A stretch of DNA of 64,000 nt from Cordylochernes scorpioides. Lineage: Eukaryota > Arthropoda > Arachnida > Pseudoscorpiones > Chernetidae. Numbering within the stretch: the stretch's first letter is position 1; every line of letters begins with the position of its first letter. Below are positions 1 to 64,000 of the stretch, in pieces. The notes under the pieces were generated by a model that ran no database searches, was not told where the DNA came from, and worked only from the letters and a program-made list of their open reading frames with translations. Location of the stretch: NCBI GenBank assembly GCA_030710605.1, contig CP092870.1:54077921-54141920 (forward strand), read 5' to 3'. The translations under genes were made by a program, and so were the position numbers.

Positions 1-272
1 CTTTTTCAAAGGAAAAACGTAAGTTTTTTGCTACCTATTTACTACTTAAAGTAGCTTCAAATGATCCAAAAATGTGTTTTTGGTCAACGGTTATTAAAGA
101 GTCAATATTGTATGCGTTGAATTCAACGGACAGTTATAGAACTAAAGACAATCCTGAAGCTCAAATGTAAAAAAATATTCATTCATAATTTGAAATATAT
201 TTAACATAAATGCGCAGAAACGGATTCCAAGTTATTATTTTCCTGCATGATCGTTGCCTATTTCTCAATATA

Positions 273-468
273 CACTCATGGACAAAACTATAGGAAATTT
301 CATATTTTGATGCGCCGGTCGTCTGTTTTTTGAAGGAGACAGGCAATTCTGTTCACACTTGGTTATCTAGTGTGTATTCAATAAAGATCACTGTAATATC
401 TTTCAGAGTTATTTTCTGAATCCAGATATACATGCTAAAAGGTACAACTTAAGTTTTGTCCATGAGTG
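273..468. mobile_element. Tc1/mariner-type MITE (TIR CACTCATGGACAAAACT)
   Basis: A 196-bp non-coding element bounded by the inverted repeats CACTCATGGACAAAACT (273-289) and its complement AGTTTTGTCCATGAGTG (452-468). TA dinucleotides flank both sides (271-272 and 469-470), as expected for Tc1/mariner insertion. There is no transposase inside. Its last part is tandemly amplified downstream (next entry). Confidence 0.7.
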
Positions 469-698
469 TATCTTTCAGAGTTATTGTCTGAATCCCGATA
501 AACATGATAAAAGGTACAACTTCCTCAAGACTTGTCCATGAGTGTATCTTTCAGAGCTATTGTCTGAATCCCGTTATACATGCTAAAAGGTACAACTTCC
601 TTAAGTCTTGTCCATGAGTGTATTTTTCAGAGTTATTGTCTGAATCCTGATATATATGCTAAAGGGAACAACTTCCTTAAGTTTTCTCCATGAATGTA
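397..698. repeat. 76-bp tandem repeat, 4 copies, derived from the MITE end
   Basis: Four head-to-tail copies of a roughly 76-bp unit. Each starts TATCTTTCAGAG, runs through TGAATCC and GGTACAACTT, and ends in the MITE terminus TTGTCCATGAGTG. The first unit belongs to the MITE; the next three begin near 469, 545 and 621. Copies differ by a few substitutions, so the expansion is not brand new. Confidence 0.75.
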
Positions 699-832
699 TA
701 TTTGACAGCTGACTTTCACTACCTTACCCCCTTTTTTATTTTTTTACGCCTTAAAATAAATTTCCAATTGAGGCATTTAATATATTTTTTCATTTTATTG
801 TCTTTTATTTACACTTACAATAAGTAGAAGAA

Positions 833-2460
833 ATGAATAATTTTATCTCCAATATTGATGTTAAAAAGGCTCTTGGAATAGATAATATAAGAAATAATAT
901 GATAAAATGTGCCTTCTCCAAAATTGTATCGTTGTTAAATGAATTATTTAGTGAATGTTTTCAAAAAGGATATTATCCTGATGAATGGAAAAGAGCAGCT
1001 CTTAAAATAATTCCTAAACCTAACAAAACGAATTTAAAAATTGATAAAAGTATCTAATGTCAAATCTCTCCAAGAATTTTGAAAAATACCGAGAAATAAA
1101 ATTTATAATTTTATCAAGAAAATAATCTTTTAAGCAATAGACAGCATGAATCTATACAAATGAAATCAACGATAACATGTTCAGAAAAAATAACAGAGGT
1201 TATATTAGAACATAGACAGAATCATTCAGTGCCGTTAATTGCAATTGATATAGAGGGTGCATTTGACAACGCATGGTGGCCAGCTATTTTTAAAATAATA
1301 GATCACGATAATATGCCCGGTGAATTGATTAAAATGTTGCAATATTTCTTGAATAATAGAAAAACACTTTTTACGTATGGTGATAAGAAGGTCAATAAAA
1401 CAATATCAAAAGGCTGTCCACAGGTCGGGGGACCACTGTCTCCATTGCTATGTCTGATATTACTGAATGATTTATCAAATAAATGCAGATACCCAATTCT
1501 GAAATACTGTCTTATGGTGAAGATGTGTCACCTTGGAAAAAATCGATCAAAGGCGTACTTAAAACATACTAAAAATCATTCTTGAGAAAACTAACATTCT
1601 GCATTTGCAAAATAAAAACATGTCAGCAATTAAGTTAAATAAAAAAATAGGTTTGCCAATACAGAAATTTAAAATATTGGGAGTCACTTTTGCAAAAAAA
1701 AAATTTCAGAAAGAAAAAACTTAATTTCAATCCTCAAATAGTTATTATACTAAATAAAGCAAAATGATTCAAAAATCTACTACTGGCAATTTGTGGAAAA
1801 GCTTGGGATCCGAATATCCAAAAGAGACTTACATTGTACAAAACAATTATTAGGCAAATGATTTCTTATGGATAGAAGATCTGGTATAAATTTGTAAATA
1901 AAAATAATATAAATCAATTAAATTAATTTCGTGACCAAATACTATTATGGTGCAAGCAATCATATAAAACGACGAGTTCTAATTGTATACATACCATAGC
2001 CAAGATCCTTTGCTTAACGATTTAATTGAATCCAAAGATATGAAATATGAAAAAAAAATTAACTTTAGAAGAAAAACAAAAATACAATTTAGATGTTCAA
2101 AGCATAATAACGGATTTTATTGAATTTAAAATGGCTGCTATGAAGAACAACACAAATAACTCATTTCAAAGCTTCTTCCCTAACAACATACCAAAATATT
2201 TCCGACCAAACATTTTTTAATTCTCAAATCATTTATAATCATGGAAGTTTCAGAAGCTTTTAAAAATAATCAAAGCAGTGGAAGTCTCGAGTTGTTTTTT
2301 TGGACATGAGAAAAAAAAACTCAATACATCTTTTACTGGACTGTCCTGTTTTTCAGGACTATAGAATCAACAATAATGTGATAGTAACAGATCCAAGTAT
2401 TTTCATTTACAGTAAAGAAACGTATATTAAATTTGATAGCTTTTGTAGATATCTGTCGTA
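833..2460 (+). pseudogene. R1-clade-like non-LTR retrotransposon reverse transcriptase, decayed
   Basis: Frames at 833-1057 and 1160-1585 are pieces of one LINE reverse transcriptase. Visible motifs in order: fingers segment DEWKRAALKIIPKPNK; palm LIAIDIEGAFDNAWWP, typical of the R1 group; and GCPQVGGPLSPLL (core QG). The catalytic YXDD is degraded, with only a YGED-like remnant about 1515-1525 in another frame. Thumb-like (LYKTIIRQMISYG, about 1835) and terminal zinc-ribbon-like (LLDCPVF, about 2340) remnants follow in shifting frames. Numerous stops and frameshifts make it inactive. The 5' end (endonuclease, ORF1) is missing. The 3' UTR probably runs to about 3065, where the sequence ends in AATAAATAAA. 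R1-like is inferred from the palm motif; the orientation and RT identity are secure. Confidence 0.85.
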
Positions 2461-3379
2461 GCTAAATGAAGAGGCGCAGTCGTTATGCCTAGCGCGCCCG
2501 CGATGTCTGCCACTTTATTTTTTGTGCCGCCTTTTATACATGGATGAATTTACATATTTACATTTTAACGCAAGCGTAACATATTTACATACTTATTTGA
2601 CGAGAATAAATTGTATCTCTTGGCATTTTAACTATATACAAATACAACTATTATTAACTATATACATATACAAATTATGACATATATTTTAAATTATATA
2701 GCAACAAATATTTTTTAGGAAACTGATTTTTATATTATGCTGATTGTAGATATTGCCAGACATTTCTTTCTTTTGTACACAGTTCTCTGTTCACATTAAG
2801 ATTTAAGAGCTTCATTTGTTCTTAAAATGCTTAAACTCTTACATACATTTCTCTTCTCTTTTAATAATAATGATAATTGAAACAATTTTGATGTAAATAT
2901 TTGATGGAGATGTTTTTTTTTTCTCTTTCCCCTTGTTGATATCATATGACTATTCTTTACGGCCTAAAATTATTGTAAATATATCTATAGAGTAAAGTTG
3001 GGGCATACATGTATACAAGTATCCCTAGGGGTACATAGCGCTTTAAATAGGGAATAAATAAAAGAGAGAGATAATAATGTTATTTTAAAAATACATTTTC
3101 GGATCATTTAAGAATGTATAATTATTTTATATTGATTAGGGTTCATTCTAAAATAAAAAAATAATGTTTTTAAAAACATCTGATGCAGTAGATCTCCCTG
3201 TAAAGGGCACCTACTTTCAGAGTCAAACTGGCTTTTAGGGAGAGGTGTCTTCTTACCAGAGAGTTGCTAAATTGTAAAAATGGTGATTTAGGCTATAAAA
3301 ATTGTTATTTGTAGAAGGGGGCCTATGAAAAGAGTGTTCTTCCATAGGAGGTCTGGTGTAAAGATATATCCTTAGCATG
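2461..3379 (+). other. Probable LINE 3' UTR followed by AT-rich DNA
   Basis: AT-rich, no open frame. A short GC-richer stretch about 2465-2545 directly follows the decayed RT. The AATAAATAAA run at about 3052-3062 would suit the LINE 3' end. From about 3185 the sequence becomes the irregular lead-in to the 31-bp minisatellite. Confidence 0.4.
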
Positions 3380-4727
3380 GGTGTCCCCTCATGGAGGTTT
3401 TATTGTGGAGAGGTATCCTCTATGGAGGTTCTACGGTAGAGGGGTGTCCTCTATGGAGGATCTATGGTAGAGAGGTGTCTTCTATGGTGGTTCTACGGTA
3501 GAGGTGTGTTCTCTATGGAGGTTCTATGGTAGAAAGGTGTCTTCTATGGTGGTTCTACGGTAGAGGGGTGTTCTCTATGGATGTTCTACGGTAGCGAGGT
3601 GTCCTCTATGGAGGTTTAACGGTAGTAAGGTGTCCTCTATGGAGGTTCTATGGTAGAGGGGTGTCCTCTATGGAGGTTCTATGGTAGAGAGGTGTCTTCT
3701 ATGGTGGTTCTACGGTAGCGAGGTGTCCTCTATGGAGGTTTAACGGTAGTAAGGTGTCCTCTATGGAGGTTTTATGGTAGAGGGGTGTCCTCTATGGATG
3801 TTCTACGGTAGTTAGGTGTCCTCTATGGAAGTTCTACGGTAGCGAGGTGTCCTCTATGGAGGTTCTATGGTAGAGAGGTTTCCTCTATGGAGGTTCTACG
3901 GTAGAGGGGTGTCCTCTAAGAAGATTCTACGGTAGAGGGGTGTCCTCTATGAAAGTTTATGGTTGATGGGTGTCCTCTATGGAGGTTCTATGGCAGAGAG
4001 GTGTCCTCTATGGAGGTTCCACGGTAGGGAGGTGTCCTCTATGGAGGTATCTACGGTAGGGAGGTATCCTCTATGGAGGTTTTACGGTAGGGAGGAGTCC
4101 TGTATGGAGGTATCTACGGTAGGGAGGTGTCCTCTATGCAGGTGTTACGGTAGAGAGGTGTTCTTAATGGAGGTTTTTACGGTAGAATGGTTTCCTCTAT
4201 GGAGGTTTTACGGTAGAGAGGTGTTCTTTATGGAGATTTTACGGTAGGGAGGTGTCCTATATGGAGGTTTTATGGTAGTGAGGTGCCCTCTATGGAGGTG
4301 TTACGGTAGTGAGGTGTTCTCTATGGAGGTTTTACGGTAGGGAGCAGTTCTCTATGGAGGATTTACGGTAGAGAGGTGTCCTCTATGGAGGTTCTATGGT
4401 ATAGAGGTGTCCTCTATGGAAGTTCTATGATATAAAGGTGTCCTCTTTGAAGGTTCTATGGTATAGAGGTGTCCTTTATGAAGGTTCTATGGTATAGAGG
4501 TGTCCTCTCTGGAGATTCTATGGTATATAGGTGTCCTTTATGGAGGTTCTATGGTATAGAGGTGTCCTCTATGGAAGTTCTATGATATAAAGGTGTCCTC
4601 TCTGGAGGTTCTATGGTATAGATGTGTTCTTTATGGAGGTTCTATGGTATAGAGGTCTCCTCTATGGAGGTTCTATGGTATAGAGGTGTCCTCTATGGAG
4701 GTTCTATGGTATAGAGGTGTCTTTTCA
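3380..4727. repeat. 31-bp minisatellite array (about 43 units)
   Basis: Tandem array of a 31-bp unit containing TATGGTAGAGAGGTGTCC and TCTATGGAGGT. Three subdomains are visible. Roughly 3400-3990 shows higher-order alternation of TAGAGGGG and TAGAGAGG variants. Roughly 3990-4380 has CGGTAGGGAG units, some with one extra base. Roughly 4380-4727 is homogenised to the GGTATAGAGG variant. The 94-aa frame inside is only the translated repeat. A single related unit lies near 28035-28070, and a 28-bp cousin occurs at 7728-7839. Confidence 0.92.
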
Positions 4728-5595
4728 TGAAGACTCATTGAAAACTGTAATAAAGTTTTTAGAGCTTATATTTTTCATTTACATAATTTAAATGTTGTGA
4801 TACATGATTTCAATTCGGATCCCGTTGAGAGTCGAGACTTAATTTCAGAAGGATTATTTCGGACTACAAAGAAAGAAGTCAATAATACATTTTTTCTCGA
4901 ACTCCTTGAAGTTTTGTGACAAAATCCATCTGATTAAATCAAAGCTGTTTTTGAAATCAATATCGTTATACATCATATTACGAGTATTTAGTATTTGAGT
5001 ATTTTACTATTTTAGTATTTGAATAAAAATATTATATTTATTATGTTTTAAATATTTATCTCTATACATATATTTAATAAACAAAATATTACTCAATTAG
5101 GTCATCCTTCTATGGCTTTAAAATATCCCGTTGAAAAGTATTTAAAATTTCATTGTCATCGTGAGTTAGTAATTAGAGATAGAAACTAAAATAATAAAAC
5201 TTCTCATAAAATCGGAAACAAACGCCTTGGTTCATTAAAGATAAAAATAAGTCAATTATTTTATGGTGATATTCATAAATATTGAAATAATAGAAAACTA
5301 TTTTTGGGACATAATAATTTGCTTCATTCGATGAATCTCATTACGTAGAGATAAATAACAAATTATTAAATTAAGCATATTATACATATACATATTACAT
5401 CAGACATAAAATATCTAGATCTTTATTAAGGTAAATCATAAATGTCTTAGGACTTGCTGTCGTTCTAAAGTAGGAAGAGACAAAAACTACAATTTACAAA
5501 ATCTTACAGTTTTTAAATGGCCAAAAAAATGTTTTCTTGCCAACAATAAATAGTACTCGCATAAATGATATATACGTACGGAACTATATAAAGAG
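4728..5595. other. AT-rich sequence, nothing recognised
   Basis: No convincing frame, repeat or RNA signal was seen on either strand. Confidence 0.4.
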
Positions 5596-5649
5596 CTTCA
5601 CATTCAAAGAGCCGCATGTGGCTCGCAAGCCGCAGTTTGACGACCCATG
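5596..5649 (-). mobile_element. hAT-type terminal fragment
   Basis: On the minus strand this reads CATGGGTCGTCAAACTGCGG followed by CTTGCGAGCCACATGCGG. It resembles a hAT-superfamily terminus (CAGGGGTCGTCAAACTGCGGCTCGCG-type ends common in animals). Only one end is visible and no transposase is attached. The call rests on recall of that end sequence. Confidence 0.5.
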
Positions 5650-5832
5650 GTCTAGACCCAATCATTGAACGGAACATCTGCTTAGTTCATTATAATTACG
5701 AATGAAATTCAATGTATTGTTACGTCGTACCCAGACACTGTTCGTGTTCTTTGTCTGATCAGCATGGCATAAATATACACCCGTGAGTTCGTAAGGATGC
5801 AGCTAAAGTTAGCGCTTTAATAAATGTTTCAC

Positions 5833-6265
5833 CTAATAGAAGGAATACAATGAGTGGGTCTTGCCTTCAATTTCCCCGTCAGAAGGATCTTTGGCGCCGT
5901 GGATGTCACTCTTGTGAAACCTTCCGATCCACATTATACTAGTCCAACCTGGACTAAACAGCCATGTAGACCGCTCCGATGTCAGTCTCTCCAGGCACCG
6001 TCTAGCAGGATCATCCAAACGTTCCAGAGGCAACTTCCCACGTCTTCTACTCGCCGCAGATGTGACCAGGCTCCGTCCTCCCCCACATAGGAAGGCTGTT
6101 TTTGGCGCCTGCCATCGTGGCGCCTGTTCCCCACACACACATACGTGGGCCATCCTTACGCAGTTGAAGTCCAATCATCTTTCCATAACTTCACCCTGGG
6201 ATCTTTGCCTCTCGGATACCTTGAAAGAAGGGGATTATCTATTTCACAGTATTATTTATGTGTAG
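5833..6265 (-). other. GC-richer island with an unrecognised 113-aa frame
   Basis: Base composition rises sharply against the AT-rich surroundings. A 113-aa frame on the minus strand (6174-5833) is Arg/Ser/Leu-rich, including RRRGKLPLERLDDPARRCLE. The plus strand also has open frames here. I do not recognise a family. It may be an old fragment of a transposon or captured exon; a functional gene is not supported. Confidence 0.25.
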
Positions 6266-6399
6266 TTTAGATTCTTTTTAACAGAATCCTCTTAAACACT
6301 GGACCCCTTCAGACAGGCTTTGCTTTTGTAAATAAAATCAAGATACTTTTCTAAATCTGCTGCTTTTATAAGGGTAAATATTAACGCGTATATGAGCCT

Positions 6400-6895
6400 T
6401 CAAAATACATACAACATCCGCCAATAGATGGCGCTTTCTTCTATTTCCGGTCTGGAAATAATGTGGGAATCGCCGAATGCTGTGGTCCTGTTTCCTCGGG
6501 CAGATGTTTGTAAATGTACGTTTATATTGGCCCTAGAGGGTAACGTAATGTAAATACCCGTTGAGTGTTATTCTAGTTATATGTAAGGTGTAGTAGAAAT
6601 AACGATAAAAAAGGGAGGAGTGTTAGAAGTCTTGTTGCCGGTTGCTGTTATGCCTCTCTCGCCAACACCACAGTCGCTACTCTTCTCGTGTCCCCCATCA
6701 GTGGTAAGGCCGAGAGATACTGCCAGAGAAAAGGAGATCCACTGAGTGGTGGTTCTTTGCGTGGTCTGCAGGGTAGAGCAACGGGAGCCCGGGGCAGGTG
6801 TACACGAAGGGGGAAGCGGCATCGTCGCGAAGAACCGAAGAGGTCGGCGCGCGACAATATTAAGTTTACTAAACAATCTTATAGAAAAATGTGAG
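6400..6895. other. GC-richer island, possibly an LTR or promoter fragment
   Basis: A second GC-rich island with overlapping short frames on both strands, none recognised. The part at 6600-6870 is purine-rich and lacks the codon pattern of a conserved protein. It could be an LTR or leader fragment, but no matching repeat was found in the window. Confidence 0.2.
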
Positions 6896-7727
6896 AATAT
6901 AAATTTGTACTCAATCTTATGAACATTGCGTGACTCTGAATTTGCAATGTAAGAAATTCTGGCAGAAATATATGCAATAACAACAAGCGTTTTATTGGGG
7001 ACATATGCCCTACACAGGATTCGCCCTGGTGATAACCGTCCAGATAAGATTAGTTGTTTACAAGTGATCGTTTATTAATATATTTCTATTTACACCGGGT
7101 TCTCTTAAATCAGTGTTTTTTCTCTTGCACAGCCCTATAAAACTTGTTCAGGGTCAATGCACTATATTTAAATTTCAAGATAAATTTTTATAACAGAGTT
7201 ATGTTCAAAATACAAATTGCTATCCCGCGCATATTTATTAGAATATAAGAGAGGGAACTTGCAAAGTTGCTTATATTCGCACCTCTTTATCTGAAGATGA
7301 TTCATTCAGTTTGTATATAAAAATTATGATAATGTGTATGATATAACTACAAAATATATACGAAATAGTTTTTTTTAAATTTAATTTTAGGCTTTGAGAA
7401 TGGTCTTTATGTTAATCTAAATAAACAAATGCGTACATGCAAAATTTTCCAATGAATATTCAGTAGTTTGGGTGGAAAATATTAATTTATCTTTAGAAGA
7501 AGAGTGAATGTTTGCCAAAAGTGGACATCATACACGAGGCAGCAACATTGTAATAATATTTGAACTGAAAAATATGTAAATTATATTAGCAAGTATATAG
7601 TTGAGTAGAATGTTTATGATAATTCAAAACGTAGTGAATACTAGAGAGGAAGTTTAAATTTTAATCAGAATTATCAAATATCGAGGAAACGTAGATAAGG
7701 CACAAATAAATAAGCAAAATAAATATT
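6896..7727. other. AT-rich sequence, nothing recognised
   Basis: No supported coding, RNA or repeat feature. Confidence 0.4.
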
Positions 7728-7839
7728 TATGGTGAGGTATCCTGTCGACTTAATCTATGGTGTGAGATCCTGTCTACTTAAACTATGGTGAGGTATCCTG
7801 CCGATTTAAGCTATGGTGAGGTATCCTGTCGACTCTCGC
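7728..7839. repeat. 28-bp minisatellite, 4 copies
   Basis: Four units of TATGGTGAGGTATCCTGTCG plus ACTTAATC-like ends. The core TATGGTGAGGTATCCT resembles the 31-bp array at 3380-4727 (TATGGTAGAGAGGTGTCCT), suggesting a common origin. Confidence 0.8.
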
Positions 7840-8420
7840 TATACTGTGTTAACCGAGAGGAACAGTCTGGATGTGGAGAGTTTTCCAGTACCTCTCTGCA
7901 CCTTGGAAGACCTTTAACAGTTCTCACAGATTACAGGCAGTCGTGGTCGAGGCAGAGTGGAAAGCTTGGGAATTTCCATACACAAAAAACGAAGAGACAC
8001 AGTTGTAATAGGAAAGTTCCGTGAGCAGATATGAGTCGAGCTAGGAGCGAAAGATGGAGATAGAAGAGTTCTTACTGTTCTACATGGTCGATGAGGTGGA
8101 CCTTGGGCAGAACCGACGAGGGCTCCCGCTGATGGCGAAGTGACTATATTTTCGGCTAGAGCGGAGGTCTTATATATCTTTGCTGAGAGGAAGTATTGAG
8201 TTTCAGCAAATGCAACAAGGGCATGGATCGGAAGAAGTGTCATTGTACACTGGCAACGCCCTGACATTTAGGCCTCGTTGTGGGACTTCTACATCTCGAT
8301 CTCTGATTTAGATCAACTCTTAATATATTACAGAGTTTTATTTATTTATCCTCAGTTTGTACAAAGCACATTACATATGGTGATGCAATGACACATGTCA
8401 ATCATGTGTATAATTATTTA
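7840..8420. other. Moderate-GC unique-looking segment, unrecognised
   Basis: Open frames exist on both strands (7785-8024 plus, 8267-7914 minus), but neither shows a known domain. Short decayed-coding character on the plus strand around 8040-8270 is possible. No function is assigned. Confidence 0.2.
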
Positions 8421-8554
8421 CAGATGCGCTTCTATTATACATGACAATCGTTTTATATTATATACAATATGAGGTTGTTGGTTTAAATTACCATAAATAC
8501 GTTGACCTTTATATATATATTTTTTTTTTCTGAATATAGAGCAATCCATATTTA

Positions 8555-8810
8555 TATCTTTAGATAATAAAAATACATATATTGGATTGAATAAAATATT
8601 TATTTGACAATATTTCGGTTGGCTGAACGCCAACCTTTATTCAGAAACCGAAATATTGGCAAATATATCTATCATTTATTCTTAGTTCTCTTCTCTTCAA
8701 TTACTCTGTAAACTGGCGAATCCTATATAGGACGAGAGGTCCTCAATAAAGGCTTTTTGTTGTTTGTTGTATATCTATCATTGAATCCAATATATGTCTT
8801 TCTATTATCC
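8555..8810. repeat. Foldback repeat containing a hammerhead-like motif
   Basis: Outer inverted words CATATATTGGATTGA (about 8575) and TGAATCCAATATATG (about 8780) enclose a strong hairpin. On the minus strand 8644-8609 reads CTGAATAAAGGTTGG, loop CGTTCAG, then CCAACCGAAATATT. That matches the layout of a hammerhead ribozyme (CUGAUGA, stem II, GAAA) with a damaged first core box. Related motifs occur at 36.3, 36.7, 38.1 and 38.3 kb. Hammerheads of this layout are known in Penelope-like elements, which is the inferred source. Confidence 0.4.
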
Positions 8811-9052
8811 AAATATAGATATATGTTGAAGTCTCAATCACCTTTGCCTGAAATCAAATTTTGGGGCATTCTTTTGATTATTTTTAGAAGTGCGACTATA
8901 AAATTTGAAAAAAAAAATATTTTTTACATTTTTCTAGAACCTACCATCATATTTGCTCCAGTAAGGGCAGTAGAAAATTGTTTCATTAAAAATATATATA
9001 TAAGCGTCAAAAATAGTTTGAATATACATACGTTAATTATATATGTATATAA

Positions 9053-9977
9053 ATAGCAGTAAAGTTCGGATTTAGTTTTTTTATGTTTGGTTATCCAAAA
9101 AGGTTATAAGACATGAAAATTTATTTAAATTGAACATTATAAAATTAAGTTCCAATTTACATTTTTCATTTTTTATTTCTGATATGAGTGTGGACATATA
9201 TAAGTTTAACTATAATTCTGTATATTGTGATTTATCTTTAACATCACAATATTATTTGTAGAGTTTGAGTATTTTCACACAAATATCTACATATTCACAT
9301 ACATCCACATTTATTTGTAATGAATAATTAATATATCATTTCATATTCTATATTTCTACAATATAAAAAAATATAATTTTTAAACATTTGAAGTTTTTTA
9401 TAAGGTTACTAGGCCTCTCTCTTTCCAACAATGGCAGTTATTTTATTACTTATCTTAATTAGTGGAATTTAATTTTGTCTTTGTGAAATAACTTGAATAG
9501 ATTTAAGCCGTGTTTTGATCCCAAATCTTGAATGGTATAATGGAATCAATTACAAACTCAATATATAATAGAGATATAAGCTGATCAATTGCGCACTAGA
9601 TATGGAAGCAAATTATTTATCAAACACCACTCGATATGAAGTCAATTTATGTTCTAAAAAACGTGCACTGGATATGGAATAGATCTGAGTAGCGATCAAA
9701 CATGAACTGGATATTAGATCAAACTTTCAAATAATCGAGCTAGCATATGATATCAAATCAATTGATAAACTGATCAAAGCGCTCTGGGTTTGTTATCACA
9801 CACAAATTGAAAAATTGATCAAACGCGCACTGGATATGGATTCAATATATGAATTGATAAAAAACACAAAATATATAAGGAATCAATATATAAATTGATC
9901 AAAAGCGCACTGGAAATGCAATCAATATATAAATTGAATAAATTCGCTCTGGATATGATTTCATTCTATAAATTGAT
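9053..9977 (+). repeat. Repeat Z, copy 1, 5' part
   Basis: Matches, in inverted orientation, the segment 58292-56990. Shared landmarks in order are AATAGCAGTAAAGTT, ATCTTTAACATCACAATAT, ATTAATATATCATTT and the GAAGTTTTTT plus ACTAGGCCTCT block, then the 39-bp satellite. Copy 1 continues at 15203 after removal of the palindrome and Tc1 insertion. Z encodes no recognised protein. Confidence 0.7.
9540..9977 (+). repeat. 39-bp satellite in repeat Z, copy 1
   Basis: About ten degenerate units with consensus words CTGGATATGGATTCAATATA, TGAATTGATCAAA and CGCGCA. The same unit, better preserved and inverted, occupies 39100-39440 and 57000-57900, where its frame encodes a 13-residue repeat (LDMESIYELIKRA-like). 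Confidence 0.8.
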
Positions 9978-9999
9978 AGTAGTTTAGTAAAGCGCATCC

Positions 10000-10520
10000 C
10001 CAATTCACTTTAATTGTCGTACGTCCTATTAGAGCCCGCTTCAAAAAATTTGTGTATTATAATTCACTGTAATTGGCTTACGTCTGGAGATTCCCCGTAA
10101 TAAAACTTTAAATACAACTTTTTTTTTTTTTTTTAAATGTGTTGCATCCCCAATTCACTTTAATTGGCCTATGTCCTATATGTGCGTTAAATAGCTGGGA
10201 ACGTAAGAGAGATCTTTCGAAGGCCGTAATAAATTGGCTTACGTCTGGAGATTCCCCGTAATAAAACTTTAAATACAACTTTTTTTTTTTTTTTAAATGT
10301 GTTGCATCCCCAATTCACTTTAATTGGCCTATGTCCTATATGTGCGTTAAATAGCTGGGAACGTAAGAGAGATCTTTCGAAGGCCGTAATAAATCACTGC
10401 CGCTTCTAAAATAGTCATAGGTGACCATTCCTTAGATGGAGGTAATAAAATCTTTTCTCAAATAGCTGGCCGTCATTTTAATTGCCCTAAGGATTCCCAA
10501 TTCACTTTAATTGCCCTCCT
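10000..10520 (+). promoter_or_regulatory. Repeated regulatory-like modules, left arm
   Basis: The motif AATTCACTTTAATTG followed by TACGTC or a variant recurs at about 10001, 10060, 10150, 10312 and 10500, and again at about 11471. A segment of about 161 bp containing it, TTAAATAGCTGG and CGTAAGAGAGATCTTTCG is tandemly duplicated (about 10072-10232 and 10233-10393). TACGTCA resembles half of a CRE/ATF site. The array lies directly upstream of the 128-aa gene, like an enhancer. The role is inferred. Confidence 0.5.
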
Positions 10521-10579
10521 ACGTCATAGGTATTGGAATAATGTTACAAGTATATGACGTAATGTCAGGGTCATATATA

Positions 10580-10617
10580 CATATATATATAGGCCGATAT
10601 TTTCTCATATTGTCAGC
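10580..10617 (+). promoter_or_regulatory. TATA box and initiator-like site of the left 128-aa gene
   Basis: ATATATATATAGG (about 10579-10592) lies roughly 25-30 nt upstream of TTGTCAGCTTTC (about 10610-10621), an arthropod-type initiator (TCA core). The predicted 5' UTR is about 28 nt long and ends at the ATG at 10640. The mirror image is in the right arm near 13468-13505. Confidence 0.5.
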
Positions 10618-10639
10618 TTTCATAAAGAGTGAAAGCAAC

Positions 10640-11026
10640 ATGGAAGTAAAAAATTTGCCAAATTTAGTTAAAGAAGTTATTGAAACAATTTTGGAGAAAG
10701 GTCTTTTATTAAAAAAGAATCAATTTGTAGATGTAATTTATGAATTCCCTATTTCTTTCGAATATTCTACTAAAGAAGAGGAAAGAAAAGTTTCCTATTT
10801 TAATAGGTTTTTTAAAAACCATTTATTTCAAATGTATGATGAAAGTGGAAATTTTATTGAGGATTTTTTGGATGATTTTATGCACACACCTGAGTGTGAA
10901 GGCGACGCATGGCTTTATTCAAAAGAATTATTTGAAAAAATAATCGAAGCTTATTCCCAAGCTTGCAATTCGGTCCTGCAAATCCAGGCTTGCAATCACG
11001 AAGAAGAAGAAGACAACGACACTTAG
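10640..11026 (+). CDS. Unrecognised 128-aa acidic-tailed protein, left-arm copy
   Basis: I do not recognise this protein. I chose the ATG at 10640 because it has the arthropod-style context CAACATGG and lies just after a TATA/initiator pair. The frame is open further upstream, but that extension would lie in the promoter. The protein is rich in Phe, Tyr, Glu and Asp, has no signal peptide or clear membrane helix, and looks helical and cytosolic or nuclear. It carries a paired-acid stretch ESGNFIEDFLDDF and ends in the acidic run EEEEDNDT. Two Cys (QACN, IQACN) lie near the end. AATAAA follows at 11081-11086, 55 nt past the stop, so the unit is compact and intronless. The copy at 13445-13059 is identical except for Ser versus Phe in EAYSQACN. 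Maintenance of both frames suggests function or recent duplication. Confidence 0.65.
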   Translation: MEVKNLPNLVKEVIETILEKGLLLKKNQFVDVIYEFPISFEYSTKEEERKVSYFNRFFKNHLFQMYDESGNFIEDFLDDFMHTPECEGDAWLYSKELFEKIIEAYSQACNSVLQIQACNHEEEEDNDT

Positions 11027-11080
11027 AGGAAAAATGTATAGAAGGACTCTATGAACACTTATATATGTGTTTAAAAATGT

Positions 11081-11086
11081 AATAAA
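11081..11086 (+). terminator. Poly(A) signal of left 128-aa gene
   Basis: AATAAA 55 nt after the stop codon at 11026, followed by GTTCATGTT. The mirrored copy is at 13004-12999 on the minus strand. Confidence 0.6.
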
Positions 11087-11299
11087 GTTCATGTTAAAAA
11101 CAAAAAAAAGTGTGTGCTCATTAAAAAAAAATCTGTCATATCTTTTACCAACTAATTTAATATTTATGGAAATATGTGTCACAAATATGTTTAAAAAAAA
11201 AAGTGTATATTTTTAAATGTCATAGCTTTACTATTGTAAAATTTCACCCACATGATGACGACAAAAAAAAAAGCGAGTATAAAATGCTGGAATTTTTCT

Positions 11300-11775
11300 T
11301 GATGGTGTCTGAACGTAAGAGATCTCTCTTTTTTTTTTGCCCCATAAATCCTCTGCAGTTGTTATTTTTAGAGCCGCTTCTTGACCTTAGACCTGGCACA
11401 ATTCGATGGACGTAATAACCACTTTTTAAATTGCAGCACGTCGTGTCGTGGAAAAAAAAAATTGTATTAAAATTCACTTTTTAATTGGCGTACGTCTGGA
11501 TTCCCCTAATAAACTTTCCTTGTAAGAGATCTATCTTTTTTTTTGTCATAAATCCTCTGTAGGTGACCATTCCTTAGATGGAGGTAATAAAAACTTTAAA
11601 TAACATTTTTAATTGCATATAGGCCGATATTTTTCTCAAATTGCAGTCAGATCATAAATTTTGTATTAAAATTCTGCCCTATGCGTCGTGGATTGCAGCA
11701 GGTTTTTTTTGGAGCAAATGACAGTGTTAAATAGCTGGACCAAACAGTTTCGGATTTAAATTTTTCCAACATGAG
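11300..11775 (+). promoter_or_regulatory. Second promoter-like region and coding exon 1 (ATGAG|GTAAGT), left arm
   Basis: Modules seen in the outer array recur here: GTAAGAGATCTCTCT (about 11316), AATTCACTTTTTAATTGG (about 11471), TGTAAGAGATCTATC (about 11521) and TTAAATAGCTGGACC (about 11728). The segment leads to CCAACATGAG at 11766-11775, followed by the consensus splice donor GTAAGT (11776-11781). TTAAATAG about 40 nt upstream of the ATG may act as a TATA-like element. The identical exon on the minus strand of the right arm is at 12304-12300. Confidence 0.45.
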
Positions 11776-12218
11776 GTAAGTTTTGTTTCTTGTTTATTGA
11801 ATGTGTTTTTCTCATAATCAGAAAAACTTTACTAGGTAATTAAAAAAAAATATTTCAATCTAGTGGTGAGAGGTGAGAAAGTTCACCTGGCATACACACA
11901 TCCTGTGGTGATTCAAGAATGTGTATAAAATCATCCGCTGAAAGTTCTTCCATACAGACATCTCCCGATGGTCCGAGAACTTGTTCCAATTCACAAGAGA
12001 GGTCTGGAAGTACATCTACTGTACCTTCGGTCGAGCGGAAAGACCACCTTTCTAGATAGCCATTGAGCGCACTTGCCTCCAAGCGTAGACACCTAAAAAA
12101 TAATAATAATAAATATATATATCAGGTTAATTCCATTCCAAATGAAAAAAACATTAGCGTATTGGTTAACTCCATTGCTCTAATGTTTTTTTTTTTTTGC
12201 TAGGTTCAAATCTCATTG
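11776..12218 (+). other. Mirror intron and short alternative exon 2 on the plus strand
   Basis: Read on the plus strand from the left-arm exon ATGAG (11771-11775), the core offers a strong acceptor: a T-run ending GCTAG at about 12203. Joining gives a six-codon frame (MRFKSH) that stops at TGA at about 12216-12218, again at the arm/core boundary. The core therefore carries a long coding exon in one direction and a null exon in the other. Confidence 0.4.
11793..11798 (-). terminator. Poly(A) signal for the core gene (minus strand)
   Basis: AATAAA on the minus strand (within CATTCAATAAAC), 57 nt downstream of the TGA at 11857-11855. It lies in the left arm, inside what would be the intron of a plus-strand transcript. 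The arms therefore supply the promoter at one end and the 3' processing signal at the other. Confidence 0.5.
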
Positions 12219-12304
12219 AAATATATTTTTTTAAATTACCTAGTAAAGTTTTTCTGATTATGAGAAAAACACATTCAATAAACAAGAAACAAAACTTACC
12301 TCAT
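11855..12304 (-). CDS. Spliced 80-aa unrecognised protein spanning arm and core
   Basis: Two exons: 12304-12300 (ATGAG) in the right arm, then a 207-nt intron with consensus donor GTAAGT and acceptor TTATTTTTTAG, then exon 2 at 12092-11855. The junction is in frame (ATG AGG TGT CTA CGC). The product starts MRCLRLEASAL and ends SHLSPLD. It is acidic, with clusters such as MEELSADDFIHILESP that resemble short transcriptional-activation segments; that is inference only. No domain, signal peptide or membrane helix is seen. The start context is CCAACATGA. Stop TGA lies exactly at the arm/core boundary, and AATAAA follows at 11798-11793. An unspliced frame without an ATG extends only to about 12082, which supports the splice model. 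cDNA evidence is absent, so the structure is predicted. Confidence 0.55.
12093..12299 (-). other. Predicted intron of the 80-aa gene
   Basis: Donor GT at 12299-12298 (GTAAGTTTTG), acceptor AG at 12094-12093 after a T-rich tract. The intron crosses the right-arm/core boundary at 12214/12215. Confidence 0.5.
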
Positions 12305-12998
12305 GTTGGAAAAATTTAAATCCGAAACTGTTTGGTCCAGCTATTTAACACTGTCACTTGCTCCAAAAAAAAACCTGCTGCAATCCACGACGCATAGGGC
12401 CGAATTTTAATACAAAATTTATGATCTGACTGCAATTTGAGAAAAATATCGGCCTATATGCAATTAAAAATGTTATTTAAAGTTTTTATTACCTCCATCT
12501 AAGGAATGGTCACCTACAGAGGATTTATGACAAAAAAAAAGATAGATCTCTTACAAGGAAAGTTTATTAGGGGAATCCAGACGTACGCCAATTAAAAAGT
12601 GAATTTTAATACAATTTTTTTTTTCCACGACACGACGTGCTGCAATTTAAAAAGTGGTTATTACGTCCATCGAATTGTGCCAGGTCTAAGGTCAAGAAGC
12701 GGCTCTAAAAATGACAACTGCAGAGGATTTATGGGGCAAAAAAAAAAAAAAGAGAGATCTCTTACGTTCAGACACCATCAAGAAAAATTCCAGCATTTTA
12801 TACTCGCTTTTTTTTTGTCGTCATCATGTGGGTGAAATTTTACAATAGTAAAGCTATGACATTTAAAAATATACACTTTTTTTTTTTTAAAACATATTTG
12901 TGACACATATTTCCATAAATATTAAATTAGTTGGTAAAAGATATGACAGATTTTTTTTTAATGAGCACACACTTTTTTGTTTTGTTTTTAACATGAAC

Positions 12999-13004
12999 TT
13001 TATT
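12999..13004 (-). terminator. Poly(A) signal of right 128-aa gene
   Basis: AATAAA on the minus strand, 55 nt past the stop at 13059; exact mirror of the left-arm signal. Confidence 0.6.
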
Positions 13005-13058
13005 ACATTTTTAAACACATATATAAGTGTTCATAGAGTCCTTCTATACATTTTTCCT

Positions 13059-13445
13059 CTAAGTGTCGTTGTCTTCTTCTTCTTCGTGATTGCAAGCCTG
13101 GATTTGCAGGACCGAATTGCAAGCTTGGAAATAAGCTTCGATTATTTTTTCAAATAATTCTTTTGAATAAAGCCATGCGTCGCCTTCACACTCAGGTGTG
13201 TGCATAAAATCATCCAAAAAATCCTCAATAAAATTTCCACTTTCATCATACATTTGAAATAAATGGTTTTTAAAAAACCTATTAAAATAGGAAACTTTTC
13301 TTTCCTCTTCTTTAGTAGAATATTCGAAAGAAATAGGGAATTCATAAATTACATCTACAAATTGATTCTTTTTTAATAAAAGACCTTTCTCCAAAATTGT
13401 TTCAATAACTTCTTTAACTAAATTTGGCAAATTTTTTACTTCCAT
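13059..13445 (-). CDS. Unrecognised 128-aa acidic-tailed protein, right-arm copy
   Basis: Mirror copy of the left-arm gene with the same CAACATGG start, TATA box and poly(A) signal. It differs by one residue (Phe for Ser in EAYFQACN). Both copies are transcribed toward the palindrome centre. Near-identity over nearly 1.9 kb of flanking non-coding arm shows that the whole arm was duplicated or is kept alike by gene conversion, so identity alone does not prove selection on the protein. Family unknown. Confidence 0.65.
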   Translation of the reverse strand: MEVKNLPNLVKEVIETILEKGLLLKKNQFVDVIYEFPISFEYSTKEEERKVSYFNRFFKNHLFQMYDESGNFIEDFLDDFMHTPECEGDAWLYSKELFEKIIEAYFQACNSVLQIQACNHEEEEDNDT

Positions 13446-13559
13446 GTTGCTTTCACTCTTTATGAAAGCTGACAATATGAGAAAATATCGGCCTATATAT
13501 ATATGTATATATGACCCTGACATTACGTCATATACTTGTAACATTATTCCAATACCTAT

Positions 13560-14085
13560 GACGTAGGAGGGCAATTAAAGTGAATTGGGAATCCTTAGGG
13601 CAATTAAAATGACGGCCAGCTATTTGAGAAAAGATTTTATTACCTCCATCTAAGGAATGGTCACCTATGACTATTTTAGAAGCGGCAGTGATTTATTACG
13701 GCCTTCGAAAGATCTCTCTTACGTTCCCAGCTATTTAACGCACATATAGGACATAGGCCAATTAAAGTGAATTGGGGATGCAACACATTAAAAAAAAAAA
13801 AGTTGTATTTAAAGTTTTATTACGGGGAATCTCCAGACGTAAGCCAATTTATTACGGCCTTCGAAAGATCTCTCTTACGTTCCCAGCTATTTAACGCACA
13901 TATAGGACATAGGCCAATTAAAGTGAATTGGGGATGCAACACATTTAAAAAAAAAAAAGTTGTATTTAAAGTTTTATTACGGGGAATCTCCAGACGTAAG
14001 CCAATTAGAGTGAATTATAATACACAAATTTTTTGAAGCGGGCTCTAATAGGACGTACGACAATTAAAGTGAATTGGGGATGCGC
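13560..14085 (-). promoter_or_regulatory. Repeated regulatory-like modules, right arm
   Basis: Mirror of the left outer array, including the tandem duplication of about 161 bp (about 13690-14010 overall). CAATTAAAGTGAATTG, the complement of the shared motif, is seen at about 13573, 13760, 13917 and 14060, with a variant at about 14005. Confidence 0.5.
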
Positions 14086-14099
14086 TTTACTAAACTACT

Positions 14100-14957
14100 G
14101 ATGTCCCAGACGTGCTCGATTGGTGAGAGATCAGGAGAGTACGGTGGCCAGGGAAGCATCTGTACATCTTGCAGAGCTTGTTGGCTAATGAGAGCAGTGT
14201 GCGGTCGGGCCTTATCCTGCTGATAAAGGGCATTGGGTACCTCCTGAAGGTACGGGAGTGTCACCGGTCGCAGCACATCATCAACGTATCGTTGGGCCGT
14301 CATAGTGCCCTGAATACGAAGTAAAGGTGACCTGGAATCATACGTGATTGCGCCCCAAACCATGATTCCACGTTGTCGCACGGTGGGGCGTTCCACAATT
14401 GCTGCCGGATTGGACCTTTCTCCACGTCGACGCCAAACGCGTACACGGCGACTATCACTGGACAAGCAGAAACGCGACTCATCTGAGAACACGACCCTGT
14501 GCCATTCCGTCATCCACGTCGATCTAGCCCGGCATCATTCCAAACGTTGGCGCCTATTCGGTGGGGTCAATGGCAGTCTTCTTAGCGGACGGCATGAGTG
14601 CAAGCCATTAGCAACCAATCGACGGGAAATGGTTCTGGTCGAGATGGAATGATCTAGGGTGTCTTGCACATGTTGCAGGATGGCGGTACAAGTGGCTTGT
14701 GGGGTCGCCACTGCTTGTCGAAGGATACGCCGATCCACACGTGCTGACGTCACTCTGGTTGCACCGACATTCCTATTAATTGCCACATTTCCTTGTTCCA
14801 ACCATCTTCTCCACAGTCGGTGCACCGTGGACGCACCAAGGTGTGTATCAGCTGCGATTTGACGTATGGACCAACCTGACCTTTTCAGTCCTATCACCAT
14901 GCCCCTCGTAAAAGCGTCTGTCTGCTTGAACTGCCTCCGTTTACGATGACCTGGCAT
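14100..14957 (-). pseudogene. Tc1-family transposase, one stop and truncated C-terminus
   Basis: Cut-and-paste DDE transposase. N-terminal helix-turn-helix region: MPGHRKRRQFKQ, GLKRSGWSIRQIA, LGASTVHRLWRRW. Catalytic region: VVFSDESRF (first Asp), QQDKARPHTA (second Asp; the family usually has DNARPHTA, so Asn is Lys here), and PPYSPDLSPIEHVWD (Glu), a DD34E layout. A TGA interrupts the frame at about 14532 in place of the expected Trp of a LEWCRA-like motif. The frame leaves Tc1 sequence at WDI, just before the palindrome. Roughly the last 40-60 residues and the distal terminal repeat are absent. Not functional. Confidence 0.9.
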
Positions 14958-15200
14958 TCTCTGTTATTACACGTGTCTTTTGACACAAGAACAAAATTTC
15001 TACAATGATTTTCCTTGAAGAAATAACGACACGAATACTGTCCTTTCTGCAAGTTCCTTCCCTTATATCTTACTCCATGTGCGCACGAGAGCTGCGCATT
15101 TTACACCATTTGCATAACTCGGTTAGGCGCGTCTACCCTGAAATTTGCATAATTTTCTGGCCACTATTTCTTGGTGTTCCATTTTCAATGTCACGCAGTG
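14100..15200 (-). mobile_element. Tc1-like transposon, 3'-truncated
   Basis: The intact end lies at 15200, where the minus strand begins CACTGCGTGACATTG next to a TA (15201-15202). The opposite end is missing: the sequence stops inside the transposase at 14100, precisely where the palindrome begins. The Tc1 sits in repeat Z, whose sequence resumes at 15203. Confidence 0.85.
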
Positions 15201-15202
15201 TA

Positions 15203-15868
15203 TAATAATTGATTTTCCTGAACTCTATATGGAATTATCTATTAATTTTATTTATAAAAGAGCTAAATATGGAATTAATTTATAATTCAATCAATCATTA
15301 ACTTAATCCAATAGTGAATTTATCTAAGCACTATATATTGAACGTTTTTTTTATTGTATAATTATATATCGTTCATGGAATCAACTTTTGTCATTCCCTC
15401 AATCAAGAATAGAAGAATAGACAAGTTGAAACCCGAAATTCATCTATTGATTAATCAATTTTTAAGAGTAAAAATAACTAATTTATTGATGAATCAATTA
15501 AAATCGAAGGTAACACCACTCATGAACCAAATATTTGTGGAAACAAAAATTCCTCAATTCAACTGATTAGATGCCCGGTTCCTCATTTAGGTAAGTTAAT
15601 ATATATTTTCAAAAAATAAAATAGATCTTATATTCGCGAGATTGAGAGTTACAATTATATGATGAATACATAAACGAATATAATTAATTTAATTCTAGAT
15701 ATCGACTCTGGAGATCAAATGTAACGATATCTAGGAATTAAGTAATAAAGTAACACTCATATTGCGATATTTAGCATATATTTTGATAGGATTCAATAGT
15801 GTTTTTAGTGTATAATCAGAAAATTATTCTTCTATCTAATTTGTTTAGATTGAAATATATATAGTTGG
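15203..15868 (+). repeat. Repeat Z, copy 1, 3' part
   Basis: Inverted match to 38950-37712. Landmarks include CAATCAAGAATAGAAGAATAG, ACCACTCATGAACC and AGGATTCAATAGTGTTTTTAGTG. The open frame at 15354-15566 (INQFLRVKITNLLMNQL) is a translation of repeat sequence and not a supported gene. Confidence 0.65.
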
Positions 15869-17448
15869 CGCTCTGCGCTCCAGGAACCTGGGTTATAAAT
15901 ATAATAATAGATATTAATTATAAAAAAAAATGAAAATAATTTTGAATTCATTTGTTAATATGGTGTCAAGTTTAGAAAGTTAAAACCAAACAAGTAAATT
16001 ATAAATTTTTATGACTATTAGTATAATTATGAAATAAGGCTTCTCCTTATCGTGCAACTGAAAGTTGCTGATTGCTTGCGCCATCTATCGAAATAAATAT
16101 CAACTATTCTCGTTGATTTTTAATTATTCCAGAATTGGCCAAATACCCATTCTTGATAAAGGAGATGACTTTTTTCATAATTTATTCACCTTATCCCAGT
16201 ACAATATCAAATTTGTACTATTTTTACACATTATTTGTATAATTATGATACTCAAGTTAGCTGTTTTCAACAATTAAAGATGTTAAAAATAGGTTGATGA
16301 AAATATAAAATACAGTGGACCCTCGGTTTACGAGCACCTTGGAGTACGAGCTTTTCGCAGTACGAGCAAAATTTTTTGAAAAATTTTACCTCGGATTACG
16401 AGTGAAATTTCGCATTACGAGCAACTCGTGATGGTTGCCCGTAATCGTGATGGATGAAAATTCACTGGGATCCCTTCCTTCAGATCTAATTCGGGAAATA
16501 TGTAAAATGTGGGAAACTGTGCAATTGTTCGTAGCAAGAAGAATTGCCCGAGTTTCAATTATTAAAAATAAGAAATTAGTTTCGCACTACGAGCGTTTTG
16601 GAGTACGAGCATGGCTCTGGAACGGATTATGCTCGCAAACCGAGGGTCCACTGTATATAAATTTGAAATTTCCTTTTTTTATTTAAAACATTTAAATGCT
16701 AAGTGAGAGAGCTAATGAATGTGTCGACACTCATTCAACTTGCAGCCATGTGCCGGAAGTATGAGAACACAGTCTGAAGATAAAATAAATTTAAACTTAT
16801 CGGAGCATGGTTACCTCGTTGTTTGGTTTTAATGACAAAAGTTACTTCGTACGGGTTAACACAAAGTGCAATAAACTAGGGCCTAAAGTAATAGTAATTA
16901 AACACACAAAAAGCGTACACTCAAGAGTACAAAAAAAAAGGTAAATAATAAATCACAATTTGTTAAATAAAATTTAAAAAAACAGTACTTATCTTTATTG
17001 TTGCGTTGGTATGGGATCGGACCGGGGTTACACAGGGAATGCGAAGAGATCACTAGACACGGATAAAACACGCAGAGAACACTATAACTAAGCGTCTCTA
17101 CACAAATTCTTTCCCACACTTGCTCCGCGAATTCCCTTAAACCCTCTTTATATACAAACATGGCCACATTCGTCCAATTAGAATACTTGAGAGTTCGGTT
17201 TACTTATCTAACAAAAACAACATTCTTCCCATTAAAGAAATAGGATAAGCGTGCAAAAATTTGTCGATATAATTTGACATTAAATTTCTAAACTTGATAC
17301 CTTATTGACAAATGAATTTAAAATTATTATCAAACTATTTTTTATATATTTAATATCTATTATTATATTTATAACCCAGGTTCCTGGAGCTCAGAGGGCC
17401 AACTACCCAACTATATATATTCCACTCTAAACAAATTAGATAGAAGAA
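15829..17448. repeat. Inverted-repeat element (about 150-bp arms) with a nested Tigger MITE
   Basis: Left arm 15829-15985 (TTCTATCTAATTTGTTTAGA, then AGGAACCTGGGTTATAAATA) pairs with the right arm 17448-17285. The outermost part is shared with the end of repeat Z. The interior contains a segment at 16055-16170 that matches 61370-61255 in inverted orientation, the Tigger derivative, and at 16740-17170 promoter-like sequence read on the minus strand (TATATAAAGAGGG at about 17155). No coding capacity is recognised. Confidence 0.55.
16313..16653 (+). mobile_element. Tigger/pogo-type MITE with transposase C-terminal remnant
   Basis: 341 bp, ends CAGTGGACCCTCGGTTTACG and its inverse, TA duplications at 16311-16312 and 16654-16655. 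GTACGAGC-type subterminal repeats occur in both halves. The interior encodes ENSLGSLPSDLIREICKMWE in the plus frame (about 16450-16510). It resembles the C-terminal end of Tigger-family transposases, so this is an internal-deletion derivative of a larger Tigger-like element. Confidence 0.8.
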
Positions 17449-18455
17449 ACAATAGGGGTAGCACCCGGTAAGGTGAGATGGGTTAAGGAGAAGTCCTTGG
17501 ACTACTGGTCAATCAGGCAGCATGGCGACCTAACTACATCTGACTCCTGATTATTATGCTCTCCTCTGGACTCAGAAAAAAAAACAGCTCATATACTGAT
17601 ATACTGGACTCTGTTTTCCGCCAAGTCCAATCAAGGACTAACATGCCTGATATGTTTAAATCCTCCCTTAGTTGCTTGGACAATGTCAACGACCTGTTGC
17701 CTTCCTCACTTTTCGAGTGCCCTTTTTATTGACGGCATTTTGTAGTTACATCATGCTTGGTATTTATATATAAAATATATTTTATGTACAGAATTTATAT
17801 TATGACATATGTCACATTTTGCATTTATATATTTGAATATTGCTATGTTTATATCATTTATTCAATTTAAATTCATTTTTATTGATTGGAAAAATTTAAT
17901 TAAAACTCCTGAATTGTACATGTTATATTTCATGTATACAACAAATGAAAACATTAATACGCGAAGGTTTATTCCACGAATCAATCAAACTTCTCTACTA
18001 TATTTTCTGCGATGAAAAAAATATTGGGAGGACTTGGTTCATCAGTGGTGAACTCTCCCAGCGGTTTCACCAATTTAATCTACCAGACCGCTTCTTAGAG
18101 CTCTAATACTGTATTGGATGATTATGCTTATACAAGATTATCCCAAAAGTTGTTGAAAACTTGCAAAAAATTGAAATTCCAATATTATTCGCCATAATTC
18201 GCCGTTATGTATAATGCCTAAGAATTATTTATAAAGTAATTGTATCATTATGTATTCGCCGTAATAATATTATTCGCCAAGTTAATAAGAAAAACAACGT
18301 TTTAAGAAAAACACGAACTTTTGGAGGACAATCTTATATATACTAAACTAAAGGGTGAAATCTCAGAAATGGCATTTAAGCAAGTTTTTATATCGTTTAA
18401 AATTTGCGTTTTGTCGGCTTTGATTTTGTCGCGGTAAAAATTATAGACGTGATTC
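17449..18455. other. Intervening DNA with a half MITE
   Basis: The GC-richer patch at 17455-17570 is unrecognised. 18028-18105 matches one half of the MITE at 22638-22913 (GGTTCATCAGTGGTGAACTC, then CAGCGGTTTCACC). The rest is AT-rich without supported features. Confidence 0.4.
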
Positions 18456-18657
18456 TGTTGTATTCCAATTGATTACACACAGCGCTCAACGTTAATTATT
18501 ATTTAATTAACTACAAGGTAAAGGGATTATATATAGATTAAATAGTAACATGGAGATAGAGAATAAGCCAGCGTGTGGCGACGCCGCCTGCAGGGTTACA
18601 TCAACAGGAAGTGACGTCAGCTCCAGGGTTGCCGAGCCAACCGTCCGCTGTCCAGCA
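18456..18657 (-). repeat. Copia 3' LTR
   Basis: 202 bp. A polypurine tract GAGGGAGGAGAT lies next to it (18669-18658, minus strand). It contains a TGACGTCA-like site (GTGACGTCAG). Confidence 0.9.
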
Positions 18658-18680
18658 ATCTCCTCCCTCGAAGTTACCTC

Positions 18681-21205
18681 CTATTCATGGATCACTTCGC
18701 CGCTTAAGAGTCTCGAACGATGAAGATCGTGTAGGTTTCTCCCCAGTGGCTTGGTCAAAATGTCCGCTAGGTTTCTTCCACTTGCTTCAAGCCAATGCAC
18801 AGCTTCAGGGCCTTGGATAGCTTCTTTATACGAAGTAGGATCTCCCATATTTACTTCAGTACTAAGGAGTTCAATTGAGTTCTGAGCATTTCTCTGGTTC
18901 CTTTGGATCATTGGATGAGATCGAGTAGGAGAAGGCTTCACAGTATCTTCATTATGGCTGTCCTCTTCTGTAGGTATCACGTCTTCTTGATCTAATAAAG
19001 ACACTGGATACTCTTCAATCTCCCGTTGAGTCCCATAGCTGCAGTGTTCAACTGATGGAAGCACCTCCCGGTTGCTGTCGTTCCTCGATACATCACTTTC
19101 TTTGAAGACACAGTCCCGAGATTCCACCACTTTCTTCATCTCAGGAATACAAACTCTGTAGCCACGTCCTCTGAGCGCATATCCAACAAGGTTACCTTTG
19201 ACAGCTCTCCTTTCGAGTTTGGATTTACGGACTTGTCTTGGAATATGGACAAATACTTGACAGCCAATAGCTCTTATGTGTTTAAGACTAGGCTTGTTCC
19301 CTGTCCACAGTTCATATGGCGTGCTTTCACCATTGTTATTGTTAAGAACTCTGTTTCTGACATAGGCTGCGGTGTAAGTCAGCTCCGCCCAGGAAGCCTT
19401 TGGCAGACCACTTCCAGATATAGTGCTCCTGACAAGATCTAGGAGTGTCCTATTCATTCTTTCTGCCACACCATTCTGTTGAGGTGTATACGTCATAGTG
19501 CGTTCATGAACTATTCCAACGCTCGTGCAGAAAGTGTCCCATTCCTTGGAACAAAATTCCAAGCCATTATCCGTACGTATTCGTTTTAGTTTCCGGCTGG
19601 TTTGTTTCTCAGATTCTTGAATCCACTCTTTGACTTTTCCCAGGGTTCCGCCTTTGTTTTTCAGGAAAAATACACTTGCATATCTCGTAGATTCATCAAT
19701 GATGATTAAGACGTACTTGGCTCCTCCCCAGCTCAATGCGTCGAGTGGACCCACCAAGTCCGCATGCACCAAGTCCAATGGCATGATTTCTTTTTCCTCC
19801 TTGTGTGAGTGTTGAAGGAATGGCAGACGGTAAGACTTGCCGATCAAGCAGTCTTCGCACTTTTCTGGATTTGCCGGGCTGCAATCAAGTCCTCTTACGC
19901 TTTGGTTCTTGGCCATCTTTGCTATCGTATATGCATTTACATGCATCAGCCTTTTGTGCCAAAGTTCCAGTGTAAGCTCTTCCTTGCATTCAGATGCAAG
20001 AGAAACACGATCATTCTGATCTATCGGAGAGGATGGAGTAGTCTGGACGTAGTAAAGTCTACCCAACTTCTTGCCCTCTATCAAGAGTTTACCTTTCATG
20101 TCCATAATGTGGCAACCAATCCTGTTGAAGACAACTTTTCTACCGTTTTCTATCATTTGGAGTACAGACAGAACACTGTGACTCATATCTGGAACGTACA
20201 AGGTGTTCTGGGCAACAAAATTGCTGGCATCTCCCTTGTGTCCAACAATATTGGCACTGACAGTACCGATACCACATACTTCTATAGAAGAGCCATTCGC
20301 AATAGTGATGGAACTCATATTGCTTGTGCACTCTTTCAGACATGTGAAGTAATCTCTCTTGGGAGTCATATGGTGCGTCGCTCCAGAATCTATGATCCAG
20401 GTCCCGGCGGTAGCTCCAAACAAAGTGTTGCACATTGCCGACATATTTACGCCTTTGTTTTGGTCAAACCTCTTTGGTCTTTGTTCATTCTTTCCTTTCT
20501 TCCTGCATTCCCTTGCATAATGGCCTTTACCTCCACATTTGAAACAAACAACCTTTGCTTTAAATTGTTTTTCTGTTTCAATGGGCTTCGAAGAGGCATT
20601 AACGACCATGGCACCCACATCTTTTGGTAGATTAGACGAACGTCTTTCTGCTTCTGCCAACAGCCGTCTTTTAACTGTGGCGGTCGTGAAGTCTGAATCA
20701 GGCAAGTTACATATGGTTGAGACAACGGTGTCCCAATCCTCTGGTAATCCACCCAAAAGAACCATAGCCAAATCGCCATCATCAATTTTGTCGCCAATTT
20801 AGGCCAGTTCGTTTACAATGTAGTTTATCTTCCCCATATACCCTTCCATATTGCTGTGCTGAGTCAACCTTTGGCCATATAACTGCCTTCTTAGTTGTAC
20901 GGCTCGATATCTACTATCCTTTGGTGCGTATAATTTTTCCAGTTCCTCCCAGACCTCTTTCGGAGTATTCAAATGTTGAACATGCAATTGTTGTTCATCA
21001 TTAATCCCGAGGCAAATTTTTGCAAACGCCATACCCTCCCGCGACAAAAAAAAAGTTTTGTTGCAACAAGGTCACTAGGGTCAGGCTTAGCCTCTCCTGG
21101 ATTGATCAAACTCCACAAATCGTTTTCGATTAGAACGAGTTTCATCTGGAAGCTCCAGCTGGAGTAATTAGCACCATTTAATTTTGTAATCGTCGTGCTT
21201 GCCAT
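18681..21205 (-). pseudogene. Copia Gag-Pro-Int polyprotein lacking RT/RNase H
   Basis: Translation starts at ATG 21205 (MASTTITKLNGANYSSW), typical of Copia Gag. A frameshift occurs in an A/T run near 21045-21055, and a TAA at 20801-20799 breaks the otherwise continuous frame that resumes to 18681. Domains: Gag (UBN2-like) to about 20650; zinc knuckle CFKCGGKGHYAREC; protease WIIDSGATHHMT; integrase HHCC (LWHKRLMH, CEDCLIGK) and DDE core (HADLVGP, RTDNGLEF, PQQNGVAERMNRT). The region after PTSYKEAIQGPEAVHWLEAS should enter RT but goes straight to GRNLADILTKPLGR, the usual end of RNase H. About 2 kb is lost in frame at about 18777-18788. Cannot self-replicate. Confidence 0.92.
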
Positions 21206-21267
21206 TTTACAAAATATTTGGTAAGTAGAAAAAGGATGGTCCAAGTAATCAAAGGAAATTTGGTTAC

Positions 21268-21360
21268 TCACGTTTTAGGCCTTGCGCTTCTTCAGTCTGA
21301 CGTTTTAGGTCTTGCGCTTCTTCAGTCTCACGTTTTAGGCCTTGCGCTTCCTCAGTCTCA
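21268..21360 (-). repeat. 33-bp x 3 repeat in Copia leader
   Basis: Three copies of a 33-bp unit containing GTTTTAGGCCTTGCGCTTC and TTCAGTCT between the 5' LTR and Gag. It lies where a primer-binding site and packaging signal would be expected; no clear primer-binding site is identified. Confidence 0.7.
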
Positions 21361-21367
21361 TAATCTT

Positions 21368-21569
21368 TGTTGTATTCCAATTGATTACACACAGCGCTCA
21401 ACGTTAATTATTATTTAATTAACTACAAGGTAAAGGGATTATATATAGATTAAATAGTAACATGGAGATAGAGAATAAGCCAGCGTGTGGCGACGCCGCC
21501 TGCAGGGTTACATCAACAGGAAGTGACGTCAGCTCCAGGGTTGCCGAGCCAACCGTCCGCTGTCCAGCA
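21368..21569 (-). repeat. Copia 5' LTR
   Basis: 202 bp, same sequence as the LTR at 18456-18657. Promoter of the minus-strand element. Confidence 0.9.
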
Positions 21570-21837
21570 GATTCAGTATACTTCGATTGTCGTTTAATAA
21601 TGTTCCACTATTATTGTATAGAGAGGAAATGACGTCTATACCTTGGGAGTGTATAACCTTAGCATGCGGCTGCGATGTCTAATATCAGTTTCTTTAAACA
21701 TCTCCATCTCGACTGCCTATTTAAATATATAGAATCCGTAGAAAAATGATTTTTCGTGGGTGTAAATGTCTTCAAAGAGACGGAAGATAAAGTTTATTCT
21801 CTATTCATGATGAAATTGTCAAAAACGTTTTAAAATT

Positions 21838-22050
21838 ACAAAATATTTGCTCACAATGAGTTTATTTTTATTTCAAAACGCTAGTTTTCAAGTGATAATC
21901 GCTCTTCAACGGGCTTAATAAAACATCGACTATATCCCACAATTAAGCCCGTTGAAGAGCGATTATCACTTGAAAGCTAGCGCTTTGTAATAAAAAGAAA
22001 CTCATTGTGAGAAAATATTCTGTAATTTTAAAACGTTTAATCTGTCAATA
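21838..22050. repeat. Palindrome with about 95-bp arms
   Basis: Arms around 21838-21920 and 21951-22050 pair through AGTGATAATCGCTCTTCAAC with GTTGAAGAGCGATTATCACT, plus the outer CTCACAATGAGTTT with AAACTCATTGTGAG. The spacer is about 30 bp. MITE or foldback of unknown family. Confidence 0.75.
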
Positions 22051-22550
22051 GCTTTATTGTTCTTGTATATAGTGTTCTCTATGCCCAATTAGCGATAATG
22101 ACATCGTGATCTGAAAGTAGATATGGTTATATTTCGCTATTTTGTAAATTTCTGGTTATGTCAGTTGTACAGAAGATATAATCGATTCTCGTTTTAACGT
22201 TTATATTAGTTATAATACGTACATTCCCGGATTGTGGTGTCTAAATATGTCGAGCTGAATATTATATTTTTGCAAAATCGTTTGAAACCACTTGTTTCCT
22301 CAGCGATTCTATTTTTTCCCCCGGCTTGTCGCGGATATTAAAATTGCTGAGTATTATAACTGATGTGTCTCTCTTGGGAGCCGTCTATATATCGTTGTAT
22401 TAAGATAAAATCTTTTGTTATTTTGTCGATATTATGGGAGATATGTACATTTAATAAAATAACGATTTTTTTGTTCAAAATGCATTCGATTGCGTAGATT
22501 TTAACACTTTTGATCATCTTAAAGAATGGCTCGGTTAAAAATAAATAGTC

Positions 22551-22990
22551 GTCTTCGAAACTATTATAGACGCGAATGATTATTTTAAAAATGAAACAAT
22601 TTTCTGTCTACTGCCCTTTCTTAAATAAAAAAAATAATTGGAGAGCCTGGCTCATCAGTGATGAACTCTCCCAGCGGTTTCGCCAGTTTAATCTACCATA
22701 CCGCAGGTATATTGCATTTTCGGTTTTCCTTTTATAGTGATACTGATGCTAGATGCTAGAATAGTTCATCTAAAATACCCATTCCAAGAGTCTAGCATCA
22801 CTATCGCTATAAAAGAAAAACCGAAAAATGCAATATAACAGCGGTATGGTAGATTAAACTGGCGGAACCACTGGGAGAGTTCACCATTGATGAGCCAGGC
22901 CCTCCACTTAATTTTTTCAATTCAGTAAGGGCAGTAGAAAATTGTTTAATTTTTAAAAGAATCATACGTGTCTATAATAGTTTCGAACTC
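22551..22990. mobile_element. MITE with about 65-bp TIRs (outer of a nested pair)
   Basis: The left end CGAAACTATTATAGACGCG ... CTACTGCCCTT is mirrored at 22925-22990. A shorter relative occurs at 23468-23606, and a fragment (GTAAGGGCAGTAGAAAATTG) lies at 8962-8981. It is interrupted by a second MITE. Confidence 0.7.
22638..22913. mobile_element. MITE nested inside the preceding one
   Basis: Inverted ends GAGAGCCTGGCTCATCAGTG and its mirror near 22913. The arms are about 110 bp, including CAGCGGTTTCGCC, ACCATACCGC and GCATTTTCGGTTTT. Half of a related copy is at 18028-18105. Confidence 0.7.
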
Positions 22991-23467
22991 TCATAACAGA
23001 TGGCGCGCTGATGTATCAAATAGTTGTCTACCGCCGCGAATTTTGCCTTATTTACATACATATCTTATTCGATTAATTCTTTATGCATAGTTGGTATTTC
23101 CACGTTTGTTTCTTGAATCGCGTAGATATCCGCTTTGAATTCCTTTTGATTCATTCTTGGAAGAACAAATACCTCTCTATTCAAGCGATGCCGCGGGCGT
23201 TCAATGTGATTTTGTTTAATTTTTCTTTATTGCATAAATCGTTATAGAATTGCTCAAAAGAGCCCAACATCCTTTGTTGAGATGACGTGAGAAATAAAAT
23301 GGAAATAAGATTTTTTAAAAAGTGTAAAAAATAATTAAAATCGTTTTTGTGTGAAAGAGGTATCACTACAGAAAATAAAATAGATAAAATAACGAAAGGA
23401 TAAAAGTGGGAACTAAAAGAAAGGATAAAAAAGAGATAAAAAGGGGAGAGATATTATACAATGGAAA

Positions 23468-23606
23468 TTCGAAACTATTATAGACGCGTATGATTCTTTT
23501 AAAAATTAAACAATTTCTATTGCCCCCTACTGCAATGGAAAAATTACATGAGGTAGAAATTGTTTAATTTTTAGAAGAATCATACACGTCTATAACAGAA
23601 GGCGCG
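23468..23606. mobile_element. Short palindromic relative of the 22551 MITE
   Basis: CTATTATAGACGCGTATGAT and AAACAATTTCTATTGCCCCC are mirrored by GTAGAAATTGTTTAATTTTT and ATCATACACGTCTATAACAG around a short loop. Confidence 0.65.
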
Positions 23607-23639
23607 ATAATGTATCATGATACGTATTATGCAATAACT

Positions 23640-24160
23640 AAAACATGCTATTCTTCTCTAATGGTTTTGAGTATTAATTTGGATTTATAGATTTTTTCAT
23701 ATAGAATTTTTCTGACTTCACTCTGCAGTTTGCCAATTTTCTTCTTGTGTTCCTGATGGCTCCCGAGGTTGCGGGGAGTTGTCGTCTTGTAGGTCGGGGT
23801 ATTTCTCTACTTGTGTTCTTGAACTTTTATTTTACTGAAGAAGCTATATCTTTTGAAGATTGTTGCGATTATTTTTTTTCCAATTCGGGATCTGGTATAT
23901 TTTCGCAATTTTCGATTTCCTTCTCTAGTTGGTAGGATTAAGATTGGTTTGTCGACATCTCGTCGTCGTCGCTGGGCTTTTTATTTTCCTTTTCATCTTT
24001 GTTTAAAAAGCCGGAATTCAACTTATTCGATTTTAACCTTACATTGCTGTTGTTTTTAAATGATTCTCCTTCCTGATTTCTAAAGATCCACAAATTGCTG
24101 ATTCCTTCTCGTCTTTTTAAAAAAATATCTTGGTTTCTACTTTTTAATTCCCTTTGCATT
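23640..24160 (-). pseudogene. Possible ORF1 (Gag-like) remnant of the same decayed LINE
   Basis: Minus-strand frames are Lys/Asn/Glu/Gln-rich and hydrophilic (for example EKYPDLQDDNSPQPREPSG at about 23810-23750, and the 73-aa frame 24159-23938). They lie just upstream of the endonuclease remnant at 23235, where ORF1 would be expected. No zinc knuckle is seen. The assignment is positional inference. Confidence 0.3.
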
Positions 24161-24294
24161 TCGCAATTGATTCACTTTCTTTATTACTTTATATTATCCC
24201 ATATATAGCTGCATAGTCCCATTGTTTACGCTATAGAACTCCGATGGTTTTAGTTGGAGATTCCTAATATTCTTTTTTACTTCAGGTTGCTCTT

Positions 24295-24840
24295 CGTTAG
24301 TGAATTTGGTAGTTCTTAGCTGTTGAATCTAGTAGTGCTCGCTGTGTGTTGAATCTGGTAGTTCTTCGCCGTTGAATCTGGCCGTTCTTTGCTGTTGAAA
24401 TTGATAGTTCTTCGCTTTGAAATTTTTAGGTTTTCGCTGTTGAATCTGGAAGTTTCTCGCTTATGAATCTGGTAGTGTTTCGCTGTTGAATCTAGTAGTT
24501 CTTCAATTTTGAATCTTGTGGTTCCTTGCTGTTTAAAATGATAGATCTTCGCTGTTGAATCTCGCAGGTCTTAGATGCTGAAATTGGTAGATTTTCGGTG
24601 TTGAATCTGGTAGTAGTTCTTCCCTGTTGAAATTAGTAATTCTTCGCTCTTGGAATTGGTAGTTCTCCGCTGTTGAAATTGGTAGTTACTCGCTTTTGAA
24701 TCAGGTATTTCTTTGATGTTGAATAGGCTTGCTCTTCGCTGTTGAATATGGTAGTAGTTCTTCTCTGTTGAAATTAGTATTTCTTCGCTCTTGAAATGGG
24801 TAGTTTTTCGCTGTCGAATCTCAATATCATCCGTTCTTAT
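24295..24840. repeat. Degenerate 22-24-bp minisatellite
   Basis: Units around GTTGAATCTGGTAGTTCTTCGCT repeat about 23 times with much variation. Similar words (TTCGCTGTTGATTC) recur thinly through 24.9-30.1 kb and 58.4-62.3 kb, suggesting a large decayed satellite block. Confidence 0.75.
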
Positions 24841-26000
24841 TTTTCCATTATCTTGCTCTAGGATCCCGTTGTTTCTTACTGTCGTTTCAGATATTCCCCG
24901 ACTTTGATTCCCGCTGTTCTTTGCTCATGTTTCTATACTTAAAAATATATGCATTTACTCCATTATATTGCCATTTATACCCGCTCCATATTTCCGAATA
25001 TAATCGCTGTAAATTGAAGATATTTTAGTATCTATATTTCTGCTGCAATTCGCTGTTAATTTCCATGATTGAATCCCGCTGTTTCTTTGTTGCAGTTTCC
25101 TGATATTTGTCGATGTTGATTTGAGCAATTCATTAGTTTTGATTCCCTGTATTCAAAGCGGTAGATTCTGTTTGATATTAAACGAAAAATTTAGCAGAAA
25201 TAGCACTGTAAATTAAATTTCTATTCTGAAAACTATTCTTTATTATTTCTCTATTTTTTGCTCTACATTCTCATACCTAGCTGTTGATATCCGCTGCGTC
25301 TTTACTATTGATTCCCTGTATAATTCTTTTGTGTTAATGTTATAGCTTACAAAATATTTCACAAGCAAAAGGTATATTTTAGATAATAATTGTTGTAGCA
25401 TACCTCTTTATATAGTTTTTTTTATCACGGTAATATCTCAATAATGATTCAAGTTATTGCTTGCTTTTGAATCCCGATCTTTTTCACTTTGTTCTTTATA
25501 GTCTTTCCTTTTTTCCTTCATGAGAACTATTTGTTTCCATTTGATCTCTTTATATTTTGATTACTTTTCTTTTGAAATTGATTCATTTACTTCATCGATG
25601 TCTATTCTCTATTCTCTTTACGGAATATTCTAGAGCTTACGATGAAATATTTAAGTCATTTTCCATGAAAATATTTGGAATATATTTGCTTTATTTTTCG
25701 ATGTTCCTTGCTCTAGATATCCGATTTTCTTCGATGTTTGCTTTCATAAGTAGCAATGTTTGTGCATGTCTTTCCTTTCCTAATGATTTCTGAATTTTTC
25801 ACAAATAGATTGACGATAATTTGCGATGCTTATCAGCGGATTTATTCTCTGTTTAATTTTGATATTCTTCGTTGTTAATTAAAAAGGCGTCGATGTTTGG
25901 ATTCCTGCTTGTTAATTTCCTTGCATCCATGCTCCTGATTGGATCTATGCTATCTACAGACTCCCGAGGTTTTACTCTAGATTCCCGATAGCATATATAT
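24841..26000. other. Decayed minisatellite-like AT-rich block
   Basis: Scattered CCCGCTGTT and TTCGCTGTT words and T-rich simple sequence. No supported gene. Confidence 0.4.
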
Positions 26001-26672
26001 TGTAACGTGGAAAATTAGGGAAGACAAGCTTCGGGATGAGACAGCAAATTATTTCAGGCAAGAACAGTCTATGAATGGTGAACAAAAGCTAAGCCACGAG
26101 GGAAATTTACAGAGTAACAAAATATAAGCATAAAAATAATAAAATTAATAAATACTTTGTTACATAGCTTCTTCCCTATGGGAGCTGTGACCCACAGCTA
26201 ATAATTATTGTAGATACTGACATGGATCAGATGTGCTTATGCCAAGGATTTCATCGAAGTCTTGGAGCTTTATCCCTAGTATCTTTGCGTCCTTTTTTCT
26301 TGCGGCGTGAAGAGTGGGTTTGTCGTTGTATCGTCTATAGGGACATGGTCATATTGGAAGGAAGTCTTGGCTTTGACACGTTGGTGGAATCCTGGAGCCA
26401 GTCTCCGAAAATGTAGATCACAGCACCCATGGCCTCTAGGTCTTTTCGGCGATCTTCAGTTTGTCTTCCCCAACTTACCCAGCATCTCCACCAAAATACC
26501 ACGTGGAAAATTGGGGAAGACCAACTTCGGGATGAGGGAGCAATTTATTTCAGGCAAGAACAAACTATGAATGGTAAACAAAAGATAAGCCACAAGGGAA
26601 ATTTACAGAGTAGCAAAATATAAACATAAAAATGACCACTCTGTTAATAAAAATAATAAATACTTTGTTACA
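26001..26672 (-). mobile_element. TRIM (mini LTR element), copy 1
   Basis: Direct terminal repeats 26001-26164 and about 26494-26672 (TGTAACGTGG ... TTTGTTACA) flank an interior of about 330 bp with no gene. Flanks carry a 4-bp ATAT on both sides. Next to the right repeat, the minus strand reads TTTTGGTGGAGATGCTGGG. It is PBS-like and nearly shared with the Gypsy at 31062 (TTTGGTGGAGATTCCGGG). A Gypsy-type TRIM on the minus strand is the best fit. Confidence 0.75.
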
Positions 26673-26975
26673 ATATTTTAGATTCTCATTATTCTTTGCT
26701 GTTGATTTACGCCGTTCCTTCGATGCTATTTTCGATTATAAGCGCTGTCTATTCTTATTGTATTAGCTGCAGATCCTTAATATTTAAACATTTGAAATAT
26801 CCGATAATAATTGTTATAGCTACTATATATCCTTCCTTTGTTGTTAAATACTTTTTTTCGTTATTGGTTTCTTCGTTGTCGATTTTCAAAGGGCATTTCC
26901 TATTGATTCCCAATATGTGTTGTTTATTAGCAGTGATCTTTCAGCATATTTGCAAATATTACCTCGTAATTAACG

Positions 26976-27860
26976 ATGATACTCGTTGTACATTCTAGAT
27001 CTACCTTTCTGTTGATTTTTTTTCTGAACGTCATCTTCAGCCCAGGAACAACATTCTTGCATTGCTTGAGGCTGCCATTCGAGGTTGGCCCCCTACACCT
27101 GCGGCCACTCCCTAGTCGGGCGGGCCACAGCCGCAAACTTCTTGAGGCTTCCATCGTTGGTCTACCAGCTTTACGGAGATCTGCCCAATCTACACTAGAC
27201 TACACCATTTAGAAGATAAGGTTCATCTAGCGCGATACATCTGGGGGCCGGAGCGAACCGCTTAGTTGCCCGAAAAGATCCTGACGAGGCTTGTCTCTCT
27301 AGGAGGATTCGGGCTAATGGACATTGGGACTCAGCTTCGATTGCCATGTCTGATGGGTATGCAGGCCTCGCTGCGTGGCGGCCGCAGCGCCTACTCCTGG
27401 CTGGTAGAAAGCGGCGCGTGGCACTACCTCCCTCCATCCGGGTCCTGGCTCCAACCACACCGTCTCCGGCTGCTCAAGATCTGGAAGGTGATCACCGAGA
27501 TCCTTGAGATAGATCACCGCGCGCTGACTCTGTCTCAGCTTCTGGACCTCCCCATCATCGGGGGCTGCTGCCTCCTATGTCCACCTGACCTTCTGGCTCC
27601 TGCACGATGGATCAGTGCCCATTAGACACTTTGTAGGACCTGCTGCTACCATCACTCGCACAGCGCGTTGTGCTCTGGCGGAAGCAGCCTCCTTGTCCAG
27701 CTTCTGCTGGCGTCTGGCGGACGATAACCTGCGCAGAATTTCCGCGTTGACCCCATCGTGGAGGCTGTGGTGCTTCGCGGGACGAAGACTCCATTCTTGC
27801 GCGTCACCACCCGCACTGCCCGCCGCATGCTGAACCGCCAGTCTTGGCTGCTCTAGCCAT
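26976..27860 (+). pseudogene. LINE fragment (region after RT), GC-rich
   Basis: A GC-rich island in AT-rich DNA. The plus frame reads KILTRLVSLGGFGLMDIGTQLRL (27270-27340), the GG-(L/F)-G-L-D-I block that follows RT in many L1-type LINEs. An upstream frame LLEASIVGLPALRRSA and a downstream ASAGVWRTITCAEFP continue in shifted frames. No RT core remains. The clade is uncertain. Confidence 0.5.
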
Positions 27861-28560
27861 CAACCAGCTAGTGACGACACATTTTGATTCCAAATAGAAT
27901 AGAACCTCGATCAGAGTACAATCGCACTAGATGACACCTATCTACAAATGACAGTTTTCATTCTAAAAATTGTCATTTTGACAAATAATAACTCTTCAGG
28001 AAAATGATAACACTCCCTATAGGACACATTTTATGCAACTAGGTGTCCTCTACAGAGAGAGGTTCTATTGTATTTGTTGATTTTCTATGCCATCTTTCAT
28101 ATTAATTTTAATATTTCTTGCTTTTATTTACCGATATTATTTGCTGTCATTTTCAGATATTCATTGCTCTCAATTTTCTTTGTTCTTTAATTATTCGCTG
28201 GATTTCCTATGAATTTCCCTTATATATCTGCTCAACATTACAGCTAATATTGACTGATAATTCAAGATATTCAATTCTTTTTTCAAATTTATCTGTTCTT
28301 TGCTGTTGATTCTTCTACTCTGAAATTCCTTTCTTTCGGGTTTTTGATCTTCATTTCTTTTTATTTCATTGATTTCACTTCTCATTTTTTATTTCTGGGG
28401 TATTTCGTTGTAGAAAGGCGATAATACTGGCTTTTTAAATTAGCCTTTAAGAATAATAAGATTCCTTCCTTGTTGATTCTCACTGAATATTTATATCTTA
28501 TGTCTCTCTTTCTAATGAGTTTCGAAATTCCACATATTTGCTTTCCAGAGTTAAACAATG
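27861..28560. other. Decayed minisatellite-like DNA
   Basis: Includes a lone unit related to the 31-bp minisatellite (AGGTGTCCTCTACAGAGAG, about 28042-28060). No gene supported. Confidence 0.35.
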
Positions 28561-28562
28561 TA

Positions 28563-29861
28563 CAGGGTCCATTATGAAAGTAATGAGCATAATGTTATTG
28601 TGACGCGACGATAGATGGCAGCACGGTAAAACCGTGGGAAATGTGGTGGAGGGATATGCCCTTTCAATCCATCCGGCCGTCAGTTGAGTTCGAGCAGTGT
28701 GAGGGGAGATACATGCCTCCGCTTGAAGTGTGTTTTCAACTTTTGTAACATAGCGCGATGGAGCGTTCACTTGAACAACGATACGCCATAAAGTTTTGCG
28801 TGAAGCTTGGAAAAAATGCAATCGAAACATTCCAGATGGACGATTGCATTTCAAAATCACAGTCTGGGAAGTGGCACAAGGCGTTCAAGGAGGGCCGGGA
28901 GGAGGTCGCCGACGAACCCCGTTCAGGACGCCCAACAACGGCCAGAATTGACGAGAACGTGGATCGTGTGCTCGAAGTTTTGCGTACCGACCGTCGATTA
29001 AGCATCCAGCAAATTGCTGACACATTACACATGTCCACATTTGTGGTACATGGGATAGTGACCGAGGATCTGCAAATGCGTAAGGTCTGTGCGAAGCTTG
29101 TAACGAAAGTGTTGACGCAAGACCAGAAAGAACTTAGAGTTTTGCGCTGTCAAGAATTGTTGGATTTGATTCAAAATGAACTGGACTTTTTGAACTCTGT
29201 AGTAACCGGAGACGAATCCTGGATGTTTGAATACGACCCAGAGTCGAAAGGGCAGAGCTGTGCATGGCACACAAAATCATCCCCACGCCCCAAGAAAGCG
29301 CGAATGAGCAAGTCACGCATCAAAACGATGATCATTGTCTTCTTTGACATCCGAGGAATAGTCCATTGTGAGTTTGTACTGCAGGGACAAACTGTAAACT
29401 CAGCCTTTTACCTGGAGGTGCTCAGGAGATTGAAACGCCGGATCGCACGCGTGAGGACTGACATTAAAGACACGGTCAAGCTCCACCATGACAATGCCAC
29501 CAGCCACACAGCCTTCATCATTACCAACTTGCTGGCCCGGAGCAACACCCCGGTGATCCCTCACCCCCCCTTACAGTCCCGACTTAGCTCCATGTGACTT
29601 CTTTTTGTTTCCGCGACTCAAGAGAGAGATGAAAGGAAAACATTGGGAAACCGTGGAAAACATCCAACACCATGTTACAACGTTCCTGAGAAGTATTCCT
29701 GTCGAAGAGTTTCAGGGTGCCTTTCAGGCATGGCAAACGCGTCTCCGCAAGTGTATTGATGCAGGAGGAATGTATTTTGAAGAATATTGAACATTTGCAC
29801 AAATTACGATCAATAAATGTATTTTGCCAGTAAATGCTCATTTCTTTCATAATGGACCCTG
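28563..29861 (+). mobile_element. mariner transposon, near full length
   Basis: 1299 bp with inverted ends CAGGGTCCATTATGAAAG (28563-28580) and mirror (29844-29861), and TA duplications at 28561-28562 and 29862-29863. The length and layout fit a single-gene mariner. Confidence 0.95.
28758..29790 (+). pseudogene. mariner transposase, one frameshift
   Basis: Start MERSLEQRYAIKFC. N-terminal HTH region: KSQSGKWHKAFKEG, RRLSIQQIADTLHMS. Catalytic DD34D: TGDESWMFEY (first Asp), LHHDNATSHTA (second), YSPDLAPCDFFLF (third, after the frameshift). An extra C in the C-run at about 29563-29570 shifts the frame just before YSPDL, so translation ends at 29597. The remaining C-terminus is open at 29605-29790 to CIDAGGMYFEEY. 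A short in-frame gap also seems to lie after ETFQM, where relatives usually carry several more residues (from memory). Otherwise almost undamaged, hence a young copy. Confidence 0.93.
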
Positions 29862-29863
29862 TA

Positions 29864-30815
29864 TATGCCCAATTTACTCCATTATTGAACACCTTGGTAC
29901 TCACTGTTGATCCCCGTTGATTCTGCTGTTGTGATTCTCGCCGAATTCAAATCATATCCTAAAGTTTGGGCTCCAAGTTCTAAAAGGTATTCTGTTGAGT
30001 TACTGAAATTCTGCCGATCTATTCCAAGATTTTCTTCGTTTTCGATACCGGCTTTAAATTCTCTATTGACTATTACTCTTTGCTGTAAATTCTCAATGTT
30101 TTCTGTATATTCCCATTACTATGTTCAATAGATTAGAAGTCCAGATGACAAGAGAAGTCGAACCACTCCTCTACGTGATGGGAGGGAGAACCAGCACAAG
30201 TAAGGGACTGCCCTGTAGGGCGTAGTACGGTGTCGTGAGCCCCGAGCCGCTACAGTAACTGTGAACAGGGAACTCTGAAATGTGGCTGACTAACGGGGCA
30301 ATCATACCCCTTCTTTCCATGGGGCAGAAAAATCAGGAATTGACGGTCCATGCTACTGCGTCTGGACAAGACACCACCACCATAGATTACCTGAATTCCT
30401 CACAGCTAATTTATGATTTATTCGTTTATATTGTTCGAATTTTTCTTTCTTAGTTATTAAACTGTTCAATTCGGTTTATGGTAGATACAGTTCCAGGTTT
30501 TCGAGAAGATTAATCACATTTTTTTCTTTTATTTGCTCAGAAATACACTGACTATGCCAGTTTTTGATGTTCATAAACAATGAAAGCTGAACCTTTTAGC
30601 TGATTTTCCGATATTCACCGTGATTGATCTTGAATATGCTTTTGACAAATTCTTAATATTCATCTGAAAATTTGTTTGAGTTTTGCTGTTTTTCTAAGTA
30701 TTCTCCTTTCTTATTTCTAGATCTTTCTCTTGCTATTTAACCACGCTGCAGATGATATTTTTCAGTTTATTTACGATTTAAAAAAATAAAACGTTTTTTC
30801 TCTGATTTATAATAT
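29864..30815. other. Intervening DNA; unrecognised GC-richer patch at 30138-30400
   Basis: The patch contains AGGGACTGCCCTGTAGGGCG and CACCACCACCATAGATTACC and has no frame. It looks like an inserted non-coding repeat. The remainder is decayed T-rich sequence. Confidence 0.35.
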
Positions 30816-31061
30816 TGCGGCATTTACTTTTATACATGATCTGAAGCTCTCCTCTATTTCTCAAGTTGAGAAAACACAGCATTAAAGGGGTAGAAGAGCT
30901 TGTGACTCGTGGCTCGTAGAGACCGCGCCACGGGCAGAAGGAGATAATAAACATATATTTCTTGGAAGTCATTTAAAACTCAACGTCTAAGTTTATTTTT
31001 GGAAAGTTAAGTTTCTTGAAACTTTACAAGGCAGTTTCTCAGTGTTATCTTCTACGCGACA
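30816..31061 (+). repeat. Gypsy 5' LTR
   Basis: 246 bp. Starts TGCGGCATTTAC and ends CTACGCGACA. Confidence 0.92.
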
Positions 31062-31169
31062 TCTTTGGTGGAGATTCCGGGTATATTCAAGACGGCACTT
31101 AGAAGGAGCTTCCAACTGCAAGGGCTACAACCCCAATACGGATTTGAGGATCTGCCAAGCAGTACAAAG

Positions 31170-32359
31170 ATGGTGACAACTGAAGCTTCTGGGACTTCCG
31201 AAGTTTTCGGAGCAAATTCTGGACAACAATCTTACGCCTGTCATATTCCAAGGAATCCTCCGACTTTCTCTGGCGAGAGTGCTCAAGATCCCCAGAAATG
31301 GATTAAAATGTTTGAAAGGGTCGCAAAATACAACAAATGGGATGAGACTCAAAGCCTTGCCAATGTTGTATTCTTCCTCGAGGGAACAGCCACCCAGTGG
31401 TTCGATAACAACGAGGACATCATTAATTCATGGACTCAATTCAAGACTGATCTTTGTGAAGTGTTTGGGCAAAAAGAAGAGCTTACTCGACGAGCCGAAA
31501 TGACACTAAAGACCAGAGCTCAAAAGCTTGGAGAGACAACCGAATCTTACATTCAAGAAATCCTATCACTGTGCTCCCGAGTTAATCCCGAAATGGAGGA
31601 GGAAGAAAATGTTGGACATTTGATGAAGGGGATTGCCGAAGATTTCTACCAAGCTCTAATTGTCAAAGATCCCACAACTGTTGACGAGCTGGTGAAATTT
31701 GACGACAGCTGGAGAACATGAAACAACGCCGCATCAAAAGAACACGTTATGAAAGATTACCGAACGTGACTCCGATCTCGTCGGACTTTGAAGAAGATTT
31801 AGCCTTAAAGATTCGACGGATTTTCCAGGAAGAGTTGCAAAAGATTATGCCTAAAATGTCTGAAGTGGAACCCTTTAGAACAACTGACGTGAATTCTTTG
31901 GGGGCCATAGTTAAAGAGGAGGTGCAACAAGTACTCGCCCCAATTACAAGGCGAAGTATCCAATCTCAAAGAAGGAGAACGTTTGTACCAAGATTTCGAC
32001 GAGAAGATGACTACACTCCATATGCCCCCAGAACATCTGACCAATGGCGAACGGTTGATAACCAACCTATCTATTTCCATTACGGGAAGCCAGGCCATGT
32101 TTTACGTTACTGTCGAGAAAGAAGACGTACCTTTGAGGATGCCAGATTGAGAAGAACACTTCCAGCGGCCGACAATGCAACCCCACAAAGACCCTACGAT
32201 TTGAATGACGATTTCCCAACTCTCCCTAGACCCGGAGGTTTTAGCCGCAGTGCTTCACCATATCCAGGCAGAGGAAGGATGCCAAGACGAAGAAGCCAAT
32301 CACCAAGGGCAGGCCGTTTGTCAAGCCGCTCACCCCGTCGCCAAAATGAGGAAAACTAG
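31170..32359 (+). pseudogene. Gypsy Gag, frameshifted, zinc knuckle damaged
   Basis: ATG at 31170 (MVTTEASGTSEVF) rather than an upstream non-ATG extension through the PBS. A retrotransposon Gag capsid region spans 31245-31700 (PPTFSGESAQDPQKWIKMFE, GTATQWFD, ESYIQEILSLC). A frameshift near 31700 moves to the frame 31718-32359. The single CCHC knuckle reads YFHYGKPGHVLRYC, so both leading Cys are Tyr, which should abolish zinc binding. An Arg/Ser-rich tail (RRRSQSPRAGRLSSRSPRR) follows. Confidence 0.88.
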
Positions 32360-32459
32360 GATGCGCGACGTATATGGGGGGTGAGGCCGCAGTTTTTGAA
32401 AATCCTCCATAATCGACATCTGCAAAATTAAAACGGAATTGTATAAAAGGGAACATTAA

Positions 32460-32750
32460 TGGACTGGAAACTACAATATTGATAGACTCGGGCGCAGATT
32501 ATTCAGTGATTTCAGAAACGTTTTGAAGACGTCTGAGAACTCCATTTTTTGTTGAATCTGGACCAGTCGTTAAAGTCGCCAATGGAAAGCTTGTCAAAAC
32601 TTTTGGAAAATGTTCACTAAAGGTCCTTATCAATGATCTCGCCACAATCTTTGAATTTATCGTAATTCCTGATTGCAGCCACGATATAATTTTGGGTTGG
32701 GATTTCTTCAAAGCAACAAGAGCGGTTATTGATTGTGGCCATCAATAATT
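32460..32750 (+). pseudogene. Gypsy aspartic protease remnant
   Basis: ILIDSGADYSVIS at about 32478-32515 carries the DSG catalytic triplet. FEFIVIPDCSHDIILGWDFF at about 32650-32710 is the second protease signature region (ILG-D). A TGA follows ISETF, and a frame change occurs toward 32733. Confidence 0.8.
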
Positions 32751-34540
32751 GTATTTGGAAGAAACACTACACCAATAAATGATGACCAAATTAACCTTGA
32801 TGTATACTCTGCTGATAATTATGTAATTCAACCTAAGTCAAGTTGTAAGATATCAGTAGTAAGTACACCACTTCAAGAAAATAGAGATGTTCTAATCTGC
32901 CCAAATTGGGAACTCTTAATAAGGAAGGAATTTATAATGCCCTCTCTTCTAACGACCTTCTGGCAAGGGAAAGCAGATTTGTGGATAGCAAACGGAACTT
33001 CTAAACCACTGATGATTCCTTCTCGTATGGCCCTTGCCACCATGAGCGATGTTGATGTTGGCTCCATATGCTCCTTGAAATGTGATGAATTAATCCAAGA
33101 AGAAGAGATAGGGATCACCAAATTGAACCAGAAGATAGAAGCAATGATCGACTCGAATCTTACTGAGGATCAGCAAAATAAGTTGATGAATATTCTTAAG
33201 AAGCTTTCGGATGTCTTTGATTTTTCTGGGAAGTCTCAACCTGCCCGAAGTAAATTAAAGCACAAGATTGACACGGGTGATCACGCTCCAACAAAACAGA
33301 GGCCTTACCGAGTGCCTGGAATGGAGAGAAAAATCATACAGCAGGAAGATGACAGAATGTGATGGAACAAGATATAATTCAAATTTCTGAATGTCCTTGG
33401 TCTTCGCCTGTAGTACTTGTGAAGAAAAAGAATGGGTCTTGGAGGTTTTGCGTTGACTATAGACGACTTAATAAGATCACCAAGAAAGATGTTTATCCAT
33501 TACCATGGGTTGATGATGCTTTGGATAATTTATCGGGAGCCAGATATTACTCAAGTATGGATTTAAGAACTGGCTATTGGCAAATTGAAGTGGATGAGCA
33601 TGATAGAGAGAAGACGGCATTCATTACACCTGATGGACTATACGAATTTAGGGTAATGCCATTTGGCCTCTGTAACGCCCCAGCTACATTTGAGAGGATG
33701 ATGGATACCGTTTTGAAAGGACTAAAATGGAACATCTGTCTTTGCTATTTGGATGATATAGTGGTTTATGGTCCTTCATTTGAAGAACATCTAAAAAGGT
33801 TAGAAGTTGTTCTGGAATGCCTTCAACAATCTGGATTGAATGTGAACCATGAAAAATGTTTATTTCGCTCAAGACAATTAAAAATACTAGAACACGTTGT
33901 CAATGAAAATGGAATACATCCAGATCCCGAAAAGGTTGAAGCCATTTTAAAATTTCCATCTCCTAAAAGTATACCTGATATCAGAAGTTTCTTAGGACTG
34001 TGCTCCTATTATAGACGATTTGTGGAAAGCTTTTCCCACAAAGCTAAACCTCTGAATGACCTTTTGAAAAACAATGTCAAATTCTGTTGGAATAAAGAAA
34101 AAGAAAATGCCTTCGAGATCCTTAAAGAAGCTTTAACCTCTGAACCTGTTCTTGGGCACTTTATTTAAGACGCCGACACCCATATACACACCGACGCCAG
34201 TGGATATGGCATTGGAGCAGTGTTGATCCAAATACAAGGAGGTGCTGAACGACCAATAGCTTATGCATCCAGGACCCTAACAAAGGCTTAAAAGAATTAT
34301 TCTACGACTGAAAAAGAACTGCTTGCGGTTGTTTGGGCCACATCCAAATTTAGACCCTACCTTTTTGGCCGAAATTTCACAGTTGTTACAGATCATCATT
34401 CACTGTGCTGGCTTGCAGGACTCAAAGATCCTTCCGGACGACTCGCTAGATGGGCACTCAGGCTGCAAGAATTTGACATCACCGTAGTCTATAAGAGTGG
34501 GCGCAAACATAAAGACGCCGACTGTTTATCAAGGAACCCT
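32733..34540 (+). pseudogene. Gypsy reverse transcriptase and RNase H
   Basis: The RT linker is at 32733-33362. The RT core at 33359-34168 includes SPVVLVKKKNGSWRFCVDYR, MDLRTGYWQIEV, MPFGLCNAPATFERMMD and the active site YLDDIVVYG. The junction at about 33360 needs a small frame change. RNase H follows ([35 protein letters not shown]) but is broken by TAA at 34166-34168 and 34289-34291. Substrate and role are standard for Ty3/gypsy replication. Inactive as it stands. Confidence 0.93.
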
Positions 34541-34599
34541 GTACCAGAAGAGCAAGAAGACTTCCCAAATATAATATCGATCATCGATATTCGTGCAGA

Positions 34600-35947
34600 A
34601 CAAAGTCGAGATCCCAATTTAGCAAAGATCATAGACAAAATCGAACAAACTGGACCTTTTAAAGGCTTCGAAGTTATGGACGGAGTACTTTATAAAATAA
34701 ACTACGAGCCAAATGGAAGGCAACGGCTTTTTGTACTCCCAAAGCAAATGCGGCTGGAAATCCTCAAAAATCTTCACGATGCACCTACTGCTGGTCACTT
34801 GGGTTTTGCCAAAACTTATGATCGGGCACGTAAAATATTCTTTTGGGGTGGAATGTATAAGACCATTCGTCAGTATATAGCGCATTGCAGAGAGTGCCAG
34901 CGCAGGAAAAGTGTTCCACAACGACCGCCTGGACAACTTATGCCTATCCCACCGTCAAATTTTCCTTTTCAAAAGATAGGAATGGATTTATTAGGGAGAT
35001 TTCCTGTTACGAATCAGGGCAACAAATGGATTATTGTATGCACTGAATATATGACGCGATTTGCAACTACAAAGGCGATTCCAGACGCAGGAGCCATGGA
35101 AATTACTAAGTTTATTGTCGAAGAAATTATTCTCCGACACGGAGCTCCTCAGCAGATCATCACCGACCGTGGCACGAACTTTATGTCCCAAATAATTAAG
35201 GAAATAAACAATTTAAGTGGAATAAGTCACCTCAAGACTACAGCCTATCATCCGCAGACTAACGGTTTAACTGAAAGATTAAACAAAACATAGACCGACA
35301 TGTTGTCCATGTACGTTGACGTGGAACAGAAAAACTGGGACGAAGTTCTGCCATTTGTAACATTTGCTTATAACACCGCTAAGCAAGAAACTACAGACTT
35401 CAGTTCCTTCTTTCTAGTTCATGGCCGCGAGGTCGAAACCACTTTAGATTCACTCCTTCCATATCACGACAATGATAATGTTGGTGATTATGTTCAACAC
35501 CTCATTACCACAGCTGAAGAAGCCCGACACCTTGCACAACTACATCTCTATCGAGGTCAAGAAAAAGACAGAGTATACTACGATAGGAAACATCGACCTG
35601 TGGATTATAATGTGGGAGATCTAGTGTGGCTCTTCATTCCAGTGAGAAAAGTTGGACTCTCAGAAAAACTGATTAAGAAATACTTCGGTCCCTACCGCAT
35701 TACAAGACAATTGTCCCCCGTCAATTACGAAATTGAGGCCATTTCTGACTCTCCAAAACATCGTAAAATAAGAGATACAGTACATGTACTTAGAATGAAG
35801 CCATATTTGGATCCACTACTTCAAGAAGAAATATCTGACTCAACTCCAAACGAGGAACTTGTTCTGAAACAAAGATTCTCCGACCCAGAACCGATATCAG
35901 GCCCTGTGACTAGATCAAGAGCTAGACGGACGCAAATTGGTCAATAA
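34600..35947 (+). pseudogene. Gypsy integrase with GPY/F module
   Basis: HHCC zinc domain: HDAPTAGHLGFAKTYDR and CRECQRRK. DDE core: MDLLGRFP, ITDRGTNFMS and the TAYHPQTNGLTERLNKT segment. C-terminal GPY/F-type motif: KKYFGPYRITRQLSPVNYEIE region. TAG at 35291-35293 interrupts the frame after LNKT. The frame resumes to 35947, ending in RSRARRTQIGQ. No envelope gene follows. Confidence 0.93.
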
Positions 35948-35996
35948 CCTTCAATTGAACAGCGGGACGCTGTTTTTTTTTCAGAGTAGGAAAAAG

Positions 35997-36242
35997 TGCG
36001 GCATTTACTTTTATACATGATCTGAAGCTCTCCTCTATTTCTCAAGTTGAGAAAACACAGCATTAAAGGGGTAGAAGAGCTTGTGACTCGTGGCTCGTAG
36101 AGACCGCGCCACGGGCAGAGGGAGATAATAATCATATCTTTCTTGGAAGTCATTTAAAACTCAACGTCTAAGTTTATTTTTGGAAAGTTAAGTTTCTTGA
36201 AACTTTACAAGGCGAGTTTTTAGTGTTATTTTCTACGCGACA
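35997..36242 (+). repeat. Gypsy 3' LTR
   Basis: 246 bp, differs from the 5' LTR by scattered substitutions, for example near the end (GCGAGTTTTTAGTG versus GCAGTTTCTCAGTG). Confidence 0.92.
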
Positions 36243-36254
36243 ATATCAATATTG

Positions 36255-36746
36255 AAAAATAAAGCTTCCAGGGCTAGGTTTCTTGTGCAACGTTTTATTT
36301 TCAAGCTTTCGGACTTTTCAGTCCTTCAACAGAAGTATCACGTTTATAAATTAATGATAAATACTATTTTATATAAATTATTATTCACATATCTTTAAAT
36401 ACTTATGATATTGAGAAAGAGTAAATTGCTGTAAATTCATACACAAAGAATGTGATATATTTTCTCTCTCTCAATATCATAAGTATAAAAAATATGTAAA
36501 TATTATAAAATACGTCATCCCTAAGGTTAGAAATAAATGTTATTTCTCCTTAAATAAATTTAAAATTTTCGTTCAACACATGCGGGATAATTTTCAAATG
36601 TCGGCCTACAATAAATAATGTGTATTTAAAATAGTATTTATCATTATAATTTATTAACGTGATACTCCTGTTAAAGGACTGACAAGTCCTAAAGCTTGAG
36701 AATAAAAAGTTGCACAAGAAACTTAGCCCTGGAATCTTTATTTATT
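36255..36746. repeat. Foldback element with two outward hammerhead-like motifs
   Basis: Inverted ends AATAAAGCTTCCAGGGCTAG (from about 36258) and mirror (to about 36745), with near-palindromic interior. On the minus strand 36332-36305 reads CTGTTGAAGGACTG, AAAAGTCC, GAAAGC. On the plus strand 36668-36695 reads CTGTTAAAGGACTG, ACAAGTCC, TAAAGC. Both have the hammerhead order (CUGAUGA box, stem II GGACU/AGUCC, GAAA box) with one or two core changes. This resembles termini of Penelope-like elements; no Penelope RT is nearby. Confidence 0.5.
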
Positions 36747-37361
36747 TTATAATTTACGATTTTTTTTCTTTCTCTTTCTAGATATTCACGTTGTGCGTCA
36801 CTATTGAGATTTCAGAGTTTGCTCAATGATGATTATGAGGAATTATATTGATTGATTCAATCTGAACACATGGATTTTTTTTCCATGAAGATAGAGGTGG
36901 TCTGGCCGGCATTCATAGTTCTTAAAATTAAAGATACTTCGGCCAAGAAATCAGTAAAAAGATTTACTGGGTCAAGTATCGTAAATTTTAATAACTATTT
37001 ATTTTTTGGTACTGTCCACTGTACTTCGCTGTACTTTTCAATGTTACATTGTTAAATTCAACTTATCATCGCTATAAAAGATAATTATTTATTGTTTTTA
37101 ATATTCGATTCTCATGTATTTATTCTTAATTTTCCTTTTATTCTTTTTGCGATTGTTTTCTTGCAGTAGATTCTAATGAAATTCTATTTCAATTCTGTAT
37201 GTCTCTAATTTATTTCCTGAAATTCTAATCTTCAGATTCTTAATATATACATTACTGTTGGATCCAACTTCTCTTTACATAAAAATTTACTTTTCTAATT
37301 TCAAATATTTCAAATATCGTTATAACTCAGATTTACTAGCTGTTTATTCTTTTTTATCATC
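36747..37361. other. AT-rich DNA, nothing recognised
   Basis: T-rich, resembles the decayed minisatellite background. Confidence 0.4.
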
Positions 37362-37645
37362 CCTAGTACACCTGGTACAGGCCATGATAATAATAGTGGG
37401 TAGAAGTTGGCAACTGCTTTTACTGTAAGTGCACCACATGTCTACATATGTGAAAAACAGTTCGACTTTTGCACTCACAAGTGTGCCAGAGTCCCATTTG
37501 GGTACTTGCACTCGCTAAGGGGGTGGACATTTGCAAGAATCGGGACCATTGGAACATTTTTTAATTTAAAAAAAGTGCCCAATGTAGGATTCGATCTCGG
37601 GTCGTAGCGGTAGAAAACCAACAGTTTAGATCTTCCTTCCACCGA
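37362..37645 (-). mobile_element. tRNA-derived SINE, older copy
   Basis: Matches 49944-50363: CATCCCTAGTACACCTGG, CACATGTCTACATATGTG, then the tRNA-like head at the right end on the minus strand. The B box is decayed (AGATCGAATCC for GGTTCGATTCC). Confidence 0.65.
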
Positions 37646-38125
37646 ATAATACCCATAAAAATTTAAACCTATCTTATTCATTATATTTCACTTTTTTCTT
37701 CATTATTTTTAGTTATATATATTTCACTCTAAAGTAAATAAATAGTGTTCCGATTACACTAAAAACCAATATTGAATCCTATCAATAATGCTAAATCTCG
37801 CAATAAGAGTTACCTTATTGCTTAGTTCCTAGATATTGCTCCATTTGTATTTGTGATATTTCGAGTCGATATTTTGAATCAATTTATTAGTCGTTTATGT
37901 ATTCATCATGTAATTGTGTATCTCTCTCAAGACTTGCCCTCTCTGTGGGAGAGAACTCTCGCAGTCCATCGGTGGTGGAGTCTTTCCCGGAGTGGGCGCC
38001 ACTAATGACGATTTGTTTATATTTATTTATGTAATATTTAAATCAAAGATACAAACTTTTCATTGGCCTTGTAGAACGAGAGTGGTGTACACGTGCTAGC
38101 ATATTTTAGCGAAAAACACAAATAT

Positions 38126-38306
38126 CCTCGATAAAGAGAGGCGAGCTACCCCTCGAAATATTGGAAAAATAAAATACCTATAAATCCAATATATGCCTCT
38201 TTTTAAATATATATATATTTTTTCAATTAAAAAGGCATATATTGGATCAAAATATCATTTATTTTACCAAGTTTTACCAGTTAGTTGAACGCCAACCTTT
38301 ATCAAG
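38126..38306. ncRNA. Pair of hammerhead-like motifs in inverted orientation
   Basis: Plus strand 38126-38164: CCTCGATAAAGAGAGG, loop CGAGCTA, CCCCTCGAAATATTGG. Minus strand 38306-38271: CTTGATAAAGGTTGG, loop, then AACTGGTAAAAC. Both follow the box-stem-GAAA layout with core deviations. Between them, ATCCAATATATGCC and GGCATATATTGGAT form a palindrome. The minus motif is related to the one at 8609-8644. Probable Penelope-type debris inside Z. Confidence 0.35.
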
Positions 38307-39099
38307 GTGTTATAACATATTTAATGTGTGTCAACAACAAAATAATATCTACATATATGTATAATTATGAATTTTATATTTTATACATTTATTTATATAT
38401 ATTTATCCTTATTTATTCAATTTTATATTTAACCTTATTTAACCATATATGAACATAGAAATAAATTTGTTTTAATCTCTCTCAAATATACAAATGATCT
38501 ATTTTTTTTAAATAAAAAAGATAAACTTACATATGGAGAACCCCGAGAATCTAACCAGTAAAATTGAGGAATTATTGTATCCACACATTTTCGGTTCATG
38601 AGTGGTGCTTCCTCCGATTGTAATTGATTCATCAATGAATGGGTTCTTTATATTTATTAATATAGAAATATTGATCAATCAATAGATTAATTTCCGTTTG
38701 AAACTTGTTTAGTCTCTTATTCTTGATTGAAGAAATAACAAGTTGATTCCATGCACGATTTATAAGTATACAATAATAGAAACATTCTATATATAGCGCT
38801 CTGATTAATTAATTACTGGATTAAGTTCATGATTGATTTAAAGATAAATTAATTCCATATTTAGTTCTTGATTATATATATATAATTGATAGTTAATTGC
38901 ATATTGAGTTCAGAAAAACAATTATTGGATTTGGTTCGTGAATTATTAAGTATTCGGTTTATAAATTACAGAATGATAGATCACTCACAATACATTTCTT
39001 GATTATGCAATTAATATATCATTTTGTATCCTCAATGATGGGTTCATTATTGAACTTATAATTGATCGAATAATTTGAACCAATTCAACGATTGGTTCC

Positions 39100-39441
39100 T
39101 TATTAGGTACGCCATCTAATCAGTTGCTGAAAATATATTCCTCGTGATAGGACATAAGGATTGATTCGTTTGACTTAATTGATTCATTTAATAGATGGAA
39201 GATTGAATCTATATCTAGAGAGTGATTGGTCAAATCATAGATTGATTTCTTATCCAGCGTACTTTTGATCAATTCATAAATTGATATCAAATCCAGAGCG
39301 CGTTTCATCAATTCTTAGATTCATTCCCTATCCTGTGTGCTTCATTTTATCAATTCATAGATTCCAACTTATCCACAGTGTAGGTTTGATCAATTTAAGA
39401 TTGATTCCATATTCAGTGCTAGCGTTAACAATTCAAATATA
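39100..39441 (-). repeat. 39-bp satellite of Z, copy 2, part 1
   Basis: Decayed units. The minus frame 39311-39120 reads ALDLISIYELIKSTLDKKS, a 13-residue periodicity. Confidence 0.7.
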
Positions 39442-40568
39442 CAGGGTGATCCAAAAGTCCCGCACTATTTTAAAAATTAATAACTCCGCGAATATTTGCG
39501 CTAGAGCAATGCGGTAAACACCACTGTATTCAGGATGCAATGGGATTTTTTATGGCAAATAATGAAAAATTCGAAATTGATTTTAGTTACAATTTTATTC
39601 GCCAGATGGCGCTCTACCAGAATCAGAGATTCAGCGGCCAGATTGTTTGATAAATTGAAAAATATAACTGATCGACACGTATTTTGCCTTTTTGAATACC
39701 AGGAAAGAACCCTAATAATATCAAATAAAAAATTAATAAAACACCACTTCGCCAAAAGTATGAAGAATTGGTTAACGATTTTCAAATACAATCAGAGATA
39801 TGTAAAATAGGTAAATGCAAATTGAAACATGTAGCAAAAATATTTATATTTTATATGGGGTTTTGTGAAATAGATTGAATGTTTGAAAAACACTGCTGAT
39901 ATCAATACACGAATTTTTGAAATGTTAATATAGTACCAAAAATTATGATTGCACTATTAATAGGATTTTTTGCTATAAGAAATGTGTAGTTTCTTGACTG
40001 ATTGGCGACCCTTGACTATTTAACTGGATATTTGTCATGATCCAACAAATGAAATATAGAGGGGAGTGACAAAATATATTTGTCGTACTTTATTCCAAAT
40101 ATCCTATGGGCTTGTCAAATGTTATCATTGTTTATTATACTGTACACAATTTTAAAAAATGTGTCCCCTCAAATAAAAATAATTTTTAAATCGACCTTTT
40201 GCGTTGAAAAACGTGGTAGGAAAATCATTTTGTATTTTTTTTTCACAAAATTTCTAAAGTTATTGGTGTACAGAAAATATTCCTTATGCTATTTCTTTTA
40301 ATGAGTGAAAAGCGAAAACTAAACATAAGGGGGGAAATTGTGTGTACCAGTGTTATTCGAGAAGTTATAACACTCTGGTTTGCACGACATAATATGTGAA
40401 CAAATGACAAACAAAATATTACTGTTCACAAAAAATAGAGTCAAGATGTGAGGACAGCATTTATTATCCCCATATCCCAACATAAAGAGCTGCAAAATAT
40501 TGGTAGAAAATATAATACATGGCGGCTTATCTAACACATGAGGTAACTGCTTTCTCTCTTGTATTAGG

Positions 40569-41305
40569 TCACAATCCTTGCTCAATGTGGCACCCTTCAT
40601 TCTCAATCACCGCCTGCAGACGATAAATGACAGAATGGACAGCATTAAAAAACATATCTGCTGAAATTGATAAATCTTGCCATCTGATAGAAGCCTTCAA
40701 CATGGCCAATGTGGTAGGCCAGCATCGATAAACACACGATTTAATGTACCCCCATAAACAAAAATCGCAAGGCGTCAAGTCTGGTGATCTTGGAGGCCAC
40801 TGGTATATAAAGTGGCGACTTATCACACGATTTTCACCGACCGTATCCTTCAGCAATTGTTTGGCACCTCGGGAGATATGAGGAGGTCCTCCATCTTTCA
40901 TGAATGTTATTTCGCTTAGTGCTTTTGCCCTGCACAATATGGGAATACCCTTTTCTCTCAAAAGTTGAACATAACGTTCACCAGTTACAAAAACGGTTTT
41001 AAAAGTTCTTCCATTGATTTTTCAAAGAAAAATGGCCCAATAATAAAAGAAGTGAACCCACACAAAACTAACTCTAGGCTGGTAAAGTGGCATTTCTGTA
41101 AAAATCCTAGGGTTTTCTGTTGCCCAAATGCGGCTGTTTTGAATGTTAAATTCTACGTTTAGAGAAAAGTGAGCATCATCTGTCCACAGAACATTCGACA
41201 GCCAGTTTTCATCAATATCAATTTGCCGTAAAACCCATGCAGCGAATTCTTGACGCATCTCAAAATCGCCAACTTTCAGCTCGTGAAATCTTTGAATTTT
41301 GTATG
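40569..41305 (-). pseudogene. Mariner-like transposase C-terminal two thirds (element W)
   Basis: Minus-strand pieces: NWLSNVLWTDDAHFSLN (first Asp), RIWATENPRIF, then in another frame FMKDGGPPHISRGAKQLL (second Asp; usually DGAPPHI) and PPRSPDLTPCDFCLWGYIKS (third Asp). The N-terminal DNA-binding part is gone, cut by LINE A at about 41305. Frame changes lie between 41022 and 40961. Inactive. Confidence 0.85.
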
Positions 41306-43829
41306 GGTACACACAATAGAGACATTAAGTGAAGCGTCTTCGGATATCACAATCATACTCGGCGAATTTAACGCCAAAAGTTCAATTTGGGGATCACCTG
41401 TCCAGGATAACAAAAGTCAGAAGGTTGAGGACATGCTAACCGACCTCGACCTTACACCGTTAAATAACGGAGATAACACCTACCTATCTAAGTCCACAGG
41501 CACAGAATCCGCAATAGACATCACAGCGATAAATTACAACATCGCACCCACAACACAATGGAAAATCCTGAGAGGTGCAATCAGTGACCACAGACCAATT
41601 TTAACAACCCTAAACTTCAAAATTGAGAATGTCCAACAGAATAAAAGAACATGGAACTTTAGGAAAGCCGACTTGAAAAAAAATTCACAGAAAAGCTTGA
41701 AGTACTGTGCAACGAAAAATTGAATTACAGAACGCTTGACAAAAAACTTGGAAAAATTCTCTTCGAACATTTCAAAAGCTGCAAAAGCATCGATACCTGG
41801 AGGTAGACGTAAAGACCTGTGGATACCTTACTGGAAGGACCACAACATCGAGGCAATGATTTCAGAGAGAGAGACAATATCAATTAACTTCTTAAAAAAA
41901 TAAAACAGAAGAAAACAGAAAGGAACTAATTGAAATTAGTCACAAAATAGAACAAGAAATTTGGATATGCAAACAAGAAAAATGGCAGAATTCTGCGAAA
42001 AAATGGATCCAAGAAAGGATAGACAACACTGGAATATGATTAGAGTGTTAGAGAACAATCAAAACCAACACCAATCCTCCAATACTCTAACCGATATGAA
42101 TAGAACAGCGAGAACGAGAACAAACAAATGGCTGACATAATTGCTGAATGAATATCTTTCAAGCACTTCCATACTCAACTATACGAATGAAGACAGGACT
42201 CTAAAAATAATATAAACAAGTTAGTTAAACACAAGCAAGAAACTTCCATCAACAAGATATTTTCTCGAGAGACTTCACACTGAATGAGCTAAACTTATCA
42301 ATAAAAAAATCCAAGAGGTCACCAAGAGATAATCTAATCTTTGGTCAAATGATTAAATACTTTGAAGACAAAGCTAATAATCAACTCCTACGAATACTGA
42401 ACATTTCATGGCAAACTGGTAAACTACCAAAGAATTGGAAGATATCAATTATAGTGCCAATACTGAAGCCAAACAAAGATGTCAAGGAATACAAGAACTA
42501 TCGGCCAATTGCTCTCACCAGCATACTTTGTAAAATACCAGAACGAATTATCAACTCTAGGCTCATAGTCTGGCTCACTAACAATAATAAAAGAAACCTC
42601 TACCAAACTGCCTATAGATCGCAGCACTGTACGACTGATCAACTGTTCTACTTCTGTCAATCAATAATAGATTCTTTCCAGGAAAAACCGCCAAAGAAGA
42701 CCACGGCTATATTTCTTGATATGACCTCAACTTTTGATCGAGTGTGGAGGGAGAAATTACGTGAAAAGCTGCACAACATCGGAGTAAGAGGAAACACTTT
42801 AATCTGGATTGCAGACTTCTTAAGGGGAAGAAGGTTAAAGGTTCGGGTCAATGGAGAATTTTCCAAGGAAGGAAGAACATGGGCTGGTGTAACTCAGGGA
42901 TCTGTGCTCAGTCCTCTACTCTATCTGCTATATATTAACGACATCCATCCTTACCTCACTGAAGACACAAAGGTTGCCTGTTATGCAGATGATATAGCCA
43001 TATGGCACACAAGTAGCAGCATAGAAAAATCGTAAAAAATACTGAACACATCAATGAGAGGACTGGAAAAGTGGGCAATGGAACTCCAAATGACCATAAA
43101 CCCAATAAAACCAAACCTATGCGTCTTCTCCACTCACAGGGAAAAAGGCATAAATATAACCACAAAATAAGCATAAACAAACAAATAATTGATAAAATTA
43201 GAAATCCATAATACCTAGGTGTGATACTGCAGTCCTGGATCTTTCAAGTTGGTCTCGAGGACCACGCCATCACCATCTCCTAAGCGGCGAAGTACGCGAT
43301 CTACGTATTCATCGTAGATCGCAAAATGCGTGGTGTCGCTGGAGACCCACTGGCGATTCTCCACCAAATTCTGCAGCGCTGGCAGAGGCGCCATATTCAT
43401 TGTACATATTGTATATAATGCATATTATCTTTTTTTTAATAGTGCAGACTGTGCATGTATTGACAATATGTGTCAACAAAATTATTTCAATTATTATTGA
43501 TGAGGAATTGGAATTTTCAGAACACATAATTAGCACCTCAAATAGAGCTATCAGAAAACTAAACATTCTGAGATGGCTATGTGGAACAAATTGGGGAGCA
43601 AAACCCAGAATTCTCAGAACAAGATATACCACCTTAATAAGGCCGATAATGGAATATGCAACACCGGTCTGGGCTTCCTCAAGCTCATCACTAAAAGTAA
43701 GACTAGACAGTGTTCAAGCAAAAGCGGCCAAAATAATCACTGGTGCTGTTTCATCCACCAACAATGAGAAAATTCAGAGAGAATGTGTTCTAGACCTACT
43801 CGCTCGAAAGCAGAAGACAAAATGAAAAC
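41306..43829 (+). pseudogene. LINE A (Jockey-like), endonuclease and RT
   Basis: 5'-truncated non-LTR element. Endonuclease C-terminal part 41306-41723: ILGEFNAKSSIWG, TESAIDITAINY, AISDHRPILTTLNF. A frame-broken linker lies at 41725-42300. RT 42300-43035: YRPIALTSILCKIPERIINSRL, AIFLDMTSTFDRVWRE (palm Asp), GVTQGSVLSPLLYLLYINDI, and the active site CYADDIAIW. The thumb resumes after a 269-bp foreign insert (43230-43498) at DEELEFSEHIISTSN and runs to 43825 (LRTRYTTLIRPIMEYATPVW). Its RNase H is displaced to 55630-56392 by insertions B and C. Confidence 0.88.
43230..43498 (-). other. 269-bp foreign insert with GC-rich coding-like exon
   Basis: Interrupts LINE A between YLGVIL and DEELEF. On the minus strand an AT-rich segment (43498-43401) precedes ATG at 43400 or 43394 and a frame MAPLPALQNLVENRQWVSS ... 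VLRRLGDGDGVVLETNLKDPG that stays open to the insert edge. Codon use is GC-rich, unlike its surroundings. I do not recognise the protein. It could be a captured first exon or a fragment of another element. Confidence 0.4.
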
Positions 43830-46425
43830 AACTTGGATCGGCACTTCGGAAACGAGGAACCAGAGGACGAGATCTCTCTGACCACTTGTGGTTTGTTAGA
43901 TCCGCCCTTTTCTGAGAATGAGGTGAAACTGACGGCTTTCAAGTTCGGGAAAAGGAAATCTCCTGGTCCCGAAGGGATCGATAACACGGTCGTGAAAGCC
44001 CTGGTAAGGATGCACCCATCGCTTCTTTCCAGGTTATTCAATAGGTGCCTGGACACTGGTGCATTTCCTGAGGCATGGAAGGTTGCCCGAGTAGTGCTTC
44101 TCGAAAAGTCTGGTAGAAAGGGTAATTCTCCTAATGATTATCGTCCGCTTTCTTTACTAGTGTGTCTAGGTATGGTCCTGGATAGCCTACTAGCTCAGCG
44201 ACTGAAGCATTGGCTAGAGAGTAATGAACTCCTTTCCTCTTTACAACATGGTTTTAGGGAAGGGAAGAACACAACCACAGCTCTGAACGAGGTGTTAGAG
44301 GGGGTTGAGATGGGCTTAAATAAGGGTGCTTGGGTTCTTTTCGTGGCCCTGGACATGGATGGCGCGTTCAACTCCATGAGCTGGAACAAGATGATGAGAA
44401 ATTTGATGGACATGGGTTTTCCTGATAATTTGTGCAGCTTGGTTCGTGACTTCCTGAGGGATAGACGGATTAGCCTCAGTTTTGGTGGGTGGAAGTTGGA
44501 AAGAAACTGTGCTAGGGGTTGCCCCCAGGGCTCTTGCTGCGGACCTATTCTGTGGAATATCCTGGTAAACACCGTTTTCCAGGAGGAGCTCCCTGAGGGA
44601 GCCAGGCTGGTTCTCTATGCTGACGACCAGTTCTTCATCATTGAGGCTGCTTCGAGAGCGAAGGCTGAGAAGTGTGTTGGAACTTCTCTCCAAATTCTCT
44701 CGATCTGGGCCCATGACTCTGGCCTTAAGTTCAATGTATCCAAAACTAAAGCCCTCAGCTTTAAGCCTAGGGACATAAGAACTAAAAGGAAAGGGATCAA
44801 ATGGTAACACAAGCCGGCTATCAGGATGGAAGGACGGAGGGTAGCGTTGGTCAATAGGATGACCATTCTGGGGGTGGTCATTGATGACAAGATGGGTTGG
44901 CAATACCAGGCGGAGGAGATGGTGGCGAGAGGCAGGGAGGCGTTGTGCAGGCCTGTCCTGGTTGGCTCTCAACAGGGGGGGGGGGGAGAAGGAGGGTACT
45001 ATTTTTAGGAACCTCTGCCTCTCCTGTGTCGAGCCAATCTTGCTATATGCTTCCGGGGCTTGGTGGTGCCGAACCAGGTATCAGAAGGTGGCAACAACTC
45101 TAGAGAGAGTGCAGAGGACAGCGGCACTCAGAATCACAGGGGGATATCGCACTACCAGCAGTGAGGCTTTTTTGGTCCTCGCTGGGCTTATTCCCCTGGG
45201 ATTGAAACTAGAGGAGGAGACCATCAGACATCAGAGAACAGGGAAAATGCCCTGGGACTTGAAGCGGGGTCCCTGGAATCGAAGAGGGATCCAAGGAAGC
45301 ATCCGCAGTGGTTGCCAAAGTGGAATTGGAGTCCTGGAGGGCCGACAGGGATTGGCACGGAGGTTTTCACTGATTGTAGTAAGTCTGGAACCAATACTGG
45401 AGCTGGGGTAGTGATATTCACTAATGGAGAGCTGATCTTCCAAGAAAGTTTAACACTCAGAATGGACGAATTGGTCTTTTCAGCCGAGCTGGTTGCGATC
45501 AGGGTAGCCCTCAGAGTGTGTGCCGAGAAGAACTTTAGCCCGGACTGCCTCTATTCAGATTGTATGACGGCCCTCGTCGCCATCAATCTGGAGAAAGGGC
45601 AACTCGCGCATCAAATAATCCAGGAGCTGGAGATGATGACGCGGGCTCCGGAGCTCCCTTGGTTTAGGAGACACAGCCTCATCGAAGGTAATGAGTTCGC
45701 AGACAGGATCGCTAAGGCAGGATGCTTTAGAGGTAGATCACTGAGGACCCAAGTGACCAAGAAAGAAGTTTATAGGAGGATCAGGGGGCACGTCCAGGAC
45801 TTATTGTTGGACAGATGGAGGAACAGTGTGAAGGGGAGAGAGGTATTCAATGGGGTAACAACACCCAAGTACCTCTGTAAGGTAATGTCCCACAAACTCA
45901 TTAGGGTAGTTCGGGACATGGGCTCTTCCCCAAGCCTCCACAGATTTATAATTAAGAGAAACCCTGATTGCGTCTATGGAGAAAGGGCTATGAATGCACG
46001 CCACTACGTCTTGGATTGTCCAAGGGTAGTGGGTGTGCAGGAAGAGAGAAGGAGGGCGAGGGGCGCGATCGAGAGTAAGCTGCTGAGAAATCACAGCAAG
46101 CTTCTTGAGAAAGCCCACGACGTGGCAGCTGAGCTTTTCCTCAGCTGTGAGTGAACAGAGTCGACCGGGGGCTGCCTCCCCGCGGTCCCTGCTGGACACA
46201 GTTGATAGTTTCCTAATTTGCTATGATTAAAGGCCACCGGTATATAAATCCTTCCAGACACGTTGTCTGGGAGGTGGTGTTTCCAGGTACAATGTCCAAG
46301 CACTAGCTTGGATACCGTTACTTGGCTTATGAGTTGAACAGAATAGCTGCGAAGGGCATGCTTCGCATGCCGGATTGTGGACCTAAAGGTCTGGGTGGCC
46401 ATCTGCTTCTAGGGTATACCAACTG
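43830..46425 (+). pseudogene. LINE B (R1-like), RT plus RNase H
   Basis: 5'-truncated, inserted in LINE A. RT 43833-44807: FGKRKSPGPEGIDN, VVLLEKSGRKGNSPNDYRPL, FVALDMDGAFNSMSW, GCPQGSCCGPILWN, active site LYADDQFFI. TAA at 44805-44807 and a frameshift in the G-run at about 44977-44986. The thumb is at 44881-45411 (CVEPILLYASGAWW). A further frameshift leads into RNase H 45368-45720: FTDCSKSGTNTGAGVV, ELVFSAELVAIRVAL, LYSDCMTALVA, LIEGNEFADRIAKAG. The zinc-ribbon tail ends at 46154 (NARHYVLDCPRV). The 3' UTR is about 46155-46425. Better preserved than A and C. Confidence 0.9.
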
Positions 46426-47565
46426 TGCTTAGGTGGGATCCTCCAGTTCTTGTTTATTTTGGCTACTGTTTCTATTTCTTTAAAAGTAAGTTTATTTTTC
46501 TGTAGCAAGGGTTCTTTTGTGCCTTTTTTCGCTAGCGCATCAGCAGCTTCATTGCCTTCAATGCTAACATGTAAGGGTATCCATTGAAGGTGAATTTTTG
46601 AGGTATTGAGAGTTTTTGGATATACCCAATTATGTTCCTGCTTACTTTGTCTCTAAGATCCCCTGTGTGACTCAAGTGTTGTATGGCACTTCTACTATCA
46701 GTAAGAATCCATATATAGTGATGTTTAATGTTTCTGATGGATTTTGAGACTTCATAGATGGCTATAAGTTCTGATCTGAAGACTGAGCAAAATTCTGGGT
46801 TTCTTCTGTTTATTTTCTCAATGCCATTTGTGGTTTTGATGAGACAGCCACTGCCAGTGTGTCCTAACTCGTCTCTGCTACCATCGGTATAGATAGTAAT
46901 TGCATTTTTAAGAATTTTATTAATTATTTCTAATTGTTTTAAGTATTCTGGATTTTGGTATTGTCTGTTGGTGGGTTCATTTAAAGTGGCATTAAAAATA
47001 ACATTTTGTTAATGGTTCGCATGGAGATATTTTTTCAGCTGAATAATTTTTTTCCATTTTATATTTTAAAAATCCATTTCTTTTGGCCAGGTGGAGAGGG
47101 CCTTCTTTTTTGAATCTTATATTGGGTTCCCAAATAAGTATGTAATTGAAAGTTCTGTGTTTGTTTACATAACTCTTGATTTTGTTTATATATTTTGGCA
47201 GATTGTAGCTTATTCTATCCTTCAAGGGCATAATGTCTGCCTCGTAAAGTACAATATTATTAGGGCAGGTTTTTCGAAGACCTGTAATATTTCTGGCTGC
47301 ACTTAGTTGTATCCTTTCCAGTGATTTTAGATTTGTTTCAGATGCTGTACCATAGATTTGATATCCATATTCCAAGATAGGTCTCATTAGAGATGTGTAA
47401 GTTAATTTTAGTGTTGTTGCTTCAGCTCCCCACTCTTCCTGAAATATATTTCAAGATTTTTAGTCGGTCTCTTCATTTTCTAACAACTCCTTCAATATGC
47501 TTACTGGTTTTAATTTTTGGATCCAGGGTGTAGCCGAGATATTTAGGATGTTTATTATATTGTAA
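46396..47565 (-). pseudogene. LINE C 3' half: RT thumb and RNase H
   Basis: Minus strand. HPKYLGYTLDPKI (about 47550) begins the thumb, and RPILEYGYQIYGTASETNLK (47387) continues it. RNase H is intact-looking at 46990-46560: ITIYTDGSRDELGHTGSG, FRSELIAIYEVSK, LTDSRSAIQHL. The end is near 46396. It joins 53640-55628 once the 6-kb insertion 47566-53640 is removed. Confidence 0.85.
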
Positions 47566-49831
47566 CTAGCCGAGTGACCCGGGCAACGCCCCGGGTTTAC
47601 CCGAAGGACCCGCAGGTGAGAAACTATAGAAGAAAAATTTTAACAAATCAGAAAATGAAATTGCAAACAACAGAACTACACTACTTTAAGGACATGAGAG
47701 CACATGCACTGTATCACCATACGTGTACCATTTTCAAAGACCCTGCTTAGGATTAAAACTTCTCAGAAGCATAACAATAGTACCAACCTAGAGGTTAACT
47801 GGTGTGGATGCATTCCTCTGGGAGTGAGACTATTGAGAAATTCAGTAGGGAGTTATTTTGCTTCTCCGCATTCTAACACTCCAACTGTTAACACTGTGGA
47901 AACACTGACTCATGTTTGGTAAGCAATTTCAGGGAAGAAACTATAGACATTGGATTAAATAAATTATTAATTAAATTGCATTAAATAAAAATTATTAGAT
48001 TTAAATAAATATTATTAGAGTGAAAAAAAAAGAAAGAAATTAACAAATTAGAAAATAAAATTTCAAAAAATACAACTATATTGCAGATAAGATAAGAGGA
48101 CCTTATTAAAAATACATAAACAAACTGTAATTCGACACTCGATAATTCGACACTTTCGATAATTCGACACTTTCGATAATTCGACACTTTCGATAATTCG
48201 ACCATTTTAAAAATCAAATTTACAAGGTTGATTGTTGTTTAAATACAACTTTGCTTTTGCATGCATAAACACAGGCTCTTGTAGCAAGAACCCAAATATT
48301 ATTTATAGTCATAGCAAAAACAAACTTTAGTGAAAACTGATGCCTCTTCAGAATGAATGGAAGACTGAAATCTGAAGGAGCAGAATATATGGGTCATTTA
48401 TACTTTCACCAATGCCTTTAGGATCTTTGCGATGGAACGCGTATGGTGTTTCAGCGCATGTGCTCTCATGTCCTTGAAGCACATATACTGACAGTGCCCA
48501 AAGTTGAACACACTGTATAGTGTCTGAAATATCTTTGGCCCCTTCGGATACCAACCTTCGCTTCATTCTAGAGAGGCGTTAGTTTTCATGTCATATCTGT
48601 AATATAGTTTTGTTGTTTGCAATTTTCTTTTTTTTTTCCCCTTTCAAATATGTATCCACTCTGAAATATAGTTTGTAAATTTTTATTCCAATTTATTTTC
48701 TTATATATATATGTATTTTTTTTTCATTTCCAAAATATTTATTTATACTTTCACCAATGCCTTTAGGATCTTTGCGATGGAACACGTATGGTGTTTCAGC
48801 GCATGTGCTCTCATGTCCTTGAAGCACATATACTGACAGTGCCCAAAGTTGAACACACTGTATAGTGTCTGAAATATCTTTGGCCCCTTCGGATACCAAC
48901 CTTCGCTTCATTCTAGAGAGGCGTTAGTTTTCACTAAGGTTGGCTTTTGCTATGACTATAAATAAGGCTCAAGGCCAAACCTTGGCTACAAGAGCCTGTG
49001 TTTACGCACGGACAACTTTATATGTAGCTTTTTCAAGTGTGCGAACATTGGATAGCATACATGTAAAGATGACCCATATCTTCTGCTCCTTCAGATTTCA
49101 GTCTTCCATTCATTCTGAAGAGGCATCAGTTTTCACTAAAGTTGGGTTCTTGCTACAAGAGCCTGTGTTTATGCATGCAAAATCAAAGTTGTATTTAAAC
49201 AACAATCAACCTTGTAAATTTGATTTTTAAAATGGTCGAATTATCGAAAGTGTCGAATTATCGATAGTGTCGAATTACAGTTTGTTTATTTATTTTTTAA
49301 TAAGGTCCTCTTATCTTATCTGCAATATAGTTGTATTTTTCGAAATTTTATTTTCTAATTTGTTAATTTTTTCTTTTTTTTTTCACTCGAATAATATTTA
49401 TTTAAATCTAATAATTTTTATTTAATGCAATTTAATTAATAATATTTTTAATCCAATGTCTATAGTTTCTTCCCTGAAATTGCTTACCAAACATGAGTCA
49501 GTGTTTCCACAGTGTTAACAGTTGGAGTGTTAGAATGCGGAGAAGCAAAATAACTCCCTACTGAATTTCTCAATAGTCTTACTCCCAGAGGAATGCATCC
49601 ACACCAGTTAACCTCTAGGTTGGTACTATTGTTATGCTTCTGAGAAGTTTTAATCCTAAGCAGGGTCTTTGAAAATGGTACACGTATGGTGATACAGTGC
49701 ATGTGCTCTCATGTCCTTAAAGGACATTGTTTGCAATTTCATTTTCTGATTTGTTAAAATTTTTCTTCTATAGTTTCTCACCTGCGGGTCCTTCGGGTAA
49801 ACCCGGGACGTTGCCCGGGTCACTCGGCTAG
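47566..49831. mobile_element. Palindromic Helitron derivative with two outward 3' ends
   Basis: Both termini read, facing outward, CCCGGGTCACTCGGCTAG preceded by a CCCGGG hairpin, and are flanked by A on the left and T on the right. CTAG after a short GC hairpin is the Helitron 3' end signature. Arms 47566-48398 and 49831-49072 are near-identical and include repeated GTGTCGAATTATCGA. In the middle a segment of about 185 bp occurs as direct copies (48398-48580 and 48743-48930). No TC-type 5' end is seen. The 72-aa frames in the arms and repeats are repeat translations. Confidence 0.75.
48937..49080 (+). pseudogene. Helitron helicase C-terminal fragment
   Basis: LAFAMTINKAQGQTL and LYVAFSSVRTLDSIHVK match the final Pif1-like helicase motifs of Helitron proteins (TINK-QGQT, LYVA-SR). 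An ACVYAR segment replaces the usual residues between the motifs. Only about 45 residues remain. Confidence 0.85.
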
Positions 49832-49943
49832 TTAACAACATATTAGACTGCAGAGCGCAAAAATGTAGAAAACTGTATGTATATAATTGTATGCAAATAA
49901 TTGTATGTATAGATCAATGAGTAAAATAATTTTTTTTTGCTTA

Positions 49944-50366
49944 TCCCTAGTACACGTGGTACAGGCCTTGATAATCATGGTGGGTAGAGTAGGCGACTGT
50001 TTTTACTCTAAGTACACCACATGTCTAAACATGTATATATATATATTGCGTATGATATTGTTTTTTACAGCACAATACAACAATGTTGGCAAGTTTCTCT
50101 AGAGTGGAATGTCGAGGTGACGAATCCACTCCAGGGCCTCCTCTGTCTAAACATGTGAAAAGCAGTTCGACTTTGCATGTACAAGTGTGCCAGAGCCCCG
50201 TTTGATTACTTGCGCTTGCTGGTGGGGTTGGACTTTTGCAAGAATCAGAAGCCATTGGAGCTTTTTTTTTTTATTTTTTCAGAAAAAAGTGCCCAATGCG
50301 GGAATCGAACCCGGGTCGTAGCGGTCGAAAACCAATGGCTTAGACCATCCTTCCACCAACCCCCAG
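49944..50366 (-). mobile_element. tRNA-derived SINE with a nested insertion
   Basis: On the minus strand from 50366: GGTGGAAGGATGGTCTAAGC (A-box region) and CCCGGGTTCGATTCCCGC (perfect B box GGTTCGATTCC), a tRNA-like Pol III promoter, followed by the SINE body to 49944. About 110 bp is inserted at about 50036-50145 and flanked by repeated GTCTAAACATGT. An older copy lies at 37362-37645. Confidence 0.75.
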
Positions 50367-53044
50367 TAAAATAAGTAAATAAAAAGAAGACCAAAAATAA
50401 GTGATAATAGTTTATTGAATAACAAATAAAAAAAAATCTTTCAGGTGAAAAATTATAGGCATTGGTAAAAAAGTAAACAAGAGAAATAGCCTAGCGGTCA
50501 GGGGAGTGAGTCTTCCATGGCCTTTCCGAGGCATGACAGAAGACGCTCAAAAAAAAAAGGTAAAATAAGAACCAAGCAGAGGAAATCTATAAAACTGAAA
50601 GCCAGGACAGGCATAAAAAGAAAATTCCAAGCATGTGAGGAAACAATTGATGAAAAAAAAAAGGATTCCAAAAAAATACTGCAAAAAAGAAACCAGACAC
50701 AAAAAGCAACAATTGAGTACACAAATACAGCATCAGCCTATTTATGAGATGAAAAAAAAAGACAGACACAAAAATGGAGCTAAATTCAAATGAAAAACTA
50801 TAACAAATTAATAAAAGAAAATAAGACCTAATCCAAATAATTTAATAAAAAAAAAGCAACAATTGAGTACACAAATACAGCATCAGCCTATTTATGAGAA
50901 GAAAAAAAAAAAGACACAAAAATGGAGCTAAATTCAAATGAAAAACTATAACAAATTAATAAAAGAAAATAAGACCTAATCCAAATAATTTAATTTAAAA
51001 AAAAGTCACACACTATTAAATTATTTGGATTAGGTCTTATTAATGAGAAAAAAAAAGATGCCAAAAAAGATAACCAGATACAAAAATTGTGCTAAATTCA
51101 AATGAAAAACTATAACAAACACTTATAAAAGATAGAATAAAAGTAATAATTCAATCTACAATTCGAAAAATAATATAACCTGGTGAGTTCCCAGAAAAGG
51201 TTAACTTTGGTAGGCGGCGCTGTACGTTGACACCGCCGTACCTTCGAGCCGAACCAACGGCTTAGACCATCCTTCCACCAACCCCCAGTAAAATAAGTAA
51301 ATAAAAAGAAGACCAAAAATAAGTGATAATAGTTTATTGAATAACAAATAAAAAAAAATCTTTCAGGTGAAAAATTATAGGCATTGGTAAAAAAGTAAAC
51401 AAGAGAAATAGCCTAGCGGTCAGGGGAGTGAGTCTTCCACGGCCTTTCCGAGGCATGACAGAAGACGCTCAAAAAAAAAAAGGTAAAATAAGAACCAATC
51501 AGAGGAAATCTATAAAACTGAAAGCCAGGACAGGCATAAAAAGAAAATTCCAAGCATGTGAGGAAACAATTGATGAAAAAAAAAGGATTCCAAAAAAATA
51601 CTGCAAAAAAGAAACCAGACACAAAAAGCAACAATTGAGTACACAAATACAGCATCAGCCTATTTATGAGATGAAAAAAAAAGACAGACACAAAAATGGA
51701 GCTAAATTCAAATGAAAAACTATAACAAATTAATAAAAGAAAATAAGACCTAATCCAAATAATTTAATAAAAAAAAAGCAACAATTGAGTACACAAATAC
51801 AGCATTAGCCTATTTATGAGAAGAAAAAAAAAAGACAGACACAAAAATTCTTTAATAAAAGAAAATAAGACCTAATCCAAATAATTTAATTAAAAAAAAT
51901 GTCACACACTATTAAATTATTTGGATTAGGTCTTATTAATGAGAAAAAAAAAGATGCCAAAAAAGATAACCAGATACAAAAATCGTGCTAAATTCAAATG
52001 AAAAACTATAACAAACACTTATAAAAGATAGAATAAAAGTAATAATTCAATCTACAATTCGAAAAATAATATAACCTGGTGAGTTCCCAGAAAAGGTTAA
52101 CTTTGGTAGGCGGCGCTGTACGTTGACACCGCCGTACCTTCGAGCCGAACCAACGGCTTAGACCATCCTTCCACCAACCCCCAGTAAAATAAGTAAATAA
52201 AAAGAAGACCAAAAATAAGTGATAATAGTTTATTGAATAACAAATAAAAAAAAATCTTTCAGGTGAAAAATTATAGGCATTGGTAAAAAAGTAAACAAGA
52301 GAAATAGCCTAGCGGTCAGGGGAGTGAGTCTTCCACGGCCTTTCCGAGGCATGACAGAAGACGCGCAAAAAAAAAAAGGTAAAATAAGAACCAAGCAGAG
52401 GAAATCTATAAAACTGAAAGCCAGGACAGGCATAAAAAGAAAATTCCAAGCATGTGAGGAAACAATTGATGAAAAAAAAAAGGATTCCAAAAAAATACTG
52501 CAAAAAAGAAACCAGACACAAAAAGCAACAATTGAGTACACAAATACAGCATCAGCCTATTTATGAGATGAAAAAAAAAAGACAGACACAAAAATGGAGC
52601 TAAATTCAAATGAAAAACTATAACAAATTAATAAAAGAAAATAAGACCTAATCCAAATAATTTAATTTAAAAAAAAGCAACAATTGAGTACACAAATACA
52701 GCATCAGCCTATTTATGAGAAGAAAAAAAAAGACAGACACAAAAATTCTTTAATAAAAGAAAATAAGACCTAATCCAAATAATTTAATTTAAAAAAAAGT
52801 CACACACTATTAAATTATTTGGATTAGGTCTTATTAATGAGAAAAAAAAAGATGCCAAAAAAGATAACCAGATACAAAAATTGTGCTAAATTCAAATGAA
52901 AAACTGTAACAAACACTTATAAAAGATAGAATAAAAGTAATAATTCAATCTACAATTCGAAAAATAATATAACCTGGTGAGTTCCCAGAAAAGGTTAACT
53001 TTGGTAGGCGGCGCTGTACGTTGACACCGCCGTACCTTCGAGCC
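50335..53044. repeat. 0.9-kb tandem array, three copies
   Basis: Units begin about 50335, 51254 and 52150 with the SINE head fragment GGCTTAGACCATCCTTCCAC and end CGCCGTACCTTCGAGCCG. Lengths are about 919, 896 and 895 bp. Each contains TAGCCTAGCGGTCAGGGGAG (A-box-like), an internal direct duplication (GCAACAATTGAGTACACAAA) and inverted CCTAATCCAAATAATTTAAT/ATTAAATTATTTGGATTAGG. The frames inside are Lys-rich repeat translations, not genes. Confidence 0.88.
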
Positions 53045-53640
53045 GTTTTACACGAGTTAAAGCGAAGATTTTGGACATAGTGATTTTTACATTTCGATCT
53101 TTTATATTAATATATATACTTACTATTTCGAATTATTTTTCTAAAAACGAACATTATTTTTTTTAATTATCTGAAACTAACCTAATTCAACTTATCTAAA
53201 ACTAACCTTATTTAGCGATTAAACTAACATAATTTAACCTATTTGAATCTAACCTCATATACACTTTTACACTACCTTTTCAATTCAAAATTAAATTAAA
53301 ATAAGTTTATATTAAATAATAACAATTTTAAAAATCGACTTTCTGGTTCACACTTTTGTATCTAATCAATTATGTATTTCTTTATTTCTCTCTATAAAAG
53401 TTTCGCAATTGTAAACAAAAGAATTGATGATGATAAATGCAAAAAATCTACGATTGTAAACTAGATTAAATTAAAAAATAAAAATAACTGTTAACATTAG
53501 GAAAATAAAAACAGGCCTATCATACGAAGAAAAAAATAACGAAAATTTTGGTATATAGATCGTTATGTGTAGTTCAGAATCTTCGGAGGAGATAGCTCAG
53601 GACTTTACAATGGAAAACTCTGTTACGGTATTATCTAAAT
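53045..53640. other. AT-rich DNA completing the insert in LINE C
   Basis: Contains irregular repeats of AACCTAATTCAAC/AACTAACCTTATTTA (about 53165-53260). No gene. With 47566-53044 it separates the halves of LINE C. Confidence 0.4.
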
Positions 53641-55628
53641 AGATTGTTCTTCTTTCAGAATAATATTTGGTCTTATTTTGTAGAGTTTCTTATCGGTAGT
53701 AAAAAGACAGGTTTCAGATTTTTGAGGGTTAAATTCTAATTTATTTTTATTAGCAAATTTTTCTAGGTGGAGAAGAGTCTTGTTCAAATCTCTTTCAGCT
53801 TTTTTCCAGTTAGTGTTGCTGCTCCATAGAATAATGTCATCAGCGAAAAGTCCAATATTGGTTTTACTTGAAAAATTTTCTTCTATGCCTGCAATAAATA
53901 GGGTGAAGAGAGTTGGGCTAAGGATTGATCCTTGTGGTAATCCTTGGTACAATTTGAAGGTTTTAGATAGAGTGCCATTATATTTGACCCTGATTTATAT
54001 ATTTTTAAGGGAATTATTTATCCAAGTGATAGCTTTTCCATCAATTTTGAAAGGTTTGTATAATTTTGTAATTAACTTGTTTTTCCATACCTTATCAAAA
54101 GCTTGTGTAAGGTCTAAAAAGCAGCTATGATGTGGTTAGTTGGTTTTTTTGTTTTATGCATCTTTTACCTTTTGTGTGAAAAATAAGAGTTGGTCTTTTG
54201 TCCCATGTCCTTTCCTAAATCCATATTGTTCTTCTGGTAAGAGATTTCTTGTGTCGGGGTGGTAGGTGAGTCGTCTGAGTATAATTTTTTCCATTAATTT
54301 GCAACAAATATTTGTTAGGGAGATAGGTCGGTAGTTTTTTGGGTCATCAGCAGATTTGTCAAGTTTTTTAATGGGAATTATTGTTGCAGTTTTACAGTCT
54401 TGAGGCAATTTTCCAGTTTTCCAGGAGTTATTGAAAATATTAAGAAGTCTTTCTTTGCCAATTTTGCCCAAGTTTGATATCATTCGGCCATGGATTCCAT
54501 CTGGCCCAGGAGTCTTGTTTAGGTCAGTGTTTTCTAATGCATTAGCTAGCTTTTTCATATTGATTTTTTTCATGGAAAATATTATGAGTACTGGTGACAT
54601 TTTAAAGTCATGAATAATCTTTCGGGCCTTTTTTCAACCTTGATTTTACTACTTATTTGATATGAATTACCTAAAAGATTGGCAGCAATTTTGTCATTAG
54701 TTGCTGGTGTACTATCTGTATTCTTAATCATATTTGTGTTTTCAGTTTTTGGCTGGGCTCTGTCAATTTGTTTTGCCAAATTCCAAAGTTTTGTATTTGG
54801 GTTTCTTGGGTTCAGGTTTTCACAAGTTTGTTTCCATTTTTTCCTTTTCACATTTACGTATAATCTTTTTATTTTTGCAATCACAATGTTTAGTTCAGTT
54901 ATACAATTTGTTTGGTTTTGGGTGCACTTTTTTGTAGTTCATTTCTTTTAGTTATAAGTGTTTGAATATTTTTTGCCTGGTGTGTATAATTTGGAATCCA
55001 TTTCTTAATAATACCTCTTGGTATTGCAACTTTGGCTGCTTCAATAATGGTGTTTTCGAAAGATATCATATTAGCCTTTTTGAAGTTCCAGAATTTTTCT
55101 TAATTGAGCTATTTTTGGTCTTGGTGCTAGTTTCTATCAAATTAGGCAAATGATCACGTCCAAAACTTTTTAATATTTGCTATTTGCATTTGTGGAAAAT
55201 GTCAGGATAGTAAAAACTTATATTAGTATTATAGTATTAGTATTAGTATTATATTAGTATTAGTATTATAGCTTGTATGAATGATGGGTAGGATTCCCAT
55301 CATTTAAGCACATGAAGGCATTGTCGTCAAATATGTTTGATATTATTTTGCCTCTTGGGTTTTTTTTTTTGGCGTAGGACATCCCCATAGTTGATGTTTG
55401 GCATTAAGGTCACCTACAATAATAGTGTTGTCTGTAAGAAATTGAGCCATTGTTCCATCGTCAATAAATGTATTGTTTGGAGGGTGATACATATTGTATA
55501 TGTTGATGGCTTTGTTTTGATTGAGGTAGACTTTGATACCTTGGGCTTCGAGGTCTAATGTGTTTGTAATATTAACGGCTATGTCCTCATAGTACAATTT
55601 CTTGATTAAAAATGCTAGGCCACGCCTT
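53641..55628 (-). pseudogene. LINE C 5' half: endonuclease and RT (Jockey-like)
   Basis: Minus strand. Endonuclease at 55628-55343 (RRGLAFLIKKLYYEDIAVNI, INIYNMYHPPNN, IIVGDLNAKHQLWGCP). Linker with KRKKWKQTCENLNPRNPNTK at about 54840. RT: LNKTPGPDGIHGRMISNLG, TIIPIKKLDKSADDPKNYRP, EEQYGFRKGHGTKDQL (54600-54154), a frame break, then YQGLPQGSILSPTLFTLFIAGI and LFADDIILW (53952-53635). The 5' truncation falls inside LINE A at 55628. Many frameshifts. Confidence 0.88.
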
Positions 55629-56400
55629 TTAACAGCATATACAGATGGATCTTCAGACATTACCCTGAGTAATGGAGGGGCCGGAATTAACATAATACTG
55701 CAAGATGGAACAAACATCAAAATCAAAGAAGGAGCAAGAAAGATTTCGTCAAACTTCACTTGTGAACTGACAGCTATCTGGAAAGCTATTGATGTATGCC
55801 TTAACCAACCATCCCTGCATCAAGCAGAAGGAATTATAATATACTGTACAACGACTTCATATCCGATCTAGAAGCAATTCAAAAGGGCAATACTATAATC
55901 ACACAGAAAATACATTCGTTACTTACTCAACTGATATCATTGGAGAATAATTGCATTCTACAATGGAATTCTGCCAGTGTTTGGATCGGGGGTAATGAAA
56001 TGGCAGTTGAATTGGCAAAGGAAGCCAGAAGGCTGAGCCAAAATAAAGAACAAATGTCAGTATTTGACGCTGATGCTTTGGCAAAATACAAGATAATTAA
56101 ACAAAAAATAAGAAAAGATCAAATATGTGAAATAAACTCTGAGAGAAAACTGACAAAAACTATAAGAAGACTTAGAACAAAACATTATAAAGGAATGAAA
56201 ATACATCCAGATGGCACAAGAACCTATAGAATATGCAACAACTGTCCTGGTGTGGAACTAACACCTACCCACATATTCTCATTCCCGCAGCCTTGCAAGA
56301 AAATTGACATAGACCCAGAGCATCAGCTTTATACATCCAAGATAGTGAACATTGCTGATGCAGCTGTGATAGAAATGCAAGGAGACATCTGAGGCTATTT
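55629..56400 (+). pseudogene. LINE A RNase H and C-terminal tail (displaced)
   Basis: Plus strand, in the orientation of LINE A. LTAYTDGSSDITLSNGGAGI, FTCELTAIWKAIDV, a frame break at about 55860, then WIGGNEMAVELAKEARRLSQ and a Cys-containing tail (CNNCPGVELTPTHIFSFPQ) ending at 56392. Catalytic Asp and Glu are visible; the H-x-G/N-E block reads WIGGNE. Confidence 0.8.
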
Positions 56401-56989
56401 ATTGGACACGACAAAAACAACAACGGCATTCCAGAGTAAAATAAATTATCAGAGATAGATACATATTTTTCAAATGAATTAAAATAAACATAATCGATAC
56501 TGAGTGAGAGTTGAATAAAAAATATTAGAAATTTATTATCTTCGGAAACAAACCGTATCTAAAATATCAATTTTCTTTTTGCTACATGTTTTAATTTGCA
56601 TTTACCTATTTTACATATCTCTGATTGTATTTGAAAATCGTTAACCAATTCTTCATACTTTTGGCGAAGTGGTGTTTTATTAATTTGATATTTGATATTA
56701 TTAGGGTTCTTTCCTGGGGGGGGGGGGGGGGGTATTCAAAAAGGAGAAATACGTGTCGATCAGTTATATTTTTCAATTTATCAAACAATTTGGCCGCTGA
56801 ATCTCTGATTCTGGTACAGCGCCATCTGGCGAATAAAATTGTAACTAAAATCAATTTCGAATTTTTCATTATTTGTCATAAAAAATCCCATTGCATCCTG
56901 AACACAATGGTGTTTACCGCATTGCTCTAGCGCAAATATTCGGGGAGTTATTAATTTTTAAAGTTGTGCGGGACTTTTGGATCACCCTG

Positions 56990-58292
56990 TATTTTCCATT
57001 TCCATTGTGCCTTTGATATTGATTCCATATTCAGTGGGGGTCGATCTCAAATTATATAGTATTTATATATCGAGAGTGCGCGTGTGATAAATCTAAATAT
57101 TTATTCCATATTTCCAGTGCTCGCTTGATTAATTAATGTATATAATCGATATCCAGTGCGCGTTTAATCAATTCATATATTGATTCCATATCCTAGACGC
57201 GTTTGATCAATTTATATGTAGATTCCGTATCCAGTGCACCTTTGATCGATTCATATATTGATTCCATATCCTAGACGCGTTTGATCAATTTATACGTAGA
57301 TTCCATATCCAGTGCAACTTTGATCGATGCATATATTGATTCCATATCCAGTGTGTGGGTGATCAATTGATATATTGATTCCAAATCCTCTACGTATTTG
57401 ATCATTTCATATATTGATTTCATATCTAGTGAGCGTTTAATCAATTCATATATTGACTCCATATCCAGTGAGCGCTTTCAAATTCATATATTGAATCCAT
57501 ATCCAGTGTCGAGTTGATAATTTCATATATTGATTCCTTATCTAGTGAGCGTTTAATCAATTCATATATTGATTACATATACAGTGAGCGCTTTCAAATT
57601 CATATATTGAATCCATATACAGTGCGCGTTTTATCAATTTTCAAACTTATATGTGATATCAAATCCAATGCTCGTTTGATCAGTTCATCAATTGATTCGA
57701 TATTATAAGCACGGTCGATCAGTTGAAAGTTTGATTCGATCTCCAGTACATGTTTGATCGCTACATAGATCTATTCCATATTTAGTGCGCGGTTGTTAGG
57801 CCATAAATTACTTTATATCGAGTTGGGATTTGATAAATTATTTGAATCCATATCAAGGTGGCATTTGATCATTTCATATTTCAATTATATTTTAGATTTT
57901 AATTGATTCTATTAAACAATTTCAAGTTTCGAGATCAAAACACGCCTTAAAGAGGCCTGGTAACCATATAAAAAAAAAACTTCAAAGGTTTAAAAATGAT
58001 GTTTTATATTATTGAAATATAGAATATAAAATGATATATTAATTATTTTTTACAAAGCACATACGCTATCCTATGCAGATTTATGAGTGTAAATCCTCAA
58101 AAAACACAAATGATATTGTGATGTTAAAGATAATTCATAATCCTATAATTATATCTAAACCTTTGTCATTACCCATATCAGAACTAATAATGAAAAATTG
58201 ATATTGAAATTTATTTCTAATCATAAATTAAAATAAATATTCATATATGTTTTTAAATTTCCAAACATAATAAAAATTAAACTTTACTGCTA
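56990..58292 (-). repeat. Repeat Z, copy 2, 5' part with 39-bp satellite
   Basis: The best-preserved satellite is at about 57000-57900, units TTTGATCAATTCATATATTG plus ATTCCATATCCAGTGCGCG-like. The minus frame at 57462-57271 encodes a 13-residue repeat (LDMESIYASIKVA, LDMESTYKLIKRV). Flank 57940-58292 mirrors 9053-9420. Confidence 0.8.
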
Positions 58293-59595
58293 TTCCGCTC
58301 TTTCTCTCTGTATGTTTCCGTTTAATCTGAGAGACTTGCCAGATATTATTTACTTTAAATAGATGATATTGAACTTTCTAGATTTCCGCCATTCCTCGTT
58401 GTTGATTTTCGATATTCTTTGCCATTTTTTCGTTCTATAGTGTTGCACCAAGTTGGAGCTTTGCAGGGTCGTCGACCTTGGTTTCTTCCTTCTTGGTGTT
58501 ATGAACGTTTCCCGAGCGGGTTTTCATACTCAAAGCAAATAAATAAAAGTAAATAAATAAAAGTGAATAAATAAAAGTAAATAAAATAAATCACCTTTTG
58601 AAGTTATTGCGTTTATTTATTCGTTGTCATCTTCGTAGGTCGCGATCCGCAATCTTCGTCTAGGTCCTCTCTCGCTCCAATAACCAATCAAGATATATGT
58701 ACAATAAAATATTACAAAAGGAATGAAACTATAAAAAGGAATGATGATAATCTAAATAATCTGTTTTAAATAAATATTATATATCATAGAATATTTTGAA
58801 TAAAAGTAGGGCGGATTAAAATTGATACATCAATATTTTGGTGCAGATTCTATTTGTTTATTACTGTAGATCATTGATGCTTTTGCTCTTTATTGCTGGT
58901 TGTAATTGAATTTATAACTTGCTAATCTTGATTTTATTGACAATCTTCCCCTCTCCATTTTCCCTATATTTTTGTTTTCGAATCAGTATGCTAAGTCGTG
59001 TATTTAGGGTTACTGCGTAGTTGAAAAAAAATTATTTTAACTCGTACTATTCCTTTTCTATACGTATTTATTTAGACAAGTTTAATAGGATTATACAATA
59101 TATTTATAAGAGAGTAATTTAGATTAGATATTAAGTCTAACCAACGACGCGGATGGTCTTTATTTACCGAAGCCAGAAAACCAAGATACAGAAATACAGA
59201 AAATACTTGTATTATATAATATTGACTAGTCAATATGAAATATCTATGATAAGTCTTTTGGTTACCACTCTTCTTATTTGTTGATTTCTGTGGTTATTTG
59301 GCGTTGGTTCTCAATATAATTTGCCGTTTTTTATTGCCATTATTCGTTGTGATTCTTCATAATTTTCGATTCAGATTACCAATGATTTCGCTGTAGTTTT
59401 TACTGGATATACATGCAAAAATAATTCAGAATTTTAGCTTATTTTAAATGATTTTTCTATCGCTATATTCTATCTATTTTCACCTACAATACTGTATCTC
59501 GGATTTCCCTAAGTTCCCAATATTGATCGCTATTGAATTACAATGTTACTATCTTTCTCTGACCGACTTCTACAGTGTGTACAACGGAATTGTTT
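58293..59595. other. Decayed minisatellite-like DNA with a small insert
   Basis: An insert at about 58438-58680 starts TGTTGCACCAAG and carries AAATAAATAAAAGT repeats (58530-58590). Otherwise AT-rich with no gene. Confidence 0.35.
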
Positions 59596-59820
59596 GAGAT
59601 TTTTCGGTCACATCGCGTGACCCAGTTGAATGGAGTACACCATACTGACCGTCTGGGCGAAGCATACCTGGACACCCGTCGACACGCTTCATGGACCAAT
59701 TAAAGGAACTCACTGGCTTAACGGTCGCCGAGATGGTACATCGAGCCCAAGACAGAGATGGCTGGTGTCGTGTTTGGGATGTAATACGTACAGTACAACG
59801 TTCGATAGCGAATAAAATGA
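59596..59820 (+). pseudogene. LINE 3'-end fragment
   Basis: The plus frame reads RFMDQLKELTGLTVAEMVHR and AQDRDGWCRVWDVIRTV, the W-x-D-x-(L/I) ... A-x-DR-x-x-W tail found at the C-terminus of several LINE reverse transcriptases. Upstream frames are shifted. No RT core. Confidence 0.7.
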
Positions 59821-61416
59821 TTTATTATTATCTTTCTCCACTTTTTCAATATTTTCAGGTTTAAATCTTTCTGTTATTCTCAAATTTTGTTCTGTTGAGG
59901 CTCCTCGTCGGAACATACTCCAAAATATTTTTTATTCCATATATTACCCATGTTGATAGTTCCAGATTAATAATATGCCTCACTTTTGATTTTGGTAGTT
60001 CCTAGCTGTTGTCTTTATATATTTACTGCTGTTTTTTCCCGATGGCATATTCTACAGATTCCTAAAATGCAAATATATAGATGTTTCTTCTTGTAGATAG
60101 CAGAAGCTTGCCGTTCTTTATCTCAGCGCTTACCTTGTATTAGTTCCTTCTATTCCCCGCTGCTGAATCTCTGTTATCGTTTCCACATATTCACAAAATG
60201 TCACTCAAGATAACCAATAGTACTCGCAAAATAGTGAGAGTTCTTATGCTCTTCATTATTCGGCTGTCCACACTTTCAATTCCTGTTATATCCTTCAGTT
60301 GTTTTCTAAATATTATTTTCTATTGAATACTCTATCCTTCTCGCTCTATATTCCTATTTTTCCTAACTATTGATTTTTGAAATTCCTCGCCCTTTTATAT
60401 ATATATTTAGACCGAAAGATTCTCTTCATGCTATAAGTGTAGACTTTCAGTAACATTGGAAGTAGATTTCCCAATTTCTCGTTTGTGATTTGTCAGTTTC
60501 TGACTGTTTATTTCCGATATTCACTTGTATTGTTTTTAGGTGATCATTACTTCAGATAAAACATCATCACATGCAGGTTCTCCAGAAGGCACTCTTTGAA
60601 AATCCTAATTATTTGCTATTTTCAAGGAGTCAATTTGTAGATTAGCAATGGTATTCTTTCAAGATTACCAACGAATCTGTCTTAATTCCTGTAGGTTTTA
60701 GCTGCTTTTATCAATATTCTTCGACGTCTATTTACGCTATTTATTAGTTTTGTTTGCGCTTATTTTATTTGCTGTAGATTTCCTATCTTATCACTGTAAA
60801 TTATCGTATGTATTATCCTAATTTTTCCGATATTCTTTGCTGTCAATTCACGATGATGTTCCTCTTTTAATACTTCAATTTTATTTTTCGCTTTTAAAAT
60901 AAAGAATTACGTTCTTAGTTCCTCGCTCTTTCACGTTTTTAATTTCCGCTATTCCTCGATTGTTATTCCTCGCATATTTACAACAAAACTATACAACAAA
61001 ACTGAAAGTCTTTCTAAAACGATGATAACAAAAGTGATATTATCAATGAATAAAAATTAAATATATATTTTTTGAAATATAGAAATATTTGAGTTTTTAG
61101 ATTAAATAATATATATATATTTTCATATGTTTGGCGTTCTCATGAAATTATTGTATTAACTACCCGTTTTATGATTTTTCAGGATACCTGAATGAACCCT
61201 TTTTTTGGTCGTTGAGGTACAGCTTGAACCACGCTGATGAGGGCCAACATTCCAATTGATTAATCAAGAATGGGTATTTGGCCAATTCTGGAATAATTAA
61301 AAATCAAAGATTAGTTGATATTATTCCGACCGATGGGGCTAGCCATCAGAAACTTTTAGTTTTACGATCAGGATATGTTTTTTTTCTCAATATTCCTGAT
61401 ATTTCTTGCTCTATAT
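59821..61416. other. Decayed T-rich minisatellite-like DNA
   Basis: 61255-61370 matches 16170-16055 inverted. Nothing else supported. Confidence 0.4.
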
Positions 61417-61647
61417 TGCTGGACCGTGACGGCGGGCGGCTAACTTCGGCAACACAGGAGCTGACGTCACATCCGTACTTTCACTTTCTGTTTTTGTATC
61501 CTGCGTCGGCGTAGCCGCGCTGACTTATATTTTCTTTCCCCATGATTACCATTTCATCAATATATATAATCCTTTCAGCTTGTGGTAGTTAATTAAAGAA
61601 TAATTAACGTTAAGCGCTGTGTGTGTAATCAAATTGAAATACAACAT
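61417..61647 (+). mobile_element. Solo LTR of a Copia relative
   Basis: 231 bp. Diverged match to the complement of the LTR at 18456-18657 (TGCTGGAC start, GAGCTGACGTCAC, TTAACGTTAAGCGCTGTGTG, TACAACA end), with 5-bp duplication TATAT (61412-61416 and 61648-61652). It arose by LTR-LTR recombination. It is older than the full element. Confidence 0.88.
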
Positions 61648-62307
61648 ATATTTCCGCTGTTTTTCTCTGTTAAATTCCATAGTGATTCGCTCTTGATAAG
61701 TGAAACCCCATCCTGTAAATTCCCAAAGAATATGATGCAGTTTCTCAATTGTACTCGTGGTATTTCTTTCTCTTCTGAGCTATTGATTTCCATCCATTTT
61801 TTCTCAAGTTTTAAAATGCTCAAGCTGCAAATTCTGGATTCTGTAGCCTTGGATTTCTGCTATTCCCTCTTCGAATCCGGATATTCTTTTTTTCATTCCT
61901 CAATATTATCACGCTATCAATTTTTACTTATCCTCGTTGTAGAATCTTGCTGTTACTTATTTAATGTGCTTAAAATCTTTTGCAAAACTTCAATTTTCAA
62001 AGATATTGATTATCACTTTATTTATTTATTTATTTCCTCTCAAATTTACAGTGTACCATTCGAGCATAAAGCTCACGAGTCACTTTATATCGCTTCTCAG
62101 GAATTTATATTGTTTCTCAGGAATGATTACTGAAGATCTATCATGTTGATTACAATTATTTAACATTGTCTATTAGCTAATTCTTCAATGCTGATTAACA
62201 TTGTTTCTTCCTATAGATTCCCGCTATACATTACATGTTGTACCTGAAGATATTTGTGATTCATTCTCATCATTCTACAATTTTGATGCGCTCTGCTCAG
62301 AGAATAT
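61648..62307. other. T-rich DNA, no recognised feature
   Basis: A 170-aa frame (61621-62133) is Phe/Ser/Leu-rich low-complexity translation of decayed satellite; no domain. Confidence 0.35.
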
Positions 62308-62950
62308 TGTCACGTAGAAAATTAGGAAAGACAAACTTCAGGATGACACAGCAATTTATTTTAGGCAAGAACGACCTATGAATGATAAAAAAAAAAGAGA
62401 TAAGCAATAAGATAAGTTTACAGAATAGTAAAATTTAAACATCAAAAATGATACTCTGTTAATAAAATAATAAATACGTTGCTACATAGCTCCTTCATTA
62501 TGGGAGCTGTTACCCACAGCTTGTAATTATTGTAGTTACTGACATGGATCTGACGTGCTCCTACAAAGGATTCCATCGAAGTCTTGGAACTTTGTCCCTA
62601 GTACCTTTGCGTCCTTTATCTTGCGGCGTGAGAGCGGCTTTGTTGTCGTATCATCGCCTATAGGGACACCGCCATCTTGGAAGGAAGTCTTGGAATCACA
62701 ACACCCATGGCCCTTAGGTCTTCTCGGCGATCTTCAGTTTGTCTTCCTTAATTTACCCAGCATCTCCACCAAAATGCAACATGGAAAATTAGGAAAGACA
62801 AACATCGGTATGACACAACAATTTATTTCAGGCAAGAACAAACTATGAATGATAATAAAACCATAAGCAATGTGGGAAGTTTACAGAGTATCAAAATATA
62901 AACTTCACAAAATTATGCTCTATTAATAAAATAATAAATACTTTGCTACA
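62308..62950 (-). mobile_element. TRIM, copy 2
   Basis: Terminal repeats 62308-62486 and 62775-62950, interior matching copy 1 (26165-26493). ATAT flanks on both sides (62304-62307 and 62951-62954). Minus-strand PBS-like TTTTGGTGGAGATGCTGGG next to the right repeat. Confidence 0.75.
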
Positions 62951-63525
62951 ATATATATATCAATATACAATATATTTTAATATGGTCTATAATTATAAAA
63001 TTGTAACAGCCCCAAAATGTAGAATCAATTCAACGCGCCAGTTTGGCCATCATGTAATACAAAACAAAGCATTGAAGTTTTTTCGAGACACCGCACTCAA
63101 GGAGTCAAATTTCTTCAAAGATTATTATTTTCTTTCAGGAAACTTCCAATAAATTTTACGACCGCCACTGGACATCGATAAAATTGGGCGGACAACATCA
63201 GATCATCTTTCCCTCTCATGTAAATCAGACCCTCCTGAACCTTGTCCGCCTCTTCGGCGCTTGTCTCTCTCTGAGTTTACCTCCAACCTGCCTCTTCATT
63301 CAGGCGTCAATCTTTCAGCTGAAAGGATAACCTGCATACCATATATATTATAAAATTCACACTTCAGTTTCTTGAAGAAACTCAAACTACGCTATTTTTT
63401 TCAGAATATACATAATATCAATTCACGATATTCTCGAGTATTGAATTGAAAAAAATCATTGAAACAATGCATTTTAGGTTACACCTCAGTACAAAACGTA
63501 TCTGATTCTTCTTCTTCTTTCTTAT
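62951..63525. other. Unassigned sequence
   Basis: The plus frame at 62943-63152 is short and unrecognised. 63170-63330 is GC-richer without a frame. Confidence 0.3.
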
Positions 63526-63529
63526 CTCC

Positions 63530-63995
63530 ACTCAATCATATTAAGGTATCAAGCTTGTAAAGCTTGAGACTTTTGATGGTGTCTGCCGGGGAAGAGTAGA
63601 GCTCATCAATGGATGAGTCAATACAGTCAATAATGTGTTTTGGGGACAAAACGTATGGTTGGTGATAACGAATGAGCCACAACACCAGTTTTGACATTTA
63701 AGACAAAAATGTCATTCTTCATACCATTGTTTCGAACTTTGGGCCTCATAAGTACAGGTGCGGCTTCGAATTCATAACATGAAGTGGTAGACCAAAATGC
63801 ATTAATTTTATGATTTTTTTAAAAGGAAAGGTGCCACCTTTAGTACATGAATACCTTCCTCTTTTGCATCTTAATGTTGTATTCTAGCCTGAATATCGGC
63901 TCTGCCACATCACCAGTTTAAACACCTTTTCAGACAATTCGACCGATTTAATAACTCCTTTCGTAGGATGTTGTGAAATCAAAGCCGTCCTTGTA
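63530..63995 (-). pseudogene. Possible decayed coding sequence, unrecognised
   Basis: On the minus strand, broken frames have protein-like composition: EFEAAPVLMRPKVRNNGMKN and VLNVKTGVVAHSLSPTIRF in one frame, and KHIIDCIDSSIDELYSSPAD in another. No family recognised. It runs toward the window edge and may extend beyond. Confidence 0.25.
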
Positions 63996-64000
63996 AAAAT

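Follow-up and report, generated by a model that had tools for sequence, protein, structure and literature searches.

A palindromic element in the pseudoscorpion Cordylochernes scorpioides, probably derived from one end of a Polinton/Maverick

Introduction

The extrachromosomal replication of animal Polintons as protein-primed linear DNA has been deduced from their genes. A symmetric form of a protein-primed linear DNA is known from adenovirus 12, in which the palindromic recombinant SYREC has the left end, duplicated in inverted orientation, at both termini; it is a packaged virus with host DNA inside and no chromosomal insertion. Judging by the title of their 1992 paper, Vierula and Bertrand reportedly described from Neurospora mitochondria a kalilo linear plasmid derivative, shortened by deletion, that forms hairpin and duplex DNA. 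Published accounts describe protein-primed replication of kalilo-type linear plasmids (PMC11071308), HCMV AD169 and Towne variants in which an inverted duplication of the left end has taken the place of a right-end region (PMC2885757), long, internally repetitive TIRs in Galileo and other foldback-like transposons (PMC3688188) and, in vertebrate Mavericks, repeated-triplet ends, (AGT)2//(ACT)2, with TIRs of 46–1447 bp and no introns seen in intact elements (PMC8097293). Palindromic Polintons were the subject of no paper found in the literature searched, most subscription journals being outside its reach.

The locus analysed here lies in a 64,000-nucleotide stretch of contig CP092870.1 (assembly GCA_030710605.1, positions 54,077,921–54,141,920), referred to as the window. 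It shares its end motif with Polintons/Mavericks (adintovirus-like), and other copies of its family have a 6-bp target site duplication (TSD), PolB, an rve integrase, an A32-type ATPase and an adenovirus-type protease, whereas the window copy is without those genes and the TSD and has two identical ends. Its arms exceed the TIR range given for intact vertebrate Mavericks, and an intron is predicted in gene 2 of the family, in contrast to those intact elements. Common to SYREC and this locus is one end duplicated in inverted orientation, albeit in SYREC as a packaged molecule. The kalilo derivative resembles it, by title, as a linear-plasmid deletion derivative forming hairpins, but is a mitochondrial plasmid. 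The HCMV variants likewise have an end region exchanged for an inverted copy of the other end, but in laboratory strains of a herpesvirus with another replication mode, and Galileo has comparably long, repetitive TIRs but a P-superfamily transposase, whereas the arms here comprise a Polinton end and a gene.

Results

Structure of the palindrome

Spanning 4.1 kb of the window is a palindrome that is present in the assembly sequence:

9978–14099, no strand assigned: whole putative palindromic Polinton derivative, 4122 bp, AGTAGT...ACTACT
9978–11849 (inner edge approximate), + strand: left arm, polymerase-side Polinton end, inverted copy
12226–14099 (inner edge approximate), − strand: right arm, polymerase-side Polinton end
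10120–10394, + strand (left arm): two tandem units of about 160 bp each, mirrored at 13691–13957
11858–11859, no strand assigned: joint of the palindrome, 2 nt (AT) common to both sides

The arms, about 1.87 kb long and near-identical, as the original prediction had described them (at about 1.9 kb), differ by 6 substitutions and 7 gap runs per 1863 aligned bases in an arm-to-arm alignment, with every gap run in or beside an A/T run. Between them is the predicted unique core of 355 bp (11860–12214), an imperfect 26-bp inner homology being counted to the arms. Read across the joint, the palindrome is composed of 2242 bp (core and right arm) and 1882 bp of the same end reversed, with 2 nt shared. 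Its termini, AGTAGT (9978–9983) and ACTACT (14094–14099), agree with the Polinton end motif (AGT)2//(ACT)2; AGTAGT occurs at 16 of the 127,990 positions on both strands of the window. Five copies per arm of a AATTCACTTTAATTG-like motif make up 10 of its 11 matches in the window (0.89 expected).

The arms are not built of simple tandem repeats in the manner of foldback elements: the units of about 160 bp occupy part of the arm only, and the rest consists of a gene and dispersed short repeats. This agrees with the earlier judgement that the locus is neither a simple-repeat foldback nor a one-transposase transposon. An assembly foldback, also doubted at that stage, would account for the missing TSD of the window copy, but is very improbable given the 6 differing sites and 7 gap runs between the arms, the unique core, the differing flanks and the TSD-bearing sister palindromes elsewhere in the assembly (see below).

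Ordinary copies in the same assembly

A search of the host assembly found the arms elsewhere in the genome, in copies with the same termini and different flanks, for which the original prediction had proposed to look. The core and right arm (q1881–4122) match other loci in the form of a lone end, with the top four at 98–99% (40 of 605 candidates scored). PF03175 (DNA polymerase B) lies 1310–1677 bp beyond at least 24 of 39 listed ends of this kind, and 1405–1411 bp beyond 19 of those 24; among the 39 are one end each of the window copy and of L009 and the two ends of C17, the tally covers 65 of 80 listed rows, and the remaining 15 ends have no PF03175 match nearby among the matches listed. An integrase (rve, 4.7e-16) and an A32-type ATPase (Pox_A32, 6.2e-6) were detected in copy L020 and an adenovirus-type protease (Peptidase_C5, 2.9e-7) in copy L015; Pfam scans of 15 open reading frames from these two copies named no capsid domain. 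In ordinary copies, all 10 end pairs checked combine a near-type with a far-type end and have identical 6-bp flanks. One portion of the left arm is common to both types:

9978–10612, + strand: portion shared with the far end in ordinary copies, the normal TIR of about 0.64 kb; q1–635 matches at about 97% in each of the three far ends examined (L015, L016 and L017)

Judged from these comparisons, the ordinary element is a multi-copy element of about 16 kb that has gene 1 at one end, followed inwards by the polymerase gene, and other genes at the other end, with a TIR of about 0.64 kb common to both.

Among the open reading frames of the window copy are none for PolB, a retroviral-type integrase, a packaging ATPase or an adenovirus-type protease; its arms and core correspond to one end of the family element. 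By sequence, the palindrome is assigned to a new form of the known Polinton/Maverick kind and not to a new element type, as first proposed; the proposed kinship to linear DNA replicons or viruses with terminal repeats fits the family match. A new transposon type, foldback or otherwise, moving by a transposition system of its own would suit the long arms and a gene 1 without known domain or fold match, but is scarcely credible, since the same genome contains ordinary 16-kb Polintons of which the arm forms one end.

Genes and predicted signals

Each arm contains the 128-aa frame originally reported, together with signals of a second gene; the promoter, splice and poly(A) assignments come from visual inspection alone.

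10640–11026, + strand: gene 1, left copy, putative protein of 128 aa
13059–13445, − strand: gene 1, right copy, one amino-acid difference (S/F at 10956/13129)
11617–11643, + strand: second promoter-like module, repeating the module at 10587–10612 upstream of gene 1
12300–12304, − strand: predicted exon 1 of gene 2, ATGAG/GTAAGT
11855–12092, − strand: exon 2 of gene 2 (predicted), located in the core and cut short by the joint, which creates the stop codon

Across 2000 base shuffles of the gene 1 DNA, no 128-codon open frame survived. The gene 1 product matches nothing in PHROGs (best E 0.097), PDB sequences (best E 1), the contig collections viral_contigs and genome_contigs or, in a 161-aa reading, Pfam, and a search of 5.8 billion proteins gave 10 candidates, 0 at E ≤ 1. 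AlphaFold2 (single sequence) produced an all-helical model (mean pLDDT 70, pTM 0.57; the other four models 45–58), with which Foldseek found nothing below E 1.1 (viral) or 1.5 (PDB); as none of this is convincing, we claim no function for gene 1. DNA patterns of the element ends had 0 matches in viral_contigs.

The second promoter and first exon predicted earlier are present as sequence in both arms, but the left-arm inverted duplicate of exon 1 (11771–11775, + strand) has no exon to join, the matching exon 2 lying solely in the core on the − strand. The exon 2 frame continues in all seven non-palindromic loci read (L002–L006, L010 and L014; 6 copies), so the stop of gene 2 would be a product of the joint, and the window gene is best read as the truncated 5′ part of a longer gene. 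A complete 80-aa gene that crosses the core and uses a poly(A) signal of the opposite arm was rejected because the frame continues in ordinary copies. On its own, exon 2 is weak coding evidence because 423 of 5000 shuffles kept 77 open codons; its frame is also preserved in other copies. For the 80-aa reading, searches of Pfam, PDB sequences, viral_contigs and the 5.8 billion proteins gave no match.

Sister palindromes

Searches of the assembly, one of which scored 40 of 284 candidates, gave at least three sister palindromes: L009 (at C8:84115689, 3840 bp, TSD ACCAGA), L048 (C2:56505718–56513029, 7312 bp, TSD ATAGAT) and one on C17 (C17:64812883–64829050, about 16.17 kb, TSD ACCGCG), the last with three ACT at one end and two PolB matches. 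Another candidate, L047, proved to be no palindrome: it is an internally deleted copy whose TIRs measure about 0.59 kb. Owing to the perfect 6-bp duplications flanking all three sisters, whose arm boundaries are other than those of the window copy, they appear to have inserted as palindromes; the TSDs indicate insertion as units, the replication step itself lying beyond what they show. L009 retains 99 bp past the window core edge, and these adjoin the core in all seven loci compared (6 copies). At the joints, 2 nt are shared in the window copy and in L048, and 1 nt in L009. L048 does not consist of two complete polymerase-side ends: past about 190 bp of TIR, its ends match neither reference end. 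All four palindromes contain two copies of gene 1, of the polymerase gene or of both, although in L009, and probably also in L048, one of the copies is broken. One outcome considered in the original prediction was that the arm is half of a known transposon or viral segment, duplicated nowhere else; the arm is indeed one end of a known element kind, but the duplication recurs in three further palindromes elsewhere. Palindromes with other joints at these three loci point to a recurrent mode of rearrangement in the family.

Flanks and relatedness of the arms

Flanking the window copy are ATTGAT and GATGTC, which form no 6-bp target duplication. All 14 other copies with both ends examined (10 ordinary copies, L009, L047, L048 and C17) have a TSD, leaving the window copy the sole exception among 15.

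9052–9977, no strand assigned: left flank, repeat with tandem array, paralogues at 57.0–58.3 kb and 39.2–39.4 kb
14100–15202, − strand: right flank, Tc1-like transposon cut off at the right end of the palindrome

The two flanks resemble pieces of a single repeat unit that are correctly ordered and oriented. Host sequence between them seems to be partly missing and, with the duplication absent, the insertion appears abnormal.

Private sites common to both arms number 0 in the window copy and, by the same test, 0 in L009 and 3 in C17; single ends have 0–13 private sites of their own, and one end 39. The window left arm is equally close to L003 (6/1863) and to the right arm (7/1856), and stands at 5/1483 from the L009 left arm; at site 11718 it has an A matched by L003 alone among the copies compared. 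Because the arms have no private site in common, snap-back from a single copy is weakened; they may come from two different copies, and end-joining of two molecules fits equally.

Such features could also arise had two ordinary Polintons inserted close to each other and oppositely oriented, one within the repeat array, the other within the Tc1-like element, and had a chromosomal deletion afterwards fused their polymerase-side ends. The missing TSD and mismatched flanks, the lack of common private sites, the A at 11718 and a 2-nt joint, as in end-joining, all suit this course of events. We nevertheless regard it as unlikely: the perfect TSDs of the three sisters imply formation before insertion, the flanks, which look like pieces of a single repeat unit, would require both elements to have inserted within about 1 kilobase, and the private-site test carries little weight, given that L004, an ordinary copy, has 0 itself.

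Discussion

The palindrome is likely to be a non-autonomous symmetric Polinton/Maverick derivative, formed by joining two copies of one end outside the chromosome and then inserted by the integrase. This reading builds on the family identity, the end duplication, the joint and the three TSD-bearing sisters with other boundaries, all established by sequence comparison. The rest of the element would have been lost, leaving the polymerase-side end present twice, head to head, with gene 1 doubled. Because this end stands at each side, both termini would be true Polinton termini, usable in principle by polymerase and integrase from ordinary copies. The extrachromosomal joint may have formed by end-joining of two broken linear molecules or by snap-back of a displaced strand during protein-primed replication; replication through a hairpin, suggested at the outset, is one possible origin, but end-joining is equally possible. 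The TSDs suggest that the integrase of the family then inserted the palindrome. Counting against this explanation are the missing TSD and the 0 common private sites of the window copy, the incomplete polymerase-side ends of L048 and the 15 of 39 ends for which no PolB match was among those listed.

More tentatively, and with the balance of probability against it, symmetric Polintons could be a regular product of protein-primed replication in animals, spreading as satellites served by full-length copies through recurrent duplication of one end, which gives two usable ends; the C17 palindrome would then be a genome-sized symmetric form, its extra triplet recording jump-back priming. Palindromes whose boundaries differ and whose 6-bp duplications are clean would be relics of pre-insertion molecules and would thus open the question of extrachromosomal replication to tests from assemblies alone. 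If the palindromes spread, they would form a satellite class parallel to defective viral genomes.

The palindrome and its family

The original prediction of a palindrome holds: its exact span is 9978-14099, with near-identical inverted arms, each about 1.87 kb long (alignment of 1863 bases, 6 substitutions, 7 gap runs), a unique core of 355 bp and one compact 128-aa gene (gene 1) in each arm. At the joint (11858-11859), 2 nt are common to both sides. Besides gene 1, each arm carries in the window sequence repeats of regulatory appearance:

Tandem units of about 160 bp, two per arm, regulatory in look
AATTCACTTTAATTG-like motif, five times per arm, regulatory in look
TATA-like module, two copies per arm, one ahead of gene 1 and the other ahead of gene 2's short exon 1; read as a promoter by eye

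Outside the palindrome the sequence is chromosomal and contains copia-, gypsy-, mariner/Tc1- and non-LTR-like frames.

Neither gene 1 nor gene 2 (a predicted exon 1 and an exon 2 in the core) had a match in any protein or viral collection searched. The lead to the family came from the termini, AGTAGT/ACTACT, a boundary set by the alignment of the arms and not picked; counting both strands of the window, AGTAGT is present at 16 of 127,990 positions. AGTAGT/ACTACT is the commonest end motif of vertebrate Mavericks according to PMC8097293, whose authors expect the repeated triplets to be of use for jumping-back during protein-primed replication.

What settled the family was a comparison with the host assembly, in which 40 of 605 candidates were scored: among the matches listed, the whole query was covered in one piece at the window locus only, and core plus right arm alone were matched at many places, the top four at 98-99%. 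Looking for the polymerase PF03175 in the assembly gave 80 matches among the 91 candidates scored out of 286, and a match lies 1310-1677 bp past the core side in 24 of 39 listed ends, 19 of the 24 at 1405-1411 bp; these 39 take in the window end, that of the palindrome L009 and both of the palindrome C17, with no PF03175 match beyond the window or L009 end. Encoded in pieces of family members are a retroviral-type integrase (4.7e-16), an A32-type ATPase (6.2e-6) and, in another piece, an adenovirus-type protease (2.9e-7), and the family is therefore Polinton/Maverick. The proposed new element type gives way to this, right arm and core being one end of a Polinton/Maverick family in the same assembly. 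The window copy is the polymerase-side end (that with gene 1 and, further in, the polymerase gene) twice, head to head.

Ordinary copies

An end-pair search with the outer 163 bases (40 of 284 candidates scored) found both ends of ten ordinary copies, nine of them 15.9-16.8 kb long and the tenth 13.7 kb. All ten have one gene 1/polymerase-type end, one differing 'far' end and identical 6-bp flanks. In the three far ends compared, the window arm's outer 635 bases match at about 97%, followed by diverged pieces only, so the ordinary terminal inverted repeat (TIR) measures about 0.64 kb.

At the loci L015 (6300-6580), L016 and L017, the far ends hold diverged gene 1-region pieces (80-87%) whose matched frame contains a stop, possibly a decayed gene 1 relative. 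Splitting the polymerase-side end at L014 (C11:79126774-79129992), where gene-1-like fragments occur, is about 970 bp of other sequence. Two Polinton termini in the same orientation lie 106 bp apart at one end of L022 (C18:27804622 and 27804728).

Sister palindromes

Sister palindromes in the same assembly (position; length; arm differences; target site duplication, TSD)
L009; C8:84115689-84119528; 3840 bp; 8 substitutions, 7 gap runs in 1592; ACCAGA
L048; C2:56505718-56513029; 7312 bp; 4 substitutions, 2 gap runs in 3559; ATAGAT
C17; C17:64812883-64829050; about 16.17 kb; see text; ACCGCG, with three ACT at one end

L009 is inserted in a reading frame that by eye resembles a Penelope-type endonuclease; its flanks (L009:1948-2440 and 6654-7147) are inverted copies of each other, about 0.5 kb long and 95% identical. 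L048 has a TIR of about 190 bp at each end, then the polymerase region, with a central joint of 2 shared nt within the gene 2 region. Its ends past the TIR match neither reference end, and a second deletion is therefore needed. Its left arm has a 1047-codon open frame around the PF03175 match, and the right-arm frame is split. In C17, two polymerase matches face each other; the arms, of some 5.46 kb on the evidence of their outer 2.3 kb (2294 bases with 4 substitutions and 6 gap runs) and inner 343 bp (1 substitution), enclose a unique central part, about 5.25 kb long, that holds integrase and ATPase. At its C17:64829050 end (locus L019), three ACT stand where two are usual, and a perfect 6-bp TSD lies outside them; the extra ACT looks like a jump-back slip.

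Arm boundaries differ among the four palindromes. The 15 copies with both ends examined comprise ten ordinary copies, one deletion and four palindromes, a count among candidates scored that gives no unbiased rate, C17 having come from the arm and PF03175 searches and not from the end-pair search. Locus L047 (2243 bp, TSD CCTGGA) proved to be an internal deletion, not a palindrome. The window element is ordinary in identity, a Polinton, and unusual in form: symmetric, gene-doubling and recurrent.

Genes 1 and 2

Gene 1 has at least a partial match at 24 of 24 distinct polymerase-side-end loci read, and in 16 of these all 128 residues match without a stop (L009 entering by its left arm, its right-arm copy being broken). 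A stop falls within the match at L004, L005, L014, L030 and L031; the match is partial only at L032, L036 and L037. Pooled pairwise dN/dS is 0.39 (0.0096/0.0248; 27 sequences, 351 non-independent pairs, stop codons skipped) for the two window arms and 25 loci, without L009, L010, L014, L031, L032, L036, L037, L043 and L045, which suggests purifying selection on gene 1 during spread. Its product is predicted, with modest confidence in the fold, to be a small helical protein.

At seven loci from six copies, ordinary or one-ended (one copy contributes two loci), sequence continues past the core edge, and the gene 2 frame runs on for 36 further residues past a donor-like CGAG|GTAAGA. The predicted second promoter and first exon stand as sequence (the promoter by eye), and gene 2 as a complete gene does not. 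Its stop codon in the window is a product of the joint, and what gene 2 represents there is therefore the 5' part, cut short, of a longer gene that shares its strand with the polymerase and may be the polymerase gene itself.

The window insertion site

A TSD was found in 14 of the 15 copies, the exception being the window copy. On its left lies a repeat array, and on its right the following feature:

14100-15202, Tc1-like element with two open frames (HTH part, DDE part), cut within the coding frame by the palindrome

Elsewhere in the window a paralogue shows the array, then about 270 bp, then the Tc1-like element's site, alike in order and orientation. By this comparison both flanks seem to be parts of a single repeat unit, and some host DNA seems to have been lost. 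Fusion of two neighbouring insertions is an unlikely origin, requiring two independent insertions within about 1 kb, and three palindromes elsewhere went in ready-made; for both reasons we prefer abnormal insertion of a ready-made palindrome, the odds between the two being judged, not computed.

Origin of the symmetric form

Where a palindrome is flanked by a TSD, this indicates insertion in already palindromic form. On protein-primed linear DNA, a displaced strand could snap back, or two broken molecules could be end-joined. Joints share 1-2 nt in three of the four palindromes, and unpaired cores range from about 0.19 to 5.25 kb; such short homologies and varied cores suit end-joining at least as well, and the 5.25-kb core is awkward for snap-back. 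Private sites common to both arms number 0 in the window copy, 0 in L009 and 3 in C17, single ends having as few as 0-2, and the window arms are about equally close to other copies and to each other.

Related inverted derivatives are known from adenovirus and, reportedly, going by a study's title, from the kalilo plasmid. Those of cytomegalovirus arise by another route (PMC2885757). Already known, then, are the Polinton identity and related inverted derivatives in other systems; what is new here is the symmetric form of a Polinton.
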